NCBI GenBank assembly: GCA_021772565.1
Contig: JAJFLR010000017.1
Coordinates: 22,788 to 86,787, forward strand
DNA length: 64,000 nucleotides
Direction of reading: 5' to 3'
DNA from: Opitutales bacterium
GTDB lineage: Bacteria > Verrucomicrobiota > Verrucomicrobiia > Opitutales > JAJFLR01
Made by a program: the position numbers and the translations under genes. Shown here piece after piece: positions 1 through 64,000 of this stretch (positions are counted from its first letter, which is position 1; the number at the start of each line of letters is the position of its first letter). The notes under the pieces are model-generated. The model was not told the DNA's origin. It saw only the letters and a program-made list of their open reading frames with translations, and made no database searches.

Positions 1-815
1 CTAGGGAAAAATAAATAGATAGTTTCTTTGGTTCGATAGTGATAGTCAGGATCCCTTCCCATGAAATTGATTGCGCGTGTGTATGCTTCGACACCTATTT
101 CACTCATCGGGCTAATTCTTGCCTTCTTCATACCATAGGACGAAAATGCATCTTTGTCGCCCGATACTAAAGCAACGCCACTGGTATTGCCATTGGGAAT
201 AACTTTGAGTCCTGTACCATGGGCATCAACTGGGACACACAGCTCACCAGTAACCAAACAAACTGCACTCTTTTTTTTCTGCGGTGCATTTTGCTTTTCA
301 GTATTTTGTTGCTTAACCCACCACTCTTTGAGTTCAGGCCATTGAACTGCGAGACCGTCGAAATTTTCGACTTGAAATGTAATCCAATCAGCAGCTGATA
401 CTTTTAACTCATTTAATGCACTAATTGTTTGTTCATCAGTTTCAGTGTGAGTCGATTCCAGAAATGCGACAATCGCTAATATGCCCGGATGTTGAGTGTC
501 TGCCGCAATTGATTTCATCTGTTGCAGAAAAAGTTTCTGCGTTTCGATCGTGCGTTCTTTTACTTCAGGATTAAACCCGGGTAAAACCCGATCCAGAGTG
601 TCTGCACCAAGGCATGCAATGGCTCTAGAATTACGAGAGGGAATTTTAGAAATGTCTAATGTGAGACCCTCTTTGCCGTTCCCTAAAGGTGATATGCTTT
701 TATAAATACCGTTAATATCGATATTAATGGAGAAGCGAATTTTTTGAGAAGTAAACTCGATAGCATCGAGAAGATGCTCTCGCTGGGCAAATTTATGAAG
801 CTCTTGAAAAATCAT
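1..815 (-). CDS. cas8c: Cas8c (Csd1), large subunit of type I-C Cascade; partial, runs off the left edge
   Basis: The minus strand is open from ATG at 815 to base 1 without a stop, giving about 271 residues of N-terminal sequence (full-length Cas8c proteins are around 550-600 aa). It begins MIFQELHKFAQREHLL. Near the cut end it carries the Csd1-type stretch CLVTGE, then SGVALVSGDKDAFSSYG, then SPMSEIGVEAYTRAINF, which I recognise as the conserved core of the family. The start overlaps the cas5c stop in an ATGA arrangement, so translation is probably coupled. In type I-C, Cas8c recognises the PAM and nucleates the R-loop as part of Cas5-Cas7-Cas8 Cascade. The remaining genes (cas7c, cas4, cas1, cas2) and the array would be expected left of this window; that is inference from usual I-C order. 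Confidence 0.9.
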   Translation of the reverse strand, partial: MIFQELHKFAQREHLLDAIEFTSQKIRFSINIDINGIYKSISPLGNGKEGLTLDISKIPSRNSRAIACLGADTLDRVLPGFNPEVKERTIETQKLFLQQMKSIAADTQHPGILAIVAFLESTHTETDEQTISALNELKVSAADWITFQVENFDGLAVQWPELKEWWVKQQNTEKQNAPQKKKSAVCLVTGELCVPVDAHGTGLKVIPNGNTSGVALVSGDKDAFSSYGMKKARISPMSEIGVEAYTRAINFMGRDPDYHYRTKETIYLFFP

Positions 816-1534
816 GCTTCAGCCTTTTTGAAAAGGTTCATTCGCATTTTAGTTACGTCCAAAACTCCTTTTTCCAATTTTGCAGGAGCAAACAAGAATT
901 TAGCTTCTTTGAATAATGGTTTAATAACAGCATCCGAACTGAGATCGCGTTCCATATCGTAAAGCATCAATCCCAAATCGCGGCTGTCATCAAACACCTG
1001 TTCGTCGCCATTTGGTTTTGAGAAAAAAGCCGCGCACTCTTTAATTCCCAAATAGGGTTGCCTGAAACATTGCCCTTTAATACATCTACGTTCAAACATA
1101 TCCTGATATTTCTTCGGATTGTCTTCTGCATTCGGATTACGAACAGTCATACTGGCTTCAATGATGTATGCAACATCGCGCAACATAATACTATTTCGCT
1201 GAGTGCGGTTTTCACCCTGAATATCGTTTCGTCCGGCAGAATCGACAAAATAGGGCTGGAAATTCGTCGGGTCTTTTTTTATTTCATCAGGCTTACGACG
1301 ACTAATCACACCTTGAATTTCATTTCTACGAACAGATATTTGTTGAATCGGTTTTAAGACGAGAATCCGGTCGATTTCATAAAATATTTGTGGTTTCCAG
1401 AATATCGCTTCTAATACACCTCGTGCTGCCGAAGGTGTCATGACCGGGTAACTCAGTCGCTCGACTTTAAATTCAGGCGAAGTAAACAGAGCGTAGTCAC
1501 TCCAGACTTTAAGCGATATTGGAATTTTTTTCAT
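812..1534 (-). CDS. cas5c: Cas5c (Cas5d), crRNA-processing endoribonuclease of type I-C
   Basis: This 240-aa protein has the typical Cas5 N-terminus (KVWSDYALFTSPEFKVER, then YPVMTPSAARGVLEAIFW), where the RAMP fold begins. In type I-C systems, which lack Cas6, this subunit cuts pre-crRNA at the 3' base of the repeat hairpin and leaves an 11-nt 5' handle, then stays in Cascade. That matters here because a matching hairpin plus 11-nt handle lies upstream at 1833-1861. The gene follows a 49-aa ORF by 8 nt and overlaps cas8c by the ATGA motif, so the three are probably one transcript. No clear Shine-Dalgarno precedes the ATG at 1534. Length is normal for the family. Confidence 0.92.
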   Translation of the reverse strand: MKKIPISLKVWSDYALFTSPEFKVERLSYPVMTPSAARGVLEAIFWKPQIFYEIDRILVLKPIQQISVRRNEIQGVISRRKPDEIKKDPTNFQPYFVDSAGRNDIQGENRTQRNSIMLRDVAYIIEASMTVRNPNAEDNPKKYQDMFERRCIKGQCFRQPYLGIKECAAFFSKPNGDEQVFDDSRDLGLMLYDMERDLSSDAVIKPLFKEAKFLFAPAKLEKGVLDVTKMRMNLFKKAEA

Positions 1535-1542
1535 ATTGGTGT

Positions 1543-1692
1543 TTATATTTTTTCTAATTCCAAAATTTTATTGTCAATATCTAAAAATGGTTGATTAAAC
1601 TTTTTGCTCAAATTCGTAATGACTACAAAATTTTCATTATCATCTTTAATTATGGCTAAATCATGTTGAATAAATATCCAAATTTTTTTCAT
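1543..1692 (-). CDS. Uncharacterised 49-aa protein, first ORF of the cas5c-cas8c transcription unit
   Basis: ATG at 1692 opens a 49-residue frame ending in TAA at 1543-1545, only 8 nt before the cas5c ATG. The protein starts MKKIWIFIQHDLAIIKDDNE and ends DIDNKILELEKI. It is charged, with no signal peptide or membrane helix, and could form a beta hairpin followed by a short helix. It is in the same orientation as the cas genes and directly downstream of the promoter that the neighbouring crRNA-like element appears to target. I do not recognise a family, and standard type I-C operons have no gene here. It could be a small Cas-associated regulator, a toxin or leader peptide of a CreTA-like module, or a chance ORF in AT-rich DNA. 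The amino-acid composition looks protein-like, but the evidence is modest. Confidence 0.5.
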   Translation of the reverse strand: MKKIWIFIQHDLAIIKDDNENFVVITNLSKKFNQPFLDIDNKILELEKI

Positions 1693-1728
1693 TTTCTTTT
1701 AATTATTTAAGGTTTTTAAAATTTAATC

Positions 1729-1763
1729 TAGCAACAATTAGTAGAACAAAAATTTTATGTCAA
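1729..1763 (-). promoter_or_regulatory. Candidate promoter of the cas5c-cas8c unit, overlapping a pseudo-crRNA target site
   Basis: A perfect -35 hexamer TTGACA lies at 1763-1758 on the minus strand. Seventeen nt further is TAATTG (1740-1735), a poor -10; TAGATT at 1730-1725 is a better hexamer but too far from the -35. Immediately after the -35, minus-strand bases 1744-1729 read CTACTAATTGTTGCTA, which matches the first 16 nt of the spacer-like segment at 1832-1817 except at positions 6 and 12. The match begins CTAC with TTC ending on its first base, so a TTC PAM is present if the guide is counted from its second base. Cascade bound here would cover the promoter of the 49-aa ORF, cas5c and cas8c. 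Confidence 0.6.
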
Positions 1764-1765
1764 TT

Positions 1766-1800
1766 AAAAACCCCAAAAAAAATCAAATTTTTTTTGGGGT
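1766..1800 (-). terminator. Rho-independent terminator after cas3 and the crRNA-like element
   Basis: On the minus strand ACCCC plus A8 pairs with T8 plus GGGGT around a 5-nt loop, followed directly by TTTT. The U-tract lies only on the minus-strand side, so it ends transcripts coming from cas3 and the pseudo-repeat/spacer. It is 3 nt from the TTGACA element of the next promoter, which separates cas3 from the cas5c-cas8c unit. Confidence 0.85.
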
Positions 1801-1861
1801 GATATAATTCGCTTAATAGCTACAATAAGTAGGTTTCAATCCGCTCATCAACATTGATAAG
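1801..1861 (-). ncRNA. crRNA-like regulatory RNA: pseudo-repeat (1833-1861) plus spacer-like segment (1801-1832)
   Basis: Minus-strand 1861-1844 folds as CTTATCA-ATGT-TGATGAG (7-bp stem with one T-G wobble). It is followed by CGGATTGAAAC (1843-1833), an 11-nt tail nearly identical to the type I-C crRNA handle, whose usual ending is TGGATTGAAAC/T. Thirty-two nt of spacer-like sequence follow, beginning CTACTTATTGTAGCTATT, and then a Rho-independent terminator replaces a second repeat. The first 16 nt match the cas5c promoter region (1744-1729) with mismatches only at 6 and 12, the positions that do not pair in a Cascade R-loop. Family knowledge: crRNA-like RNAs with degenerate repeats and short promoter matches (CreA antitoxins, Cas-regulating RNAs) direct Cascade to repress rather than cut. 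No separate promoter was convincing; the RNA may be released from the cas3 3' UTR by Cas5c. Confidence 0.78.
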
Positions 1862-1909
1862 AAATAAAATATCAATGAAAATTAAATTTTCTTACAAGTG
1901 AATATTGTT

Positions 1910-4144
1910 TTATAAAATATTTCCTAGTGCAATCGCTTTATTATTAAAACCAATAAATTTATTATATGCTACATTCTCAGTAACAAAGCAGCCGTTACTT
2001 AATTCTTGTATCAATGAATTATTACATGCCTCGCGAATGACAGAGCTACGAAGATTAATTGAATATGGCCCCATTTGACGCTGCAGTTTTCTATCCGGCG
2101 GTAAATCTCGGAAATTGCACAACTCTAAAATTAACTTTTTTCCCTTTTCACTCCATGGAGCCAATACTGAATAAGAATCATCATTTTCAATCCAACGATA
2201 GTCGCGAGCTATCTGTTTAAACTGCAAACGTTCTGCACTACGTTCGATTGTTTTGGCATCTAAATTTGCACTGTTATAAAGTAGTCGAAAGTACTTCTGG
2301 ATCGTATTAGCCGAAACTTGTGTTTGTTCATCATGTAAAAGCCCAAACGCGGTATTAGTTCCTGTAGTGTAAACGTTGTCACTAACGATCTTATCATTTT
2401 CAATTTCAACTACAAAAACCGGCAATGGTTCCTTTGATTCGCTATTTCGATTGCAGCGCCCGGCTGTCTGAATTATGGAATCGAGTGGTCCTTTTGAACG
2501 ATACGCCAGCGGAAAATCTACATCAACTCCGGCTTCAATTAATTGTGTGGAAAATGTTATACAACGCTGCTGAGTTTTCAATCGCATTTTAATCTCTGCC
2601 AAAACTTCCAAACGGTGCATTGGGCACATCAAAGTCGAGAGATGAAAGACGCCATCGGAATTATTACTTAAATCACGGAATTGTCGCCAGGCTGCTTGCG
2701 CTGATTTCCGTGTATTAAAAACAGCTAAAACTTGAAACGCACAACCAGATTTTTTTTCTTTTTCAATAAGTTCTTCGCAAAATGATTCAATTGACAACGG
2801 AGATGGCTCATTTCGTTTGATAATACGTGTTCGCTGGAATTCTGCATGATCAGACAAATTCATCGATTCGGGAATTATTTCTCTCATATTCTCAAAACCA
2901 TCTGTTAGATTCAGTGATTTCTTGAATGCGGGTTGAGTAGCGGTGCAAAAGACCAGGCTAGTCCGACCAATTTCTACTAGAGCATTTAAACGTTTGAGCG
3001 TTGGATTCAATAATCGAGAAGGGAATGTTTGACATTCATCAAATATAATAACGGCGTCCAATAATCGATGGACCTTACGGCAGGCAGAGGTTCGATTACT
3101 CATCAAGCTTTCAAAGAATTGAACATTTGTCGTGACAATAACTTCAGCGTTCCAGTTTTCCGAAGCCCGCTTTTCCCAAATCTCTGTTATTTCATCTTTA
3201 TCCGAATTATCAGATTTCCGACGCCATTCAGCTAATGAATGATGTTCAAGAACAACTCCTTCTCCCAGTGCCCCACTAATAACTTTAGCATTTTGTTCAA
3301 TAATACTTGTGTAGGGTATGACATAAATTATGCGTTCAAATTTATGCTTAATCGCATGTTCAAGTGCAAATGCTAACGAAGATAATGTTTTGCCACCGCC
3401 TGTCGGTATTGTTAGTGAAAAAATACCCGATTCTGTTGTAACTCCTTGAGAGAAACATTTTTTAAATAATTGAGTGCGGATTTTATCGATACTATTCTCT
3501 TGTTTAAACTTACTGACATATTTACGTAAACGTTTGCTCAATTCAGTCATAGCAATTGGCAAGTAAGGATTAATTGGCTTACCTTCTGTTTCTCTAAAGT
3601 GCCGTTCGGTATCGAGAAAATCCGCATCGACCAGAGCAGAAAAAATTATTCGTGTAGCAATTTCCCTATCAATCTCAGACAACTCGTCGAAGCTTTGGGG
3701 TTTAGTTAGTTTTTTATCACTGTCATCTTTAAAGGTCTTCCAGCAGGTCTCAAAAACTGTACTATTTGATATTAATTTATCTTCCAATTCTTTCGCATAA
3801 TCATCAGTCCAATTTTGTAATCCCATATGATGACCGGCAATACAGTTAGCCATCAATGGAGATTGCCATTTGTGATTTTGATAGAACATCCCAGCCCCAA
3901 CCCATGCATGAGGAGTTGTTGAAGATTTGTCTTTAAGGTAATTCTGAAACTGATCCTGATATTTACCTAAATCATGCAACATGCCAAGCAATCGACCTGT
4001 TTTACTCCATGGAGTGTTTTTTAGAAAGTCAGCAGCTAATTTTGCAACTTCTTCAGCATGATGACTTAGTAATTGCCATTTACTTTTGTCTAATATTTTT
4101 TCTTTGTTTGAATCGTTCGCAGTATGAGCATAAAACGGCATCAA
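1910..4144 (-). CDS. cas3: Cas3, HD nuclease-helicase of the type I-C system
   Basis: The 744-aa protein has the full Cas3 order. The N-terminal HD nuclease has SHHAEEVAKLAADFL near residue 28, LHDLGKYQDQFQNYL near 55 and IAGHHMGLQNW near 104. The helicase has Walker A TIPTGGGKT near 247, the DEAD-like box FDECQTF near 370, TATQP (motif III), QLIEAGVDVDFP and QTAGRCNRN (motifs V-VI). Cas3 is recruited by Cascade after R-loop formation and degrades the non-target strand 3' to 5'. The tandem MM start follows a very AT-rich 280-bp leader. All key residues appear intact, so the nuclease should be functional. The gene ends about 50 bp before the pseudo-repeat, placing that element in its 3' UTR. 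Confidence 0.96.
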   Translation of the reverse strand: MMPFYAHTANDSNKEKILDKSKWQLLSHHAEEVAKLAADFLKNTPWSKTGRLLGMLHDLGKYQDQFQNYLKDKSSTTPHAWVGAGMFYQNHKWQSPLMANCIAGHHMGLQNWTDDYAKELEDKLISNSTVFETCWKTFKDDSDKKLTKPQSFDELSEIDREIATRIIFSALVDADFLDTERHFRETEGKPINPYLPIAMTELSKRLRKYVSKFKQENSIDKIRTQLFKKCFSQGVTTESGIFSLTIPTGGGKTLSSLAFALEHAIKHKFERIIYVIPYTSIIEQNAKVISGALGEGVVLEHHSLAEWRRKSDNSDKDEITEIWEKRASENWNAEVIVTTNVQFFESLMSNRTSACRKVHRLLDAVIIFDECQTFPSRLLNPTLKRLNALVEIGRTSLVFCTATQPAFKKSLNLTDGFENMREIIPESMNLSDHAEFQRTRIIKRNEPSPLSIESFCEELIEKEKKSGCAFQVLAVFNTRKSAQAAWRQFRDLSNNSDGVFHLSTLMCPMHRLEVLAEIKMRLKTQQRCITFSTQLIEAGVDVDFPLAYRSKGPLDSIIQTAGRCNRNSESKEPLPVFVVEIENDKIVSDNVYTTGTNTAFGLLHDEQTQVSANTIQKYFRLLYNSANLDAKTIERSAERLQFKQIARDYRWIENDDSYSVLAPWSEKGKKLILELCNFRDLPPDRKLQRQMGPYSINLRSSVIREACNNSLIQELSNGCFVTENVAYNKFIGFNNKAIALGNIL

Positions 4145-4423
4145 TTAAATAATTGGTATTAATAATAATAAATTTTTTGAACTCTATATCATTATTTGAA
4201 AATTAATAAACAAGCTCGTATCATACATAGATAAAATGATAATTAATATTCAAACTAATGATCAGGTGAACATTTTTCATCAATAATAGTTTATGAGTCA
4301 ATCATGTGTTCCACTGTTCTAATTTCAACCACTATTTCAAAGTTGACTGTGCTCTCGTTATTATCCAGATTTTTACTATAATATTTTTAAAAATCTTATC
4401 ACTCAAACCTCAATTAAATACTC

Positions 4424-5060
4424 ATGAAAAACAAATTAAGTCATTACGTTATTGGATCTCACAGTCTAGCAATCATGGCTGTTGTTGCAAGCATCTATTC
4501 AAGTTCACAAGGACTATCACGGCATTAAATTTGAGTTCGGGTTAGCCGGATTAACATTTAAACCGGATGGTATTGGCACCAGTGGTTCTTCAACTGTCGA
4601 TCAAGATATTTCGCAATCCAGTTATGTTGGTGATAAATTTAGTTTTTTGGTTAACGGAAATAATCTTAATGTTAGTGGCTCAGGTGATACATATTTTTAT
4701 TCAATCACTGCCACATCAGGATCGACAATATATTATAGTGTCGGACAGACAGTAAATGGGTTAGCCGATACAGGCAATGGAACCGGCAGTATCGTATCAA
4801 CAGGTACAAATGTGGGTGCTTGGACTGTCGATCGTCCCAACGGAGCCATTGGTTTTGAAAATGCCGAGGGTGAAACCGGCTATATACGAGTTTCATGGGT
4901 AGCAGCAACACAGACATTAACTATATTGAGTGGTGCATTTGAAGACGCGGGAGGTTCGATATTCGTAACTGCTGTACCAGAACCTTCAACATCGGCGTTA
5001 CTCGGGTTAGGGGCAATTGGCGTGGCCTATTATCGTCGATTGTCTGGAAACAATTCGTAA
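4424..5060 (+). pseudogene. Frameshifted PEP-CTERM surface protein
   Basis: Two reading frames together make one PEP-CTERM protein. ATG at 4424 starts MKNKLSHYVIGSHSLAIMAV, a signal peptide of the same type as the intact paralogues (compare YSVGSTSLVVISGVLG in the 5.2-5.9 kb gene), but this frame stops at 4526. The body lies one frame away, from about 4482 to 5060, and contains YSVGQTVNGLADTGNGTG, WTVDRPNGAIGFENAEGE and the C-terminus AVPEPSTSALLGLGAIGV followed by YYRR. A one-base indel between about 4482 and 4526 separates the halves, and no homopolymer is present to explain it as slippage. PEP-CTERM tails are membrane anchors cut by exosortase during export. The body alone would lack a signal peptide, so the gene is probably inactive unless the assembly is wrong here. 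Confidence 0.75.
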
Positions 5061-5206
5061 TTCATAATTTTGCCAGCATCAAAGTAAGAACTGCCATTTC
5101 TATTGCATAATAACTAGTTTTAGATGCAAATACATATCAAACGAAACTTAGCATAGTTTGTTAAATTTTGATTCAATAAAGTCTTAATTGTTATTGTTTA
5201 TTTATA

Positions 5207-5911
5207 TTAATTCTTTACTCGGGTTTTAATTCCCTTACGCCGCCGATAGTATACAAGACCCAGCGCGCCGAGTCCCAGTGCAGCCGTGAATTCAAGTGGT
5301 TCAGGGATAGGTGCTGTTACCGTGATTGACGCTCCCGGTGTTGATTCAATACTACCACCAAGTATCGTCAATGTCTTTGCCGCCACACTCCAGCTTACAT
5401 TGAAGAAGCCGAGTTGATTTTCGCCTGTTTTAATCCCAATAGCGCCTATTCTATCAGTTGTCCAGGCACCCTGAGCGCCACCGGAATCACCTCGATAGAC
5501 ATAACCGTAACCTGTATCACCTCCAGATCCATTGACGCTTGAGCCAATCGAATAAAATATTGGTGATGGTGGAAATCCAGTACCCTCAGTAAATATGCCA
5601 CCAACCAAACAAATTCTGTTACCACTAGCAGGATCACCATAAAATTTGAAATTATCCGTCGTATTGGTAGTAGAAACATCGAAAAGGTAAGTGGCTGAGT
5701 TTCCGGCTGTTCCACCACCACCAGCAAGCAAAGTTTGATCGACTTGAGGACCATCCAGGTTAAGGTTGACGACAACGGCTGAGCATATAGCTGTTGACCC
5801 TAATACACCAGATATCACTACCAGACTAGTTGATCCTACAGAATATTTCTGTAAGCGGTGTTTTGCAGGTTTGCATAATTCAGAGTTGTTAGTGACATTT
5901 ATAGTTTTCAT
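5207..5911 (-). CDS. PEP-CTERM sorting domain protein
   Basis: This 234-aa exported protein has an N-terminal signal (residues about 19-45, containing YSVGSTSLVVISGVLGSTAI and ending at CSA) and a beta-rich body with YFDVSTTN-like strands. It has motifs shared with its paralogues at 4.4 kb and 58.7 kb: FYSIGSSVNGSGGDTGYGYV, WTTDRIGAIGIKTGENQLG and TLTILGGS. The C-terminus is PIPEPLEFTAALGLGALG followed by YYRRRK, the PEP motif, hydrophobic helix and basic tail that exosortase recognises. It is transcribed divergently from rpsP and convergently with the frameshifted paralogue. Function beyond surface or extracellular location is unknown. No exosortase gene is visible in the window. Confidence 0.85.
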   Translation of the reverse strand: MKTINVTNNSELCKPAKHRLQKYSVGSTSLVVISGVLGSTAICSAVVVNLNLDGPQVDQTLLAGGGGTAGNSATYLFDVSTTNTTDNFKFYGDPASGNRICLVGGIFTEGTGFPPSPIFYSIGSSVNGSGGDTGYGYVYRGDSGGAQGAWTTDRIGAIGIKTGENQLGFFNVSWSVAAKTLTILGGSIESTPGASITVTAPIPEPLEFTAALGLGALGLVYYRRRKGIKTRVKN

Positions 5912-6096
5912 GATTACTTTAATTTAATAGTTAACAGATGCTGTAATTTAGCGATTTCAGGTACATAAGTTTATTTAAAAGCTGACAAGCCTATCGGTTA
6001 AACAAATAGTCAGAGTTTGTCAAACATTATTTATTGTATACTTGTTAGCATATGCAAATTGACTCTTAAGATTTTTTGGAAAATAATTAAACCTAC

Positions 6097-6125
6097 TTGA
6101 CATCAAAGCATTAAAACAGTTTTGT
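6097..6125 (+). promoter_or_regulatory. Candidate promoter of the rpsP-trmD-rplS operon
   Basis: A perfect TTGACA is at 6097-6102, and the hexamer 17 nt downstream is TTTTGT, a weak -10. It lies about 45 bp before the rpsP ATG in an AT-rich 260-bp divergent intergenic region. The same pattern (good -35, poor -10) is seen at the cas5c promoter, so the organism's -10 preference may differ from the classical one. Confidence 0.35.
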
Positions 6126-6169
6126 TCTCGCCTTTTCAACACAACTAAGAGAATTATTTTATATAAGAT

Positions 6170-6730
6170 ATGGCAGTTAAAATTAGATTACAACGATTTG
6201 GATCAAAGCATTCACCGGTTTATCGTATGGTGATAGCTGATGCGAGAGCTCGCAGAGATGGCCGATCCATTGAAACAATTGGTATTTATAATCCTAAGGC
6301 CAGAGGTGCAGAAAAAGAGATAAATTTAAAGATTGATCGTATTGACCATTGGCTGAATGAAGGTGCTCAACCAACCGACACAGCAAGATCGTTGATCAAA
6401 AAAGCCAGGAAAATATTACTAAATCCTGAATTTGCCGAAAATAAAGAAGCAAAAAGTAATGCGAAAGTAGCAGAGCCGGTTGCAGAAGCTATATCTGAAA
6501 AAGTTGAAGAAACTGCTCCTGCTGCCACTGCAGAAGCTGAACCTGTAGCACAAGAGGAAAAATCTACAGAACCTGTGGCAGTCGAAAATAAAATTGAGGA
6601 ATCTGCACAAGAAACAGTCGCCGAACCCAAAAATAGTACGGAAGTAAAAGAAGATGCCGAGGAAAAAGCTGTTGAAGAAAAATCTCAACCAGATGCTGAA
6701 TCATCAACATCTGAAGACGAAAAAAAGTAG
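6170..6730 (+). CDS. rpsP: 30S ribosomal protein S16 with a long acidic/Ala-rich C-terminal tail
   Basis: The first ~80 residues are a standard bS16 ([20 protein letters not shown], then [18 protein letters not shown] sequence, [27 protein letters not shown]). bS16 binds 16S rRNA and helps assemble the 30S subunit. Residues ~100-186 form a low-complexity extension rich in Glu, Ala, Val and Lys, with repeats of EPVA and EKVEE type, which roughly doubles the usual 80-90 aa length. Similar but usually shorter tails occur in some S16 proteins; the role is unknown and the tail is probably disordered. It is the first gene of rpsP-trmD-rplS; rimM, often between rpsP and trmD, is absent. No Shine-Dalgarno is visible before the ATG. 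Confidence 0.97.
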
Positions 6731-6776
6731 ATTCAATTTTTTAATTTTATCTTATCTGTGAATTCTATCATCCGAA

Positions 6777-7466
6777 ATGAAAAGCAAATTAACCATAGAT
6801 CTACTTACATTATTTCCCGAGATGATCAGTGGTTTTATATCGGAAAGTATAATAGGTCGTGGAATAAGTAACGGAATCATCGATATTAAAGTTCACAATA
6901 TCCGAGATTGGGCAACGGATAAACATAGTATAACAGATGATCGACCTTTTGGTGGTGGCGCCGGAATGGTATTAAAGCCTGAACCATTATTTGCAGCAAT
7001 AGAAGAATTAAAAACAGATTTGTCGATCGTTATCTACCTCGCTCCCGATGGAGAAAAATTATCAACAGGCATTGCCAAAGAATTATCCGGCTCAACCCAT
7101 TTGATTTTGGTCAGTGGACATTATGAAGGAATTGATCAACGAGTCCGCGATACTATTATTGACCGAGAAATTAGTATCGGAGATTATGTTTTAACAAATG
7201 GCACTTTACCGGCAGCAGTTTTAGTAGATTGCGTTTGCCGTTACGTCCCTGGAATTTTGGGTGAAGAAAACTCGTTAGCGCAAGATAGTTTCAGTAAAAA
7301 TTTACTTTCAACACCTCAATACACGCGCCCGGCAGAATTTAGAGATATGGCAGTACCAGAAGTTTTGTTGTCAGGGAACCACGCTGAAATAGAAAATTGG
7401 CGTACAAATTACCGTAAAGAAGAAACATTAAAGAAACGTCCAGATTTAATATCAAACAGTTACTAA
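6777..7466 (+). CDS. trmD: tRNA (guanine-N1)-methyltransferase (m1G37)
   Basis: The 229-aa protein methylates G37 next to the anticodon of tRNAs for Leu, Pro and Arg, using S-adenosylmethionine, to prevent +1 frameshifting. The trefoil-knot SPOUT family motifs are all present: LTLFPEMI at the N-terminus, [18 protein letters not shown] near residue 55, [15 protein letters not shown] near 110 and the knot stretch [16 protein letters not shown] near 135. The C-terminal [20 protein letters not shown] is also typical. Length is normal. It lies 46 bp after rpsP and 2 bp before rplS, the usual ribosomal/tRNA modification cluster. Confidence 0.97.
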
Positions 7467-7468
7467 AT

Positions 7469-7831
7469 ATGAATCCAATTATAGGCGAAATAACCAAACA
7501 TCAATTACAAGAAAATCGTAAAGACTTCAAAGTCGGTGACGGTGTTCAAGTCCACACAAAAGTACGAGAGGGAGACAAAGAACGTGTCCAGGTTTTTGCC
7601 GGGATTTGTATTTCAAGAAAAGGCAGTGGAATCCACGAGTCTTTCACTGTTAGACGTATTTCTTATGGTGAAGGAGTTGAGAAAGTTTTTCCGGTACACT
7701 CACCTAATATTACAAAAGTAGTTGTAGATAGAGAAAGTGTAGTAATGAGAGCTAAAATGTATTACTTACGTGATAGAATTGGCAAGCAAGCCAACAAAGT
7801 TAAAGAAAAAAGACTTGTCGACCATACTTAA
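7469..7831 (+). CDS. rplS: 50S ribosomal protein L19
   Basis: The 120-aa protein matches bL19 throughout: [20 protein letters not shown], then [40 protein letters not shown], and the C-terminal [18 protein letters not shown]. bL19 sits at the 30S-50S interface. The start is 2 nt after the trmD stop, so it is almost certainly cotranscribed and possibly translationally coupled. It ends convergently with the lipoprotein gene; no clear terminator hairpin is seen between them. Confidence 0.97.
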
Positions 7832-7859
7832 GATTTAAGCTAGAACAATTTTGGTATTA

Positions 7860-8555
7860 CTAAATGTTCTTTCTCTTCTTTGAGAGAACGTTGAAATTCT
7901 GAAACATGTAACCCAAATCCTGATGCAACTGAGTTCTATCTTCAGATTTAGATACACCTAATAAAATATATATATCATTCAGTTTTCCCAAAATGATATA
8001 TTCTCTATATGATAATAGGTTCGTGTATTGCTTATTATCAATTATCGAATGAGTTTTATGAAGATCTTCACTATAAATTTTGTAATTAAATTCAGGGGAA
8101 AATACTTTTTTTGAGTCATTGTTGTGCAACCCTCTTCGTGTCAGTTTTGTAATGATAACTTCTTTTTCCGTTCGTCTCAAATTGGTTAGCGAAAAAGGTT
8201 GTTTAATAAATATAGGTAAAAAATAAATAATTGAACTCTTATTTAAAAAAACGAACTTTTTGTGATAATGGAATCGAAGGCCTTCATTACTGACATACGA
8301 AGAATTTATCCGCGTAATGAGTTTTTTTAACTCTTTATTATCTAAATCACTTAAATCATCTGAAAGTAATTTATAATTCTCCGGAAAAAATAAATCATAT
8401 CCGGCAAATCCAACATTTTTATTTTCAATCTTATTAGCGATTACCCTATAGTCGTCACCATCATAATACAATGACGCACAAGAACTCAAAAACAATGATG
8501 ATATACAAAATATAACTATTTTAAATATGGAATTAGAAATTTCATATTTCCTCAT
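7860..8555 (-). CDS. Putative lipoprotein of unknown function
   Basis: I start this at the internal ATG at 8555 rather than the longer frame from 8621, because the shorter form begins MRKYEISNSIFKIVIFCISS followed by LFLSSCAS, a clean lipoprotein signal with a basic N-region and a lipobox ending in Cys. The mature part (~205 aa) starts LYYDGDDYRVIANKIENKNV and is rich in Lys, Asn and Tyr, with no recognised domain. It should be anchored to a membrane by its lipidated Cys. It stands alone, convergent with rplS and divergent from the AsmA-like gene. The family is not recognised. Confidence 0.6.
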   Translation of the reverse strand: MRKYEISNSIFKIVIFCISSLFLSSCASLYYDGDDYRVIANKIENKNVGFAGYDLFFPENYKLLSDDLSDLDNKELKKLITRINSSYVSNEGLRFHYHKKFVFLNKSSIIYFLPIFIKQPFSLTNLRRTEKEVIITKLTRRGLHNNDSKKVFSPEFNYKIYSEDLHKTHSIIDNKQYTNLLSYREYIILGKLNDIYILLGVSKSEDRTQLHQDLGYMFQNFNVLSKKRKNI

Positions 8556-8772
8556 AAAAGCTAAATCAAATAATATTTTTAAAGTTTGAAGTCTATTAAA
8601 GTCGAAATAAAGGAATAACAATTTTTACGTTTACTCATAAGTGACTAATTAAATATAAGTTGGAACAAGCAAGTTAAAAAAAATTTCAAATGAATTCCAA
8701 ATTATATAGCCGGTTAATTGACTTTCATATAGTCAACATTTAGCTTCTTAAAAAAATATTTAGAAATATATT

Positions 8773-11700
8773 ATGAAAAAACATCCAATTTTAATTACCC
8801 TGTCAGCAATAGTAATAATTTTTGCTGTCGCATTTATCGTTGTTCTAAATCCCACTGTTCAAAAACTGACTTTATTAAAGATTCTAGGAGACACTCCTGA
8901 ACTTGATATCGATATAGATTATTTTAAAGCCGGATTTAGTGATACAGAAATTAATGAAATTAAGATTGCTTATAAAAATTCTCAAATTTCAGTCAAAAAA
9001 ATTGAAATCGAATATGCGATATCACCGACTCTGTTCTCAGATAAAATTTCAATTAGCAAAATTATATTCGCTGACGTGCTTATAGACCTGAGAAAAGAAG
9101 AATTCTCTGAGACTAAAGCAACCGATACATCAAATAATATTGAGCAGACAGAATTAAGCAATGATCAGAAATTTGATTTTAATGGTCTTCTTAGTTTAAC
9201 CGATATTGGATATCAATTTGAAATTGATAATGTTCATATTTCTGGAAAATTATTATTACCCGATAATAAAAATGCTGTGTTCACTCTCACTGCTGGTAAT
9301 ATCAAACCAAATCAAACAGGAATTGTTTCCTATAATTTAAAATATTATGACATCAATGCATCAGCTCCAATTGAAAGTATTACATGTACCGGTGAAATTA
9401 ATTTATCACAGAATGAAGCATCAGGTTTTTCAAATATCAATATGACAACTAACCTCATAGCTTCCAGATCTTCTGTTGAGGATGCCTGGAAACTAGAAGC
9501 AAATCTAGAAAACAATAAAGAACTGAAAAAAGAAATTTATAATATAAAATTAACTAAAGATGATCATAGCATTGCTCAATTTGATGGAGAATTTGATAAC
9601 GCTTTGAAAAACTTTTCAGGCAAATATTCAATCGATGCTACTGATAAAGAAATGGTGTTTTTTTATTCTGAAAAAAGTATTCCGGAATTAAGTTTGAACG
9701 GAAGTGGTAATATAAAATTCAACTTGAATGAAATGACAAGCGAGATTAATAATCAATTTTCATTCGAAGCTGAACAACTCAACTCATTTTGCCCTGATCT
9801 AAATTTTGTCAAAAAATTAGCCTGTAAATTTGAAAGTGATATTTCAACAAGCAAAACTCAACTGGTAGTTAATAAAGTCGACTTATCTGTTACTGAAAAC
9901 GACCAGACTGAAATAATAAAATTAAAATTAAATGATCCTTTAACCATTAGCTGCAACAACAATACTATACCCGATATTAAAGATGGCCAGTTAACATTGA
10001 ATATCAATGCATTATCTTTAGATTGGATAGATGCATTTATCCCTGATTACAAAATTACAGGTGATCCATTAACGACAAATTTTGTACTCAGTCACAAAAA
10101 TAGTGTAATCACATTCGGAGCACCTCAAAATGTTGCAATCAATAATATTAATGTCAGTCAGGAAAATAGAAAAATATTAGATTCAGTTACACTTCAGTTA
10201 AATCCTATGTTAACATATCAGGAAGGAAAAGCTGAAGCCATTGTAGATAATTTCAAAATTGCCATTAAAAATCAGGATATTGCAACTTTGGAATTTATAG
10301 TATCCAGTGATTCAATCAACAGTGATAACAAATCATTTGTGGCTACTGGAAATGCAGTGATAAATTTCCAATTTCTGGCCAGTGAAAACTTACCTGATAA
10401 CATTCAATCAACAGTTAAAAATTTAGACAAGTTAACTGCTAAATTTGATATACAAGGGGATGAGAACGTTTTTAAGATAAATGAGCTATTGCTAAAAATT
10501 ATAGATAAAAATGAAAAATCCCTTGTTAATATTAAAAACTCAAAAGCCTTCTCTATTGATTATAACGAGATTAAACTTGTTGGTAATAATAGTCCGATTG
10601 AATTATTAAAAATAAAGATAAATGATCTACCTATTAATTATTTGGATCCGCTATTAAAAGATTTCAAATTAGAAGGAGATAATCTCAATGTTGACCTATC
10701 TCTTCAATATGATGAACAAAAATTTTCACTTACTCCAAATAAACCTATTCAAGCTGCCAATATTTCTGTTAGTAACAATACTCAAAAACTAATCAACAAT
10801 ATTAGCTTTAGTCTGGAACCTACAATAAAACTTTCACTGAATAATGCTGAAATAAAACTCAATAATCTAAATATCATTAGTAGTGAAGGAACGATTGCAA
10901 CTGGAAGTACGGAAGCATATGTCATCTTGAAACCTGAAATCAGTCCAAAATCCTTAAAGTCTAAGATCGATGTAAATATCGCTAAATTAATTAAACAACC
11001 CATTTTTGAACCAACTAATGAAATTAATGAAGGTATCTTAACTTTTAATACGAATGTCAGTTTCGATAATAACATTAATGCTAAAGTTAATATTGAAGTC
11101 GATAGGCTAATATATGCAGATAGCCCTGAAAAAGAAAATAACGCGACGATAAATATCTCACTGACACAAAATAGTAACGGTGATGTTTCAATAAACGCTC
11201 CAATCGAACTAAATAGCATTCAAGGGACTTCAGACTTGTTGATGTCAGCCAGTTATAAATCTAATAACGATGTTCAGACAATAAAACTTGATGTCAATGG
11301 CAACAAAATATTCATGGAAGACATCCAGAATATAGCCGGAATATTTACTTTACAAAGCATCAATACACCAAATGAAACTATTAGCGAGAACGTTTCAGCA
11401 GATCCAATACCACAATATGCCAAACACTCTTTCTGGCATGGTTATGAGGGCGAAATAAACTCAAATATAAAGGAAGTCATCCTACCTGGTAATTATATCA
11501 TAAGTGATATTGTTCAAAAATCTATAGCTACTAAAGACAAGTTAACTTTAGAAAAACTTGAAGCGAAATTAGGTGATGATCCGATAACACTTACTGCAGA
11601 CGTTATTTTTGATAACACGGTTATTAATGCGTATTCTACTAAAGGCAATATTGTATTGAGTGACTTTCAAGCAGGAGATTTTTTCAGAAAATCAGATCCG

Positions 11701-12450
11701 GATACCTTGCCACCCTTTGAAGGTGATGTAAATTTATCAGCAAATTTTCATGGAAGTGCAACTGACATAGCATTAATTCACGAGAAATTAATGGGAGATT
11801 TTAAATTGGTAAGTAAAAGTGGGATTTTTAGAATGCCAGATGATACTGAACCAGAACCTCAACCGGCACTTTCAGGACTTGGCTTCCTTGGAGATAAACT
11901 AAAAATTAAAGAATTGAGTTCTAATAATTTAAGTAAATCGATTGATAAAATAAAAAGTTACGTAGAAAATTTTAATTACGATCATTTTGAAATTATTGGT
12001 AGACGTGATAAATCCCTCGACTATCAACTCACAAGTATAAATTTAGTCAGTCCGGAAATTTATTTTAAAGGTAATGGTAAAATATTTTATAGAGAAAATG
12101 TAGATTTCAAAAAATATAAAATTGAATTTCCGGTATTGATTGGAGGTAAAGGTGAATTCGCCAGTGAGCTTGATAAAATAAACTTAGTTTCAAAACAACA
12201 AAATGATTTAGGCTTTTTCATTGGTCCTAATTTCACCATTAAAGGTACTGTTGGAAAACCGTCATTTAGAGAACTCTTTCTTAAAGTCATCGGTGCCCAA
12301 CTTGGATTAAATAAACTAAATATATTTCAGAAAAAAAATAACTTAGTTGAGGAGGAACAACATATTGATGAAGGAACTGAAAATAAAGAAGAAGATAAAA
12401 TTGATAAGATAAATAATCTGTTAAATAATTTACCTTTCAAATTAAAATAG
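8773..12450 (+). CDS. AsmA/TamB-like large inner-membrane-anchored protein
   Basis: The 1225-aa protein has one N-terminal membrane helix (residues ~7-27, ITLSAIVIIFAVAFIVVL) followed by a very long, repetitive, beta-rich periplasmic region with many short strands separated by Asn/Asp turns. The C-terminal third (about 880-1190) has the AsmA-like pattern: KLGDDPITLTADVIFDNT, an amphipathic LSANFHGSATD region, and IGPNFTIKGTVGKPSFRELF close to the end. Proteins of this superfamily form hydrophobic grooves thought to bridge membranes for lipid transport; the link here is by architecture, not by strong motif. The last ~25 residues are charged and helical. It overlaps ruvB convergently by 9 bp. 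Base composition is even more AT-rich than its neighbours. Confidence 0.6.
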   Translation: MKKHPILITLSAIVIIFAVAFIVVLNPTVQKLTLLKILGDTPELDIDIDYFKAGFSDTEINEIKIAYKNSQISVKKIEIEYAISPTLFSDKISISKIIFADVLIDLRKEEFSETKATDTSNNIEQTELSNDQKFDFNGLLSLTDIGYQFEIDNVHISGKLLLPDNKNAVFTLTAGNIKPNQTGIVSYNLKYYDINASAPIESITCTGEINLSQNEASGFSNINMTTNLIASRSSVEDAWKLEANLENNKELKKEIYNIKLTKDDHSIAQFDGEFDNALKNFSGKYSIDATDKEMVFFYSEKSIPELSLNGSGNIKFNLNEMTSEINNQFSFEAEQLNSFCPDLNFVKKLACKFESDISTSKTQLVVNKVDLSVTENDQTEIIKLKLNDPLTISCNNNTIPDIKDGQLTLNINALSLDWIDAFIPDYKITGDPLTTNFVLSHKNSVITFGAPQNVAINNINVSQENRKILDSVTLQLNPMLTYQEGKAEAIVDNFKIAIKNQDIATLEFIVSSDSINSDNKSFVATGNAVINFQFLASENLPDNIQSTVKNLDKLTAKFDIQGDENVFKINELLLKIIDKNEKSLVNIKNSKAFSIDYNEIKLVGNNSPIELLKIKINDLPINYLDPLLKDFKLEGDNLNVDLSLQYDEQKFSLTPNKPIQAANISVSNNTQKLINNISFSLEPTIKLSLNNAEIKLNNLNIISSEGTIATGSTEAYVILKPEISPKSLKSKIDVNIAKLIKQPIFEPTNEINEGILTFNTNVSFDNNINAKVNIEVDRLIYADSPEKENNATINISLTQNSNGDVSINAPIELNSIQGTSDLLMSASYKSNNDVQTIKLDVNGNKIFMEDIQNIAGIFTLQSINTPNETISENVSADPIPQYAKHSFWHGYEGEINSNIKEVILPGNYIISDIVQKSIATKDKLTLEKLEAKLGDDPITLTADVIFDNTVINAYSTKGNIVLSDFQAGDFFRKSDPDTLPPFEGDVNLSANFHGSATDIALIHEKLMGDFKLVSKSGIFRMPDDTEPEPQPALSGLGFLGDKLKIKELSSNNLSKSIDKIKSYVENFNYDHFEIIGRRDKSLDYQLTSINLVSPEIYFKGNGKIFYRENVDFKKYKIEFPVLIGGKGEFASELDKINLVSKQQNDLGFFIGPNFTIKGTVGKPSFRELFLKVIGAQLGLNKLNIFQKKNNLVEEEQHIDEGTENKEEDKIDKINNLLNNLPFKLK

Positions 12451-13473
12451 TTTCATCTGATTCTCAGCAGGACCTGTTAGTCCTAAAATCTTATAAGCTT
12501 TTTCAGTTAATACCCTACCCTGAGGTGTCCTTTGAAGATATCCTTCCTGTATCAAGTAAGGTTCGTGAACTTCACCTAATGTATGTTCCTCTTCGCCAAC
12601 TGCAACTGCGATAGTGCTCAAGCCGACAGGGCCGCCTTTATAATTTAGAGCCATGAGTCGCATAATCCTTTTGTCCATCTCATCAAGTCCGTTAGCATCA
12701 ATTTCCAACAGCTCTAATGCTTGTGAGGCAATTTTTTTTGTAATTTTTCCATCGGCACGCTGTTGAGCAAAATCTCTAACAAAATTAATTAAATTGTTAG
12801 TAATTCGAGGTGTTCCTCGAGCTCGACCGGCAATTTCCAAGCCTCCATCATTATCAATCTCAAGTTTGAGTAACTGGCATGTTCGGTTAACTATAGAGAG
12901 TAAATTTTCTTTGCTGTAATAATCTAAACGAGTTTGTAAAGTAAATCGACTGCGTAACGGCGCTGTAAGCAAGCCCAACCGCGTTGTTGCACCAACTAAT
13001 GTAAAACGCTGAATATTCAAACGGACGCTTCGCGCATTCGGTCCTTGATCAAGCATAATATCAATTTTAAAATCCTCCATAGCTGAGTAAAGATATTCCT
13101 CAACAGTTTTTGGAATCCGATGAATTTCATCGATAAATAAAATATCACCTTCTTCAAGATTTGTCAGCATGCCGGCAAGGTCTCCAGGACGCTCAATTAC
13201 CGGCCCGGAAGTCACACGAACGTTTTTACCCATCTCATTACCGAGTATATGCGCCAATGTTGTTTTTCCCAATCCCGGCGGTCCACTCAATAAAATATGA
13301 TTTAATGGCTCTCCCCTGTCACGAGCTGCGCCAACCATAATTTCCAAACGTTCTACAGTTTTTGGCTGCCCAGTAAAATCCTTAAATGATAAAGGTCTTA
13401 GTGCAGCATCAAAAGTTTCATTGGCATTCAATGATTCCTGTAAAAATGAGACTCCTTTTTCCGGCTCTGACAC
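12442..13473 (-). CDS. ruvB: Holliday junction ATP-dependent DNA helicase RuvB
   Basis: The 343-aa protein is a full-length RuvB. It has LRPLSFKDFTGQ near the N-terminus, Walker A LSGPPGLGKTTLAH near residue 65, Walker B ILFIDEIHRI near 115, sensor GATTRLGLLTAPLRSRF with the arginine finger near 165, and the C-terminal winged helix with GGPVGLSTIAVAVGEEEHTL and EPYLIQEGYLQRTPQGR. RuvB hexamers pump DNA through the RuvA-bound four-way junction during recombinational repair. It stands without ruvA or ruvC in this window, overlapping the AsmA-like gene convergently by 9 bp. The following 190 bp (13474-13663) hold nothing I can identify. Confidence 0.97.
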   Translation of the reverse strand: MSEPEKGVSFLQESLNANETFDAALRPLSFKDFTGQPKTVERLEIMVGAARDRGEPLNHILLSGPPGLGKTTLAHILGNEMGKNVRVTSGPVIERPGDLAGMLTNLEEGDILFIDEIHRIPKTVEEYLYSAMEDFKIDIMLDQGPNARSVRLNIQRFTLVGATTRLGLLTAPLRSRFTLQTRLDYYSKENLLSIVNRTCQLLKLEIDNDGGLEIAGRARGTPRITNNLINFVRDFAQQRADGKITKKIASQALELLEIDANGLDEMDKRIMRLMALNYKGGPVGLSTIAVAVGEEEHTLGEVHEPYLIQEGYLQRTPQGRVLTEKAYKILGLTGPAENQMKLF

Positions 13474-13663
13474 AATTGTGAAAATTGACTACTCTAAGAT
13501 TTAAAAGATAATATAAAATAGTTCATACCCTTTAAGGATCGAGTCAAGATATCACTTTGAATATAAATATTTAAGTCGACTGAATTATTGAATTAAAAAC
13601 ATCAAAAAAAACCTAACGTCTTAACAATATCAATCCGGGTTAACATTAATGGAATCAGTATTA

Positions 13664-14481
13664 TCATTTATTTTCTTGTTCAATAACTCTGTAAAATCGT
13701 TGGCGAATATTCGAGATATCCTCATTGATATAAACTTGTTTGAATTCATTTTCTATTACCGGCATTGATTTCCAATTTATCGGCGGTGTCAGATCATCTG
13801 TATATTGAACTGTATAATTCATGTTAGGATGCTTTGAGTAATTCAGTTCGACATTTTTACCATCAACTTTCAGTAAGTTAATATTTAAACCAGTACCCCG
13901 ACCAAGAATAGCGAATGAATATGGGGCATTACTTAAATCATTATACGGTACGAATACAGTTGCTGTTTGAGGCCCAATTCCTTGAGGGTTAAAAGAGATA
14001 TCAAAAGTAACAGATTCTTTTTGGTTTATAGATGATATTGATGGCTGAGAAGAAACAGTAAAAGCTGATGAACCAATAATTTTAACTATTGTTCTACAGC
14101 GTTACCCAAGCTACGCACATCTCCAAAATCAGTGTAATCTTCCATAGTCGGAAATGGATCTCCATCTAAAATGATAAAACCATTTCCGAATACGTTCATA
14201 CTTGATACAGGCACAGTTTTAATTTTAATAAAAGTATTATATTGGGAAACATATCCACCTTGGCCTACAACAATACTAATAGGGTTATAGCATTTCGCAA
14301 TAGAAATGACCGAAGAAATTAAGCTGATTTTATAAACAAAGTAGTGATAGATTGCCACATCCAGTCTTGCGAGACTCGCTACCGAGATCAGATTTTTCTG
14401 GACGACATAATCACGAGAAAACATGACAACAGTGTTCAACCTGTTATCGCGAGGAGCAAAGGAGGCTGTTGAAAATGGCAC
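13664..14481 (-). pseudogene. Decayed choice-of-anchor D domain protein
   Basis: Two broken frames preserve parts of one secreted repeat protein. The upstream piece (to about 14086) ends with FGNGFIILDGDPFPTMEDYT then DFGDV, the start of a choice-of-anchor-D/HYDIN-like Ig domain. The downstream piece (about 14097 to a TGA at 13664) continues IIGSSAFTVSSQPSISSINQ, VTFDISFNPQGIGPQTATV and SFAILGRGTG, the end of the same domain. It then has NYTVQYTDDLTPPINWKS and RQRFYRV, a C-terminal module common in secreted Verrucomicrobia proteins. Between them a stop and an apparent deletion remove the middle of the domain. The 5' part (14100-14481) has no recognisable signal peptide. Intact relatives are surface or extracellular proteins. 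Confidence 0.7.
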
Positions 14482-14782
14482 ATTTCCATCAGCCTCATAT
14501 CGAAATCTACATCAACACGAGTATCGCTATGGTTATCAAATATTTCTATTGCGATACCTATAGGCGATTTGTAAATCATTAGTTCAGTCTACAGCTTGAT
14601 GCACTGCTACCGATAAAGAAATTTTATCAATTATTAATTAGGTATTCCAAGTGGTAACAAAATTTCAAGAATTCAGGGTTGAGACAATATTTTATAAGAG
14701 AAATTTTTTGCTTCGCAATAAATGAGAAAAGTTTAGTTATATGCCTATAAAATTGAAATATTAAATCTGCTGGAAATTTTTA

Positions 14783-15985
14783 ATGATGATGGTTCAGAAG
14801 AAATTGAAAACATTACTGCTTTTTAGACATTCACTTTTTATTAATATATTTTCCTTTGCTATATTATTTTCGAATATAAATGCATCGACTCCACTTAAGG
14901 GTTTAAAAAATATTTTAAACATCGAGGGCAGTTATACATTAGATATATCTACTAATCTGTCGGGAGGTGTTAGACAAGATACATCCATAAGAGGATTACT
15001 TGATGTTGGTTTTAATTTTGATTTAGCTGAAAATCTTCAATTTGACAACGGTACATTCTTTGTTGATTTTCAAATTTTTAGTGGTGATAACGGCAATAAT
15101 GATACTGGCGATTTCCAGACTTTTTCAAATATTGACAACAATGAGTTTGAAATTTTATCAGAGCTCTGGTTTGAAAAATTCTTTTTCGATGATTTTTTGC
15201 GAATAAAAATTGGTAAGGCTGACGTGAATTCTGATTTCGCCTATACTGATCACGGTGTGGAATTTATTAATAGTTCTATGGGTTACAGTCCGACAATTTT
15301 TGTCTTCCCTACCTATCCTGACCCGGCCATGAGTATAAATTTTTCGATCTATCCACAAAAAAACCGATATCTAAGTTTTGGTGTCTATGATGGATCAACC
15401 CAACTAGGTAAGAAAACCGGAACTCACGGCTTGGATTCGTTTTTCGAAAAACCTACTGACTATTTCTATATTGCTGAGATAGGTGCCATGTGGCAAAATA
15501 ATAATAATAAATTGGCTGGAAGAATTGGATTCGGTTCATGGTATCACACAGCTCAATTTGTAGAATTTAATAAAACTATTTCTAATGGAACATATGGTTT
15601 CTATCTGGTAGTTGATCAAAATTTATGGCTGCAAAAAGTTGGGAAAACTTATCGAACTTTAGACGCTTTTTTTCAGTATGGATATGCAGACAAAGAGGTC
15701 AGCCAAGTTGAACATCATATTGGCGCAGGTATTGTTTTAAATGGGCTTATAGCTGGCAGGTTTGAAGACAAACTGGGAATAGGAATTACATCGGTACAAT
15801 TTTCAGATGAACCGGGATCCGGCTCTAATGAATCGTCAGAATTAGCCGGCGAATTGTTTTACAAATTTAAGTTTAATTCTAATTTAATTCTAAAACCAGA
15901 TTTGCAGTATATCAAAAATCCAAGTGGTAATGTAGCGTTAGATGATGCTGTAGTGACAACTATCCGTGCAGAATTTTTATTTTAG
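14783..15985 (+). CDS. OprB-type carbohydrate-selective porin
   Basis: The 400-aa protein has an N-terminal signal peptide (residues ~12-34, LFINIFSFAILFSNINAS) and a beta-barrel body ending in Phe (RAEFLF), as expected for outer-membrane porins. The family core is clear: LWFEKFFFDDFLRIKIGKAD followed by VNSDFAYTDHGVEFINSSMG, then FPTYPDPAMSINFSIYP and LSFGVYDGSTQLG, which match the OprB pattern of a conserved GK.D.N..FA strand. OprB porins let sugars cross the outer membrane; the substrate here is unknown. Three consecutive ATG codons open the frame; I keep the first. It is convergent with apbE and shares a small hairpin with it at the stop codons. Confidence 0.8.
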   Translation: MMMVQKKLKTLLLFRHSLFINIFSFAILFSNINASTPLKGLKNILNIEGSYTLDISTNLSGGVRQDTSIRGLLDVGFNFDLAENLQFDNGTFFVDFQIFSGDNGNNDTGDFQTFSNIDNNEFEILSELWFEKFFFDDFLRIKIGKADVNSDFAYTDHGVEFINSSMGYSPTIFVFPTYPDPAMSINFSIYPQKNRYLSFGVYDGSTQLGKKTGTHGLDSFFEKPTDYFYIAEIGAMWQNNNNKLAGRIGFGSWYHTAQFVEFNKTISNGTYGFYLVVDQNLWLQKVGKTYRTLDAFFQYGYADKEVSQVEHHIGAGIVLNGLIAGRFEDKLGIGITSVQFSDEPGSGSNESSELAGELFYKFKFNSNLILKPDLQYIKNPSGNVALDDAVVTTIRAEFLF

Positions 15986-15999
15986 ATTACGATCTAAAA
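15980..15999. terminator. AU-rich hairpin spanning the stop codons of the OprB and ApbE genes
   Basis: TTTTAGAT and ATCTAAAA form an 8-bp stem around TACG, with T-rich sequence on the left and A-rich on the right, so it could act in both directions. It includes both stop codons. The stem is weak (two G-C pairs), so its terminator role is tentative. Confidence 0.45.
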
Positions 16000-16988
16000 A
16001 GAGTCCCATCTTTTAGAATAAAAATAGCATCTATATTGGATAATTTTTTTAATAACTCCTGTCCTTGATCAAAATTCATAACCGATAGTCCAGTGGACAA
16101 AGCATCAGCTGTTGTCGCATCGGATGCCAAAACAGTAACACTTGAATAGTGATGAACTGGTTTTCCATCACGCGGATTAATTAAGTGATGAAATTTACCA
16201 TCAACATCATAAACAGTTCCATATCCTCCCGATGTCGCCATAGCTCGATTTTCTAGTTTAACTGAATCAACTAGAACATTTGATTTTTGGGATGAAGAAA
16301 TACCAATTTGCCATGGGCGCTCTTCAGGGTGGTTTCCTAATGCTCTTTTCTCTCCTATCTCAACCAAGACATTTTTCATGCCGGCATCTTTCAATATTTC
16401 AGTTACTCGATCAGTAATATAACCTTGGGCAATACCATTTAAAGATATTATCATACCAGAGTTTTTAAAAGTTATACTGTTATCTAGAATTTCAATAGCA
16501 CGGTAACCTACTTTTTTGATTGCAGACTTAATTTGCTCACTTGAAGGCCCGTTTGGATTAGGATTCTCACTATTAAAATGACTGGAGTAAAGTTCAGACA
16601 ATGGGTGTATCGTAATATCAAACGCCCCATTTGTTAATTCTCCATACGCTTTAGCTTTTGTAAAAATATCAAGTAGTTCAGGTGGTGAGTCTTTAATTGA
16701 ACCGTTTTGATTTAATTGAGATAGAGATGATAAATTATCATAGAGAGTAAATATTTTCTCCAATCTTAATATTTCTTTATGACAATCATTTAAAAGCTTT
16801 TTAGCAATGGTTTGGTCATCATGATACAAAGTCATAGATGCATCTGTACCCAAGACAATACCATTCCAGATTATAGGTTTGTTACTAGAAAATAACTTAG
16901 CAGAAATTGAACTATTTACGAAAAAAATTCCCACCGAATTAGCTGCGGCAATTTTGATAAAACGTCTTCTCGAAATTTTTTGATTCAT
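15987..16988 (-). CDS. apbE: ApbE, FAD:protein FMN transferase
   Basis: The 333-aa protein begins with a twin-arginine-like export signal (ISRRRFIKIAAANSVGIFF), placing it outside the cytoplasm. Family motifs follow: GTDASMTLYHDD near residue 47, LEKIFTLYDNLSSLSQLN near 92, the substrate region SLNGIAQGYITDRV near 190, RAMATSGGYGT near 250 and the metal-site motif ASDATTADALSTGLSVM near 290. ApbE covalently attaches FMN from FAD to a Ser/Thr in a [D/S]GAT-type motif of client proteins. The obvious client is the FMN-binding protein two genes upstream. It lies 4 nt after the PepSY gene, so it is the third gene of a tight cluster. Confidence 0.93.
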   Translation of the reverse strand: MNQKISRRRFIKIAAANSVGIFFVNSSISAKLFSSNKPIIWNGIVLGTDASMTLYHDDQTIAKKLLNDCHKEILRLEKIFTLYDNLSSLSQLNQNGSIKDSPPELLDIFTKAKAYGELTNGAFDITIHPLSELYSSHFNSENPNPNGPSSEQIKSAIKKVGYRAIEILDNSITFKNSGMIISLNGIAQGYITDRVTEILKDAGMKNVLVEIGEKRALGNHPEERPWQIGISSSQKSNVLVDSVKLENRAMATSGGYGTVYDVDGKFHHLINPRDGKPVHHYSSVTVLASDATTADALSTGLSVMNFDQGQELLKKLSNIDAIFILKDGTLFRS

Positions 16989-16992
16989 AAAA

Positions 16993-17793
16993 TTATTTTG
17001 ATTTAATTTTTAATAAATTATAAATTCCAGTAACAGTTAAAAATATCAATCCGAGTGCAACGAAATCTGCAAAAAATATCCCAAATTTTGTAAAGAAACG
17101 ACCGGCGTGCATATCGAGAATAATTCTATAAAGACTTAAGCCCTCACCACTATATTCATTTTTTATATTATTCATTATACTTTCTGGAATTTCATTTTTT
17201 GAGAGCATCGACCAATTTGCTTCAATGCCATCCACTTTTTCCCATTGAAGAAACTCTTTATCAAACTGATAATATTCGTCATTTGTTTTGATCAATAAAA
17301 AGTTTTCTTTAGATAAACCAATGTTTTGAATTATTCCAGGTGGTATATTGAATGAACTCATCTTTTCTATAATATCACCTTCAACAGTAAGTAATATTAT
17401 TTCAGTGGATGATGCGACAATTATAATGTTCTGGTGTGTTACAGCACCTTTAATCGCAGAAAACTGGTCAACTGTTTTTCCATCTAAAAACAGAGTGTCT
17501 TCCATCCATAAAATCCATTTATTATTTAGCTCATACCCTATTATCTCACTTTCCAACTCCATATTATACCATTTAAAAAGCCATTGATTATTGAGCTTAA
17601 TCTCATGGAGATTCAGAAACAAACTATGGTTGAGAACAATACCAGTCAGGCTGATAAAAACAATAAACACTGCAATTGTTGCACCTAACCTTCGGTGCCA
17701 TCGCAGAGACTTTTTAACAGTTAATAATTTTGAAGGTTTTCTATTTTTAGTTTCTATTTTAATGAGAAATTTGTTGATCAAGATATAGTGCAA
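16993..17793 (-). CDS. PepSY-type transmembrane protein, probable electron-transfer partner
   Basis: The 266-aa protein has a first membrane helix after a basic stretch (SLRWHRRLGATIAVFIVFIS, residues ~29-48, then LTGIVLN) and another near the C-terminus (FFADFVALGLIFLTVTGIYN). Between them is a long extracytoplasmic segment, and just before the last helix is YRIILDMHAGRFFTKFG. The WHRRLG...TGI.LN start and LH/MH.G.F...G segment are characteristic of the PepSY-associated TM family found in ferric and flavin reductases, where His residues can hold heme. The reading frame overlaps the upstream FMN-binding gene by 35 nt; no better start lies downstream before the first helix. With ApbE and the FMN protein it suggests electron transfer across the inner membrane. 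Confidence 0.75.
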   Translation of the reverse strand: MHYILINKFLIKIETKNRKPSKLLTVKKSLRWHRRLGATIAVFIVFISLTGIVLNHSLFLNLHEIKLNNQWLFKWYNMELESEIIGYELNNKWILWMEDTLFLDGKTVDQFSAIKGAVTHQNIIIVASSTEIILLTVEGDIIEKMSSFNIPPGIIQNIGLSKENFLLIKTNDEYYQFDKEFLQWEKVDGIEANWSMLSKNEIPESIMNNIKNEYSGEGLSLYRIILDMHAGRFFTKFGIFFADFVALGLIFLTVTGIYNLLKIKSK

Positions 17794-18286
17794 GATGAGT
17801 CAACCTTGTAAGAGCATTGACTGATAAAGTTGCACCGGAAATTCCGTCAATCTTTTTTGTTAGTCTGTTCTTTGAAGTGAGTTTGATATCTTTAAACTGA
17901 TTAGTAAAAAAAGGATAGCGCACTTCATAACCATGAGATTCTCGATAAATCAATACTTTAATTCGTTCTATCTTTTGATCACTTACAACAATTCCTGTTG
18001 TTATTGGCTTAACTTTACCAATTTCTTCTAAAATCCAAAGAGATTTATTTCCATCATCCCAATATCTAATCCTGAAACTTGAGTAGTTATGTCCTAAAAT
18101 CTTTTTAACGCCCGCTTTTAAATCTCTCGTTAACCACAATGTTTGAGGATCAGGAGGTGTATTATTAAACGATTCTGATATAAACTCCTTAGGCTCCTGA
18201 TAAATATCTTCGGCAAACTGAAACTGTGGTACCAACAAGATAATCCAGCAAATTAAATGGCGTTTCATAATAGTAGTGGTCGTCAT
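17759..18286 (-). CDS. FMN-binding domain protein, probable ApbE client
   Basis: The 175-aa protein has a signal peptide (residues ~8-24, LICWIILLVPQFQFA) and a C-terminal FMN-binding domain. The flavinylation motif DGISGATLS is present near residue 150; the Thr of SGAT is the residue that carries FMN by a phosphoester bond. Upstream RYWDDGNKSLWILEEIGKVK and GIVVSDQKIERIKVLIYRES fit the domain's strands. The neighbouring apbE would perform the modification and the PepSY protein could supply electrons. It follows the porin gene by 125 bp containing a long hairpin, so the porin may share its promoter. Confidence 0.88.
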   Translation of the reverse strand: MTTTTIMKRHLICWIILLVPQFQFAEDIYQEPKEFISESFNNTPPDPQTLWLTRDLKAGVKKILGHNYSSFRIRYWDDGNKSLWILEEIGKVKPITTGIVVSDQKIERIKVLIYRESHGYEVRYPFFTNQFKDIKLTSKNRLTKKIDGISGATLSVNALTRLTHLALYLDQQISH

Positions 18287-18300
18287 CGTAAATTATAAAA

Positions 18301-18377
18301 GTAAGGGGATAAGGGATTCAAACCGGAATGACAAATTCCTAAAAATAAGCAAATCCCTTATCCTAATTAACCCTTAC
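18301..18377. repeat. Long imperfect hairpin between the porin and FMN-binding genes
   Basis: GTAAGGG and GGATAAGGGATT at 18301-18318 pair with AATCCCTTATCC (18352-18363) and CCCTTAC (18371-18377); the central 12 bp are perfect. There is no strong T-tract on the minus strand directly after it, so it looks more like an intercistronic processing, attenuation or mRNA-stabilising structure than a simple terminator. It would allow more porin than FMN-protein mRNA. Confidence 0.6.
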
Positions 18378-18411
18378 TGAACTATGAAAATAATTAATAC
18401 AAATTGATAAA

Positions 18412-19617
18412 TTAAAATTGGTAACCTACACCAAAGTTAATAATTTCTTCTTCATTACCCCCAGCAGGTAAATCTTCAAATGCTACGTCCATCTTTAGAA
18501 CAACATTTTCGTGAGGCCAGTAGTTTATACCAACATCAACTTGTGCAATTTCAGTATTAGTAGCATTACCGGCACGGGTATCCCACCATTGGTAGCGAGC
18601 AAACAGGCCGATGTCACCTTTATCGGTTTCAAATCGATAAGATGGCTCAATGTAGTAGCCAACCTGTTCGTCTGCTCCAATAGAAGCTGGACCAGCACCG
18701 TCCAAGTCCCATCGTGCATATAAAGCTCTAAGTCCGAATCCGCCTCGCTGAATATCAGCATGAAAAGAAATTAATACGGCACTGACATCTTCATCAAACG
18801 TTGTTCCACCTGTAGTGATAGCTGTCCCTTGTGCAATATCTGTCTGGTATTGACCGGTAGCAGCTAGCTCAACACCCGGAATCCCGGTATATTTAATTCT
18901 TCCAGTATATGCGTGCGATTGAGCATCTGCTTTGGCAACCTTACCACGACCACCCCGTATACTATAATCAGCTCTGCCTGAAACGTCCAATCCCGAATGA
19001 ACGGCCAAATCATAACTGAAACCACTATCGTATTTTCCCGTTAATCCAAGTCCGGCTTCCCACCAGGTACTAGGTATAATTGCTTTTTCAACACTATTTC
19101 TTTCTACCCCATAAAATGTATTGGGTTCGTGAGTCTCATTCATAATTCCAACAGGCATAAGAAACAAACCCGCTTTTGCCGTGTGCGTTTCATTTAAATC
19201 AAATTCTAAAAAAGCCTGTTCTAATTCAACCGCACCCGGATTGCTATCTCCAGAAAACGCATGTTCGACCTCCAATTCAGAGAAAAAACGAATTTTTTCA
19301 TCAAAATCGTGGCCAAAGAATAACACGAAACGATGGAAGTCGATTTGATCATTTTGCCCCAAGTTCATATGCAACTCTCCATAGCCACCAATTTGAGTTT
19401 TATCCCACCAACCACCACTTGCTGCTGGTTGTGAACTCTCAATGGCGTCACCCGCAGCTTCTACCTTATCATTGAGTTCTTTGATCTCCATTTGCTGATT
19501 TTGGATAACCTCCCACATTTCTTTCTGAGTAGGGATATCTTTACCTATTAAAAGAATAGGAAGTGTACTGAAAACAATAATTACTTTATAAAAATTATTC
19601 ATTTGATTTTTGAACAT
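18412..19617 (-). CDS. Outer-membrane porin, phosphate-selective porin O/P-like
   Basis: The 401-aa protein has a signal peptide (residues ~11-25), a short coiled-coil (KEMWEVIQNQQMEIKELNDK and on to residue ~56), and then a 16-stranded-type barrel ending NFGVGYQF with a terminal Phe. Barrel motifs include IGGYGELHMNLGQNDQIDFH, RFVLFFGHDFDEKIRFFSEL, EQAFLEFDLNETHTAKAGLF and GIMNETHEPNTFYGVERN, which match the OprP/OprO-like family (the 'porin' that often accompanies respiratory or metal systems). The N-terminal coiled coil could bind peptidoglycan. The real substrate is unknown. It is the first gene of the cluster ending in apbE, which suggests a nutrient or metal whose reduction uses the flavin proteins. 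Confidence 0.8.
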   Translation of the reverse strand: MFKNQMNNFYKVIIVFSTLPILLIGKDIPTQKEMWEVIQNQQMEIKELNDKVEAAGDAIESSQPAASGGWWDKTQIGGYGELHMNLGQNDQIDFHRFVLFFGHDFDEKIRFFSELEVEHAFSGDSNPGAVELEQAFLEFDLNETHTAKAGLFLMPVGIMNETHEPNTFYGVERNSVEKAIIPSTWWEAGLGLTGKYDSGFSYDLAVHSGLDVSGRADYSIRGGRGKVAKADAQSHAYTGRIKYTGIPGVELAATGQYQTDIAQGTAITTGGTTFDEDVSAVLISFHADIQRGGFGLRALYARWDLDGAGPASIGADEQVGYYIEPSYRFETDKGDIGLFARYQWWDTRAGNATNTEIAQVDVGINYWPHENVVLKMDVAFEDLPAGGNEEEIINFGVGYQF

Positions 19618-19729
19618 ACAGTTTAACCGAATTATTAATATTGAGACTCAATTTCAATTACGAGTTGTTGTCAAATAATATTTTAAAAATTTAAGGAAAG
19701 TCATGTTTCCATTATCAATGTTATACCAA

Positions 19730-19997
19730 CTGACAAAATACATTGGTCGATGTCGTTTTCTCGGTACCGAAACGAATCATCAATTATGGGTATGTCATAA
19801 ATATTTACAATTAAACAAAAAATAATCATGGATCGCCACGTCGCGCTGCTCCTCGCGATGACAAAGTAAAAACCTAATTGTCATTGCGAGCTCTGCAATA
19901 GCAGAGTGTGGCAATCTATCTGACTTACGTTTATTGATTGCAGTCATTGATTTATTTCGGTACCGAGAAAACGACATCGACCAATTTATTTTGGCAG
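19730..19997. mobile_element. MITE-like element with ~40-bp terminal inverted repeats
   Basis: Left end 19731-19772 and right end 19955-19996 are inverted copies of about 42 bp with two mismatches; the inner 30 bp (starting TTGGTCGATGTCG and ending CTCGGTACCGAAA) are perfect. The 180-bp interior contains two further inverted copies of a motif: TGGATCGCCACGTCGCG with CTCGCGATGACAA near 19830-19862, and TTGTCATTGCGAG with GTGGCAATCTA near 19877-19920. That motif is a palindrome seen in many unrelated bacteria. The element encodes no transposase, so it would need one in trans. I could not define a convincing target-site duplication. It lies just beyond the broken DUF3137 gene. Confidence 0.75.
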
Positions 19998-20037
19998 ACA
20001 CTATATAACAACGGGAATTTATAAGTATTACTAAAAT

Positions 20038-21012
20038 TTACTTTTTACTCCAAATACGGCGGTTTAAGTTCAAATCCTCGACCAGACCTATCGCTAAATC
20101 CAAGTCCTCAAAATAACCTTTCACTATATCATAATTCAGAATTGACCGAAAAATTGGTGGCTCAAAGAGATCTTTATCATATGATATCGCTATATAAATT
20201 TTTGATTGAGCAAATCCTAAATGAATACGTTTCCCACTCTCTTTTTTAAATTTCAGAATTCTTTGCATTAAACTAGTTGATAAAATATAACGCGCTTCAA
20301 CTTGATCAGATCCATAGACAGCAAATTGTTTTTCAAACTCAACATCTTCTAATTTTATTAATTCGTCGCGATTGAAATTCCACGACTGAAACATTTTTCC
20401 AATATTGCCAAACATACGCTCAGCCGTATCGGGTAAGACGACAGTGCGTCCTTGAAAATTTTTATTAAAATCTGCGATAAAAAATAATCCTTTAAAAATC
20501 GTGTGCCATTGAGTTTGTCGCCTACCCTTACTATCTCTTGTAGTTGTTTTATATTCAGCATGTATTTCTGAAAACTCAATCTCTGTAGCACCTAACTTTC
20601 CTTTAACGTGATCATCACCCTTATATCTATCGGGTTGTTTCTTGAAAATATGACTCTCTTTAAAATTAAATTCTGAAACAAATCTTTCAGCTGTATAAAA
20701 TAAATTGTTATCAATAAATTTTATTAACTGCAGAATTATATCTGACTTAAATTCCTTACGGTATCATTTAGTATAATGATAATAGAATCCTGAAAAAATT
20801 AATCCGCCTAAAATCAATGGTACTACAATCAAATTCTCTTTAGCGTCAATCTGATTAAAATAATAAGCAACAACAACCAAAATAACTGATGCAATTGAAA
20901 TGCCCACACTCGTTAGTTTTTTGACGATCTTGATACGCTTCTGTTCAAGATCAGTAAGTTCAGGTAGTAGTTTGGAATTATAGAACTCTCTTAAATCCCC
21001 AAGTGTGTTCAT
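20038..21012 (-). pseudogene. DUF3137 membrane protein interrupted by an in-frame TGA
   Basis: The frame starts MNTLGDLREFYNSKLLPELT at 21012 and includes two membrane helices (VGISIASVILVVVAYYF and LIVVPLILGGLIFSGFYYHY). It then stops at a TGA (20766-20764) and continues in the same frame YRKEFKSDIILQLIKFIDNN to the end at 20038. The continuation has the family's conserved KLGATEIEFSEIHAEYKT, TIFKGLFFIADFNKNFQGR and VEFEKQFAVYGSDQVEARY. DUF3137 genes typically follow lemA, as here. The single substitution splits the membrane anchor from the soluble domain. Other genes here use TGA as stop, so recoding is unlikely. The family's role is unknown. Confidence 0.8.
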
Positions 21013-21027
21013 ATAATATTAGAATAA

Positions 21028-21584
21028 CTAGGGATTAAATAGATTTCCAACATTTACATTCTGCCTCTCCTGCTCACTAATTTCAAAAAGCTTTTTCAAT
21101 TTATAGTTCATAATTGAGGCAACTATATTTGTAGGAAACATTTCTATGGCGTTATTATAATCAGTCACAGAAGAATTGTAAGCTCTTCTTGCCGCAGAGA
21201 TTTGTTCTTCAATTTCGTTAAGTGTTCCCTGAAGCTGCAAAAAATTTGTATTAGCCTTGAGATCAGGATAGTTTTCAACAGCAACCATTATGCCACTCAT
21301 TGCCTTGGAAATTTTATTATTGAGATTTACTTTTTCATTATCAGATAAATTTCCAGCAACTGCTTTGCTGCGTAATTCTGTAATATCCGTTAGTGTCTTC
21401 TGCTCATGCTGCATGTAAGTCTTAACAGTTGAAACAAGATTGGGAATCAAATCGTATCTTTTCTTAAGCAATGCATCGATACTGGCAAACGCGTAACTTG
21501 TTTGATTTTTTTAGAAACCAAACCGTTATAAAGGCCAATAAATATTAGCCCGATAACTACTAAAACTATTAATGAAGGAATCAT
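21028..21584 (-). pseudogene. lemA: LemA family protein with a frameshift in a T7/A7 tract
   Basis: ATG at 21584 starts MIPSLIVLVVIGLIFIGLYN, the N-terminal helix of LemA, then NGLVSKK. The frame then shifts at the A7 run (plus-strand T7 at 21506-21512). Adding one A gives NQTSYAFASIDALLKKRYDL, the canonical LemA continuation, and the rest runs intact to 21028: IPNLVSTVKTYMQHEQKTLT, then NYPDLKANTNFLQLQGTLNE and AARRAYNSSVTDYNNAIEMF. LemA proteins are helical membrane proteins of unclear role. The shift is either a real mutation or a homopolymer error. The adjacent DUF3137 gene is also broken, which favours true decay of the pair. Confidence 0.8.
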
Positions 21585-21726
21585 GATTTTCTAAAATAAC
21601 TGGTTATCAAAATTCTTAATTGAATGAGTCTATTTATCAATAAAATTTTAAAATTAGATTTAGCCTAAATATCAAATTGACGAAATATGTAATATTCTCT
21701 ATATTACGGCACAGATTTTTTGAATT

Positions 21727-22197
21727 ATGAACTCACCTCGCTCAGTAAAATCTAGACATCACGGCTTCACATTAGTTGAAATCATGATCGTCGTTGTTAT
21801 CATTAGATTGTTGGCATCCATGGCAGTCACAGCATTTAACAAAGTCAGTACACAATCGAGAGCGACAACATTGGCAAATAATTTCAGAAAATTTGCCGAG
21901 GCCTTTCAGTCTTATAATTTAGAGGAAGGCGAATGGCCGGATTCAGATTGGGTTGAAGGCTCATACCCAACCGGCATGGAAGGTGATTTGCCCGCAGCCT
22001 GGATTAGAGAATCTTCTGTTGGTGGTTTTTACGCATTTCATGAAGGAGATGGCGTTAACCCTCCGACGCTTATTTTAGCCAATTCTAACGCCAGCCAGGA
22101 TTTAATGATTAAAGTCGATGAAATTCTCGACGATGGAAATTTATCGCAAGGATTAGTCCGCGGTGACCCCGATTCATTGGATTATCTTTTGGAGTAG
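21727..22197 (+). CDS. Type II secretion/type IV pilin-like pseudopilin
   Basis: The 156-aa protein has a class III signal: a basic leader (MNSPRSVKSRHH) then G-FTLVEIMIVVVII, where prepilin peptidase would cut after the Gly and the Phe would be methylated. The Glu at +5 is present. The usual Gly in the helix is replaced by Arg (VIIRLLASMAV), which is unusual inside a membrane segment. The globular part (NFRKFAEAFQSYNLEEGEWP and GMEGDLPAAWIRESSVGGFY) is typical of the short pseudopilin-like proteins that are numerous in Verrucomicrobia. It stands alone here, not next to the secretin operon at 50-55 kb, although it could be exported by such a system. Confidence 0.8.
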   Translation: MNSPRSVKSRHHGFTLVEIMIVVVIIRLLASMAVTAFNKVSTQSRATTLANNFRKFAEAFQSYNLEEGEWPDSDWVEGSYPTGMEGDLPAAWIRESSVGGFYAFHEGDGVNPPTLILANSNASQDLMIKVDEILDDGNLSQGLVRGDPDSLDYLLE

Positions 22198-22260
22198 ATA
22201 TTTCTCAATCAATAAATTTAGTAAACTAAAATACCATACCAATATTAATGAGGAAATATT

Positions 22261-23457
22261 ATGACTGCAATATACGACTGTGAAACAAGAAAGCAATCCT
22301 GGTGGGAACCAATGCCTACCGGCTTTAATGCTAAGGTAAACGGCTGTGATTGGGAGAGACAGCAGGGCTTATCTATAGCGAATTCAAACAGATATTACAT
22401 TGAACTTAAAAGTGGAAAATCAGAAGTTAAAGCAACTGCTGAAATTAAATTTGATCATGAAAAGAATATTTGCCTCTTTATTGGCAGGCTGCGCGAAGCA
22501 CGTCATGGTCGACGAGCAGGTGATTTTATAGTGGGTTATGGCAATCCTCCCAACTGTGATGATGGACAATACGTTTCTAGTCTATGGAGTCCAAGACCAG
22601 ACTGGATGAAGGATATAGATGACAATAAAAAACTATCTGAATTTAACATTCCAGGAACTCATGATACTTGTGCATTAGCCCCGGGTAATCAGGGCTGGCC
22701 CGTTAAATGTCAAACTCTGGATCTCCGAGCACAATTATATGCCGGTGTTCGATTTTTAGATATCCGCTGTCGCCACATTGAAGATGTATTCGCTATCCAC
22801 CATGGTGCATTTTATCAGGATATAAATTTTGGTAAAGGTGTAAGAAATGTTTGCATCGAGTTTCTAAAGGAACATCCGGAAGAAACAATTATTATGAGCA
22901 TCAAAGAAGAATATAATGCTACTGATAATACGCGTTCATTTCAGGATACTTTAAAATGGTATATGGAAGGTAATCGTGACTATTGGTATTTGGGAGGCAC
23001 TACTCCAAAGCTTAAAGATGTCAGAGGAAAAATTGTAATTATCAGACGTTATGGAAATGGCAATCTCGGTATCAGTGCCTCACCTAGTTTATGGAAAGAC
23101 AATGAAACATTCACGATAAATGATGATCACCCAAGCAAAAAACTTAGAGTTCAAGACTGTTACTTTGTTTGGTATACACAACCCGGTATGGATGGAAAAT
23201 GGGACAAAATTTGCTCTTTATTAAATGAAGCTGAAAGAGGTGATCCTAATGTCTGGTTTTTAAACTTTACTTCCGGGTCTTCCCGTACTAATCCATGTGA
23301 CGTTGCAAACGGTGGTGGACTTAAATATGGCGGAATGAACACAAGACTACAAAAATATTTAGAAAATAACGCCAAAGCGAGATATGGAACAATTATTATG
23401 GATTTTGTAGAATACGATGGGCATAAATTAATCCCACTGATAGTAGACAACAATTAG
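22261..23457 (+). CDS. PI-PLC X-domain phosphodiesterase-like protein
   Basis: The 398-aa protein has a 110-aa N-terminal beta-rich region with several Trp and Cys (CDWERQQGLSIANSNRYYIE) and then a bacterial phosphatidylinositol-specific phospholipase C domain. The catalytic His pair appears as FNIPGTHDTCAL (His134) and FAIHHGAFYQ (His180). Around them are LDLRAQLYAGVRFLDIRCR and FLKEHPEETIIMSIKEEYN, all typical of the X domain. These enzymes cleave phosphatidylinositol to diacylglycerol and cyclic inositol phosphate. No signal peptide is seen, which is odd for a family usually secreted. It is one of the few genes here with a good Shine-Dalgarno (GAGG 6 nt before ATG), which may mark it as acquired. 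Confidence 0.85.
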   Translation: MTAIYDCETRKQSWWEPMPTGFNAKVNGCDWERQQGLSIANSNRYYIELKSGKSEVKATAEIKFDHEKNICLFIGRLREARHGRRAGDFIVGYGNPPNCDDGQYVSSLWSPRPDWMKDIDDNKKLSEFNIPGTHDTCALAPGNQGWPVKCQTLDLRAQLYAGVRFLDIRCRHIEDVFAIHHGAFYQDINFGKGVRNVCIEFLKEHPEETIIMSIKEEYNATDNTRSFQDTLKWYMEGNRDYWYLGGTTPKLKDVRGKIVIIRRYGNGNLGISASPSLWKDNETFTINDDHPSKKLRVQDCYFVWYTQPGMDGKWDKICSLLNEAERGDPNVWFLNFTSGSSRTNPCDVANGGGLKYGGMNTRLQKYLENNAKARYGTIIMDFVEYDGHKLIPLIVDNN

Positions 23458-23555
23458 TTAGAATTATATAAATACTAAATATCGACTACCGCAACTTCAC
23501 GAAACAATAATCCAAGCCCAAAAGTTAAATAGAATAAGCAGTAATCAATTGAAAT

Positions 23556-24170
23556 CTATCTGTGTTTTAAAAAGCAAATGCCAACTGCTATCAATCCAAA
23601 TAACAAAACTGATGTTGATGGTTCAGGAACTAAAGTAAGCGTTAAATTATCAACAAGAGATTGCTGTGTAACACTCTGACCTGTGGTAGAAAACCTAATC
23701 CTTATATTGTCACCGATTTCTGTTGCTCCGCCAGCAACTGTAAAATTAATCGTATTATCGGAAAATTGCCCATTTGCAGTGGTTGCTTCAGTAACTGTTT
23801 TTGTCCCTAACACTGTAGTTGTTTGCTGTGCTATAACTTCTGCAGTCACATCAACAAATCCAAGACCGCCTTCTGAACGATTACCTACAAAGAAATTGAA
23901 TGAGTAATCACCTTCCAGTAAAGTTGCTGATAGATTTATCGAAAATTCTTCACCCCCTTCTATAAAAACAACATTTTCTCCAGATGGAACTGAATCGACG
24001 GTAGTTGGTATAACCGGATCTAAAATACCAGTATCGCCTGAATTAGTCCAATCTGTTATCGTTGATGAAAATCCACCATCTGTGAGTAATGGATCCTCAA
24101 AATTGTCATTAGGTATAAAGACATTAATTTGAGCATGTAGCGATATTGCAAATAAAGTACGATTTCGTAT
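23556..24170 (-). CDS. PEP-CTERM protein, start codon unresolved
   Basis: A continuous frame from about 24191 down to the stop at 23556 encodes a signal-like N-terminus (RTLFAISLHAQINVF), then NDNFEDPLLTDGGFSSTITD followed by WTNSGDTGILDP, a pattern shared by many secreted DUF/HpiC1-like domains. The body continues GENVVFIEGG, LEGDYSFNFFVGNRSEGGLG and IRIRFSTTGQSVTQQSLVDN. It ends VPEPSTSVLLFGLIAVGICF and LKHR, a PEP-CTERM anchor. There is no in-frame ATG, GTG or TTG before the signal region; the nearest candidate is ATA at 24170. Either a rare start is used or the start was lost. An internal GTG at 23849 would give only the C-terminal third. About 200 aa if complete. Confidence 0.6.
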   Translation of the reverse strand: MRNRTLFAISLHAQINVFIPNDNFEDPLLTDGGFSSTITDWTNSGDTGILDPVIPTTVDSVPSGENVVFIEGGEEFSINLSATLLEGDYSFNFFVGNRSEGGLGFVDVTAEVIAQQTTTVLGTKTVTEATTANGQFSDNTINFTVAGGATEIGDNIRIRFSTTGQSVTQQSLVDNLTLTLVPEPSTSVLLFGLIAVGICFLKHR

Positions 24171-24267
24171 TAAGACAAAAAATAACTCAGATTATTAAAT
24201 GACAATTTTCTCTATAACTCTAAATAACATTATGCCTCAGTGCTGATTTAGAATTTAATTAAAATTC

Positions 24268-24622
24268 TCACTGCACAATCAATCGCATAAACAACTGGCC
24301 CTGACTAGTCAGCGTATTGCTTCTAATAGCAAACCGAATAGTATAGCCATGATCAGATGCCGATAGAGTTGCACCGGTAATTTCTGCATTCAACTTATCA
24401 ACATCGATAAATTTTGGCTGGCCTCCATCATTTAACACTAACGATTTTACTAATGTCCATGGTGATGAATCAACGGGATTTAAAATTTGAGTCGATTCCT
24501 GAACTGTATAGGTAAGATCTGTGGCAGATTTTAAAACATCAAATGTCAGGCTTAAATATTCAGCTGCCATCAACAGTAATAAAATTAAATGCACGGTGAA
24601 TATCGTTACCTACAGCATTCGC
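24268..24622 (-). pseudogene. Partial duplicate of the 3' end of the neighbouring giant RCC1/CARDB gene
   Basis: The fragment encodes YLSLTFDVLKSATDLTYTVQ and onward to LFMRLIVQ, about 105 aa almost identical to the C-terminus of the 2929-aa protein whose gene ends at 27073. DNA identity is nearly complete from about 24392 to 24622 (matching 27197 to 27427) and lower toward the 3' end. One inserted A near 24569 shifts the frame, and similarity stops abruptly at 24622, so nothing upstream of the C-terminal module remains. It may be the stump of a fourth giant paralogue or a recombination by-product. Confidence 0.85.
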
Positions 24623-24716
24623 AAATAACGTGGCAAAGGTGATGCTGTCGCTTTTGTTCATCTCATTTGTTAATATATAACTAATTTTTATTTAATGTAC
24701 ATTAACAACTAAAATA

Positions 24717-25103
24717 TCACTGAAGAAATATTATTTGATTCTGCCATTCACTGTCTTTCAGTATTTTATTACTTTTCTCATTACCAATCCTTATCAACCC
24801 TTTTGCAATTGAAACGGAATCACTTGAACGTAAAGTTTTAGTGCTGACAAAAACAATGCCTGCATGATTTTTACCAATATCAAACCACGACTTCAAAATT
24901 TGTGGAATTGTGTTAACATCAAAAGTCACAAGCACAAACGACTTTTCAATGCAATAATTCAAAATGAATTCATCTGACTCACCTTTCAAATCACCTTGTT
25001 CGCATTTCAACACAGACTTTACGTCAAAATTCGCCCCAAGTGATTTTGTAATTTCAGCGACTTTTGGAGAAAGGTGTTCATCCAGCAAAAATACTAAAGC
25101 CAT
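24717..25103 (-). CDS. DUF5615 PIN-like toxin
   Basis: The 128-aa protein matches the PIN-like DUF5615 family: FLLDEHLSPKVAEITKSLGA at the N-terminus with the first acidic metal ligand, and SFVLVTFDVNTIPQIL with a second acidic site near residue 80, followed by HAGIVFVSTKTLRSSD. PIN-like enzymes are metal-dependent RNases, and DUF5615 proteins are usually paired with DUF433 antitoxins, exactly as here (9 nt downstream of the antitoxin gene). Length is normal and the acidic residues are retained, so the toxin may be active. Target RNA is unknown. Confidence 0.82.
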   Translation of the reverse strand: MALVFLLDEHLSPKVAEITKSLGANFDVKSVLKCEQGDLKGESDEFILNYCIEKSFVLVTFDVNTIPQILKSWFDIGKNHAGIVFVSTKTLRSSDSVSIAKGLIRIGNEKSNKILKDSEWQNQIIFLQ

Positions 25104-25112
25104 ATTATAACC

Positions 25113-25532
25113 TTAAATATTTATTAATTGAGTATCAGGTAGTATTGATTGTATTGCGACAATGTCATTAGCAGCCTCACTGTCAGTAATGGCTGTTTTA
25201 ATATCATCAGCATATCTATCAGCGTAATTCAAAGCCGCTTTAACTTTGGTCTCTGATAAATGAAAATGCTCCCCTGTTTTATTAACTGAAAACTCAAATT
25301 CTTGTGAAGTTTTAAAGACAAACCAAACAGGAAGCCGCGTGCCTTCAATGTAAGCTTGCCTACCTATATTTGATGCACGGAAATCAATATATGAATGCTC
25401 AGATCTCCTAAGTCCTTCTTCCAATAGTAAAGCCCCAGCCTCAGACGGTTTTTTTCCCATATAACGGGAAAATCGTTCCAATCTAGTCTTGGAATTTTCA
25501 GATACACGAACCGATACGACTGTTGTTGCCAT
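25113..25532 (-). CDS. DUF433-like antitoxin with N-terminal DNA-binding segment
   Basis: The 139-aa protein begins with a ribbon-helix-helix-like VSVRVSENSKTRLERFSRYM and GKKPSEAGALLLEEGLRR, suited to bind operator DNA. It continues with a DUF433-type region (QAYIEGTRLPVWFVFKTS, then HLSETKVKAALNYADRYAD) that packs as a helix-turn-helix-like fold and neutralises the toxin. This larger combined form is common in cyanobacteria and PVC bacteria. It is the first gene of a two-gene unit with the PIN-like toxin. A perfect 15-bp palindrome lies 17 bp upstream of its ATG and is a likely autoregulatory operator. Confidence 0.8.
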   Translation of the reverse strand: MATTVVSVRVSENSKTRLERFSRYMGKKPSEAGALLLEEGLRRSEHSYIDFRASNIGRQAYIEGTRLPVWFVFKTSQEFEFSVNKTGEHFHLSETKVKAALNYADRYADDIKTAITDSEAANDIVAIQSILPDTQLINI

Positions 25533-25548
25533 GATTTTTATTAATTAT

Positions 25549-25563
25549 GTTTACAATGTAAAC
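25549..25563. promoter_or_regulatory. Palindromic operator candidate upstream of the DUF433/DUF5615 pair
   Basis: GTTTACAATGTAAAC is a perfect palindrome around its central base and extends one more pair on each side. It lies 17 bp before the antitoxin start in the expected promoter position. Antitoxins with ribbon-helix-helix segments usually repress their own operon through such sites. Confidence 0.55.
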
Positions 25564-25587
25564 AATTTTACTTGTTGTCAAGTATTG

Positions 25588-25877
25588 CTTCAGCATACTG
25601 ACTCCTAGACTAATAACATCTACCGATATCTAATGGCAGATGCTTAAAATATCTCTAATCCGGTAAAATATTGTAACTACTCAGTATGTATAAAAGATTA
25701 AAACATCCATTTCGGTATTAGCAGGGTGAACCCATGCGGCTATCGGGAATCGGTATCGGATTTCGCGAAAGCGATTCTGATAGCCGTTTCACCAGCCTTT
25801 GCTAATAGGCTTCGGCTTGGTGAACTGATACTGATACCGAAAAACATATCTATTTTGGAGTCATGCTGAAGTAGTTG
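25588..25877. repeat. Palindromic MITE-like repeat element
   Basis: The ends carry inverted copies of CTTCAGCAT..TGACTCC (left about 25589-25605, right about 25856-25871), with a 2-nt difference. Inside is a long imperfect hairpin: TTTCGGTATTAGCA, GGTGAA and CGGCTATC (25711-25744) pair with GATAGCCG, TTCACC, TGCTAAT and finally GATACCGAAA (about 25780-25843). The centre, TCGCGAAAGCGA, is itself a hairpin. No coding capacity is seen. It sits between the toxin-antitoxin promoter and a PEP-CTERM remnant. Confidence 0.55.
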
Positions 25878-26047
25878 CTAAATCTTTCCAATTCCCTTGA
25901 CTTTGACACTTGTTTACAAGATTTATACAGTCCTCACTTTTTAAACTGATTGCTCTAATCACATTGATTAAATTCAAAAATGCTGTCACCACTGTCACCA
26001 CAGCTAATCCGTTGTTGTCAACCTTCCTGATTGACTGGAATTACTAC

Positions 26048-26307
26048 ATGAAAGCGATAATTCGTAAAGGTTGGACGTTATATGCAATGAACAAATTTTC
26101 ACAGTCTCACTGCGTAGTTGCAGGGAGTTTTAAACCAATAACTATCACTAAATATTGGGAGGTAGTTATGAATCAACTGCATCCACCGGGATAGTTGTTA
26201 CAGCCGTGCCGGAACCGTCTGACTACGCTGCCGCCCTTGGCCTCGGCGCTCTCGGCCTCGCCTACTATCGCCGTCGTCCCGGAAACAAAACCCGGCCGAA
26301 GAATTGA
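26048..26307 (+). pseudogene. Remnant of a PEP-CTERM gene with its core deleted
   Basis: The 3' end encodes ILGGSYESTASTGIVVTAVP, then EPSDYAAALGLGALGLAYYR and RRPGNKTRPKN, nearly the same tail as the 58.7-kb PEP-CTERM protein. Upstream only a short signal-like piece (MNKFSQSHCVVAGSF in another frame) remains, so the ~150-aa body is missing and the frame is broken. Codons of the tail are strikingly GC-rich (GCC, CTC, CGC, CCC) in this AT-rich region, as in the 58.7-kb gene. A Rho-independent terminator follows at 26359. A short upstream stretch (about 25985-26060) resembles DNA upstream of the 58.7-kb gene. Confidence 0.7.
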
Positions 26308-26358
26308 AACCGAGTTATGGAGTGACGACCTCTTCCATTTCTGTATTTTAAAGATTCA

Positions 26359-26388
26359 AACCCCGATTTAATGAAAATCGGGGTTTTA
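26359..26388 (+). terminator. Rho-independent terminator behind the PEP-CTERM remnant
   Basis: AACCCCGATTT pairs with AAATCGGGGTT around a short loop, followed by TTAT. It is of the same design as the terminator after the intact 58.7-kb PEP-CTERM gene, which supports common descent of the two loci. Confidence 0.75.
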
Positions 26389-26594
26389 TTTGGTATGTGC
26401 TTGGCGGAGAAGGATGGAGTCATTCCGTAATTCATAGAGTACCTACACTGATTCGGTATAGGCCGACGACATTGAAAGGAGGGAAAAGATTACTGTTCTA
26501 AGAACCTGTTCCGCTCCATTTGTTGTATGTAAAGAGTTGCTTGTTGGCATATTATTTGTATTGATAAATTTCATATAAGAGTTAAATTAATCTT

Positions 26595-26792
26595 ATGAGT
26601 ATATCTGAGTTAAAAAAACAAACTGAAGCCTTGAATTTCAATGAGCAGGGAGAATTAGCGGCTTACATTATACAACTTCGCAATCGACAAGATTCTGAAT
26701 ACATGTCTGAAATACAACGTCGAATTGAAGACAAAAATTCTGAACATTGGCTGACTCCAGCCGAATTTGAAACACGACTTAACGATTCGTAA
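26595..26792 (+). CDS. Antitoxin-like small protein (addiction module)
   Basis: The 65-aa protein MSISELKKQTEALNFNEQGE and onward is a short helical, acidic protein ending LTPAEFETRLNDS. It resembles the small addiction-module antitoxins whose first helix has the form LS..E...L..YI. It is followed after 3 nt by a RelE-like ORF in the same direction, the usual antitoxin-toxin order. No DNA-binding motif is obvious. The assignment depends mainly on size and context. Confidence 0.55.
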   Translation: MSISELKKQTEALNFNEQGELAAYIIQLRNRQDSEYMSEIQRRIEDKNSEHWLTPAEFETRLNDS

Positions 26793-26795
26793 TCA

Positions 26796-27095
26796 ATGCA
26801 GCCTTATTCGGTTTATATTAATGAAAATGTCATAACCGGGTCTCCAAAGAGCGGTAAACAAAAAAAGTTGCTAATGGAATTTATTAGACATCTCGGTAAT
26901 AATCCGTCTCAGAGTGGAGATTACCAAGATAAAGACAATGTCGGTCATCTATTGGAGATCAAAATTATTGGACGATATGCTATCACGTTTTTTGCTGACC
27001 ATTTGCTCACCCTTATCAATTACTCCCAGATTGACTTACCCAATATTTCAAATTACATCATTTCAATTTACCCTATTCCACAATCAACCGCATGA
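26796..27095 (+). CDS. RelE/ParE-like toxin, 3' end overlapping the giant gene
   Basis: The 99-aa protein has the central HLLEIKIIGRYAITFFADHL, then LLTLINYSQIDLPN, which resembles the strand pattern of RelE-fold toxins (a strand ending in an aromatic, then ..DH...... and a final strand). Its last residues (ISIYPIPQSTA) run into the convergent 3' end of the giant gene with a 23-bp overlap. They do not look like a family C-terminus, so it may be a hybrid or slightly truncated end. Paired with the preceding small antitoxin. Confidence 0.5.
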   Translation: MQPYSVYINENVITGSPKSGKQKKLLMEFIRHLGNNPSQSGDYQDKDNVGHLLEIKIIGRYAITFFADHLLTLINYSQIDLPNISNYIISIYPIPQSTA

Positions 27096-30000
27096 ACAAC
27101 TGCCCTTGATTTGTCAGTGTATTGCTACGAATGGTAAACCGAATTGTGTATCCCTGATCAGAAGCAGAGAGAACAGCACCGGTAATTTCTGCATTCAATT
27201 TATCAACATCGATAAATTTTGGCTGGCCTCCATCATTTAACACCAACGATTTTACTAATGTCCATGGTGATGAATCAACAGGATTTAAAATTTGAGTCGA
27301 TTCCTGAACTGTATAGGTAAGATCTGTGGCAGATTTTAAAACATCAAATGTCAGGCTTAAATATTCGCTGCCATCAACAGTAATAAAATCAAATGCACGG
27401 TGAATATCGTTACCTACAGCATTCGCTACTAGCGGATTTAAATTGAAGGCGTATTCCTCAAAATTTGAAATCCCATCATTATCATCATCAGCTGCTGTAG
27501 TTGTATCATTAAAGTTTACTTTATCGAGAAACAATCCGGCATTGGTTGTTTTATGAGCTGTATAACGAGTCACCCATGCATCATAGTTTTGGGCCGTTGG
27601 AATTTCTTCAATTGAAAATCTACGAGAGGCAAATAGTCTTAAGTTTCGTTCATCTGATTCAGTAATTGCATTCCCACTATCAACCAAGACAGCCAAATAA
27701 TATACATAATCAGTTAATAAATCATCAGCACCTAATAATTTGCTTTTTATCAATTCTCTGGTGGGTATTGTTAAAACAGAATTAAACTTTAAAAAATCAC
27801 CTGAGGGAGCAGCATCAACACGTCCTCTTAAAAATGCCTGGTGTGAAAAATTTCCAAATTTAATAATTTCAGTTGAAAAATTAATTAATTCATCAACTTC
27901 ATCAGCAGTGACAATACCATCTCCTTCTAACAATGTTTGGTAGTCAACCTCTTTAATTGCTTGCAGTTGAATTTCGGTATTAAAAACAACATTACCTTCA
28001 ATGTTTGAAAGCCCGTTATTGATTATATCAAACTGAAAATCAAGTGCAGCTTCCGGATGATAAATTTTTGTATTATCAATTCGATTTGAGACTGATCGAG
28101 CAAAAATATTTGGTAGTCTGACAATCGTTATGTTTCTAGTATCAGTAAATCTTACATTATTGTTTTCATCGAACTCATTAACCTTGTTAAAGGCATCGAC
28201 TCGAACCCCTAAGTAATAACTGTTGGCAGGGATACTTATCCCTAATGTGATGGGACCGGTAAACACCAAACGCTCACCCTGATCAAAAGTTTCTACTCTG
28301 GCAAACTGTCCTAGAATTATATCATCTTCGTTGCCAAAAACTTTATCAATAGAAAGTCGTGCTTCTATGTCTGACGCTGCCCAATCAAGATTTGTGCCAC
28401 CTGTAGATAATGCTGTCCCTAAATTTGTAACGACAACAGTTATCGGTAATTTATCTCTATCCGGTTCGACAATTTCAGGGATATCGAGTGTGTAGCTTCC
28501 GGCAGTTGTTTCAAATGTTGTAATTGCTAAATCCGGAACTGTTACAGGAGTCTTTACAATTTTATCGACCCAACCAGTATCAGAACCGGCTGTTGAGCTA
28601 CTAAATTTTGTATACGCCCAACGAATTTTTTGGCGTCCTGCAGGTATAAAAATTTGTTCTTGCTGCCAATCAACATTTCCTGAGATTCGTTTATTCTCAA
28701 TATTATTAACTATAAGTCTCAAGAAATTAAAGTTGATGAGTGAATCAACTTTCCAAGAAAATGTTAATAGCGCCGGCCCATCAATTTCACGTTCCATCCA
28801 AACTTCTTCATTAAAGCCTATTTCAGAAGCTTGAGCGGCATCGTTATTAGTTCCACCGGTTCCACTGTCATCAAAGAAGACAACATTTTGCCCAAACCAG
28901 GTACCATTGCCACCAGTATTCCATAGTAAGAGTTGTTCAGCTGCCGTTACAGGAAACTCTAACGCTTGATCGAGTGATATTGCCGGTGTAATACTCAGTT
29001 GAGCAGAAACAGAGAAAAACTCATTATTTGTTTCATCACCCTCTTCCAATGCTTTGTCGACATCAACTGTTGCGGCAATATAATAGTTGCCTGCTATAGC
29101 GACATTTTTTGGAATTTTAACACTTCGACTAAAGTTAGTAGAAATCCCTGCAGCCAATCCATTATTGTCAGTAAATCGATCGATGACATGATCATCATCG
29201 TCACCCCAAGTTTGATTACGCGAAATGCGAACCTCAACTGTATAAGCAGGTGTTGTCGGCACAGGATCTATTCCAGGGTTACTGATATTAATCGTATAGT
29301 TGATTGTATCATCAGTGACAAACTGTGTTGGATTTGGTGCGTTATTGGGGTTAGCTACATTTGTAATACTGTCCAACGATAAATCCGGTACGATAAATGA
29401 AATTTTATCAACGAACGCTGCATCATCACCGGCTTTACCCAAATCATTTTTAATATACTCCCAACGTAAAACATGTGAACCAGCAGTAACAGGAAAGCTG
29501 ACTAAATCCCATTCATTGATTCCGGATATCCTACCTTGTTCAACCCCATCAATTGTGAAGACAAGAAAGTCTTCTTTAAATCCATCACCCGTGACAAAAA
29601 CTCTTTCTGATGAAGTTCTCCAATAAAACGATACTCTTGAATTACTTTGAAATGTTCTTGTTATTGAGAAAAATGATGTTTCATTATCGCCGAGATTTTT
29701 TGTTTGAACGGCATCCTCACCGTCAAATGAATCGCTAAACTGACCAAACCAAGGTTGATTAGTGCTGGTAATAAATTCTACTCCTTCCACAACATCAACA
29801 GCATCTTCGATCTTTACATTTTGGACAAAGATATCTTCGTTTTCAGAAATTAGAGAGTTGTTAGTCTCATTAGCTTCACTGATATTTGTTGACGTATCAA
29901 GATCTACAACAAGCGACAAAAAGCTGCCAATTTCAGTGCTACCCGGTATTTCAACTGTCACTTGATAAAATCTTTTTTGACCTATTGGTAATCCTTCAGA

Positions 30001-33000
30001 CTCTTCGAATTCTATCAATAAACTTTCAGAACCGGTCAACGCACGATTCGGTGTTAGCAAAACTTTAATTTTAAATGGATCAACGACATCAGCAAGACCT
30101 TCATTAATGACATTAAAACTGAGTTGGAAGTTTTGATCAGTAATATATTTACCAGGCAGATAAGTAAGAACATCTTGCCCTTCATTCACTACCCTTAAAT
30201 CTGGTAGCTTTATCACATTAATTGAATTTGCTGAAGAAACAAAAACGTTATTCGTTTCATCTTCTTCGTCAACGACACCTTGCAAATTATTTGCTGAATC
30301 AAGTATGAGTATTAAGAAATAATTACCCGGAACTAAATTTTGATTTAACGGTAATGTTGTACGATAAGTAAAACGACCATCTGAACCAATATCCTGAAAA
30401 GTTCCAATATCACCAAGAAGAGTATCCAAATTTGATTCAAAACTATTATTGGATGATAGATAGACTGAAATTTTAAAGTTTGGATCGAGGGGGCTGACAC
30501 CCACACCTTGATTGCGTCCAATTAATGTAATATCAATTTGATCTTTGTTGACAATAAAATCACCGCTTGGAAAATTTACTGATCCAAAAATAAAATCTGG
30601 TTTTGTTACATCGCGAAATGATATTTTATCAACATATGCAGTATCGGCATTAGTTGTTTGAGTTACCTTAGAATATGTCCATTTCACAACATTGGAAGCT
30701 GCTGATAGAAAAATTTCTTTTGTTTCGAATGCACCCGAATTGCCGTTTATCTGAAATTTCTGGGTGCCATCAACAAATACTCTCAAAGTATTATTTGGAC
30801 TATCAGATTGAATTAACCAATCAAATGACAAGACTCGTGGACCCGGAACAGTTGTTTCTATAAATGACTCTTCACCGGCAGTTAGTACGGGACTTTGCAC
30901 TGCATCAACCCCATCACTTGTAGTCGTTTGTTGACTAAACCAGTTTCCCCCTCCGCCTGTATCAAATGTGACAACAGGATCGGTAATTAAATTTGTATCC
31001 AAAGCTTGCTCCAGAGAAAGCAATGGTTGAAGGGTGATATTTTTTAATGATGAAACTAAAACGTTATTATTGTTATTTGCTTCCGGCACAACATCAGATG
31101 AATCAAGAACAATAATCATGAAGTAAGATGCCGCCTGACCAATTTCAGATGGTGCTTTTGGTGAATTGGCCGGAGCAGTCAAATCAACTGTTACTGATTG
31201 ATTCAGGGCCAATGTAGAGGCATTGAAAACTTGATCTAACAATTTTAGATCAGATCCGGTATCCAGGTTTGGGTCTAATGACAACCACACTTGATAATTA
31301 AAACCTTCAGTCGGCGAATTACCTATGCCAAGATTTTTAACTTCAAAGCTTATAGGAATAGAGTCACTTGGAAAAAACGGTGTCACCCCAACAGTTACAT
31401 TTAAATTCTGTGGTGTTAGGTCAGGTACTTCAAATGCCAGCACATCAACCCAAGCTGCATCACTACCAGCAGAAATTGCTTCATCTTTTTCATAATCCCA
31501 CCTTAAAATATGATCGTTACCCGCCTGCAGTGGAAAACTAGCTAACGTCCAATCAACTTCACCGGAGATTTCACCTTGTAAAATTCCATCAATGTAAAAT
31601 TTTAATTTATCATTCTGCTCAGATGAAACCTTCCAATAAAATATTGCAACAGTATCTTCTTGAGTCGAAAAAGGTGCAGTTTGAAAAGATGATTTTTGGG
31701 AATCATTTATTCTAGAACTCTGAACAGCACCAGTATTACCAGTTTCTCCAGGGAAAAAGATAGTCGTTTGACCAAACCACGGAGCTGCATCAGAACTAAA
31801 GGTAAACTGCTGGTTAGGTAAATCGATTGCTTGACCGATTTGAATTTCGCTGAATACAATTTTATTTAGAGCCGTTAACTTTTGATTGCTCGCTGTTGAT
31901 TCATTTTTTTCAACAATCTGTTCCTGCTCGTCAACAGTGACACCGATAAAATAAGAAACACCTATTACGGCTGAAGATGGAATCTCAGCTGCAACTTCAT
32001 AGGTTTGTGTGGCATTTGAAGCTAAACCAGAACTGTCATTAAATTCTGTAAGAATTATATCATCTGAATTTCCAGAAGTTGTATCTGCCGTAAGAATAAC
32101 TTTAACTCTAGCCTGTTGTCCGACAGGAATGTCAGCTTCTCCAATGTTTTTAACTACAATATTAACGTCGATTAAATCAGCATTGCTTTTAAAGAATAGA
32201 CCTTCATCAGCAGTGACACTTTGAACAAATAGATCAGGCAATCTTTGAATTTCAACCGATGCTGTTGTTGAAGCTTTGATATTATTAGTTTTAGAAACTT
32301 CAGGTACATCATCATTACCCGCAACAGCAACAGTATCAGCAAATATTTTTAAGACAACAAAGTAATTTCCAGAAGCAAATGCACTAGTGATAGAAAAACT
32401 TTTTTGATATACGAAAATACTATTATCACTGATGCTCGGTAACATTTCCAAATTTCCAAGTAAAATTCCATCATCAAAATTTTGTGTTTGAGACAAACGA
32501 GCTTCAACTCTGAATGCATCGGGCAATCCGCCGGGAAACGCATCACCTAGATTACTGCCAGTCGCAGTGATCGTTATTGAATTAAGACCTACTGTAAAAG
32601 TTCCAGTATCAAATAAAATATCAGTCAGGGTGAAATCGGATCCGGTGGCTTCGGTAATAGTTAAGCCATCAACAAAACCTGCATCAAGACCTGACTTAAT
32701 TGAGGCATCTTTTGAGTATATCCACTTTAGTCGATGAACACCCGGGTCTAACTCAAACGTTACTTTTTGCCATGGAAGCGGATCTTCGCCTCCATTACTT
32801 TTATCTATTCCGGAAATAAATCTGATTTCCTCTTTTACAGTACCGGAATTAATTAAACCATTTATGGATGATCCATTTACAGTAAAATTTAATTTATCGA
32901 CGACAAACTCAGATGATACAGTCCAGAAAAAAGAAACAGTAGCTGGATTAGTTATGGTCACATCAAATTCCATTGAAGAAGTTTCACCGTCATTTATTGC

Positions 33001-35862
33001 ACCACTCTGCGCAGCAAAAGTACCAGCAAGTTGAGTTGGCTCTGTCGTAGAATCCTGCGCAAACCACGATCCATTTCCAGTCAATGTAATATCTAGACTA
33101 CGCCGATTTGCTAAAACAATATGATCCTGTAAAGCTGTTTGAATATTTGGTGCGTTAACCGTAATATCATTGTTGGTCGTAAATTTTGTATTATTACTAT
33201 CATTTACTTCTTTGATAGAATTGGCAGGGTCAATTAAGACTGCGCCAAAATAATTTCCTGGAGGCGTGTCAGATTTGATTAGTGGAGAAGGCACTGTAAC
33301 AGTTTTTATTTCACCTTTGGCAATGCCATCATTAAAAGTTATGTTTACGTCAAAAGGCAGGTCATCGGTATCACCTAAAATACTGTTTAATGTTAGCAGC
33401 ATATTTAGATTAACCACAGTTCCGGAGGGATAAGCATAATTTCCAGAATTTTGAACAGTTAGTGAATTGACAGTTAAATTATCATTACGATTCACAGTGA
33501 TGGGTCCCCCTAGATCGATACCGGTAACAATTAAGTCACCTAACAATTCAACTGTACTCGCAAGAAATGCAGAATTATTGCTGTCACTTTTTTCTGTAAC
33601 TACATTTAAGCTATCAACTATTGCACCCAAAAAATAAGTGCCAGAATCAATATCAGGCAACGTTAGATCTGCGCCAACCAAAACTTGAGAACCAAATGAA
33701 ATATTATTATTAAAAGTAAATGTTCCAATCGTCACATCATTTTGATCGATCGTTTGATCAATAGAATAGACAACTCGAATAGTAACGACTGAATTGCCGG
33801 CAACAAAATCGCCACCTTGATTGACAATATTCATCTTGGCATTTACAGCATTTCCGGGAATAAACTGATCTGCATTAATATCCAGATTTTGGATAACAAG
33901 ATCGGTAAGCAATTCAATCTCAGATGTCGCAACACCAATGTTGGATCCATCACTCAATTCTGTAATTGTGCTATCAGGATTTACAACAACCAAAACTTTA
34001 TATGCCGCAGCAGGTATCGAAGCCGGTAAGGAAAATGCTTTGGTAATAAAAACTGTCGAATTAAAATTTATATTGGAAGAAAATGTATCGTTAGCTACCA
34101 GTATGTCAGAACCATCAACTAAACTGTCCGTCGAAAGTAGTATTCTATAATTTATAGATTCACCAGTAGATAAAACCAAATTACTTCCTGTGTTAGAAAA
34201 CCTCATATTAAGGGTAATATTTTCTCCAGCTATTAAATCATTATCTGAAATTGTGACTAATGGAACAGTTAAGTCTGGTAGAAAAGTAAATGAACTATCT
34301 GTAAAGCTAATATTGTTGCTTTCATTTACCTCAGTGTAAATTTCATCTGAATCAACCTTAAATCCAAAAAAATAATTTCCAACATCAATACCGGTTGGTA
34401 GTTTAGTAGACGAAGTAAATATAAAACTCTGATTGCTATTGATTACTGATGTTAAATTAAAAGTCGCCACAGTAACGTCCCCGGCATCACCGAATACGGA
34501 ATTAGTAGATAAAACTAATTGAACTTTTGCAGGTACTCCGGATACAGGTGTATAAGTGGCACCTGAATTTAAAACAGTAAAGGAGACATCTATACTCTGT
34601 AACGGTTTAGGATTGGTAGCTGAAATGTTAACAGTGGTAAATGAAAAATCTGTATTGGTTGGCCCACTTACTGCATTAAAAGAAATTTCAGCAAAAGTGT
34701 TTCTACTAGTTGTGCTTCCACTCCCCAATTGTCCGCTAGTATTGTTTCCAGTTGAAAAGACTGCCCCTGTTGATTTTGATGCTAATGAATGATCTTCACC
34801 GCCAACTATTTCATCCCAATTTCCACTACTATCTATTAACAAAGGAAATCTTTGCACTGAATTACCACCAGATCCCAACTGTCCATTTAAATTTGCCCCC
34901 CAAGCCCACAAGTTATTATTCACATCAATTGCTAACGTATGATTTTTCCCTGCAGAAATAGACTTTATACTGACAGAGTTTCCAACAGTATTTTGAACAT
35001 TTATTAACTGCTGCGTAAAAAAGTTTAGCTGACTTGCACCAATTCCCAACTGGCCTTCAAAATTCCTGCCCCAGCCATAAACCGATCCGTCTTGCTTAAG
35101 TGCAATTGTGTGGAACTCACCAGCCACAACTTCTGCCCAGTCTGAATCTGTTCCAACTTGAGTTGGAATAGCAGCGCTACTTGTACTAGTTCCAAGACCT
35201 AATTGACCACTGTCATTATTTCCCCAAGCCCAAAGAGCACCATTTGCATCGATAGCCATTGAGTGAAAAGTACCGGCTGTTACTTTAACCCAGACAACAC
35301 CAGTTGGACCGCCCGTTACCAAAGTAGGACTACTAATAAAAACAGTATTTGAATTGAGTCCTAACTGATTACTACTGTTAGCACCCCAAGTAAAAATTTG
35401 ATCATTCCTAATTGCTACTGAATGTTGAAACCCTGCAGAAGCTGCAGTCCAACCAGTATCAGTGCCTACCCTAGTCGGTGTATTTTGATTTACAGTATTC
35501 GTCAGACCTAACTGTCCAGCCGAATTTCTTCCCCAGGCATGTAATTCTCCACTACTATTAATAGCTAAAACATGACTTGCACCCGAACAAATATGAGTAA
35601 AGCTCGTATTATTGTCAATTTGATCAGGGGCTAGCGATCTTGTGTTGCTACCATTGCCCAATTGTCCATACTGATTAAAGCCAAAAGACCACAAAGCATC
35701 TGGAGTTCCCGATTGAATAACAGTCGAATAAAAACTTCCTGCTGCTATTTTTGAAGCATCTATAGTTTTAGGTGCAAATAACAATATAGTAGCTATTATA
35801 GAATGTGTTAAGAAATTTCTTATCACTTTATTTTTTGGAATGTGAGAATTTTTCTTATTCAT
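27073..35862 (-). CDS. Giant secreted protein A (2929 aa): RCC1 propeller, CARDB-like repeats, WFGQ modules
   Basis: A signal peptide (FLTHSIIATILLFAPKTIDA) leads into seven RCC1 repeats (residues ~30-390) with the signature LWAWGNNDSGQLGLG, a seven-bladed propeller. About twelve CARDB-like Ig repeats follow, each beginning near PDL and ending with a V.E..E.NN pattern. Interspersed are five modules of ~130 aa marked by PWFGQ, DGxDAVQ, FYWKVSSE, LRWxYxK and AxVDKI. The C-terminus has a calcium-type DDNDGISNFEEYAFNLNPL (about residue 2800) and a final beta module. It is the last gene of the pilMNOPQ operon, 9 nt after its paralogue. It is presumably a surface or released adhesion/recognition protein exported with help of the upstream secretin; function is inferred from architecture only. 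Confidence 0.85.
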   Translation of the reverse strand: MNKKNSHIPKNKVIRNFLTHSIIATILLFAPKTIDASKIAAGSFYSTVIQSGTPDALWSFGFNQYGQLGNGSNTRSLAPDQIDNNTSFTHICSGASHVLAINSSGELHAWGRNSAGQLGLTNTVNQNTPTRVGTDTGWTAASAGFQHSVAIRNDQIFTWGANSSNQLGLNSNTVFISSPTLVTGGPTGVVWVKVTAGTFHSMAIDANGALWAWGNNDSGQLGLGTSTSSAAIPTQVGTDSDWAEVVAGEFHTIALKQDGSVYGWGRNFEGQLGIGASQLNFFTQQLINVQNTVGNSVSIKSISAGKNHTLAIDVNNNLWAWGANLNGQLGSGGNSVQRFPLLIDSSGNWDEIVGGEDHSLASKSTGAVFSTGNNTSGQLGSGSTTSRNTFAEISFNAVSGPTNTDFSFTTVNISATNPKPLQSIDVSFTVLNSGATYTPVSGVPAKVQLVLSTNSVFGDAGDVTVATFNLTSVINSNQSFIFTSSTKLPTGIDVGNYFFGFKVDSDEIYTEVNESNNISFTDSSFTFLPDLTVPLVTISDNDLIAGENITLNMRFSNTGSNLVLSTGESINYRILLSTDSLVDGSDILVANDTFSSNINFNSTVFITKAFSLPASIPAAAYKVLVVVNPDSTITELSDGSNIGVATSEIELLTDLVIQNLDINADQFIPGNAVNAKMNIVNQGGDFVAGNSVVTIRVVYSIDQTIDQNDVTIGTFTFNNNISFGSQVLVGADLTLPDIDSGTYFLGAIVDSLNVVTEKSDSNNSAFLASTVELLGDLIVTGIDLGGPITVNRNDNLTVNSLTVQNSGNYAYPSGTVVNLNMLLTLNSILGDTDDLPFDVNITFNDGIAKGEIKTVTVPSPLIKSDTPPGNYFGAVLIDPANSIKEVNDSNNTKFTTNNDITVNAPNIQTALQDHIVLANRRSLDITLTGNGSWFAQDSTTEPTQLAGTFAAQSGAINDGETSSMEFDVTITNPATVSFFWTVSSEFVVDKLNFTVNGSSINGLINSGTVKEEIRFISGIDKSNGGEDPLPWQKVTFELDPGVHRLKWIYSKDASIKSGLDAGFVDGLTITEATGSDFTLTDILFDTGTFTVGLNSITITATGSNLGDAFPGGLPDAFRVEARLSQTQNFDDGILLGNLEMLPSISDNSIFVYQKSFSITSAFASGNYFVVLKIFADTVAVAGNDDVPEVSKTNNIKASTTASVEIQRLPDLFVQSVTADEGLFFKSNADLIDVNIVVKNIGEADIPVGQQARVKVILTADTTSGNSDDIILTEFNDSSGLASNATQTYEVAAEIPSSAVIGVSYFIGVTVDEQEQIVEKNESTASNQKLTALNKIVFSEIQIGQAIDLPNQQFTFSSDAAPWFGQTTIFFPGETGNTGAVQSSRINDSQKSSFQTAPFSTQEDTVAIFYWKVSSEQNDKLKFYIDGILQGEISGEVDWTLASFPLQAGNDHILRWDYEKDEAISAGSDAAWVDVLAFEVPDLTPQNLNVTVGVTPFFPSDSIPISFEVKNLGIGNSPTEGFNYQVWLSLDPNLDTGSDLKLLDQVFNASTLALNQSVTVDLTAPANSPKAPSEIGQAASYFMIIVLDSSDVVPEANNNNNVLVSSLKNITLQPLLSLEQALDTNLITDPVVTFDTGGGGNWFSQQTTTSDGVDAVQSPVLTAGEESFIETTVPGPRVLSFDWLIQSDSPNNTLRVFVDGTQKFQINGNSGAFETKEIFLSAASNVVKWTYSKVTQTTNADTAYVDKISFRDVTKPDFIFGSVNFPSGDFIVNKDQIDITLIGRNQGVGVSPLDPNFKISVYLSSNNSFESNLDTLLGDIGTFQDIGSDGRFTYRTTLPLNQNLVPGNYFLILILDSANNLQGVVDEEDETNNVFVSSANSINVIKLPDLRVVNEGQDVLTYLPGKYITDQNFQLSFNVINEGLADVVDPFKIKVLLTPNRALTGSESLLIEFEESEGLPIGQKRFYQVTVEIPGSTEIGSFLSLVVDLDTSTNISEANETNNSLISENEDIFVQNVKIEDAVDVVEGVEFITSTNQPWFGQFSDSFDGEDAVQTKNLGDNETSFFSITRTFQSNSRVSFYWRTSSERVFVTGDGFKEDFLVFTIDGVEQGRISGINEWDLVSFPVTAGSHVLRWEYIKNDLGKAGDDAAFVDKISFIVPDLSLDSITNVANPNNAPNPTQFVTDDTINYTINISNPGIDPVPTTPAYTVEVRISRNQTWGDDDDHVIDRFTDNNGLAAGISTNFSRSVKIPKNVAIAGNYYIAATVDVDKALEEGDETNNEFFSVSAQLSITPAISLDQALEFPVTAAEQLLLWNTGGNGTWFGQNVVFFDDSGTGGTNNDAAQASEIGFNEEVWMEREIDGPALLTFSWKVDSLINFNFLRLIVNNIENKRISGNVDWQQEQIFIPAGRQKIRWAYTKFSSSTAGSDTGWVDKIVKTPVTVPDLAITTFETTAGSYTLDIPEIVEPDRDKLPITVVVTNLGTALSTGGTNLDWAASDIEARLSIDKVFGNEDDIILGQFARVETFDQGERLVFTGPITLGISIPANSYYLGVRVDAFNKVNEFDENNNVRFTDTRNITIVRLPNIFARSVSNRIDNTKIYHPEAALDFQFDIINNGLSNIEGNVVFNTEIQLQAIKEVDYQTLLEGDGIVTADEVDELINFSTEIIKFGNFSHQAFLRGRVDAAPSGDFLKFNSVLTIPTRELIKSKLLGADDLLTDYVYYLAVLVDSGNAITESDERNLRLFASRRFSIEEIPTAQNYDAWVTRYTAHKTTNAGLFLDKVNFNDTTTAADDDNDGISNFEEYAFNLNPLVANAVGNDIHRAFDFITVDGSEYLSLTFDVLKSATDLTYTVQESTQILNPVDSSPWTLVKSLVLNDGGQPKFIDVDKLNAEITGAVLSASDQGYTIRFTIRSNTLTNQGQLFMRLIVE

Positions 35863-35871
35863 TTCTAATTC

Positions 35872-38800
35872 CTAATTCGAAATTCGGTCTACAGATAAAC
35901 GCATCAGTCTTGTTTGAGCGCTGTTTACCGGAACATTATCTCTGACAGTTATTCTAGCAGAATAATTTTGATCAGAAACTCCAATGACTAACGACTGACT
36001 CAATAATCCACCAATACCAGTTAGACTTTGACTCCCATCGACAGCTGTAAATGGCGGTCGGATATCTAGGATAGAATTCCAGTTTACCCCGTCATTTGAA
36101 ATTTCTACCATGTAAATAATATCACTCGATCGCTTAAGCATATCAAATGACATGCGTAAAAAATCTTCGCCATTAATTCTCGACATGCCAAAACTACTTG
36201 GAACGCCAATACTATCCTGAAGTGATGGATTAAAGTTTAAAGCGTATTCCTGAAAGTCCGACAAACTGTCACTGTCAGAATCTGTAGTTAAAGATGTCGT
36301 AACCGGTAAACTGTATAATGACTGCCATACTCCAAATGTGTAATTTAACCTAATATTTATTATTCTAAAAGACGTTAAAAATATAAGGGTATTGCGTTCA
36401 TCCATTTCCCTAATAGCATTTGCAGTATCAACTCTAAACACTAAAAAATAAATGAAAGTCGATATTGGATCTTCTGCTCCCATATCATTAAAAATTTCCA
36501 AGGCCTCAGGTAGCGTTAGTTCAGAATCAAAAGTAAGAGCCGAGCCACCCGGATTAAGTAATGAGCTCCCTGGCAAGAATGCTTGTTGATCAAAAGCAAC
36601 TAAATCTTTAATCTCTGTAGACGCATTCAAAATCTCTTCAGCAGTTCCAGTAAAATCTGCCGGTAAAATACCATGCAAAACAATACGTTGATTAAATTTC
36701 ACATTTCCCGGTACATCCCCTAACCCACGATTACTAATATTGTAGCGAATACGTAAAGGAGTTTCAGGATAATAAATTTTTGTCGTATCTATATTCAGAA
36801 TCTCCGCTTCAAGATCTGGCAACCTTAAGATCGAAATTGAGCGAGTCTCTGAAAATTTTAAATTATTATCGTTCGAGCTAAAAGGTACAACAGAATCGAA
36901 TGAAAATTCATCTACGTTATCAAGAAAATCAATATAGGATGCTAAATAATATGATCCGACCGGTGTATCTTTCGGTATGGTAAGAAATCCGCCAAATTGA
37001 AGTAGACGCCCAGAGTCTAAACTACTTACCAAAGATAAACTACCACCTAAAATTATATCATCTTGATTCCCCCAAATTAAGTCTCCAGATAAACGAACCT
37101 GAATATCAACATTTTCAAAACTTACACTGGCACTGCTTGGAATATCAGCACCTCTATTTAAACCAATTACAGTAACCGGAATTCTTCCACCATCAATAGT
37201 ATCCTGCTGATCAACGATATATTCTCCCGCAGTATCGACTAAACTTTGGATGAGCAAGTCAGGTTTAACAATTACTTGGCTATTAACTAAATCAACAAAA
37301 CCTGTATCAAGAATACCATTTTCAACTAAATTGGATGATTTTGAATAAACCCATTTTATAGTTTGATTTCCTGCAGGTATAAAGGTTTGAAACTGTGAAA
37401 ATCCAACATCACCGGAAATTCTTGTTACTTCAACATCACTTACTTTAAAAATCAGATTATTAAAATTTTCAATTGAAGAAACTTTCCATTGAAAGGTTAA
37501 AATTTTTGGGCCTACAATTTGAGTTTCTAAAAATGATTCTTGACCTGCCACAATACTAGATACTTGAACTGCAGAAGAATTACCAGCTGATGTAGCAAAA
37601 GTATTATTTTGGCCAAAAAATGTGCCAGCACCACCGGTCTTCCATCCAAAACTGGAAGTAAAATCTAATGCGGTATCAAGATCAATGCTTGGTTTTACAG
37701 CAATAATATCAGAAGATGTAAACCCATCATTATTTCCCTCCTTACTTTCAGGAATATCATTTAGGAAATCAACTCGTGCAGCTAAATAGTAATTCTGCTC
37801 TATGGCTATACTGCGCGGGATATCAATATTCTTGGTATAAACCATACTGCCATTTATAGGAATATTATCAGTAACTTGAAAAGTATTGACGATAAAATCA
37901 TTCCTATTTGTGCTGTTATTTTCATCAAATTCCAAATCGGGTGAAAGACGAATTTGAATAGTAAATGGTGATGTATTAAGAATATTAGCTCTACCTGAGT
38001 TTAATACAGTTAAAGTAACTCCAATATCAGTAGAAGATCCACTTATAAAGCCACCAACTGGAACAGAATCAGTTAAAGCTAAATTTATTAATTGTAAGTC
38101 AGGATTATCGATTTGTATATTATCAACCCAACCTGTATCCATGCCAGCTGTATGTTCATCATTTTTAATATAAGCCCAGCGCAATACATGCTGTCCAGCA
38201 GGCACTGCAAAACTACGTACTCGCCATAATTCGTCCTCCTCATCAGTCCCGGCAATAGATGCTTTTACTTCACCATCAATAAAAAATGAAAGTCCATCAC
38301 CAAATAACACAATCCCGTCAGCTGTTTGTCCAAACGAAGAAACTTTCCATGCAAAGGAAACGACACTATCAATCGTATTATCTACAGTAAACTGAAATGA
38401 AGCAGTTTCAGCATCTCTAATATTTATACTTCTAGCTGCATCAACACCATCAAATGTATCTGCAGATTGACCAAAAAAAGGTAAATCAAGTCGATTACCC
38501 AAATCATCAAATGTTCCATTAGTCACAACACGTCCGGCAATACCATCAACAGCATCAACAATAGACATTTCTGAAAATACAAATTGATCAATGACAACAT
38601 TTCCCAATGTATTGTTAGTTTCATCAGACTCAATAATATTGTTATTGCCATCGATAATGACACCTAAATATAAAAGTTCACCAATAGTAGAATCAGGTTG
38701 AAGTTCTATAAACTCTCTAAATTTTCGATTACGTCCTACCGGCAGACCTGAACTATCAGTTACAGTAGCTAAAACATAATCCGTTTCAGTATTAAATACT

Positions 38801-41800
38801 CGGTTTCTAGAAACTACAAGTGATATTGAGAAGGGTTGTGAAGGGATATCAGCAAGCCCGCGATTTTCAAAATCAAAAGTTGCTTCAAATGTTTCACCAT
38901 GTAAGAAAAAGTTTTTTTCTTTATCGATGTCTGATTCTGGAAAATATGGATTATGAGTAATTGTTAATGGAGTAAGATCAGGTCGTGGCTGAATAGTAAT
39001 ATTATTATCGGGTGCGACAAAAATATTATTATTTTCATCGAACTCTACAACTAGTCCATTGATACTGTCTGTCGTTATTTCTTCAGGATCGACCACTACA
39101 ATAACATAGTAATCACCTGCTGGAGTCGTTTTAGGAATTTGCCTGGTAGTTTTATAAACAAATCTGTCATTTAAATCTAATTCACTGATGCGGTCCAAAT
39201 CACCGATTAATATATCATCGTCATTTCCAAAATTTCTATCAAGTGATAAAATGAGTTTAACTTTAAAATTGTCAGGTAGTTCAACTGATTTTCCTTGGTT
39301 TCTACCTAAAACAGTAACATCGAGTGAGTTTTGTTCCGGGACTAAAATACCTCCGGTAAAATCAACAGATTCAATAATAAAATCCGGAATAACGATTTGT
39401 TCAATTTCAATCAGGTCGATATAACCAACATCTTCAATACCTGCAACTGGGGCAACACCTTGTGAATAGGTCCACCGTAATTTATTTAAATCAGCCGGTA
39501 GAATATGCTCTACTTTTTGCCAGTCAATACTGCCACAGATTTGGCCATTTGATGCTGGTTGGGCACCATCAATGGTAAACTTTAAACAATTTTCCTGATT
39601 TTGTGATGAAACTTTCCAAAAATAAGAAATAAATACAGGGCCTGCGACTTCTATTTCAAATGCAGCTTCTTCACCATTTAACAGAGATGGACTTTGCACT
39701 GCTGAATCATTAGCTGTTGTTGTGGGTAAGAGTGAATCAACTGTCGTTCCTAATCCCAATTGTCCGGTAGTATTTTTACCCCAACTCAATAGTCGTCCAA
39801 TTTGATTTACTTCTGCTAGATCACGTATGCCAATAGTAAAATTTCCCCCTGATGATGATGTTACCCAATCTGTTTCGGTGGAAATTTTAACCGGAATATT
39901 TTTATTGATTGTAGTATTGTCGCCTAACTGTCCTGAGTCATTTAAACCCCAAGCCCATATTGTGCCACTAGTTGAAATTGCTGTTGCATGATCAGCACCT
40001 GCATCCAAATGAGAAAACAATATTGTGTTGCCTTGATCTGTAACAGTAATTGTTTTGGGCACGTTGCTATTTGTTGTTGTTCCATCCCCCAATTGATTCA
40101 TATCGTTGGCACCCCAAGTATGTAATGTATTTCCAGTTTTAAGTGCTAACGAATGATTCGCACCTGCAGAAACAGTAACCCAATCAACATCATTGCCAAT
40201 CATTACAGGAAAATTTCTTAAAGTATTCGAGCCATCACCTAACTGACCAACCGTATTGAGTCCCCAGGCCCATAAATTTCCTGTATCTGAGATTGCCAAA
40301 GCATGATTGCCTCCAGCAGCAATAGATTTCCATGCAAAATATGCTTTAAAATTATTTACAGACAAACTGGCACTGCTTGTTGAACTCACATGGAATGTAA
40401 TTCGGCAATCAGCAACATCTTTTGTTGCAACAAATAATATCTCATAGTCACCGGGTTCATCGATTGACACACCTTCACCAATGCCAAAATTAACTTTCCG
40501 ACCAATGCTATTAAGAGTCACATTGAGAGGATTTGCATCACTGTCTGCTACACTCGCGCCTGCTACTATAAAAGATGAGGGTAACGAAGTAGGAATGTTA
40601 AACTTAACAATGACACGTTGTCCTGTCTTAATAGCAAATGTACCTTGCTGATCAACTGTATTTATTGTACCTTGAGTATGATTACCAGACCAACTTGTCG
40701 TGTTTCCTGTAAAACCAGTTAAACTACCAGACCCATTAATAAATGCAGCAGTATTTAAATCTCTCGAAGATATATTGATCAACGCTGGAACATTTACTTG
40801 ACCCCCTGTTGATCCATTACCATTTTGCCCATTTGTATTATCACCCCAAACGTATAAATCACTGAAGTTAGTCAATGCCAAAGAATGGTTATCACCTGCA
40901 GCAACTTTAGACCACAATAAATTATTTACAGAAACTTTAACAGGAACACTACTGTTCGTTGTCGTATTATTTCCCAACTGTCCAGATACATTTGCCCCCC
41001 ATGCCCATAACGTACTATCTGATTGAATACCGAGTGCATGGTTCGCTCCAGAAGCAATAGCCTGCCAATGTCCTCTGCCAATTTTACTTGGATTATTTAT
41101 GGTTGCTGCTGTTGAACTTATCCCTACTTGACCAGAAGTATTATTTCCCCAGCCCCACAATGTACCATCTTCACGAATTGCTATACTGTGCTCATTTCCA
41201 GCAGCAAGTAATTTCCAATCTCCTTCGAAGAAAACATTACGCTGACCAAACCATGTTTTATTTGTGACTGAATTAACAGTAACTGACGGAATGTCGAGTG
41301 CATCTTTGAGTTCAATACCAGTGACTATAATTTTATCATTTCCAGTAGTTATAAAATTATTATTATCTTCATTACTCTCGGAGACAACAGTTGTACTATC
41401 AATTTGCATTCCAATAAAGTAAGTATTCAATGGAGTAGATATTGGTATCTCAATATCTGTCAACGATAACTCTATAGTGTCTCCAGCAATAATTAAATTT
41501 GTTACAGGAAATGATTCAATAATTACAAGGTCATTTGAATTTCCAAAGATTTCATCTGGCGTTAAAATTATTTTTATAAAAAACGAGCCCGAAGCATTAG
41601 CTGCTATTTGAGCTAGTCCGTTATTAGTTAACTCAACTGAAAATGAAAATTTCTCTGTTGGCAAAATTGTGTTATTAGCAGTTTGAATATTAAAGATTCT
41701 TCCACTAATTTCAGGAAGTAGAGTAAAAGTAGATGTGGTCGCTGTATCATTATTTCCTGTAAAAAATTCACTCAAATTATTGTCATTATTAACCTTTGCG

Positions 41801-43722
41801 ACAATGTTATACGTACCTGGATTGATTGTTGGTGGTAAGACTGTTAGAGGAGTAAATATTTCTGTAGTTTTTGCGGATACAGCTCTATTAATAGTTAACG
41901 GATCAATTACTGCTGAGGTTGATGTATCTAAATCTAACGAGATATCATTGTCACTGAATTCATTATCGAAACTGAGTCGCAAATCCAAACGAACAGCAGA
42001 ATTAGCACCCACATCAAGCACACCCGCATTGTTAATATTAAATTCTACTGCAAATGGATTATTAGGTGTTGGCAGTGTTGCCGTAGCGCCAAAATCTACA
42101 GTCAATCCAGTTATGAGTAAATCAGGAAATATTTTAAACGAATCAGTAATTTGAGCGGTATTATTATTTTCATTAAATTCAGCAACAACACCACTTACAT
42201 CAATTTTTCCAAGTAGAAAATATTGATTGGCAGTGATTGTATCTGGAATCTTAACTTGAACAGTTTTATTAAGAACTGCATTTGCCGAAATTTGCTCATT
42301 GATAATCAATGGATCAATTGTTGCAACAGTTGCCGGATCTAAATCTAGTAAAATATCCGCTGCATCAAAAGTTGTATCCAAACTTAATCGCAATTCGAAC
42401 CTAACGCTAGAATTTGCTGGGACAATTTTTGAACCAGTATTACTAATTGTAAACTGAACGCTAAACGCCTCACTCACTTTATCAAGAATAGTAGTAGTGG
42501 CTAGATTAGTTACAATGAGATCAATTATATTTAGTACTGAAAGTGAGAGCGTATTAAAATTATTATTTGTGCCATTACCCAATTGACCGAATGTATTATC
42601 ACCGGCACCAAAAACACTTTCACCGGAAACAGTTTCAAAAACCAGTGAATGATCTAAGCCTGCAGAGACGGACAGGAATTGCTGTCCGGTAGCTGAAATC
42701 TGCACAGGAAAAAAACGATTAATAGTGTCACCCAGTGAAAGTTGCCCGGAACTATTTTTACCCCAGGCCCAAATCGTTCCATCAGTTTTCAATCCTATAG
42801 TATGCCTTACACCTGCAGAAACATTTTGCCAATTTTCACCTTCAGTCGGTACCTGCACAGGAAAAAATTGATTGCTCGAAACTGACCCTATTCCTAATTG
42901 TCCTTCTGAAGATCTACCCCAAGCCCATAACTCTCCACTTGAATTAATTGCAAAAGAATGACCGTTACCAGCTGATACAAATTGCCAGTTTGATGCTGAT
43001 CCAATTTGAACCGGCACAAATGAATTTGCAGTTGCTGACCCAACACCAAGTGAGCCTTCAAAATTTGTTCCCCAGGCCCACAGAGTATTATCACTCCGAA
43101 TCGCTAATGTATAAAAATATCCTGCAGAAACCGCAGTTGCATTAAATGCAGCACCATTTAGCATTACTTGTTGCGGCGTTGTCTTAGCGGCAAATGAAGA
43201 ATCTACGCCAGTTTGACCCGCACTATTACTTCCCCAAGCCCAAACAGTATTATCAGATTTAATGGCAACTACATGATTACTGCCAGCTGAAACAGAAACC
43301 CAATTCGTATCTGTGCCAATTTTTACCGGTACATTAGAATCAACCAAATCATTTTTGCCGAGCTGACCAATATTATTGTGTCCCCAAGCCCACAAGCTGC
43401 CTTGTGTTGTAGAACCTTCACTTAAAATTGCTATAGTAAAATCAGAACCGGCTGATACTGTTATCCAATTATTGCCTCCGTTACCTTCAATTTGTACCGG
43501 AATTGAAAGGTTTGTCTTATTACCATTTCCTAACTGACCAAATTCATTCTTACCCCAAGCCAAAAGTTTACCGTCAGCATCAATAGCCACAGAATGATTT
43601 TCACCGGCACTGACAACTTGTGCTGAATAAAGATTAGTTAACGATAAATTAGATATCGTTATTAAAAACAACAGAATTATCAGTTTATAGATATTTCTAA
43701 TATTAATAGTTATATCTTTCAT
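35872..43722 (-). CDS. Giant secreted protein B (2616 aa) with two RCC1 propellers
   Basis: The layout follows its paralogues: a signal peptide (LIILLFLITISNLSLTNLYS), seven RCC1 repeats, three CARDB-like repeats, a WFGQ module, and then more CARDB and WFGQ modules. It ends with DSDSDSLSDFQEYALNFNP and a beta module with MVEISNDGVNW. Unlike the others, the first WFGQ module (KTWFGQRNVFFEGDW, near residue 840) is interrupted: a second set of seven RCC1 repeats follows and the module resumes at NDSAVQSPSLLNGEEAAFEI and VFISYFWKVSS. This second propeller itself carries a ~120-aa beta insertion (GSLTGFTGNTTSWSGNH region) after its third repeat. Gaps to neighbours are 22 and 9 nt, so it is cotranscribed with them. 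Confidence 0.85.
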   Translation of the reverse strand: MKDITINIRNIYKLIILLFLITISNLSLTNLYSAQVVSAGENHSVAIDADGKLLAWGKNEFGQLGNGNKTNLSIPVQIEGNGGNNWITVSAGSDFTIAILSEGSTTQGSLWAWGHNNIGQLGKNDLVDSNVPVKIGTDTNWVSVSAGSNHVVAIKSDNTVWAWGSNSAGQTGVDSSFAAKTTPQQVMLNGAAFNATAVSAGYFYTLAIRSDNTLWAWGTNFEGSLGVGSATANSFVPVQIGSASNWQFVSAGNGHSFAINSSGELWAWGRSSEGQLGIGSVSSNQFFPVQVPTEGENWQNVSAGVRHTIGLKTDGTIWAWGKNSSGQLSLGDTINRFFPVQISATGQQFLSVSAGLDHSLVFETVSGESVFGAGDNTFGQLGNGTNNNFNTLSLSVLNIIDLIVTNLATTTILDKVSEAFSVQFTISNTGSKIVPANSSVRFELRLSLDTTFDAADILLDLDPATVATIDPLIINEQISANAVLNKTVQVKIPDTITANQYFLLGKIDVSGVVAEFNENNNTAQITDSFKIFPDLLITGLTVDFGATATLPTPNNPFAVEFNINNAGVLDVGANSAVRLDLRLSFDNEFSDNDISLDLDTSTSAVIDPLTINRAVSAKTTEIFTPLTVLPPTINPGTYNIVAKVNNDNNLSEFFTGNNDTATTSTFTLLPEISGRIFNIQTANNTILPTEKFSFSVELTNNGLAQIAANASGSFFIKIILTPDEIFGNSNDLVIIESFPVTNLIIAGDTIELSLTDIEIPISTPLNTYFIGMQIDSTTVVSESNEDNNNFITTGNDKIIVTGIELKDALDIPSVTVNSVTNKTWFGQRNVFFEGDWKLLAAGNEHSIAIREDGTLWGWGNNTSGQVGISSTAATINNPSKIGRGHWQAIASGANHALGIQSDSTLWAWGANVSGQLGNNTTTNSSVPVKVSVNNLLWSKVAAGDNHSLALTNFSDLYVWGDNTNGQNGNGSTGGQVNVPALINISSRDLNTAAFINGSGSLTGFTGNTTSWSGNHTQGTINTVDQQGTFAIKTGQRVIVKFNIPTSLPSSFIVAGASVADSDANPLNVTLNSIGRKVNFGIGEGVSIDEPGDYEILFVATKDVADCRITFHVSSTSSASLSVNNFKAYFAWKSIAAGGNHALAISDTGNLWAWGLNTVGQLGDGSNTLRNFPVMIGNDVDWVTVSAGANHSLALKTGNTLHTWGANDMNQLGDGTTTNSNVPKTITVTDQGNTILFSHLDAGADHATAISTSGTIWAWGLNDSGQLGDNTTINKNIPVKISTETDWVTSSSGGNFTIGIRDLAEVNQIGRLLSWGKNTTGQLGLGTTVDSLLPTTTANDSAVQSPSLLNGEEAAFEIEVAGPVFISYFWKVSSQNQENCLKFTIDGAQPASNGQICGSIDWQKVEHILPADLNKLRWTYSQGVAPVAGIEDVGYIDLIEIEQIVIPDFIIESVDFTGGILVPEQNSLDVTVLGRNQGKSVELPDNFKVKLILSLDRNFGNDDDILIGDLDRISELDLNDRFVYKTTRQIPKTTPAGDYYVIVVVDPEEITTDSINGLVVEFDENNNIFVAPDNNITIQPRPDLTPLTITHNPYFPESDIDKEKNFFLHGETFEATFDFENRGLADIPSQPFSISLVVSRNRVFNTETDYVLATVTDSSGLPVGRNRKFREFIELQPDSTIGELLYLGVIIDGNNNIIESDETNNTLGNVVIDQFVFSEMSIVDAVDGIAGRVVTNGTFDDLGNRLDLPFFGQSADTFDGVDAARSINIRDAETASFQFTVDNTIDSVVSFAWKVSSFGQTADGIVLFGDGLSFFIDGEVKASIAGTDEEDELWRVRSFAVPAGQHVLRWAYIKNDEHTAGMDTGWVDNIQIDNPDLQLINLALTDSVPVGGFISGSSTDIGVTLTVLNSGRANILNTSPFTIQIRLSPDLEFDENNSTNRNDFIVNTFQVTDNIPINGSMVYTKNIDIPRSIAIEQNYYLAARVDFLNDIPESKEGNNDGFTSSDIIAVKPSIDLDTALDFTSSFGWKTGGAGTFFGQNNTFATSAGNSSAVQVSSIVAGQESFLETQIVGPKILTFQWKVSSIENFNNLIFKVSDVEVTRISGDVGFSQFQTFIPAGNQTIKWVYSKSSNLVENGILDTGFVDLVNSQVIVKPDLLIQSLVDTAGEYIVDQQDTIDGGRIPVTVIGLNRGADIPSSASVSFENVDIQVRLSGDLIWGNQDDIILGGSLSLVSSLDSGRLLQFGGFLTIPKDTPVGSYYLASYIDFLDNVDEFSFDSVVPFSSNDNNLKFSETRSISILRLPDLEAEILNIDTTKIYYPETPLRIRYNISNRGLGDVPGNVKFNQRIVLHGILPADFTGTAEEILNASTEIKDLVAFDQQAFLPGSSLLNPGGSALTFDSELTLPEALEIFNDMGAEDPISTFIYFLVFRVDTANAIREMDERNTLIFLTSFRIINIRLNYTFGVWQSLYSLPVTTSLTTDSDSDSLSDFQEYALNFNPSLQDSIGVPSSFGMSRINGEDFLRMSFDMLKRSSDIIYMVEISNDGVNWNSILDIRPPFTAVDGSQSLTGIGGLLSQSLVIGVSDQNYSARITVRDNVPVNSAQTRLMRLSVDRISN

Positions 43723-43744
43723 TTATTTATTCAAAATATTTATA

Positions 43745-46700
43745 TTATGGAAGAATTACTTCTATCACCATCATTCGAGAATTTGCTAAGGATGATGAAA
43801 ACTCATCTACTACAGTAACTCTTCCCGAGTAACCTTGATTGAGCGCAGAAATAATAAACGGATCATTATTTGTAACTTCAGTGGTTAAATTTCTCGGCGC
43901 TGATGTCAGTTGATTAAATTTCACGTGTTCTGGTTTTATTAAATTACTCGACGCATCTGTAATATTTACATTGACCACAATATCAGAAGCAAAGAGATTT
44001 AAGTTAAAAGATGTGCTGAGAAAATCCTGGTTGTTAACCTTAGATATTAATACTCTCAAAGCAATGTCACTCACCAGAGGGTTGAGATCCAATGCATACT
44101 CTATTAAATCTAAATTCCCATCCCCATCTGTGTCTCTTTTTGCATCTTCATTATTATCAATTTGCGGAACGACATTATCTAAATTATAGCGAGCTCTCCA
44201 TAATTGGAAAGTTTCACTAACTGTAGGTGTATTGAATATAAGAAAATTTAAATTTGAGGCAATAATATTATTTGTTTCATTTGATTCTGTAATGACATTT
44301 AGAGAATCGGCAGAAATATTTATTCGGAAATTATAATCCTCTATGTTCGCTGCATTATCATTCAGGATAGTAGATTGTATAATCGTTGCTGTCGGTAAAG
44401 TTGTTACAAGATTAAATGATATAGGTGATGATTGAGTAATAAGATTTCCGGGTAAAGCAGTCTGAATTGAAATATTTTCGAGCAGCACAGAACCATCCTG
44501 AACGATACCTGAAGATTTTTCAATTGCTTGAAGTGACACATTAATTTGAATTGCTGTAGCAGAACTAATATCACCCGCACCAATATTACTCAAATTATAA
44601 TTTAAATTCAACGATGAAGATTCAAAATAGTTTCGCTTATCATCGACAGTGATATCAGTCACAGTTAAATCGGGAATCTGTGTAATTGTAACATCTTGAG
44701 CAGTTGTAAATTTTATATTATTTGCAGTGCTTACTTCAGTTCTGTTAGTAACGATATTTGCTCCGAGAAAATAAGAACCGGCGGTTGTATTTTGTGGTAT
44801 CGGAAGATCATCATCGATAAATAATTTTTGCCCGGAAACAAACGTTTGATTAAAGGATAAAATACCCAACAGTATAACTGTTCCAGATGTCCTGCTCTGA
44901 GTAGTTGATAAAAATATTTCAACATCTACGATAGTATTATTAGTGCCATTAGCTTGGCTCGCACTGTTATTAGAATCACCTCCTTGATTTTCTATTAAAA
45001 CTTCAAACGGTAATGTTGTCTGACCATTCAATAGAAATTGTCCTGGTGTCGTGCTTATGCTTTCTACTTCAAAATCAGAGGGAACAGCTGTTCTGTTATA
45101 AATAATATTATCTATGACAGCAAAATCATTAATTTCACTACTTTTCTTTCGATAAATCCATTTCAACTGATGGGTACCGGCAGGAATTAAAATACCCTGA
45201 TTACCGACAGTAGTTTGATCGACATCAATAATTTTAAAACTATTTGTATCATCATTAGATATTGTGGAAAGATCAAATTCTACACCATCAAGTTGAAATG
45301 TCAATATGTCCAAATTTTGTGGTGAGTTTTCAACTTTAAATCTGAATGTCAGCAGACCTGGGCCGATAAATTCTGTCTGAACAAAAGATTCCTCATCAAC
45401 AACCAGTCTTGATGTAGTCAATGCGTCACTATCGACAGCACCGGTTACAGATGTATTTGCAAAAAATATTCCAGCACCACCAATTTCCCAAACAGGTGGT
45501 GGATCAAAGCCGGTAAAAGTTTCCAGTGCCTGATTAAATTCAGTGTTTCTACTGACAGTATTCACATTTACAGTTTTAGTCTGAATATTGTCTACTGCTG
45601 CAAAATCCGATAATGCACTACTGGCTTTACTATAAGTCCATTTTATTTGATGACTGCCTTCGGGTACTAAAATATCATTAACAGTTGTCAACGGCAAATC
45701 GTTAGCAATGGTTGCCATCACTTTTGAGTCTAATTCAAATTTGAAAATGTCTTGTGACGAAAGTGAATTTTGAATTGTCCAATCAAAACTAAGCAGTACA
45801 GGTCCGGTAATTGACGCTTCAAGAACAGACTCCTGCCCGCTAGTAAGTCCTGTAATCTGTGCAGCTGAACCACCGGCAGTACCCGTAACATTTGCACCTA
45901 AAAATTTTCTTGCACCACTGGTTACAATATTTTGCAGTAAAGAAGTTTCTAATGTTTCGTTTAGTTTTATCAGCGGCACTACAGTAACTTGTGTAGTACT
46001 AAAACTATTATTATTAGCCTCATTTAATTCGTCAACTTGACTGGCTGTATCCAAACGAATACCGATGAAGAAATTTTCTTGAAACGGAAATTCAATATCA
46101 GGGATATCAAATGTAAATGGCAAAGATGCTGTTTCTGCAGAAACAGCTAAACCAGAATTTAAAGTAATTACTTCAGTTCCGAGAATTATATCATTCTGTG
46201 TTGCTCCAGTATCTTGATTAAATTGACTATCCGTAGATAAAAGAAATTGAGTGACAAATTGTTGATTATTAGCAATATCTCCTGCACCATTATTTTTTAC
46301 CTTTAAATTTAGAGTAATTGATTCCGATGTTGAGTATGAAGTTTTATCAGAGGTAACCGATGAAACAATTAAATCGGATCTCGGATTCGCTACGACTGTG
46401 ATATTATCCACAAATCCAGCGTCTTTACCCTCATCAATAGAAGCATCTTTTTCATAAGACCAACGTAATTCCCGGGTAGTTTGACCGACAATTGGTTCTA
46501 TTTTAAAAGTAACAGTCGACCACTCTAACTCACCGGCAATTGATGCCTGCACTGTGTCATCTATAAAAAATTTCAATTCATCCTGTTTAACAACACCTTG
46601 ATCATTCGTAGTTTTTTCTGATGAGACCTTCCATGAAAAACTGACATCTGTTGGAACTATAACTTCAATAGAAACCTCAAAGTGTGCAGAGTTACTCGCT

Positions 46701-49700
46701 GGTATTTTAACTGAACGACCTGCAGAATTGCCGACAAAAGAGTCATCTGTTTGACCATACCATGGATAAACAGAACTCTGAGCTCCACCAACAAATCTAT
46801 TAGATAGTGTATGCGTTGAATCTAAATCTACAGCAACTGCTAAATTAACTTCTGATATAAAAAATGGTCCTGAAGGCGTGCTAAGTATAGCGTTATTGTT
46901 TTCGTTATTTTCTGTTATAACGCCTGATGAATCAACTAATATGCCGAGAAATAATGGTTCGCCAAATGGTGCTGTAACGGGTAATTGTATCGATTCAATG
47001 TAAGTGCGCGTTTGATCTGTGTTAAAAGCTTCAGTCTCAGGAATATTCGTAATAGTAAAATCATCAGTTGTGCCAAATAGATTGTCAGATGATAACATTA
47101 AACTACTGACAAAGGAAGTTTCAGCTAAATTGCCATTGGTATTTTTAATACTGAAATTAAACTCAACTGTCTCTCCTATATCCAAAATATTAGAAGATTC
47201 ATTTGGGTTTGTAGTACCAAGTTTTGTAATAGTAAATGTTTGCGGAACTAAATCAGGACGTTCAGATATGCTTATTCCCGCAGTTGAAGATGAAAACAAA
47301 TTATTTTTTATCTCCTCCAACTCATCGACTTTACCAATAAACCCTGTTGGACTATTTGGATTATAAAGCGTACCCCCTGCATCTTTTGGATCTACTAAAA
47401 CTATGAGGAAATAATCACCTTGAGGAATTTTATTGGCCCCGGTTTGGATTTTTATTAAATCAAAAACTGATAGATAGCCAAAACGATCATTAGAGCCCAC
47501 TGATTGATTACTTGTAACATCCGGAATAAGTTCTATATCGATATCAGGACTGTATTCTGCATCCGTGGAAAGAAATACTGCAAAGTCCGGATTTCCGGGT
47601 AAAGGTGAATTAACACCCACATTGCGTCCAAATAGTTCAACATTTAAACTCAGTGTCCCTGCAGTTAAGTTTTCATTCAAATTGAAATTAACAATATCCA
47701 ACTCAAAATCCGGTTTTAGAAAATTTGCGTTAGTATTGTCAAAAACCACAGAATCCACCCAACCTTTCTCAATATCAAATCCATCACCTTCAGCTCCTTT
47801 GACAAAAGTCCAACGAATTGTGTTTGTTGCAAATGGCAAAAGAGCAGTTACTTTTTTAAATCCAACTTTACCAAAGATTGCATGATTTACCTCACCGTCA
47901 GTTGGGTCAATTGACTCAACTCCATTGACAGTAAATTTAAGTAAATTTTCAGCTCTGTTTGAATCTACTTTCCATTGAAACTCTACGAGTGTTGGGCCAG
48001 CAATATTTTTAACTTCAATATAGGCTTCTTTTCCTACTTCCAAAAAAGGACTTGAAACTGCATCGACACCATCGCTAGTAACGGTGCTTTGCCCAAACCA
48101 TAATTTATCACCGCCAAATTGGACATCAGCTGCAGTAACTCCAATGGTATTTCCATCAAGGTCAAGTGCTGCGAATGATGTAGAACCATTGACGATAATC
48201 GGTTGAACTGTAGTGAATGTCAGATTATTTTCTTCCCCCATGCCAACGTCCTCTGTTGATTCAGGAATATCATTGTTAACATCTAAAACTGAAATTAGAT
48301 TAAAAGAACCGGCACGTAAATTACTAGCAGTAAGTCTAACTGTAGCTTTCGCAGCAACTGAGGTTAAAAAATTTGGGTTACTAATTGAAGTAATAGTAAA
48401 ATCTGTTGGGAAAACAGCATCCTCTTTTAAAAGAATATCATCGCTGTCATTGACAGTTTGATTTTCAGAGAGCAGAAAATCTATATCAAATAATCTAGAT
48501 ATTGGCAAAGCACCTTTACCGGTATTTGTGATACTCAGTTCTAGTTCTACAACATCTCCTTCAACCAATACAGGGTTGTTAGCATTGGTAGTTAAATCTA
48601 TTACACTGCTGTCCTTAATTAGAGTAAATTTATCGAATGCCAATTTTAAATCAGGTAACAAATCAATCGCAACTGTGGATGCACCCCCATTATTAGTGGT
48701 GACAGTTTCATCAATAACTGCCCCAGTACTATCTTCAATTGAAAGAATTTGAGCCGAAACAAAATAGTTATCGCCATCTATAATTAAGTTACTAGCACTA
48801 TCTGGGAATTTTAATCTAACTTTAGTAGCAATGACTGCTTCTCTATTAGCAGGTAGTTCACCACTAACGCTAATTGGATTTGTAGTTGGATCAATTGCTG
48901 TATCAGTAGTATCAACAATTCTAATATCTGCGAGATCATACAAGGAATCTTTACTCAATCGAATATCTAACTTTATTACGTCAGTAGCAGAAATTTTTCC
49001 CGATCCTTTATTTTCAAAAAATATATTGAGATCAATCTCATCACCCGGGCTCGGATCATCCTGAATTACAGTTATGTTTTTAATTACTAAATCAGGGACA
49101 CCGACGAATGAGGATTGAAACCCTTCATCTGCTTTTGTGGTAAAAATGGTGCCGTTACCTAATTGACCTAAATCATTAGAGCCAGTAGTCAAAACATTAC
49201 CAGACTCATTAAGTGCTGCAGAAAAGATAGAACCAGCGGCCACTGCTGACCAATTAACTAAACTTCCTATTTGAAAGGGTGTGCTTTTATTTCCAACTTC
49301 AGGAATTCCCAATTGAAAAATAAAGTTTAGATTTCCGCCCCAGCCAAACAGTTCTCCTTTTCTATCCGCTTCAGTAGTAGTTTTACCATCACTGTCGGTA
49401 ATACCAATAGTATGTAAATCCCCGGTTGCTACAGATAACCACTTTTTGCCGTTTGGAGCATTGACTATTGTAGGCGTGATGACACTTGCTACTGTATTGC
49501 CAATTCCGAGCTTACCGCTTCCATTATTCCCCCATGAGAATAGACTTCTATCGGTTTTAATAGCAAAAGAATTTAAATTTCCGGCAAAAACTTTACTCCA
49601 GTTTATATCATCGTTAACTTTCCCTAAAGTAAAAACTTGTGCTGTTTGAGTAGTTACACGTCCCAATTGACCATTACCATTGTTTCCCCAACTCCAAAGT

Positions 49701-50329
49701 TGACCTAATGTATCAATCGATATTACATGAAATCCACCTGCAGAAATTGCAGTATAACGCGTAGTTTGATTTTGCTCAATTTGTGTGGGTGTTGTCTTTG
49801 TCACATTTCGAATAGGATCAAAACCCAATTGACCCACACCGTTATCGCCCCAGACAAACAGAACTCCATTTCCCCTTAGAGCAATACTAAATCCAGATCC
49901 AGCAGAAATATGTGTCCAATCATTTGCTGAACTAATTTGTACTGGTGCATTTTTATTTTCTATAGTACCATCACCAAGTTCACTCGTCAGGTTACTGCCC
50001 CAAGCCCATAAAGTACCATCATCTTTTATTGCTAAAGAGTGTTCACTTCCAGCCGCAACAAAGCGCCAAGTATCATTTTCTGAATTTGTATCCCCATCAG
50101 TTATTCTTACAGGTTCAATTACATTAGTATTAGTTCCATTACCAACTTGACCACTCAGATTACTACCCCAGGCCCAAAGATTTTTATCATTATCAACATA
50201 TAAAGAATGATTACTACCAGAACTGAATCGAGCTTGACCACTAACGTCATTAATAGCATATATATTAACAATACTTGTAAAAAATATCGCCGCAAAAATG
50301 ATGCAGAACAATTTAAATTTAGACCTCAT
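43745..50329 (-). CDS. Giant secreted protein C (2194 aa), first of the three paralogues
   Basis: A signal peptide (FKLFCIIFAAIFFTSIVNIY) precedes seven RCC1 repeats (LWAWGSNLSGQVGNG to VLTTGSNDLGQLGNG). About seven CARDB-like repeats and four WFGQ-type modules follow (LWFGQSTVTSDGVDAV, PWYGQTDDSF, and two degenerate copies, RKFLGANVTG and IFFANTSVTG, placed back to back). The C-terminus has DTDGDGNLDLIEYALDLNP followed by a beta module. It begins 19 nt after the secretin gene with no terminator between, the strongest evidence that the giants belong to the secretion operon. Residue composition (Asn, Ser, Thr, Asp-rich) fits an extracellular protein. Function is not known. Confidence 0.85.
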   Translation of the reverse strand: MRSKFKLFCIIFAAIFFTSIVNIYAINDVSGQARFSSGSNHSLYVDNDKNLWAWGSNLSGQVGNGTNTNVIEPVRITDGDTNSENDTWRFVAAGSEHSLAIKDDGTLWAWGSNLTSELGDGTIENKNAPVQISSANDWTHISAGSGFSIALRGNGVLFVWGDNGVGQLGFDPIRNVTKTTPTQIEQNQTTRYTAISAGGFHVISIDTLGQLWSWGNNGNGQLGRVTTQTAQVFTLGKVNDDINWSKVFAGNLNSFAIKTDRSLFSWGNNGSGKLGIGNTVASVITPTIVNAPNGKKWLSVATGDLHTIGITDSDGKTTTEADRKGELFGWGGNLNFIFQLGIPEVGNKSTPFQIGSLVNWSAVAAGSIFSAALNESGNVLTTGSNDLGQLGNGTIFTTKADEGFQSSFVGVPDLVIKNITVIQDDPSPGDEIDLNIFFENKGSGKISATDVIKLDIRLSKDSLYDLADIRIVDTTDTAIDPTTNPISVSGELPANREAVIATKVRLKFPDSASNLIIDGDNYFVSAQILSIEDSTGAVIDETVTTNNGGASTVAIDLLPDLKLAFDKFTLIKDSSVIDLTTNANNPVLVEGDVVELELSITNTGKGALPISRLFDIDFLLSENQTVNDSDDILLKEDAVFPTDFTITSISNPNFLTSVAAKATVRLTASNLRAGSFNLISVLDVNNDIPESTEDVGMGEENNLTFTTVQPIIVNGSTSFAALDLDGNTIGVTAADVQFGGDKLWFGQSTVTSDGVDAVSSPFLEVGKEAYIEVKNIAGPTLVEFQWKVDSNRAENLLKFTVNGVESIDPTDGEVNHAIFGKVGFKKVTALLPFATNTIRWTFVKGAEGDGFDIEKGWVDSVVFDNTNANFLKPDFELDIVNFNLNENLTAGTLSLNVELFGRNVGVNSPLPGNPDFAVFLSTDAEYSPDIDIELIPDVTSNQSVGSNDRFGYLSVFDLIKIQTGANKIPQGDYFLIVLVDPKDAGGTLYNPNSPTGFIGKVDELEEIKNNLFSSSTAGISISERPDLVPQTFTITKLGTTNPNESSNILDIGETVEFNFSIKNTNGNLAETSFVSSLMLSSDNLFGTTDDFTITNIPETEAFNTDQTRTYIESIQLPVTAPFGEPLFLGILVDSSGVITENNENNNAILSTPSGPFFISEVNLAVAVDLDSTHTLSNRFVGGAQSSVYPWYGQTDDSFVGNSAGRSVKIPASNSAHFEVSIEVIVPTDVSFSWKVSSEKTTNDQGVVKQDELKFFIDDTVQASIAGELEWSTVTFKIEPIVGQTTRELRWSYEKDASIDEGKDAGFVDNITVVANPRSDLIVSSVTSDKTSYSTSESITLNLKVKNNGAGDIANNQQFVTQFLLSTDSQFNQDTGATQNDIILGTEVITLNSGLAVSAETASLPFTFDIPDIEFPFQENFFIGIRLDTASQVDELNEANNNSFSTTQVTVVPLIKLNETLETSLLQNIVTSGARKFLGANVTGTAGGSAAQITGLTSGQESVLEASITGPVLLSFDWTIQNSLSSQDIFKFELDSKVMATIANDLPLTTVNDILVPEGSHQIKWTYSKASSALSDFAAVDNIQTKTVNVNTVSRNTEFNQALETFTGFDPPPVWEIGGAGIFFANTSVTGAVDSDALTTSRLVVDEESFVQTEFIGPGLLTFRFKVENSPQNLDILTFQLDGVEFDLSTISNDDTNSFKIIDVDQTTVGNQGILIPAGTHQLKWIYRKKSSEINDFAVIDNIIYNRTAVPSDFEVESISTTPGQFLLNGQTTLPFEVLIENQGGDSNNSASQANGTNNTIVDVEIFLSTTQSRTSGTVILLGILSFNQTFVSGQKLFIDDDLPIPQNTTAGSYFLGANIVTNRTEVSTANNIKFTTAQDVTITQIPDLTVTDITVDDKRNYFESSSLNLNYNLSNIGAGDISSATAIQINVSLQAIEKSSGIVQDGSVLLENISIQTALPGNLITQSSPISFNLVTTLPTATIIQSTILNDNAANIEDYNFRINISADSLNVITESNETNNIIASNLNFLIFNTPTVSETFQLWRARYNLDNVVPQIDNNEDAKRDTDGDGNLDLIEYALDLNPLVSDIALRVLISKVNNQDFLSTSFNLNLFASDIVVNVNITDASSNLIKPEHVKFNQLTSAPRNLTTEVTNNDPFIISALNQGYSGRVTVVDEFSSSLANSRMMVIEVILP

Positions 50330-50348
50330 ATCTTCGAAATTTTTCGAA

Positions 50349-52202
50349 TTACCAATTGACCTTTTCCTTTTTAACAGGTTTGCCTGTGTCCTCTATATCA
50401 AAATCTGTGTTTTGCCCTTTTATTTTAAGACCCTCTAATTGAGCTTTCATTTTAGAACGTATCTTCAATTGACTGACATTATCACGGGCTGCTTGAATCT
50501 TCTCATACATCTCCAAATCTTCAGCAGGAATATCATATCCCGGAATTTCGTTAGCATCGATATTCATATCATTGAGCACATCAGGCGAAAAAATATCCTT
50601 ATAAGTGCTGCCATCCGGATTAAGGGTTTTAGCTGTTATAAAAATAATTAAATTTCTTCGATTTTCACTTTCAGACTTACTGCGAAATAACTTTCCAATG
50701 CCCGGAAGATTTTCAAAAAATGGTACCCGTGTTTTATTGTTCTCTGTTGTCTTTTCGATGAGTCCGCCAATTGCAAGCGTGTATCCATCCTTAATTGTTA
50801 CAGTATTGATAGTTTTACGAGTGGCTATAATGGGGATACTGGCATTAGCTTCACCCCCAAAAGAAACTGTTCCTGTTCTAGTGCTAATTTCTGGATTAAT
50901 TTTTAATGTAATAAATCCTGCGCTATTGACTTGAGGCGTTACTTTTAAAATAATACCAATCGGTTTAAAATCGAAACCACTGACTTCAAAAGTGCCCCTC
51001 TCTTCATTATAGGTATAAGCCGGAACAGGAAACTCTTCACCAATATTAATTTGAGCCTGAGTATTGTTTACCGTAACAATCGTTGGGTTACTGATTAACT
51101 CAACCTCACTGAATGACTTCAATGCACTTAAGACGACTCCAAATGCATCAGCAGAAAATACTGCACTATCCGCTCTACCTTGAGTGGAATTAAAAATTAA
51201 ACTCGATGCCTTTGTCAGTACATTTTGAACTGCATTTACAGATTCTGTTTCATCTTTAAATTGTACTTTATCGTCACCAGTAAGGTCGAATGTATCAGTA
51301 ACTGTTTTAGTAACAGTATTACCATCACTATTTGTATTATCATCTGTACTACTTCTAGTACTACCAGATCTTTTAGTATAGCTTCGTTCAAACGGTCCAC
51401 CATTTAAACCGTACGAATTTAAGGAGCGCCAATTGACACCAATATTCTTTGTATCACGATTAGTAACCTCGATAAACTTTGATTCGATTAAAACTTGCGC
51501 AGTGGGTCGATCCAAACGATCAATAATTTCCTGAATGTTATCCATTCTAGATGGGCGCTCAGTGATAACCAGTGAATTACTTCGAGAGTCTACTTGAATT
51601 CTTCCGCCAATTCCTGAATCAATTAACGGAGCAATGGATTCTTGAATTTCTGTAGCGTCAGCAAAATTAATTACAAATACGCGAGTGTCAGTAGGTTCCT
51701 GCAAAAGCTCCTGAGTACTTTTGATTTTAATGATGTTACGGTCTTCAATGTATGTGTAGCCGATTGGTTCAAGAATAACATCGAGCACTTGCCTCCAGGT
51801 AACATTGCGTAATTTCAAAGATGTGCTACCCACCAGTGTTTCCGGAATAACGACATTCAAATCATAAAGATCAGCAACATTTCGTATAATTGTGCGAACT
51901 TCTTCGTCGGGAAAATCAATAGAAATCTTTTCTGCATCGCTTCGACTCATTAACGCTTCCCTGGATTCCTGTCCGGGAAATTCCATTGTTACATCACCTA
52001 ATGGTACATCAACATCTAATTCTGGTGCAGTGGGCAAGTTAGGTTCTTCAGGTGTTTTATTTTCAGTAACCTCATTTTTAGTTTCATTTTTTTTGTTGAC
52101 TACCTCTGTCGGTTTTTCTTCGGCAAATAAAATGAAACTATCTCCAATTGTAAGTAGAGTTAAAATCGTAAATATAATAATGGCGATATTCCTGAGTATC
52201 AT
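50349..52202 (-). CDS. pilQ: Secretin of the PilQ/GspD family
   Basis: The 617-aa protein has a signal peptide (IIIFTILTLLTIGDSFILF), a Pro/Glu-rich linker and an N0/STN-like domain (ISIDFPDEEVRTIIRNVADL near residue 95). An N1 domain follows (VFVINFADATEIQESIAPLI with VDSRSNSLVITERPSRMDNI), and then the secretin barrel (VLIESKFIEVTNRDTKNIGV, ISNPTIVTVNNTQAQINIGE, VPFFENLPGIGKLFRSKS, NRRNLIIFITAKTL). Secretins form the outer-membrane channel of type II secretion and type IV pili. Only one N1-like domain is seen. About 110 residues after the barrel form a charged C-terminal tail. It sits between pilP-like and giant protein C. Confidence 0.93.
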   Translation of the reverse strand: MILRNIAIIIFTILTLLTIGDSFILFAEEKPTEVVNKKNETKNEVTENKTPEEPNLPTAPELDVDVPLGDVTMEFPGQESREALMSRSDAEKISIDFPDEEVRTIIRNVADLYDLNVVIPETLVGSTSLKLRNVTWRQVLDVILEPIGYTYIEDRNIIKIKSTQELLQEPTDTRVFVINFADATEIQESIAPLIDSGIGGRIQVDSRSNSLVITERPSRMDNIQEIIDRLDRPTAQVLIESKFIEVTNRDTKNIGVNWRSLNSYGLNGGPFERSYTKRSGSTRSSTDDNTNSDGNTVTKTVTDTFDLTGDDKVQFKDETESVNAVQNVLTKASSLIFNSTQGRADSAVFSADAFGVVLSALKSFSEVELISNPTIVTVNNTQAQINIGEEFPVPAYTYNEERGTFEVSGFDFKPIGIILKVTPQVNSAGFITLKINPEISTRTGTVSFGGEANASIPIIATRKTINTVTIKDGYTLAIGGLIEKTTENNKTRVPFFENLPGIGKLFRSKSESENRRNLIIFITAKTLNPDGSTYKDIFSPDVLNDMNIDANEIPGYDIPAEDLEMYEKIQAARDNVSQLKIRSKMKAQLEGLKIKGQNTDFDIEDTGKPVKKEKVNW

Positions 52203-52263
52203 GATAAATTTTTGTTTAAGTAGATTTTAATTTTAATGATAGTTTAATCCAGTGTTTGATATA

Positions 52264-52854
52264 TTATTTTTCGAATATAGCTTTTCCTTTTGGCTCAATT
52301 TTATAAATTTTTATCGAGAGTGTTTCATAGTTTAATTTCAGGGTAAAAGAATCATCTTTAATGTCATCAACTTCAACAAGATAATCTTCATCTTTAATAG
52401 TCGTAGGAATTGTATCACCAATTTTAATGGCTTTGCCGTTTCTCAGGAGCATAATTTTTTGATTCCCAAGAATCATGGTTCCAGTTGGGTTAAGGCTTTT
52501 CGCGAAAATCTTTAATACTTCATCGTCATCCAATTTATTGACTTCAGGTTCAGGCTCTTCCACCTCTTCAGGAATAGCAGATCTATCTTCATCGACCTCT
52601 TCCTCTATTTCTTCAATCTCTTCCTCAAATGCCTCAAACGGGTTAGTTATAGTTTCAAGAATTTCATCAAATTTTTTATTACCGGGATTTAACACAGAGT
52701 CTGCAGAATCAATAATTTGCTCACGCTTCTTTTTAAGCATTATTAATTTACTTTGATCAAGTGCACAAGAAACACTAACGGATATAATATAGCATAACGT
52801 CAATGCTATGATTCGATAAAAACTATATTTTTGAATGCTATTTACTAAACTCAT
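52264..52854 (-). CDS. pilP: PilP/GspC-like periplasmic adaptor
   Basis: The 196-aa protein has an N-terminal hydrophobic signal (FYRIIALTLCYIISVSVSC) ending in Cys, which could be lipidated as in PilP. A very acidic linker follows (EEEIEEIEEEVDEDRS), then a small beta domain (SLNPTGTMILGNQKIMLLRN, then GKAIKIGDTIPTTIKDEDYL) resembling the HR/PilP fold that links the inner-membrane platform to the secretin. Sequence similarity is weak; the call rests on position between pilO and the secretin. It overlaps pilO by 4 nt and is 61 bp from the secretin. Confidence 0.65.
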   Translation of the reverse strand: MSLVNSIQKYSFYRIIALTLCYIISVSVSCALDQSKLIMLKKKREQIIDSADSVLNPGNKKFDEILETITNPFEAFEEEIEEIEEEVDEDRSAIPEEVEEPEPEVNKLDDDEVLKIFAKSLNPTGTMILGNQKIMLLRNGKAIKIGDTIPTTIKDEDYLVEVDDIKDDSFTLKLNYETLSIKIYKIEPKGKAIFEK

Positions 52855-53426
52855 GATAATCCCAAAATATCTATTTCAATCTTCACTGATATTAATCCAA
52901 CTTCATCGCCACCGACTGACTTGCAATCAAAAGCTATCATTCTTGTAAAATATTTACCATTTTGAATCAGGTACAAAAATTTCAGAATCTGTTTATATTT
53001 TCCGGTAATTGACACGGTAAATTTTATTGGCTGAAATTTAGAATTCGATTTCTTTTTAGCTTTCTTCTTTTTTGACACTTGAACTTGTTCAGACTGACTA
53101 ATGTTTTTTAAATTCACTCCTGTCTCTTCTTCAATTTTATAAAAAAACTTATAGTTAATAGCTTTATCATCACTTCTCATCAACCGATCATCAATTTCTT
53201 CAACTATCGATTGAATATCTTCCAAATGCGCCGGTAAATCGGTTGACCTAATTTCATTTGTCACAATTCTTTTTAAGTCCTGTTCAAGCTCAAAACGTTT
53301 ATCTTCAATCTCAGGATTAGCACCTGACCTTACGTAAAAAATAATTGCCAGGACAACAGATAAAGCAGAACAGACATATGCAACAGGATATTGCTTAAAC
53401 TTAACTATGAGTTCTTCCTTCTTCAT
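52851..53426 (-). CDS. pilO: PilO-like inner-membrane assembly protein
   Basis: The 191-aa protein has one N-terminal membrane helix (YPVAYVCSALSVVLAIIFYV), a coiled-coil segment (about residues 40-85), a Lys-rich linker (KKKKAKKKS) and a ferredoxin-like C-terminal domain (FTVSITGKYKQILKFLYLIQ followed by RMIAFDCKSVGG). This is the PilO/GspM layout. PilO pairs with PilN in the inner-membrane platform of type IV pilus or type II secretion machines. Its start overlaps the pilN stop by one base. Confidence 0.75.
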   Translation of the reverse strand: MKKEELIVKFKQYPVAYVCSALSVVLAIIFYVRSGANPEIEDKRFELEQDLKRIVTNEIRSTDLPAHLEDIQSIVEEIDDRLMRSDDKAINYKFFYKIEEETGVNLKNISQSEQVQVSKKKKAKKKSNSKFQPIKFTVSITGKYKQILKFLYLIQNGKYFTRMIAFDCKSVGGDEVGLISVKIEIDILGLS

Positions 53427-54085
53427 TATTTATCTTTATTACTTTTTGGTGGAATTGTTTCAATAGATATATTAAATGAAAAATTCTGTAATTTTGGATT
53501 TCGCTTTAAGGATCTTAATTTTATACCATTCTCACTCACTTTATCTTTCAGGATATCTACTTCAGATAAAGTTTTCATATAATCATAGACAATTTGTGTC
53601 GCTTCTTCAGGTAAACCATTAATAGATCCTCCAATTTGAATTGCCACTGTAGTTATAGACTTTTTACCATCCTTAATAGTAATATCTGCAATTGAAACTT
53701 TTTCAATTATCATTTCATTAGGAATGGTTTCTGAAAAAACCAAAAATAGCTTATCCGGGTTAACAGTTACACTCGTAAAATCTATTACATCCAAAAGATA
53801 AGCATAATTTTTAGAGAACTTTGCATTAAGTCTTAGATTTTTATTATCGTTTGCTAATTTTGACTCAATATTCTTTTCAAAATCTTTTACTTCAGATTTT
53901 AGTTTGCTACTAATATAAAACTGAGAACTAACAGCAATAAATAGACCCAAGAATAAACTAACAGCGATAATATTGAATATGAAATCCGTCCGGATAGCTT
54001 TAATATCCGGCAACGTCTCCAAATTACGAAAATCAGGATGCCAATTGTTTACAACAACCTTTTTTTTACTTTTTAGCTTCGCCAC
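53426..54085 (-). CDS. pilN: PilN-like inner-membrane assembly protein
   Basis: The 219-aa protein has a short cytoplasmic N-terminus (KKKVVVNNWHPDFRNLETLP) that in PilN binds PilM. A membrane helix (FNIIAVSLFLGLFIAVSSQF), a coiled coil and a C-terminal domain containing PNEMIIEKVSIADITIKDGK follow. It overlaps pilM by 20 nt and pilO by 1 nt, so expression is tightly coupled. The assignment relies on gene order and architecture more than on conserved residues. Confidence 0.75.
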   Translation of the reverse strand: MAKLKSKKKVVVNNWHPDFRNLETLPDIKAIRTDFIFNIIAVSLFLGLFIAVSSQFYISSKLKSEVKDFEKNIESKLANDNKNLRLNAKFSKNYAYLLDVIDFTSVTVNPDKLFLVFSETIPNEMIIEKVSIADITIKDGKKSITTVAIQIGGSINGLPEEATQIVYDYMKTLSEVDILKDKVSENGIKLRSLKRNPKLQNFSFNISIETIPPKSNKDK

Positions 54086-55118
54086 TTATGTTTTTATTAT
54101 AATTTCCAATAAGACTAAACAAACCAATCCATCTATCATCAATTTCCTCAATATTAACAGATTCAGCTAATGTAACATCAAGTGCTTTAAGCCATCCCGG
54201 ATGATCTATTTTCAATACTTCAACACCAAGAGACGATGATAAAGTATTATGTATCCAATTTAAATTTTTCGGGATTAGCGGTAAAATTATCTGCCCAATA
54301 GTCTGACCAGTCTGAACCTCATAAAACCCAGTTGATGATTGAAGCTCTTTTAACATTTTACGCAACAACGATGTCCCCAATTCAGTAAAATCAAAGGTAT
54401 TGGAATAAAACAACTTTTTGGCTGATTCGTCGTCTTTCAGACCTAGTTCTGCCCGTATAACAGAAAACATGCTATTAATGCCAAATGGTATAGGTCGACA
54501 GACATCAACTTTTTCATTATCAAATATAAATACATTGGAGTTAGTCGGTGTAATCTCTAAAATTAGTGTAGGTAATTTCAGTTTCTTCCATTTAGAATAA
54601 TGCATCAAACCACCGAGTGAAACTACTGATCCAATTTCTAAACGATCCGGAAAAATATTCGATTCGACAAGCTGATCCTGAAAAGTATTCAACTCACTAT
54701 TAGCTGCACCACAAAATATGATATCTTTTTGATTGAGCAAATTGCCCCCAACATCAAACTCTGAACCATCTGAGGTATTAAGAATTTTGAATGAATTTTT
54801 TCCAGGATCAATTCTAAACTGATCTTTAAGTAAATTTGGAAAGAAACCTTCTGCTTTCGCTTTGTTGGGTGCTTCCAATGTAGACCTTCGCAGAAATCTG
54901 GTTTTTGGATAGATTGAACATCGTCCATGAATATAAGATCGACCTTTACTGTCTATGTGTTCATTTATAAATTGAGTTACTGGTTCAAGTCCCTCATCAG
55001 TAGTATACTCCTTAATGCTTTCAATGGTCAGAGGTGTATTCAAAGTATTAGTTAACGCAACAAGTGTCTTGTAGTCGTTAATTTCAATGAATAGCCCTTT
55101 AGTTTTTTTTGAGAGCAT
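54066..55118 (-). CDS. pilM: PilM-like actin-fold protein, first gene of the giant-protein operon
   Basis: The 350-aa cytoplasmic protein has the size and start of PilM/GspL-N: an actin-like fold beginning FIEINDYKTLVALTNTLN. It includes LGGLMHYSKWKKLKLPTLIL followed by EITPTNSNVFIFDNEKVDVC, RPIPFGINSMFSVIRAELGL and LLRKMLKELQSSTGFYEVQT. PilM binds the PilN tail on the cytoplasmic face. Canonical ATP-binding residues look degenerate. It starts a 28-kb unit that ends at 27073. There is no assembly ATPase, platform PilC or pilin gene in the operon, so those would have to be encoded elsewhere. Confidence 0.8.
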   Translation of the reverse strand: MLSKKTKGLFIEINDYKTLVALTNTLNTPLTIESIKEYTTDEGLEPVTQFINEHIDSKGRSYIHGRCSIYPKTRFLRRSTLEAPNKAKAEGFFPNLLKDQFRIDPGKNSFKILNTSDGSEFDVGGNLLNQKDIIFCGAANSELNTFQDQLVESNIFPDRLEIGSVVSLGGLMHYSKWKKLKLPTLILEITPTNSNVFIFDNEKVDVCRPIPFGINSMFSVIRAELGLKDDESAKKLFYSNTFDFTELGTSLLRKMLKELQSSTGFYEVQTGQTIGQIILPLIPKNLNWIHNTLSSSLGVEVLKIDHPGWLKALDVTLAESVNIEEIDDRWIGLFSLIGNYNKNISGEAKK

Positions 55119-55572
55119 AAAAATGGGGTATTTTTATTTCAGTTAATTTTGAATATGAAATCCAAATGATTTTTTGTAAATTAAAATATTAGTTGTCTCC
55201 AAACATCCGTATACGCATCTAATTTTCATATAAATGATAAATAATATCTAGTAGTGTTATTAAGCTGAATGCAAAAGATATTTTAATAATGTTAGTTTAC
55301 TAATAATTCAATTGATTAGCTATTATTGGTTTTCAAGTTAAACCAACATTTAAAATAGCTGCATCAGCCTTAATGTTACAAGCAAAAAAATTAGCATTAG
55401 CTCAATATTGATACGTATCTTGGTAGATTAAAAATTTATTTACATGCTTTTATAGAACTAATTGCAAAAATTACTGTTTTCGCACAAAAGCCTCAATGGA
55501 GTTGTGTTCAGTTTCAAATGCAAGACCATGTAGCAAACTTTGAAAATTCTCAATAACCGCAGTAATGATCTT
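55119..55572. other. Intergenic leader of the pilM-giant operon
   Basis: This 454-bp AT-rich stretch has no ORF of coding character on either strand. It should contain the promoter for the 28-kb minus-strand operon, but I could not pick a convincing -35/-10 pair. No long hairpin or repeat was seen. Confidence 0.5.
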
Positions 55573-55839
55573 CTAAGGAGCAATAACAGATATCACCATT
55601 ATCTCATCATCCAATTTTATAAAATAATCTTTAAAGATCGTTTTATTTGACTTGTCTTTACGCACCACCTCACAGAACACAACACTCACTTCCTGACCGA
55701 CAATATGAGTTAATTTTCCACCTGGAGAATACTCACTCTCATCATTTAATATATTATTTTTATCGGTAATGATGCTAAACGGGTAACTGATACTTACAAC
55801 TTCACAATTTCTCCTGGAGGATAGTTTACAGTAGAGCAA
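55573..55839 (-). CDS. Small hypothetical protein (88 aa)
   Basis: The frame encodes a soluble, mixed-charge protein (YPFSIITDKNNILNDESEYS, VGQEVSVVFCEVVRKDKSNK, FKDYFIKLDDEIMVISVI) with an alternating beta-like pattern, which could form a small beta barrel. No signal peptide, membrane helix or known motif is present. It lies between the pilM promoter region and the mS38-like gene, in the same direction as both. The composition is more protein-like than a random AT-rich ORF, but the call is uncertain. Confidence 0.45.
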   Translation of the reverse strand: MLYCKLSSRRNCEVVSISYPFSIITDKNNILNDESEYSPGGKLTHIVGQEVSVVFCEVVRKDKSNKTIFKDYFIKLDDEIMVISVIAP

Positions 55840-55933
55840 AAGCTCTAAAAATAAATATTTATCCTAGGTGAATGCGCTAGCAAATTGCACCCTGCTTTCA
55901 ATCACTATCCAAGATAGAGAATAGAATATAGCA

Positions 55934-56029
55934 TTAAACGTTTTTCTTTTTATGCCTGTTTGATCTCGAACGCTTGCGACGTTTATGCTTAGCAATTTTA
56001 CGTATTCTCTTTTTTCTTAGATTTCCCAT
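55934..56029 (-). CDS. mS38/AURKAIP1-like small basic ribosomal protein (31 aa)
   Basis: ATG at 56029 encodes MGNLRKKRIRKIAKHKRRKR followed by SRSNRHKKKNV and a stop. The KIAKHKRRKR..R..RHKK pattern is the signature of the AURKAIP1/COX24 (DUF1713) family, which in bacteria are tiny proteins of ~30 aa related to the mitochondrial ribosomal protein mS38 and actinobacterial bS22. They bind the decoding-region side of the small subunit. It is easily missed because of its length. No Shine-Dalgarno precedes it. It stands alone between the small hypothetical gene and the subtilase. Confidence 0.85.
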   Translation of the reverse strand: MGNLRKKRIRKIAKHKRRKRSRSNRHKKKNV

Positions 56030-56091
56030 AAAGTGTAATTAATTTTGCGAAGTGAGTTAAAACATGAATTTTTACTACTATGTAAAGCTTT

Positions 56092-57885
56092 TTATTGTAG
56101 AGAAATCTCTAATCTCAAAAATAATTGCTTCATATCAGGCAATGAATCCTTTAATCTGATGTTTACAGTTTCAGACAATGATGTAATTTCTGATGGAACA
56201 ACTATCACTTCAATTGATTCAGAATCCGGCTGGTTCCAAAATGCTAGATCCGGACTAGTCATTATTGTATAAGTTAAATCTTTTGCAGTCGAAATTCGAT
56301 TATAACTAAAAATCGTAGCCAATCCATTCATGTCTTCCATAGTTTGAATTAATTTTGGTAAATTTTCAGAATCAGCAATATCCGGGTTAAGATTTAAAGC
56401 ATATTCCGTTAAATTAATTATACCGTCCCTATCCGGATCGGCACCTGTGAGTTGATCAGATTCCATTCGATTTGCATCAAATTTAACTTTCTGCCACTCA
56501 GCATAAGTTTCAATTGAATCATACGATTCACTGTGCCAGGCAATACTATAATCTGTTTCCGATTGACTGAAAAAACTGGATACTACTTCAATAACATATT
56601 GACCGGGTGTCAGCGAATTAACTCGATATATATGTTCATAATTATCGAGCAAACTATCGCTATCATCGAGCAAGTCTTGCCGTTGTAAATTATCTGCATT
56701 GAATAGTCTTAACGATAAATCTGAAAGTGTGCTGGTTGCAGAAGTCCAACGAGTGCCAAAACCACTTTTTTGAATTGTCCTATTCCAGGTTAAAATTATT
56801 GAAAATTTCTGCCATCTCTTTCCCTGTGGAATTTCGATAAAATAACGACGATTACTGCTGTTCTCGATTTGTCCAAAATCCCAACCGACGTTATTTATAA
56901 ATATTGGTGCACTTTCTGTAGAAGATGAAATCTCACCACTTTTTAATATTTTGTAACTATTATAAATATTCAGTTCTCCGGCTCCATAGGTTTCATCAAG
57001 CGGTCTTTGCCGTGATCTACCCCAATTGCTAAATTCATCTTTGGTTGCCCCGGCAAGTAATATTGCCCTTAAAGTTTCAGGTTTTGTTGCATTACCTGCT
57101 ATCTGTGAGAGACTCAAATTGTTATCGGAGACTTCCATCAATAATGCCGCTGCTGCTGAGACTACTGGAGCGGCAAAACTGGTAGCTGTCGCCGGAACTA
57201 CAATTTCAGGTTTTGTTCGTCCAGAAGTGTCTAAAAGAGTAGTTCCTCCACTATGATTTCCATCAGACCTACCAACGGAAATAGCATTATAAGATGCAGC
57301 TAAAATATTTGGAATTACATTCCCAGTTCCATTGTTTAGACCAACAACAGCTAAAAACCCATCTCTGTTAATGGCATAATCGAGTCTCTGCAATTTATTA
57401 ATATCACTAGAGTCATCCGTTGATGTGCTAATCCAACTATGGTTTTGAATGCGATTAGATTCAATTAGCGGCTCCCTACCACGTGGTTCTAAAAAACCAA
57501 AAGCTAACCAATCACCAGCCAGGTAATTTGAAATTTGATTGATACCCGGTGCAATACTTGTCTGATTGCCGTATAAATTTCTGGCGACCGTTATTGCATG
57601 ACCTGAAATTCCTGTCGACTGATTCGATTCATCAATAAAATTTTTATTGATAAATTCTGTATTTGTCGAAGTTCCAGTGATGACTGGTGCATAGAGAAAT
57701 GCAGTCAAAGTTTGATCTTCATTAGCCTCAACTTGAGTAACCGCAATTCCTGCACCGGTTGGAGTATTAGTTAATAATTCTGCCTGCAGCAGATCAAAGT
57801 CGATATCATCTTTTATATCAGAATAACTATAAGGGATAGTAGATAAGCAGAAAATAATTAATATATAAAAAAGTACAGTTCGCAT
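56092..57885 (-). CDS. Subtilase-like (S8) secreted protein with atypical Asp site
   Basis: The 597-aa protein has a signal peptide (LFYILIIFCLSTIPYSYS) and a subtilisin-type domain. The His region is GISGHAITVARNLYG (His96), the oxyanion Asn lies in VVGLNNGTG (~184), and the Ser region is PATATSFAAPVVSAAAALLM (Ser236). At the place of the catalytic Asp (usual form V.V.D.G) the sequence reads GAGIAVTQVEANED, with no aligned Asp. A beta domain (residues ~330-450) follows, then DPDRDGIINLTEYALNLNPD and a final module with DLTYTIMTSPDLAFWNQP, the same C-terminal unit as in the three giant proteins. Proteolytic activity is uncertain; secretion is likely. It may process or associate with the giants, which is inference. 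Confidence 0.8.
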   Translation of the reverse strand: MRTVLFYILIIFCLSTIPYSYSDIKDDIDFDLLQAELLTNTPTGAGIAVTQVEANEDQTLTAFLYAPVITGTSTNTEFINKNFIDESNQSTGISGHAITVARNLYGNQTSIAPGINQISNYLAGDWLAFGFLEPRGREPLIESNRIQNHSWISTSTDDSSDINKLQRLDYAINRDGFLAVVGLNNGTGNVIPNILAASYNAISVGRSDGNHSGGTTLLDTSGRTKPEIVVPATATSFAAPVVSAAAALLMEVSDNNLSLSQIAGNATKPETLRAILLAGATKDEFSNWGRSRQRPLDETYGAGELNIYNSYKILKSGEISSSTESAPIFINNVGWDFGQIENSSNRRYFIEIPQGKRWQKFSIILTWNRTIQKSGFGTRWTSATSTLSDLSLRLFNADNLQRQDLLDDSDSLLDNYEHIYRVNSLTPGQYVIEVVSSFFSQSETDYSIAWHSESYDSIETYAEWQKVKFDANRMESDQLTGADPDRDGIINLTEYALNLNPDIADSENLPKLIQTMEDMNGLATIFSYNRISTAKDLTYTIMTSPDLAFWNQPDSESIEVIVVPSEITSLSETVNIRLKDSLPDMKQLFLRLEISLQ

Positions 57886-58719
57886 TAAGTTTTTAAAAGA
57901 CTCTTTAGTAAATTTTATAAAAATCCAAATCCCCGAATTTTAATAAACAGCCACACCTTATAAATTATACTAACCAAAATCACAATCTTAATAAAAACTC
58001 ATTATAGCATCTACCAAAATAAATTACCGAAATAACGGATAATTTTAGTAACCAAAGGATTTGAGAATTTACTGAATTTGCAGTCAAATGGCGATTACAG
58101 TAAATTTGGTAGGGACGACTGTCCCAGTCGTCCGCGATTTCACATCTCATATCAATAAACACAATAGAGCTCTTAATGAGCGATGGTAATAATTTAACTC
58201 TCATGTTGTCTTTTTGTTATGTAAAAAGTTGGTGAAATAATTCCTCGAAATATATAAATATTTACTTTCACGCTTGATAATCTTTTATGAGAATATGCTT
58301 ACACCGTCGGCATTAGTTAATTCTAGATTTCAGATTTCAGCAGATTTAATGGCAACTCTACTTGCAGCCAATCCCTTAGTCTCAAGCATACTGTTTGATT
58401 GGAATTGCATTAAAAAACAGCTTTGCCAAACCCTTCGTTCCGCTAATTTCACAAATCTACACTTATTTATTTATTCAATTAGTGTAGATAAGTGGTTAAC
58501 TTTTTTTAAAATTTTTCGTGTTGCCGATCCATCCAAAACAACCATACCGCGCTTTGCTGAACAATTCATTAAGCGTTATGCGCGACATGAGAGTCGGTTC
58601 CAATTACCATATATTTGCACCGATGGCTGAGCTGATTGAATGGAGGGCTTAATGAAATTTCACATCTTTTGGCACAACGTCAGAAGACATTTAATGATAT
58701 CAAAACGAAAGGAAGAAAT
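57886..58719. other. Long intergenic region with hairpin and repeat remnants
   Basis: More than 800 bp lack a credible gene. It contains a perfect hairpin at 58113-58133, and a stretch at about 58340-58420 that resembles 25985-26060 both as DNA and when translated (AANPLVSSILFDWN versus TANPLLSTFLIDWN). Both copies lie upstream of PEP-CTERM tails of the same type. The 118-aa plus-strand frame through it is not recognised. The last 20 bp include a good Shine-Dalgarno (AAAGGA) for ATG 58720. Confidence 0.5.
58113..58133. repeat. REP-like hairpin
   Basis: GGACGACTG and CAGTCGTCC form a perfect 9-bp GC-rich stem around TCC, in strongly AT-rich surroundings. No T-tract follows. It looks like a repetitive extragenic palindrome, but only one copy was noticed here. 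Confidence 0.6.
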
Positions 58720-58744
58720 ATGAAACAATTACAAATAAAAAAAA

Positions 58745-59443
58745 ATGAACAACGTATCAAAGCAACGGAAACCGATAATGAACAGATTGCAGAAATATAC
58801 GCTGGGATCCCAGAGCCTGGCCGTGTTGTCGGGTGTCTTGGGACAAACGGCGATTTGCTCAGCCACCATAATGGCTCTTGATGTAAGCACAATTGTTGGT
58901 GAAACCGTAGTTGCGGGTGGTGGTGGAACCTTGGGTGTCGGTTTCGGTGGCAACCTCATTCTGTCCGACTCCGCAGACCCTGACGACTATATCTTACTCC
59001 GAGGTGACACTTCCATCTCACGCGCCTTTTTGCAGGGGAGCAGTGGGGCTTACGTGTTTAACACTAACACGATTAACAACAACGATACCGCCCGATACTA
59101 CGGTATCGGTGACACAGTTGACGGTGCTGGCTCCGATGGCGTTGTCGGATTCATCGCCTCGAGCAATGGGATATACAGCCCTTGGAACGTTGATCGTCTC
59201 TTCGGGGCAATCGGTTTTAAAAATGGTGATGGTGAGTTTGGCTTTATCAATGTTACATGGGTTCACTCAACCTCAACTTTAACATTTACTGGCGGGAGTT
59301 ATCAAGACGACTCGGGGATCACGTCAATCACTATCACGGCTGTTCCCGAACCATCCGAATACGCTGCTGCACTCGGACTCGGCGCTCTCGGACTGGCCTA
59401 CTATCGCCGTCGTCCAGGAAATAAAACGCGGGCAAAAAAATAA
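58745..59443 (+). CDS. PEP-CTERM protein preceded by an A9 tract and an out-of-frame start
   Basis: The 232-aa protein has a signal peptide (RLQKYTLGSQSLAVLSGVLG, then QTAICSA), a beta-rich body (YGIGDTVDGAGSDGVVGFIA, WNVDRLFGAIGFKNGDGEFG, TLTFTGGSYQDDSGITS) and the tail AVPEPSEYAAALGLGALGLA with YYRRRPGNK. It is the intact paralogue of the genes at 4.4 and 5.2 kb. The only good Shine-Dalgarno serves ATG 58720, whose frame is shifted by one base; an A9 run (58737-58745) lies between it and the body frame. With one A fewer, 58720 would be in frame and give MKQLQIKKMNNVSKQ. Translation may therefore depend on slippage, or start weakly at 58745. Codons are much more GC-rich than in neighbouring genes. 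Confidence 0.8.
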   Translation: MNNVSKQRKPIMNRLQKYTLGSQSLAVLSGVLGQTAICSATIMALDVSTIVGETVVAGGGGTLGVGFGGNLILSDSADPDDYILLRGDTSISRAFLQGSSGAYVFNTNTINNNDTARYYGIGDTVDGAGSDGVVGFIASSNGIYSPWNVDRLFGAIGFKNGDGEFGFINVTWVHSTSTLTFTGGSYQDDSGITSITITAVPEPSEYAAALGLGALGLAYYRRRPGNKTRAKK

Positions 59444-59470
59444 TAGGCAGAAAATAATTTAAAAAATCTA

Positions 59471-59505
59471 AACCCCGGTTATTCAAATACCGGGGTTTTT
59501 TGTTT
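59471..59505 (+). terminator. Rho-independent terminator after the PEP-CTERM gene
   Basis: AACCCCGGT and ACCGGGGTT form a GC-rich stem with a loop of about 10 nt, followed by TTTTT. It is 28 bp after the stop codon and closely resembles the terminator at 26359. Confidence 0.85.
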
Positions 59506-59583
59506 TAAATGCAATTACTGACAGGATAATATAAATTGAAAATCCATATTGACAATATAAACATCTGATGTTTTGATGTTCTT

Positions 59584-59808
59584 ATGCGTACAACATTAAG
59601 TATTGATGATGATATTCTTGCAGCTGCTAAAAATATAGCTTCGACTCGTTCGAAATCTGTTGGCAGTGTAATATCAGAGTTGGCTAGAAAGGGCATGAGC
59701 AGTTTTAGTAAACCGGTGAAAAGCAAAGGAATACCAACATTTAAAGTTAGTAAAAATGCAAGGATACTAACTTTGGAGGATGTTAAATTAGCAGAGGACG
59801 AAATTTGA
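59584..59808 (+). CDS. VapB-like antitoxin
   Basis: The 74-aa protein starts MRTTLSIDDDILAAAKNIAS, the ribbon-helix-helix start of VapB antitoxins (R.TL.IDD.....AK..A), followed by SKSVGSVISELARKGM. The acidic C-terminus (ILTLEDVKLAEDEI) would bind the PIN toxin. Its stop overlaps the start of the PIN-domain ORF by 4 nt. The toxin partner is truncated, so the antitoxin may be an orphan or neutralise toxins made elsewhere. Confidence 0.8.
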   Translation: MRTTLSIDDDILAAAKNIASTRSKSVGSVISELARKGMSSFSKPVKSKGIPTFKVSKNARILTLEDVKLAEDEI

Positions 59809-60041
59809 GACTACTCGATGTTAACGCACTTATTGCTCTTGTCTGGCCAAGTCACCTACATCATCGTTTGGTGCAGAACTGGTTTCACAAAATAAAAGAT
59901 GACGGCTGGCACACTTGCTCTGTTTCTGAAATAGGATTTATCAGATTATCATCCAACCCAAAGATTATTGAAGATGCAGTTTCACCGGTTGAAGCGTATA
60001 ATCTTCTTTTTGATTTAAAGAAAGACGTGCTCAGGTTTTGA
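59805..60041 (+). pseudogene. Truncated VapC PIN-domain toxin
   Basis: The 78-aa frame begins MRLLDVNALIALVWPSHLHH, with the first metal-binding Asp, and continues GWHTCSVSEIGFIRLSSNPK, with the Glu of the active site. It stops at about half the usual ~140 aa, before the later acidic residues. Downstream DNA has further stops and only a possible DD remnant in another frame (about 60050). It is therefore probably inactive. The TGA at 60039 lies where FW is common in the family, so a Trp codon may have mutated. Confidence 0.7.
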
Positions 60042-60414
60042 GAATTTGAAATGATGACGTAGGCGTTGTCAGTATGCAGGTATATTCTCTCCTGACAACC
60101 CCATGTCATCTTTTGATTTTTGATCCCTTTAAATTTTTGAATAGGTGTAAATAAATATATTTAACAAATGTTGCATTTTAACTAATTTAGTACTAGATAT
60201 TTTTAAATTCATCCTAGTAAAAATTGATTAGAAATTTAATTGAGTCATATCCTTCTATTAATTTATAAACTGTTTTTACTTAAGGTGTAACCAGATTTCT
60301 ATTAAATTTCTCATTAAATTATACCGGTACTTACTAATATGACCGTCATTTCCTGCATTCCCCTCTACTATTATTGGCAGATAACACGGATATTGATATA
60401 ATACTGTAATCACT
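60042..60414. other. Intergenic region upstream of the transporter fusion
   Basis: About 370 AT-rich bases hold the decayed 3' end of vapC (to about 60120) and then nothing I can identify. The promoter of the transporter gene should lie near its right end; no clear hexamers were chosen. Confidence 0.4.
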
Positions 60415-63400
60415 ATGCCAATTAAATCCAGGATTACTAAACTACTCAGTATCTCCGACAAAGAATTTACACGCATGATATCTTTGAGTGGCGTAAATTT
60501 CATGCTGATGTTCGGTTGGGCATATGGAATAGCCGGACGCGATTCCTTTTTTTTAAAAGAAGTTGGCCCTGATGGACTGCCATTAATGTACACAATCAAC
60601 GCTTTCTCTATTGTGTTAATTGCATCGATTTACGCAATCATCGTGGATCGAGTGCCCAGACTAAAGTTTCTATGCTCATTACTGGCTTTTTCTGGAACTG
60701 TCATATTAATTCTAAGAATTATGATCTCTAGCGGCATTCCCCTAGTGCCTTATTTTATATTCGCAGGATCTGAGATTATAATGAATATTCTGATCATCAT
60801 GCACTTTTGGACAGTCGCCAATAGTGTATTTGACGCAAGAGAGGGAAAAAGAGTTTTTCCGCTTGTTGGTGGTGCCGGTCTGCTAGGTGGAATTATTGGT
60901 GGAATCTCTATTCAGTTTGTAGTATCCGTAATTGGTACCACCAATTTATTTCTGGTGTGGTCGATACTTCTGTTTTTGACGATACCGATAGCACTGCGAA
61001 TTCAGATTGTCGAGTCAAAGCCAACAAGTAATGGCAACGAAGAAAATAAAGATAAAGTCAGCTTCAAAGAAAATTTAAAAAGTGTCTGGCAAACTCCTCT
61101 ACTTCGAACACTCTCCTATGTGGCTATTCCTATGATAATAGCTGTCTATATAGTAGATTATCTATTTTTTAAAACCCTCAATGAAGTTTTTGTAGACGCT
61201 GATAAATTATCAGGATTTTTGGGACTTATCAGCAGTTTTTATTCACTTATTGGTTTAATTCTTCAACTTTTCTTAACTCAATATTTGCTGAAAAGGTTCG
61301 GTGTCGGTATCGTAAATTTAGTGCATCCTGCAAGTATGATGATCGGGTCTATATTGCTAAATTTTCGAGCGTATTTTACACCCACCCCATCTCAATCGAT
61401 ATTCACTTTCAGAACACTTTCGTCAATTTTCGCAAGTGCTAGTGATGAAGTTGTTTTTAGGTCAACTGGTAATTCAGCCACACAACTGTTATACAATGCC
61501 GTGCCTGAAGAGAAAAGAGGAATTAGTCGTGCAATCATTTCAGGAACCATCGAACCAATTGGAATTATAATTGCGGGTCTATTCCTGATGTTTGTTGTAA
61601 ACGTTCTCGATATATCCGAGATTCAATTAGCAGGTATACTCTTTGGAACTTGTTTGATTTGGCTAACACTCGCATTTAGAATTAAGACTCATTACATTCA
61701 AGCGTTAGTAAATAATTTAGGATCCAAGAATCAAGGTCTGCAATCAACAGCTCTATCAGAACTGAGCCATACTACAAATCCAAAAACAATAGCGGAATTA
61801 GTGAGATCGCTTTCTTCCAAGAACGATGAAGTTGCACTATTCGCACTCAGTATTTTACAGGAAACAAAATTTGATGCTCAGATTAAATTACTCTGTAATA
61901 CTTTGATTCAATCATCACCAACTGTAAGGGTTAAAACTTTATCGGTTTTAACAGAGCTCAACATTCCTGGAACCATCAGACTAATTGCTCCGCATTTGAA
62001 ATCTTCAGATACTGTTTTTCGGGCAGCAGTAGTCCGCACAATTGCTAAACTAGGATCGGAAGCTGAATTATATATCCTCAATGCATATCTAAAAGATCCC
62101 AATGCTAATGTACGAGCTGAGGCGATAATATCGTTTCTCAATACTCCACGTAATTCACCACGTTATCAAATGGGCATGAATTCACTTCAGTCACTAGTAA
62201 GAGATAAATCCACGAACAGTCGCACAATGATAGCCTACGTAATAGGTGAACTGGAATCAAGTGACTTAATGCCACTTCTTAAGCAACTAATTGAATCGTC
62301 AGATGAAGAAGTTCAAATCAGTGGAATTCAAGCGATTGGGCGAATATATAATAATGAATTGATCGAACAAATTGTCGAACTCTTAACCAATACTAGATTG
62401 CGATTGCATGTTGTTGAGGCAATAGTCAAAATAGGACAGGCCGCAAACGAACCACTACAGGCACAACTTTATGATCCTTTTGTCGATCTAGAGTTAAAAA
62501 TGCAGATCGTTTACTGCCTTGGTAGACTGGGTGATGACAGTAGTATTAAAGTGTTATTAGATCTCCTAAAATTTACCGAACACTCTCTGATTTTCGAAGG
62601 AGAAACTGCAATAGCTCTAATGTCTATACGGAATAAGAATATAAAGAAAGGTAATAACGAAGTTCCAATTGAAACATTAGAACAAGTTGCACACGCTTTA
62701 AACGCATTATTAACTAAAATTAAAAAACAACGAATTATAGCAAATTATGTAAGTGAACTGATGAAAGTTGAATCTTCGTTAGTTTTATCTGATGCACTAA
62801 CTCGATCAATTAGTTGCGGTGAGAATGTCGCGTTAGATTATTTGGAGTTTCTCGCGGATCCTGACACAATTAAGATAGCTAAAAGAGGTCTTAAGAGTTC
62901 TGATAAGCGTGCCCGCGCAGAAGCGTTAGAAGTTCTCGAAGGTAGTTGTGACCAAGGTCGCATTTTAGCTACTATACTGGAAGGCGACCTGTCGGAGATC
63001 TGGATTTATGATAAATTAGCAAATCCAGATCAGGTTTTTAAAAAAATCTTACTTGATAATCAGGATCCATGGGTATACAGTTGCACACTTTACTCGATAA
63101 GTGAAAGCAAATCTCCAAAGTTAGAACAAACACTTATAGCATGGCAAAAAAGACAATCGTATAGCTTAGACACAGATCACATGCTAAAAACCAATTTCTT
63201 ATTAGCATTATCCAGTTGCAGTGATCGAAATATTACAGAAGATGAAGAGACGGATATGGATAAAATGAAATTAAATATGAAACGGATCCTTTTCTTGAGG
63301 AGTGTCCCACTTTTTGTAGACATCGAAGGTATAGATCTTCAATGGATAAGTTCGATTATTAAAGAGAAAACTTATGAACCCGGAGAAACTATTGTTAAAG

Positions 63401-63702
63401 AACATGACGATGGTGATGCAATGTTTTTGATAGAAACAGGAAGTGTTCGAGTTGTCACTGGAGATGATTTGCAAGTTACACTCGCAATACTCGAAGAGAG
63501 AGAATACTTCGGCGAAATGTCTCTACTTGATGAAGAGAAACGATCAGCTACTGTGGTTGCTCACAAAAAATCCCAACTATTGATTATCACACGTGATGAT
63601 TTTTTTGAACTGTTACTCTCTCGTCCAAAGATATCATTTTCGTTATTTAAAACATTGAGCCAGCGACTACGATCAACTTTGGGACAACTTTCAAAGGCCT
63701 AG
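60415..63702 (+). CDS. Npt1/Npt2-type transporter fused to HEAT repeats and a cNMP-binding domain
   Basis: The 1095-aa protein has three parts. Residues ~15-430 are a twelve-helix MFS-like transporter of the ADP/ATP (Tlc/Npt) kind, with RDSFFLKEVGPDGLPLMYTI near the first helices and FWTVANSVFDAREGKRVFPL near 145. Residues ~430-800 are HEAT-like helical repeats (SDTVFRAAVVRTIAKLGSEA, NANVRAEAIISFLN, DEEVQISGIQAIGRIYNNEL). Residues ~960-1085 are a cyclic-nucleotide-binding domain with YEPGETIVKEHDDGDAMFLI and the phosphate cassette YFGEMSLLDEEKRSATVV. The likely role is membrane transport or sensing gated by cNMP; the substrate is not known. Such fusions occur in PVC bacteria, where they are not parasite-type energy thieves. 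Confidence 0.85.
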   Translation: MPIKSRITKLLSISDKEFTRMISLSGVNFMLMFGWAYGIAGRDSFFLKEVGPDGLPLMYTINAFSIVLIASIYAIIVDRVPRLKFLCSLLAFSGTVILILRIMISSGIPLVPYFIFAGSEIIMNILIIMHFWTVANSVFDAREGKRVFPLVGGAGLLGGIIGGISIQFVVSVIGTTNLFLVWSILLFLTIPIALRIQIVESKPTSNGNEENKDKVSFKENLKSVWQTPLLRTLSYVAIPMIIAVYIVDYLFFKTLNEVFVDADKLSGFLGLISSFYSLIGLILQLFLTQYLLKRFGVGIVNLVHPASMMIGSILLNFRAYFTPTPSQSIFTFRTLSSIFASASDEVVFRSTGNSATQLLYNAVPEEKRGISRAIISGTIEPIGIIIAGLFLMFVVNVLDISEIQLAGILFGTCLIWLTLAFRIKTHYIQALVNNLGSKNQGLQSTALSELSHTTNPKTIAELVRSLSSKNDEVALFALSILQETKFDAQIKLLCNTLIQSSPTVRVKTLSVLTELNIPGTIRLIAPHLKSSDTVFRAAVVRTIAKLGSEAELYILNAYLKDPNANVRAEAIISFLNTPRNSPRYQMGMNSLQSLVRDKSTNSRTMIAYVIGELESSDLMPLLKQLIESSDEEVQISGIQAIGRIYNNELIEQIVELLTNTRLRLHVVEAIVKIGQAANEPLQAQLYDPFVDLELKMQIVYCLGRLGDDSSIKVLLDLLKFTEHSLIFEGETAIALMSIRNKNIKKGNNEVPIETLEQVAHALNALLTKIKKQRIIANYVSELMKVESSLVLSDALTRSISCGENVALDYLEFLADPDTIKIAKRGLKSSDKRARAEALEVLEGSCDQGRILATILEGDLSEIWIYDKLANPDQVFKKILLDNQDPWVYSCTLYSISESKSPKLEQTLIAWQKRQSYSLDTDHMLKTNFLLALSSCSDRNITEDEETDMDKMKLNMKRILFLRSVPLFVDIEGIDLQWISSIIKEKTYEPGETIVKEHDDGDAMFLIETGSVRVVTGDDLQVTLAILEEREYFGEMSLLDEEKRSATVVAHKKSQLLIITRDDFFELLLSRPKISFSLFKTLSQRLRSTLGQLSKA

Positions 63703-63812
63703 AAACTAATGTTTATAATACCTAAATTGAGCGATAAGGATAGACGAAAAAAGTTTCAACAGATTATTTTTTATTTTACATATTTTTTTACAGACCCCTT
63801 AGAAAAATACTC

Positions 63813-64000
63813 TTATCCTTTAAATACTTCAGTGATTTTCATCTTCTTTCCCCTTTTTGATAACGCTTTTTTAGCTATTTCCTGTTTTTTGTACATGCTT
63901 AAACCGACAGTTTTTGAAAGCCTCTGGTTTTTTAATATCTCTAAGTCCGACAGGTTAATACACCTGTATTGGCGGTGGGTGCTGACTGCGTTCCCATAAT
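63813..64000 (-). CDS. C-terminal fragment of a gene entering from the right edge
   Basis: The minus strand is open from the window edge to a TAA at 63813 (about 62 aa). It ends LSDLEILKNQRLSKTVGLSM and YKKQEIAKKALSKRGKKMKI with TEVFKG, a Lys-rich, helical and protein-like sequence. The plus-strand frame over the same bases is hydrophobic and Phe-rich, as expected for its antisense, so I prefer the minus strand. The protein family cannot be named from this piece. It is convergent with the transporter gene. Confidence 0.5.
   Translation of the reverse strand, partial: YGNAVSTHRQYRCINLSDLEILKNQRLSKTVGLSMYKKQEIAKKALSKRGKKMKITEVFKG

What the first reader, a model, noticed from the sequence alone, without database searches (positions are those of the whole stretch)
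1729..1861. A crRNA-like RNA predicted to make Cascade repress its own cas operon
Seen: on the minus strand a hairpin (CTTATCA-ATGT-TGATGAG) is followed by an 11-nt CGGATTGAAAC handle, the format Cas5c produces in type I-C. The next 16 nt (CTACTTATTGTAGCTA) match 1744-1729 (CTACTAATTGTTGCTA) at 14 of 16 positions. The mismatches are at positions 6 and 12, exactly those flipped out in Cascade R-loops, and the match ends at 16. The target lies directly after a TTGACA box and before the 49-aa ORF, cas5c and cas8c. Known: short partial guides (CreA, Cas-regulating RNAs) allow binding without Cas3 cleavage. Inferred: autorepression, making the system self-guarding against loss. Caveat: a TTC PAM abuts only if the guide starts at its second base (mismatches then at 5 and 11); otherwise the flank is GTT.
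Basis: partly seen in the sequence, partly recalled or inferred. Interest (0 to 1): 0.95.

Follow-up and report, generated by a model that had tools for sequence, protein, structure and literature searches.

The report
Self-repressing RNA of type I-C Cascade
Inside its own CRISPR gene cluster this bacterium carries a lone CRISPR-like repeat followed by a short guide-like sequence that matches the DNA just ahead of its cas5 gene, so the RNA made from it is predicted to make the Cascade complex switch down its own production, and the same pairing recurs in related bacteria with the same kind of CRISPR system.

Summary
The 11-nt handle equals the end of the host's own CRISPR repeat, outside the window. 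Guide and target match at all 14 positions of 1-16 other than 6 and 12 (0 of 30,000 shuffled guides reach this). An intrinsic terminator follows the guide.

In 128 type I-C loci, 15 of 35 solitary repeat-end sites outside cas genes have such a target nearby, against 4 of 291 decoys. In those 15 pairs position 6 matches in 2 and position 12 in 4, neither used for selection. All 15 targets are preceded by TTC (8) or G-pyrimidine-pyrimidine (7), a flank also not used. The two flank classes split on one branch of the Cas5c tree, so the window's GTT is probably its clade's PAM.

Best reading: a CreR-type autorepressor of cas5-cas8-cas7-cas4-cas1-cas2. CreR is reported for I-B, I-E and V-A; the listings I searched showed no I-C case. 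Some relatives place the target before PIN-domain or small membrane-like genes instead, as in CreTA/CrePA guards, and the window's 49-aa orphan ORF leaves that rival open. Transcription, processing and repression are untested.

The parts
1910..4144 (-). cas3 (HD + helicase)
   Evidence: NCBIfam TIGR01587 and TIGR01596 above cut-off
1844..1861 (-). stem-loop of the degenerate repeat (7 pairs, one of them G-T; loop of 4), directly before the handle
   Evidence: sequence; fold of 1762-1866 z = -3.8, but the stem with part of the handle alone z = -1.3
1833..1843 (-). 11-nt handle CGGATTGAAAC, identical to the end of the host CRISPR repeat
1817..1832 (-). guide CTACTTATTGTAGCTA
1770..1800 (-). intrinsic terminator, likely end of the predicted small RNA (and of cas3 read-through)
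   Evidence: 14-pair stem, T tail; 1 found, mean 0.1 in shuffles
1758..1763 (-). TTGACA, likely -35 box of the cas5 operon
   Evidence: sequence; no clear -10
1745..1747 (-). GTT, predicted PAM
   Evidence: flank classes across loci
1729..1744 (-). target (protospacer) of the guide, mismatches at 6 and 12 only
1543..1692 (-). 49-aa orphan ORF, first ORF after the target
   Evidence: no homolog but itself; no family
812..1534 (-). cas5c
   Evidence: TIGR01876 145.8 bits, cut-off 85
1..815 (-). cas8c, 5' part (runs out of the window; cas7, cas4, cas1, cas2 and a 2-repeat CRISPR follow outside)

Best explanation
[quoted passage not shown] Shown by sequence: a handle identical to the host repeat's, a stem abutting it, a guide followed by a terminator, a target matched at 14 of 14 positions other than 6 and 12, and the same pairing pattern in other type I-C loci. 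Inferred: the RNA is made (from its own promoter or from the cas3 3' end), cut by Cas5c after the stem, and loaded into Cascade; Cascade then opens about 16-17 nt, too few to license Cas3 cleavage, and blocks RNA polymerase. Loss or occupation of Cascade, for instance by many crRNAs or an anti-CRISPR, would then raise cas expression.
For: Host handle identity and rarity. Window guide-target run of 14: 0 of 30,000 shuffles, 1 of 3000 local 17-mers. In 128 loci, 15 of 35 solitary handle sites (at least 10/11, outside cas genes) have a run of 10 or more, against 1 of 18 sites with 9/11 and 4 of 291 decoys; a looser first count that kept sites in cas genes and near-overlapping targets gave 14 of 136 against 10 of 822. 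Positions 6 and 12 match in 2 and 4 of 15 although not used in selection; flanks are TTC in 8 and GYY in 7 of 15, the four decoys' flanks are neither; at runs of 7-9 the flank is TTC in 5 of 9 handle sites and 2 of 83 decoys. The handle follows the host repeat where that differs: TGGATTGAAAC in L161 and L210, TGAGTTGAAA in L084. Flank classes split on one Cas5c branch. 18 of 21 loci with a cas3-cas5 gap of 100 nt or more hold a site (10 strong, 8 weaker or doubtful). L088: TTGACA-16-TATTAT with the target on the -10, starting 21 nt before an in-frame ATG of cas3. L217 and L220: target 61 nt before cas5; L205 (weaker): 139 nt. Terminator. The seed rule 1-5 and 7-11 with 6 and 12 free is the one measured for I-B CreA (PMC8501985, passages); 11-nt handle of Cas5d crRNAs (PMC5965380, passage).
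Against: No RNA or expression data. No recognisable -10 at the window's target and no recognised promoter for the RNA. A 49-aa ORF lies between target and cas5. In several relatives the target lies before toxin-like genes and not cas genes, so the family as a whole is not purely CreR. GTT is not the TTC PAM described for I-C; GYY was defined after seeing the data, and no spacer match confirmed it. Only 7 of 16 pseudo-repeat stems score above the 95% point of random sequence, and for the window the scorer prefers another, longer pairing. L220's handle differs by one letter from its host's. The window's own family holds only this genome in the collection, so guide-target drift between close strains could not be tested.
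Confidence: 0.76

Rival explanations
1. CreA-type guard: the RNA holds down a toxin, the 49-aa ORF, so that loss of Cascade releases it; cas5-cas2 repression is a by-product of sharing the promoter.
For: The 49-aa ORF is the first ORF after the target. Relatives show targets before PIN-domain genes (L038, L042, L145, L210; Pfam) or 62-70-aa membrane-like ORFs (L039, L040, doubtfully L204). L136, L100 and L162 also have small ORFs between target and cas5.
Against: The ORF has no homolog among 5.8 billion proteins and no family. L217 and L220, and the weaker L205, have the same geometry without such an ORF. The small ORF of L100 and L101 also stands in L103 (57% and 48% identity), where no handle site passed the survey, so sense-strand small ORFs need not be guarded toxins.
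Confidence: 0.15
2. A decayed CRISPR repeat with a chance match to nearby AT-rich DNA.
For: The region is AT-rich (GC 0.366 in 1-2000); weaker runs arise easily (8 or more in 9.8% of shuffled guides). The repeat stem alone folds no better than many shuffles.
Against: Run of 14 in 0 of 30,000 shuffles and the same pattern, with free 6 and 12 and consistent flanks, across loci.
Confidence: 0.04
3. A solitary repeat that merely titrates Cas5c/Cascade, like phage RNA anti-CRISPRs (Racr).
For: Solitary repeat units are the format of Racrs (PMC10651486, start of abstract in the listing).
Against: It sits in the host's cas cluster and carries a guide with a matched target; a titrator needs none.
Confidence: 0.03

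Closest known systems
CreR, cas-regulating RNAs of types I-B, I-E and V-A (passages in PMC13131331 and PMC12737573; primary paper recalled, not held)
   Same: crRNA-like RNA, limited pairing to a cas promoter, predicted autorepression
   Different: type I-C, so Cas5c in place of Cas6 would process it; single repeat plus terminator just after cas3 on the sense strand; GTT flank; small ORF before cas5
CreTA of haloarchaeal I-B (PMC8501985, PMC9458426)
   Same: seed 1-5 and 7-11 with 6 and 12 free; one-repeat creA with terminator as in H. hispanica
   Different: target here precedes an orphan ORF and cas5; no shown toxin
CreTA of Acinetobacter I-F (PMC10097628)
   Same: sits between cas3 and the first Cascade gene; guide pairs over about 17 nt; a related locus without it lacks that intergenic region
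   Different: two repeats, mini-ORF toxin, CC PAM, different subtype
CrePA (KilA-N toxin; PMC12737573 passages)
   Same: RNA-guided Cascade repression of a nearby promoter
   Different: no protein toxin family found beside the window's target; relatives of the window show PIN-domain genes in that place

Membership tests
CreR (cas-regulating RNA) | ectopic degenerate repeat with the host's 5' handle | tested here: met
   11 of 11 handle letters, 8 of 20 upstream positions equal to the host repeat
CreR (cas-regulating RNA) | partial complementarity, seed 1-5 and 7-11, to DNA ahead of cas genes | tested here: met
   target 1729-1744 lies before the 49-aa ORF and cas5c
CreR (cas-regulating RNA) | PAM beside the target | tested here: inconclusive
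   GTT, not TTC; GYY flanks are confined to one side of the Cas5c tree; no protospacer confirmation
CreR (cas-regulating RNA) | target is an active cas promoter | tested here: inconclusive
   TTGACA present, no clear -10; activity not testable
CreR (cas-regulating RNA) | not coupled to a toxin | tested here: inconclusive
   49-aa orphan ORF of unknown activity
CreR (cas-regulating RNA) | RNA expressed, processed, represses cas | not testable with these tools
   needs RNA sequencing and reporters
CreTA/CrePA | toxin gene or toxic RNA under the target | tested here: inconclusive
   no Pfam or NCBIfam family in the 49-aa ORF; toxicity not testable
Type I-C CRISPR-Cas | cas3, cas5c, cas8c, cas7c, cas4, cas1, cas2 and an array | tested here: met
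   for the proteins (cas5c, cas8c, cas7c, cas1c above I-C-specific cut-offs); array
Type I-C CRISPR-Cas | no cas6 | not tested
   none of the seven ORFs given to one search is cas6; the rest of the genome was not searched for it

The most novel reading that the evidence does not exclude
Type I-C systems of Verrucomicrobiota, and of at least one planctomycete, carry an undescribed, recurrent layer of crRNA-like regulators in the cas3-cas5 gap or before cas3: some make Cascade repress its own operon (as here), others make it hold PIN-domain or small membrane toxins in check, and their targets reveal a clade, including the window's, whose Cascade reads a G-pyrimidine-pyrimidine PAM in place of TTC.
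Probability: 0.6. Interest if true: 0.9.

Novelty: new variant of a known kind. Interest (0 to 1): 0.8.

Why it matters
It would extend RNA-guided autorepression to type I-C, a common CRISPR subtype, where Cas5c and not Cas6 makes the guide. A 2025 review asks whether CreTA-like mechanisms exist in other CRISPR types and whether CrePA-like systems with other cellular targets exist (PMC12737573, passage); the loci listed here make that directly testable. The regulatory targets also offer a way to read PAMs of uncultured systems whose phages are unknown.

Tried and rejected
Rfam found nothing convincing in window 1-12000 (two matches far below their gathering scores, elsewhere) or at the tRNA-like stretch of L045 (ARAGORN). 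Protospacers for PAM confirmation: the arrays of L136 and L101 against phages gave three near-identical Gordonia-phage rows at E 0.8 and nothing; 416 spacers from up to 18 listed loci on the window's side of the tree gave no match at E < 1e-3 to another fetched locus; two pieces of the host's single spacer gave none in viral contigs. A survey centred on Planctomycetota could not be run. Structure prediction was not used: nothing here depended on it. A first null with 10 seed positions was weak; the run statistic replaced it. Weak or failed cases: L085 and L101 have no significant target; L039, L040 and L145 rest partly on the TTC bonus, and L145's best run is another site without it; L205 has a run of 9; L203 and L204 are doubtful, L204 with only 9 of 11 handle letters. 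9 of the 16 stems scored lie within the range of random sequence. 42 of the 128 loci had no usable repeat of their own and were scored against three common handles.

Full report
What is there. The window is G000:C33:22788-86787. On its minus strand lies a type I-C cluster: cas3, a 49-aa ORF, cas5c, cas8c and, outside the window, cas7c, cas4, cas1, cas2 and a CRISPR of two 37-nt repeats with one spacer (repeat length by eye). Between cas3 and the ORF lie, in order, a stem-loop (1861-1844), the handle CGGATTGAAAC (1843-1833), a guide (1832-1817), an intrinsic terminator (1800-1770), TTGACA (1763-1758), GTT (1747-1745) and the target (1744-1729).

Is it more than chance? The handle is the exact end of the host repeat and occurs 4 times in 3.57 Mb, twice in the CRISPR, once here and once inside a pilin-like ORF. 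Guide and target agree at every one of the 14 positions of 1-16 other than 6 and 12. Shuffled guides reach that in 0 of 30,000 trials within 1 kb on both strands; random local 17-mers in 1 of 3000. With 6 and 12 left free the pattern occurs in the genome without mismatch only at guide and target, and once with one mismatch; the reversed control pattern has 3 matches at up to one mismatch. The RNA from 1866 to 1762 folds better than its shuffles (z -3.8, 0 of 200), probably owing to the terminator; the repeat stem with part of the handle is not exceptional (z -1.3, 19 of 200).

Survey. I collected type I-C loci from a Cas8c family search in 387 genomes of the phylum (83 with a match), Cas5c profile searches in 372 genomes of the order (27), and in 79 (5) and 252 (35) genomes of two families, and 9 loci of titled records. 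Fetched stretches (one of the two; 20 each) plus those 9 gave 130. L065, without a detected cas5, and L137, the same contig as L098, were dropped, leaving 128; L172, also without cas5, stayed in. Not all genomes with a match were fetched. The own-array handle was known for 86; the other 42 were scored against three common handles.

In these 128 loci, solitary sites outside arrays and cas genes, near cas genes, with TTGAAA and at least 10 of 11 handle letters numbered 35. Fifteen have, within 1.2 kb, a target with an unbroken run of at least 10 of the positions other than 6 and 12. The same holds for 1 of 18 sites with 9 letters and 4 of 291 decoys with 8 or fewer. A looser first count, with sites in cas genes and overlapping targets kept, gave 14 of 136 against 10 of 822. 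The fifteen are L005 (window), L038, L042, L045, L084, L088, L098, L100, L136, L153, L161, L167, L210, L217, L220. Of the other 20 sites, L039, L040, L145, L162 and L205 look like weaker cases, L085, L101 and L203 are doubtful, and the other 12 I take for array pieces or chance. In the fifteen pairs, position 6 matches in 2 and position 12 in 4, about what chance gives; 13 and 14 match in 14 and 13, 15-17 in 9 each, 18 in 5, 19 in 7 and 20 in 6. Positions 1-5 and 7-11 match by selection, and 13-17 partly so. In a set of 16, partly chosen with a PAM bonus, 6, 12 and 18 match in 4, 3 and 5. Every sixth base is the one not paired in Cascade R-loops (recalled); for I-B CreA the free 6 and 12 were measured (PMC8501985, passages).

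PAM. The 5' flank was not used in the run statistic. It is TTC in 8 of 15 (background 2.0%, binomial 1e-10) and G-pyrimidine-pyrimidine in the other 7 (GTT 2, GTC 2, GCC 3; background 6.7%). GYY is a class I defined after seeing the data. The four decoys have CAT, CTG, GAG and GAT; at runs of 7-9, TTC stands before 5 of 9 handle sites and 2 of 83 decoys. On a tree of 126 Cas5c proteins, 12 loci with TTC and 7 with GYY targets fall on two sides of one branch (support 94/89, 98% of bootstrap trees, 0 of 500 shuffles as low). These 19 include the weaker L039, L040, L145 (TTC counted in choosing them), L162 and L205; L217 is missing because its Cas5c is cut. L153's place is unsure because of long branches. 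The window's nearest Cas5c relatives there are L136 (GTC), L098 (GTT) and L097 (no site). So GTT is probably the PAM class of this clade; no protospacer confirmed it.

Where the sites sit. Of 21 loci with at least 100 nt between the cas3 and cas5 frames, 18 hold a site, 10 strong and 8 weaker or doubtful; of 101 with less, 5 strong ones lie elsewhere (L084, L088, L161 and L167 before cas3, L153 before a cas7); 6 could not be judged. Of the three exceptions, L053's gap reads to me as a continued cas3 frame, L103 holds a small ORF like that of L100 (57% identity), and L213 shows nothing.

What the targets precede. Directly cas5: L217, L220, and the weaker L205. Small ORF then cas5: window, L136, L100, L162. 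cas3: L088, with TTGACA-16-TATTAT, the target on the -10 and an in-frame ATG 21 nt after the target's start, and L084. Antisense genes: PIN domain above Pfam cut-off in L038, L145, L042 and L210; 62-70-aa membrane-like (by eye) ORFs in L039, L040 and doubtfully L204, 34-36% identical. So one RNA format appears to serve both autorepression and toxin guarding.

Mechanism for the window. The target lies just after TTGACA, ahead of the 49-aa ORF and cas5c, which are 8 nt apart, and the terminator would separate this unit from cas3. A Cascade bound there would block cas5-cas8-cas7-cas4-cas1-cas2 but not cas3 (inferred). The RNA may come from the cas3 3' region, since no separate promoter was recognised (inferred). 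The 49-aa ORF has no relative among 5.8 billion proteins, so it may be a leader, an orphan toxin or nothing. I give autorepression 0.76 and a toxin guard 0.15.

Literature. CreR is summarised for I-B, I-E and V-A (PMC13131331, passage); [quoted passage not shown] CreTA is described for I-B (PMC8501985, passages and one section; PMC9458426, passages) and I-F (PMC10097628, passages), with further bacterial modules predicted whose subtypes I did not see. The I-F module also lies between cas3 and the first Cascade gene. CrePA has KilA-N toxins (PMC12737573). The listings, most of them capped at 20 rows, showed no type I-C case by title or abstract start. The primary CreR paper, recalled as Cell Host & Microbe 2023, is not held, so a predicted I-C case in it cannot be excluded. 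The 11-nt handle of Cas5d crRNAs is from PMC5965380 (passage); TTC for I-C is from the abstract start of PMC8406640.

Noticed in passing
L038, L042, L145, L210 (cas3-cas5 gap, antisense strand): PIN-domain (VapC-like) genes, above Pfam cut-off, whose upstream region holds the target of a crRNA-like RNA encoded just beyond them: candidate Cascade-guarded protein toxins in type I-C (L145's target is a weaker case).
   Followed up: partly
L039, L040, L204 (cas3-cas5 gap, antisense strand): 62-70-aa membrane-like ORFs (by eye), 34-36% identical, after the target; in L039 and L040 the ORF ends inside the pseudo-repeat. L204 is doubtful.
   Followed up: partly
L045, between target (5327) and pseudo-repeat (5175), oriented coordinates: A stretch that looks by eye like the 3' half of a tRNA on the strand between target and RNA gene; neither ARAGORN nor Rfam calls it.
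   Followed up: partly
L100, L101, L103 (cas3-cas5 gap, sense strand): A conserved ORF of about 70-90 aa before cas5 in Planctomycetota (48-57% identity), also present in L103 where no RNA site was found; no family.
   Followed up: partly
L005:6240-6360: The host CRISPR holds only two repeats and one spacer although cas1, cas2 and cas4 match their families.
   Followed up: no
L005:5622-6113: A second, shorter copy of the cyclase-like domain of the gene at L005:3470-5233 lies between that gene and the CRISPR (by eye).
   Followed up: no
window 4482-5060 (+) and 5207-5911 (-): Two ORFs near cas3 ending in what looks by eye like a PEP-CTERM sorting signal.
   Followed up: no
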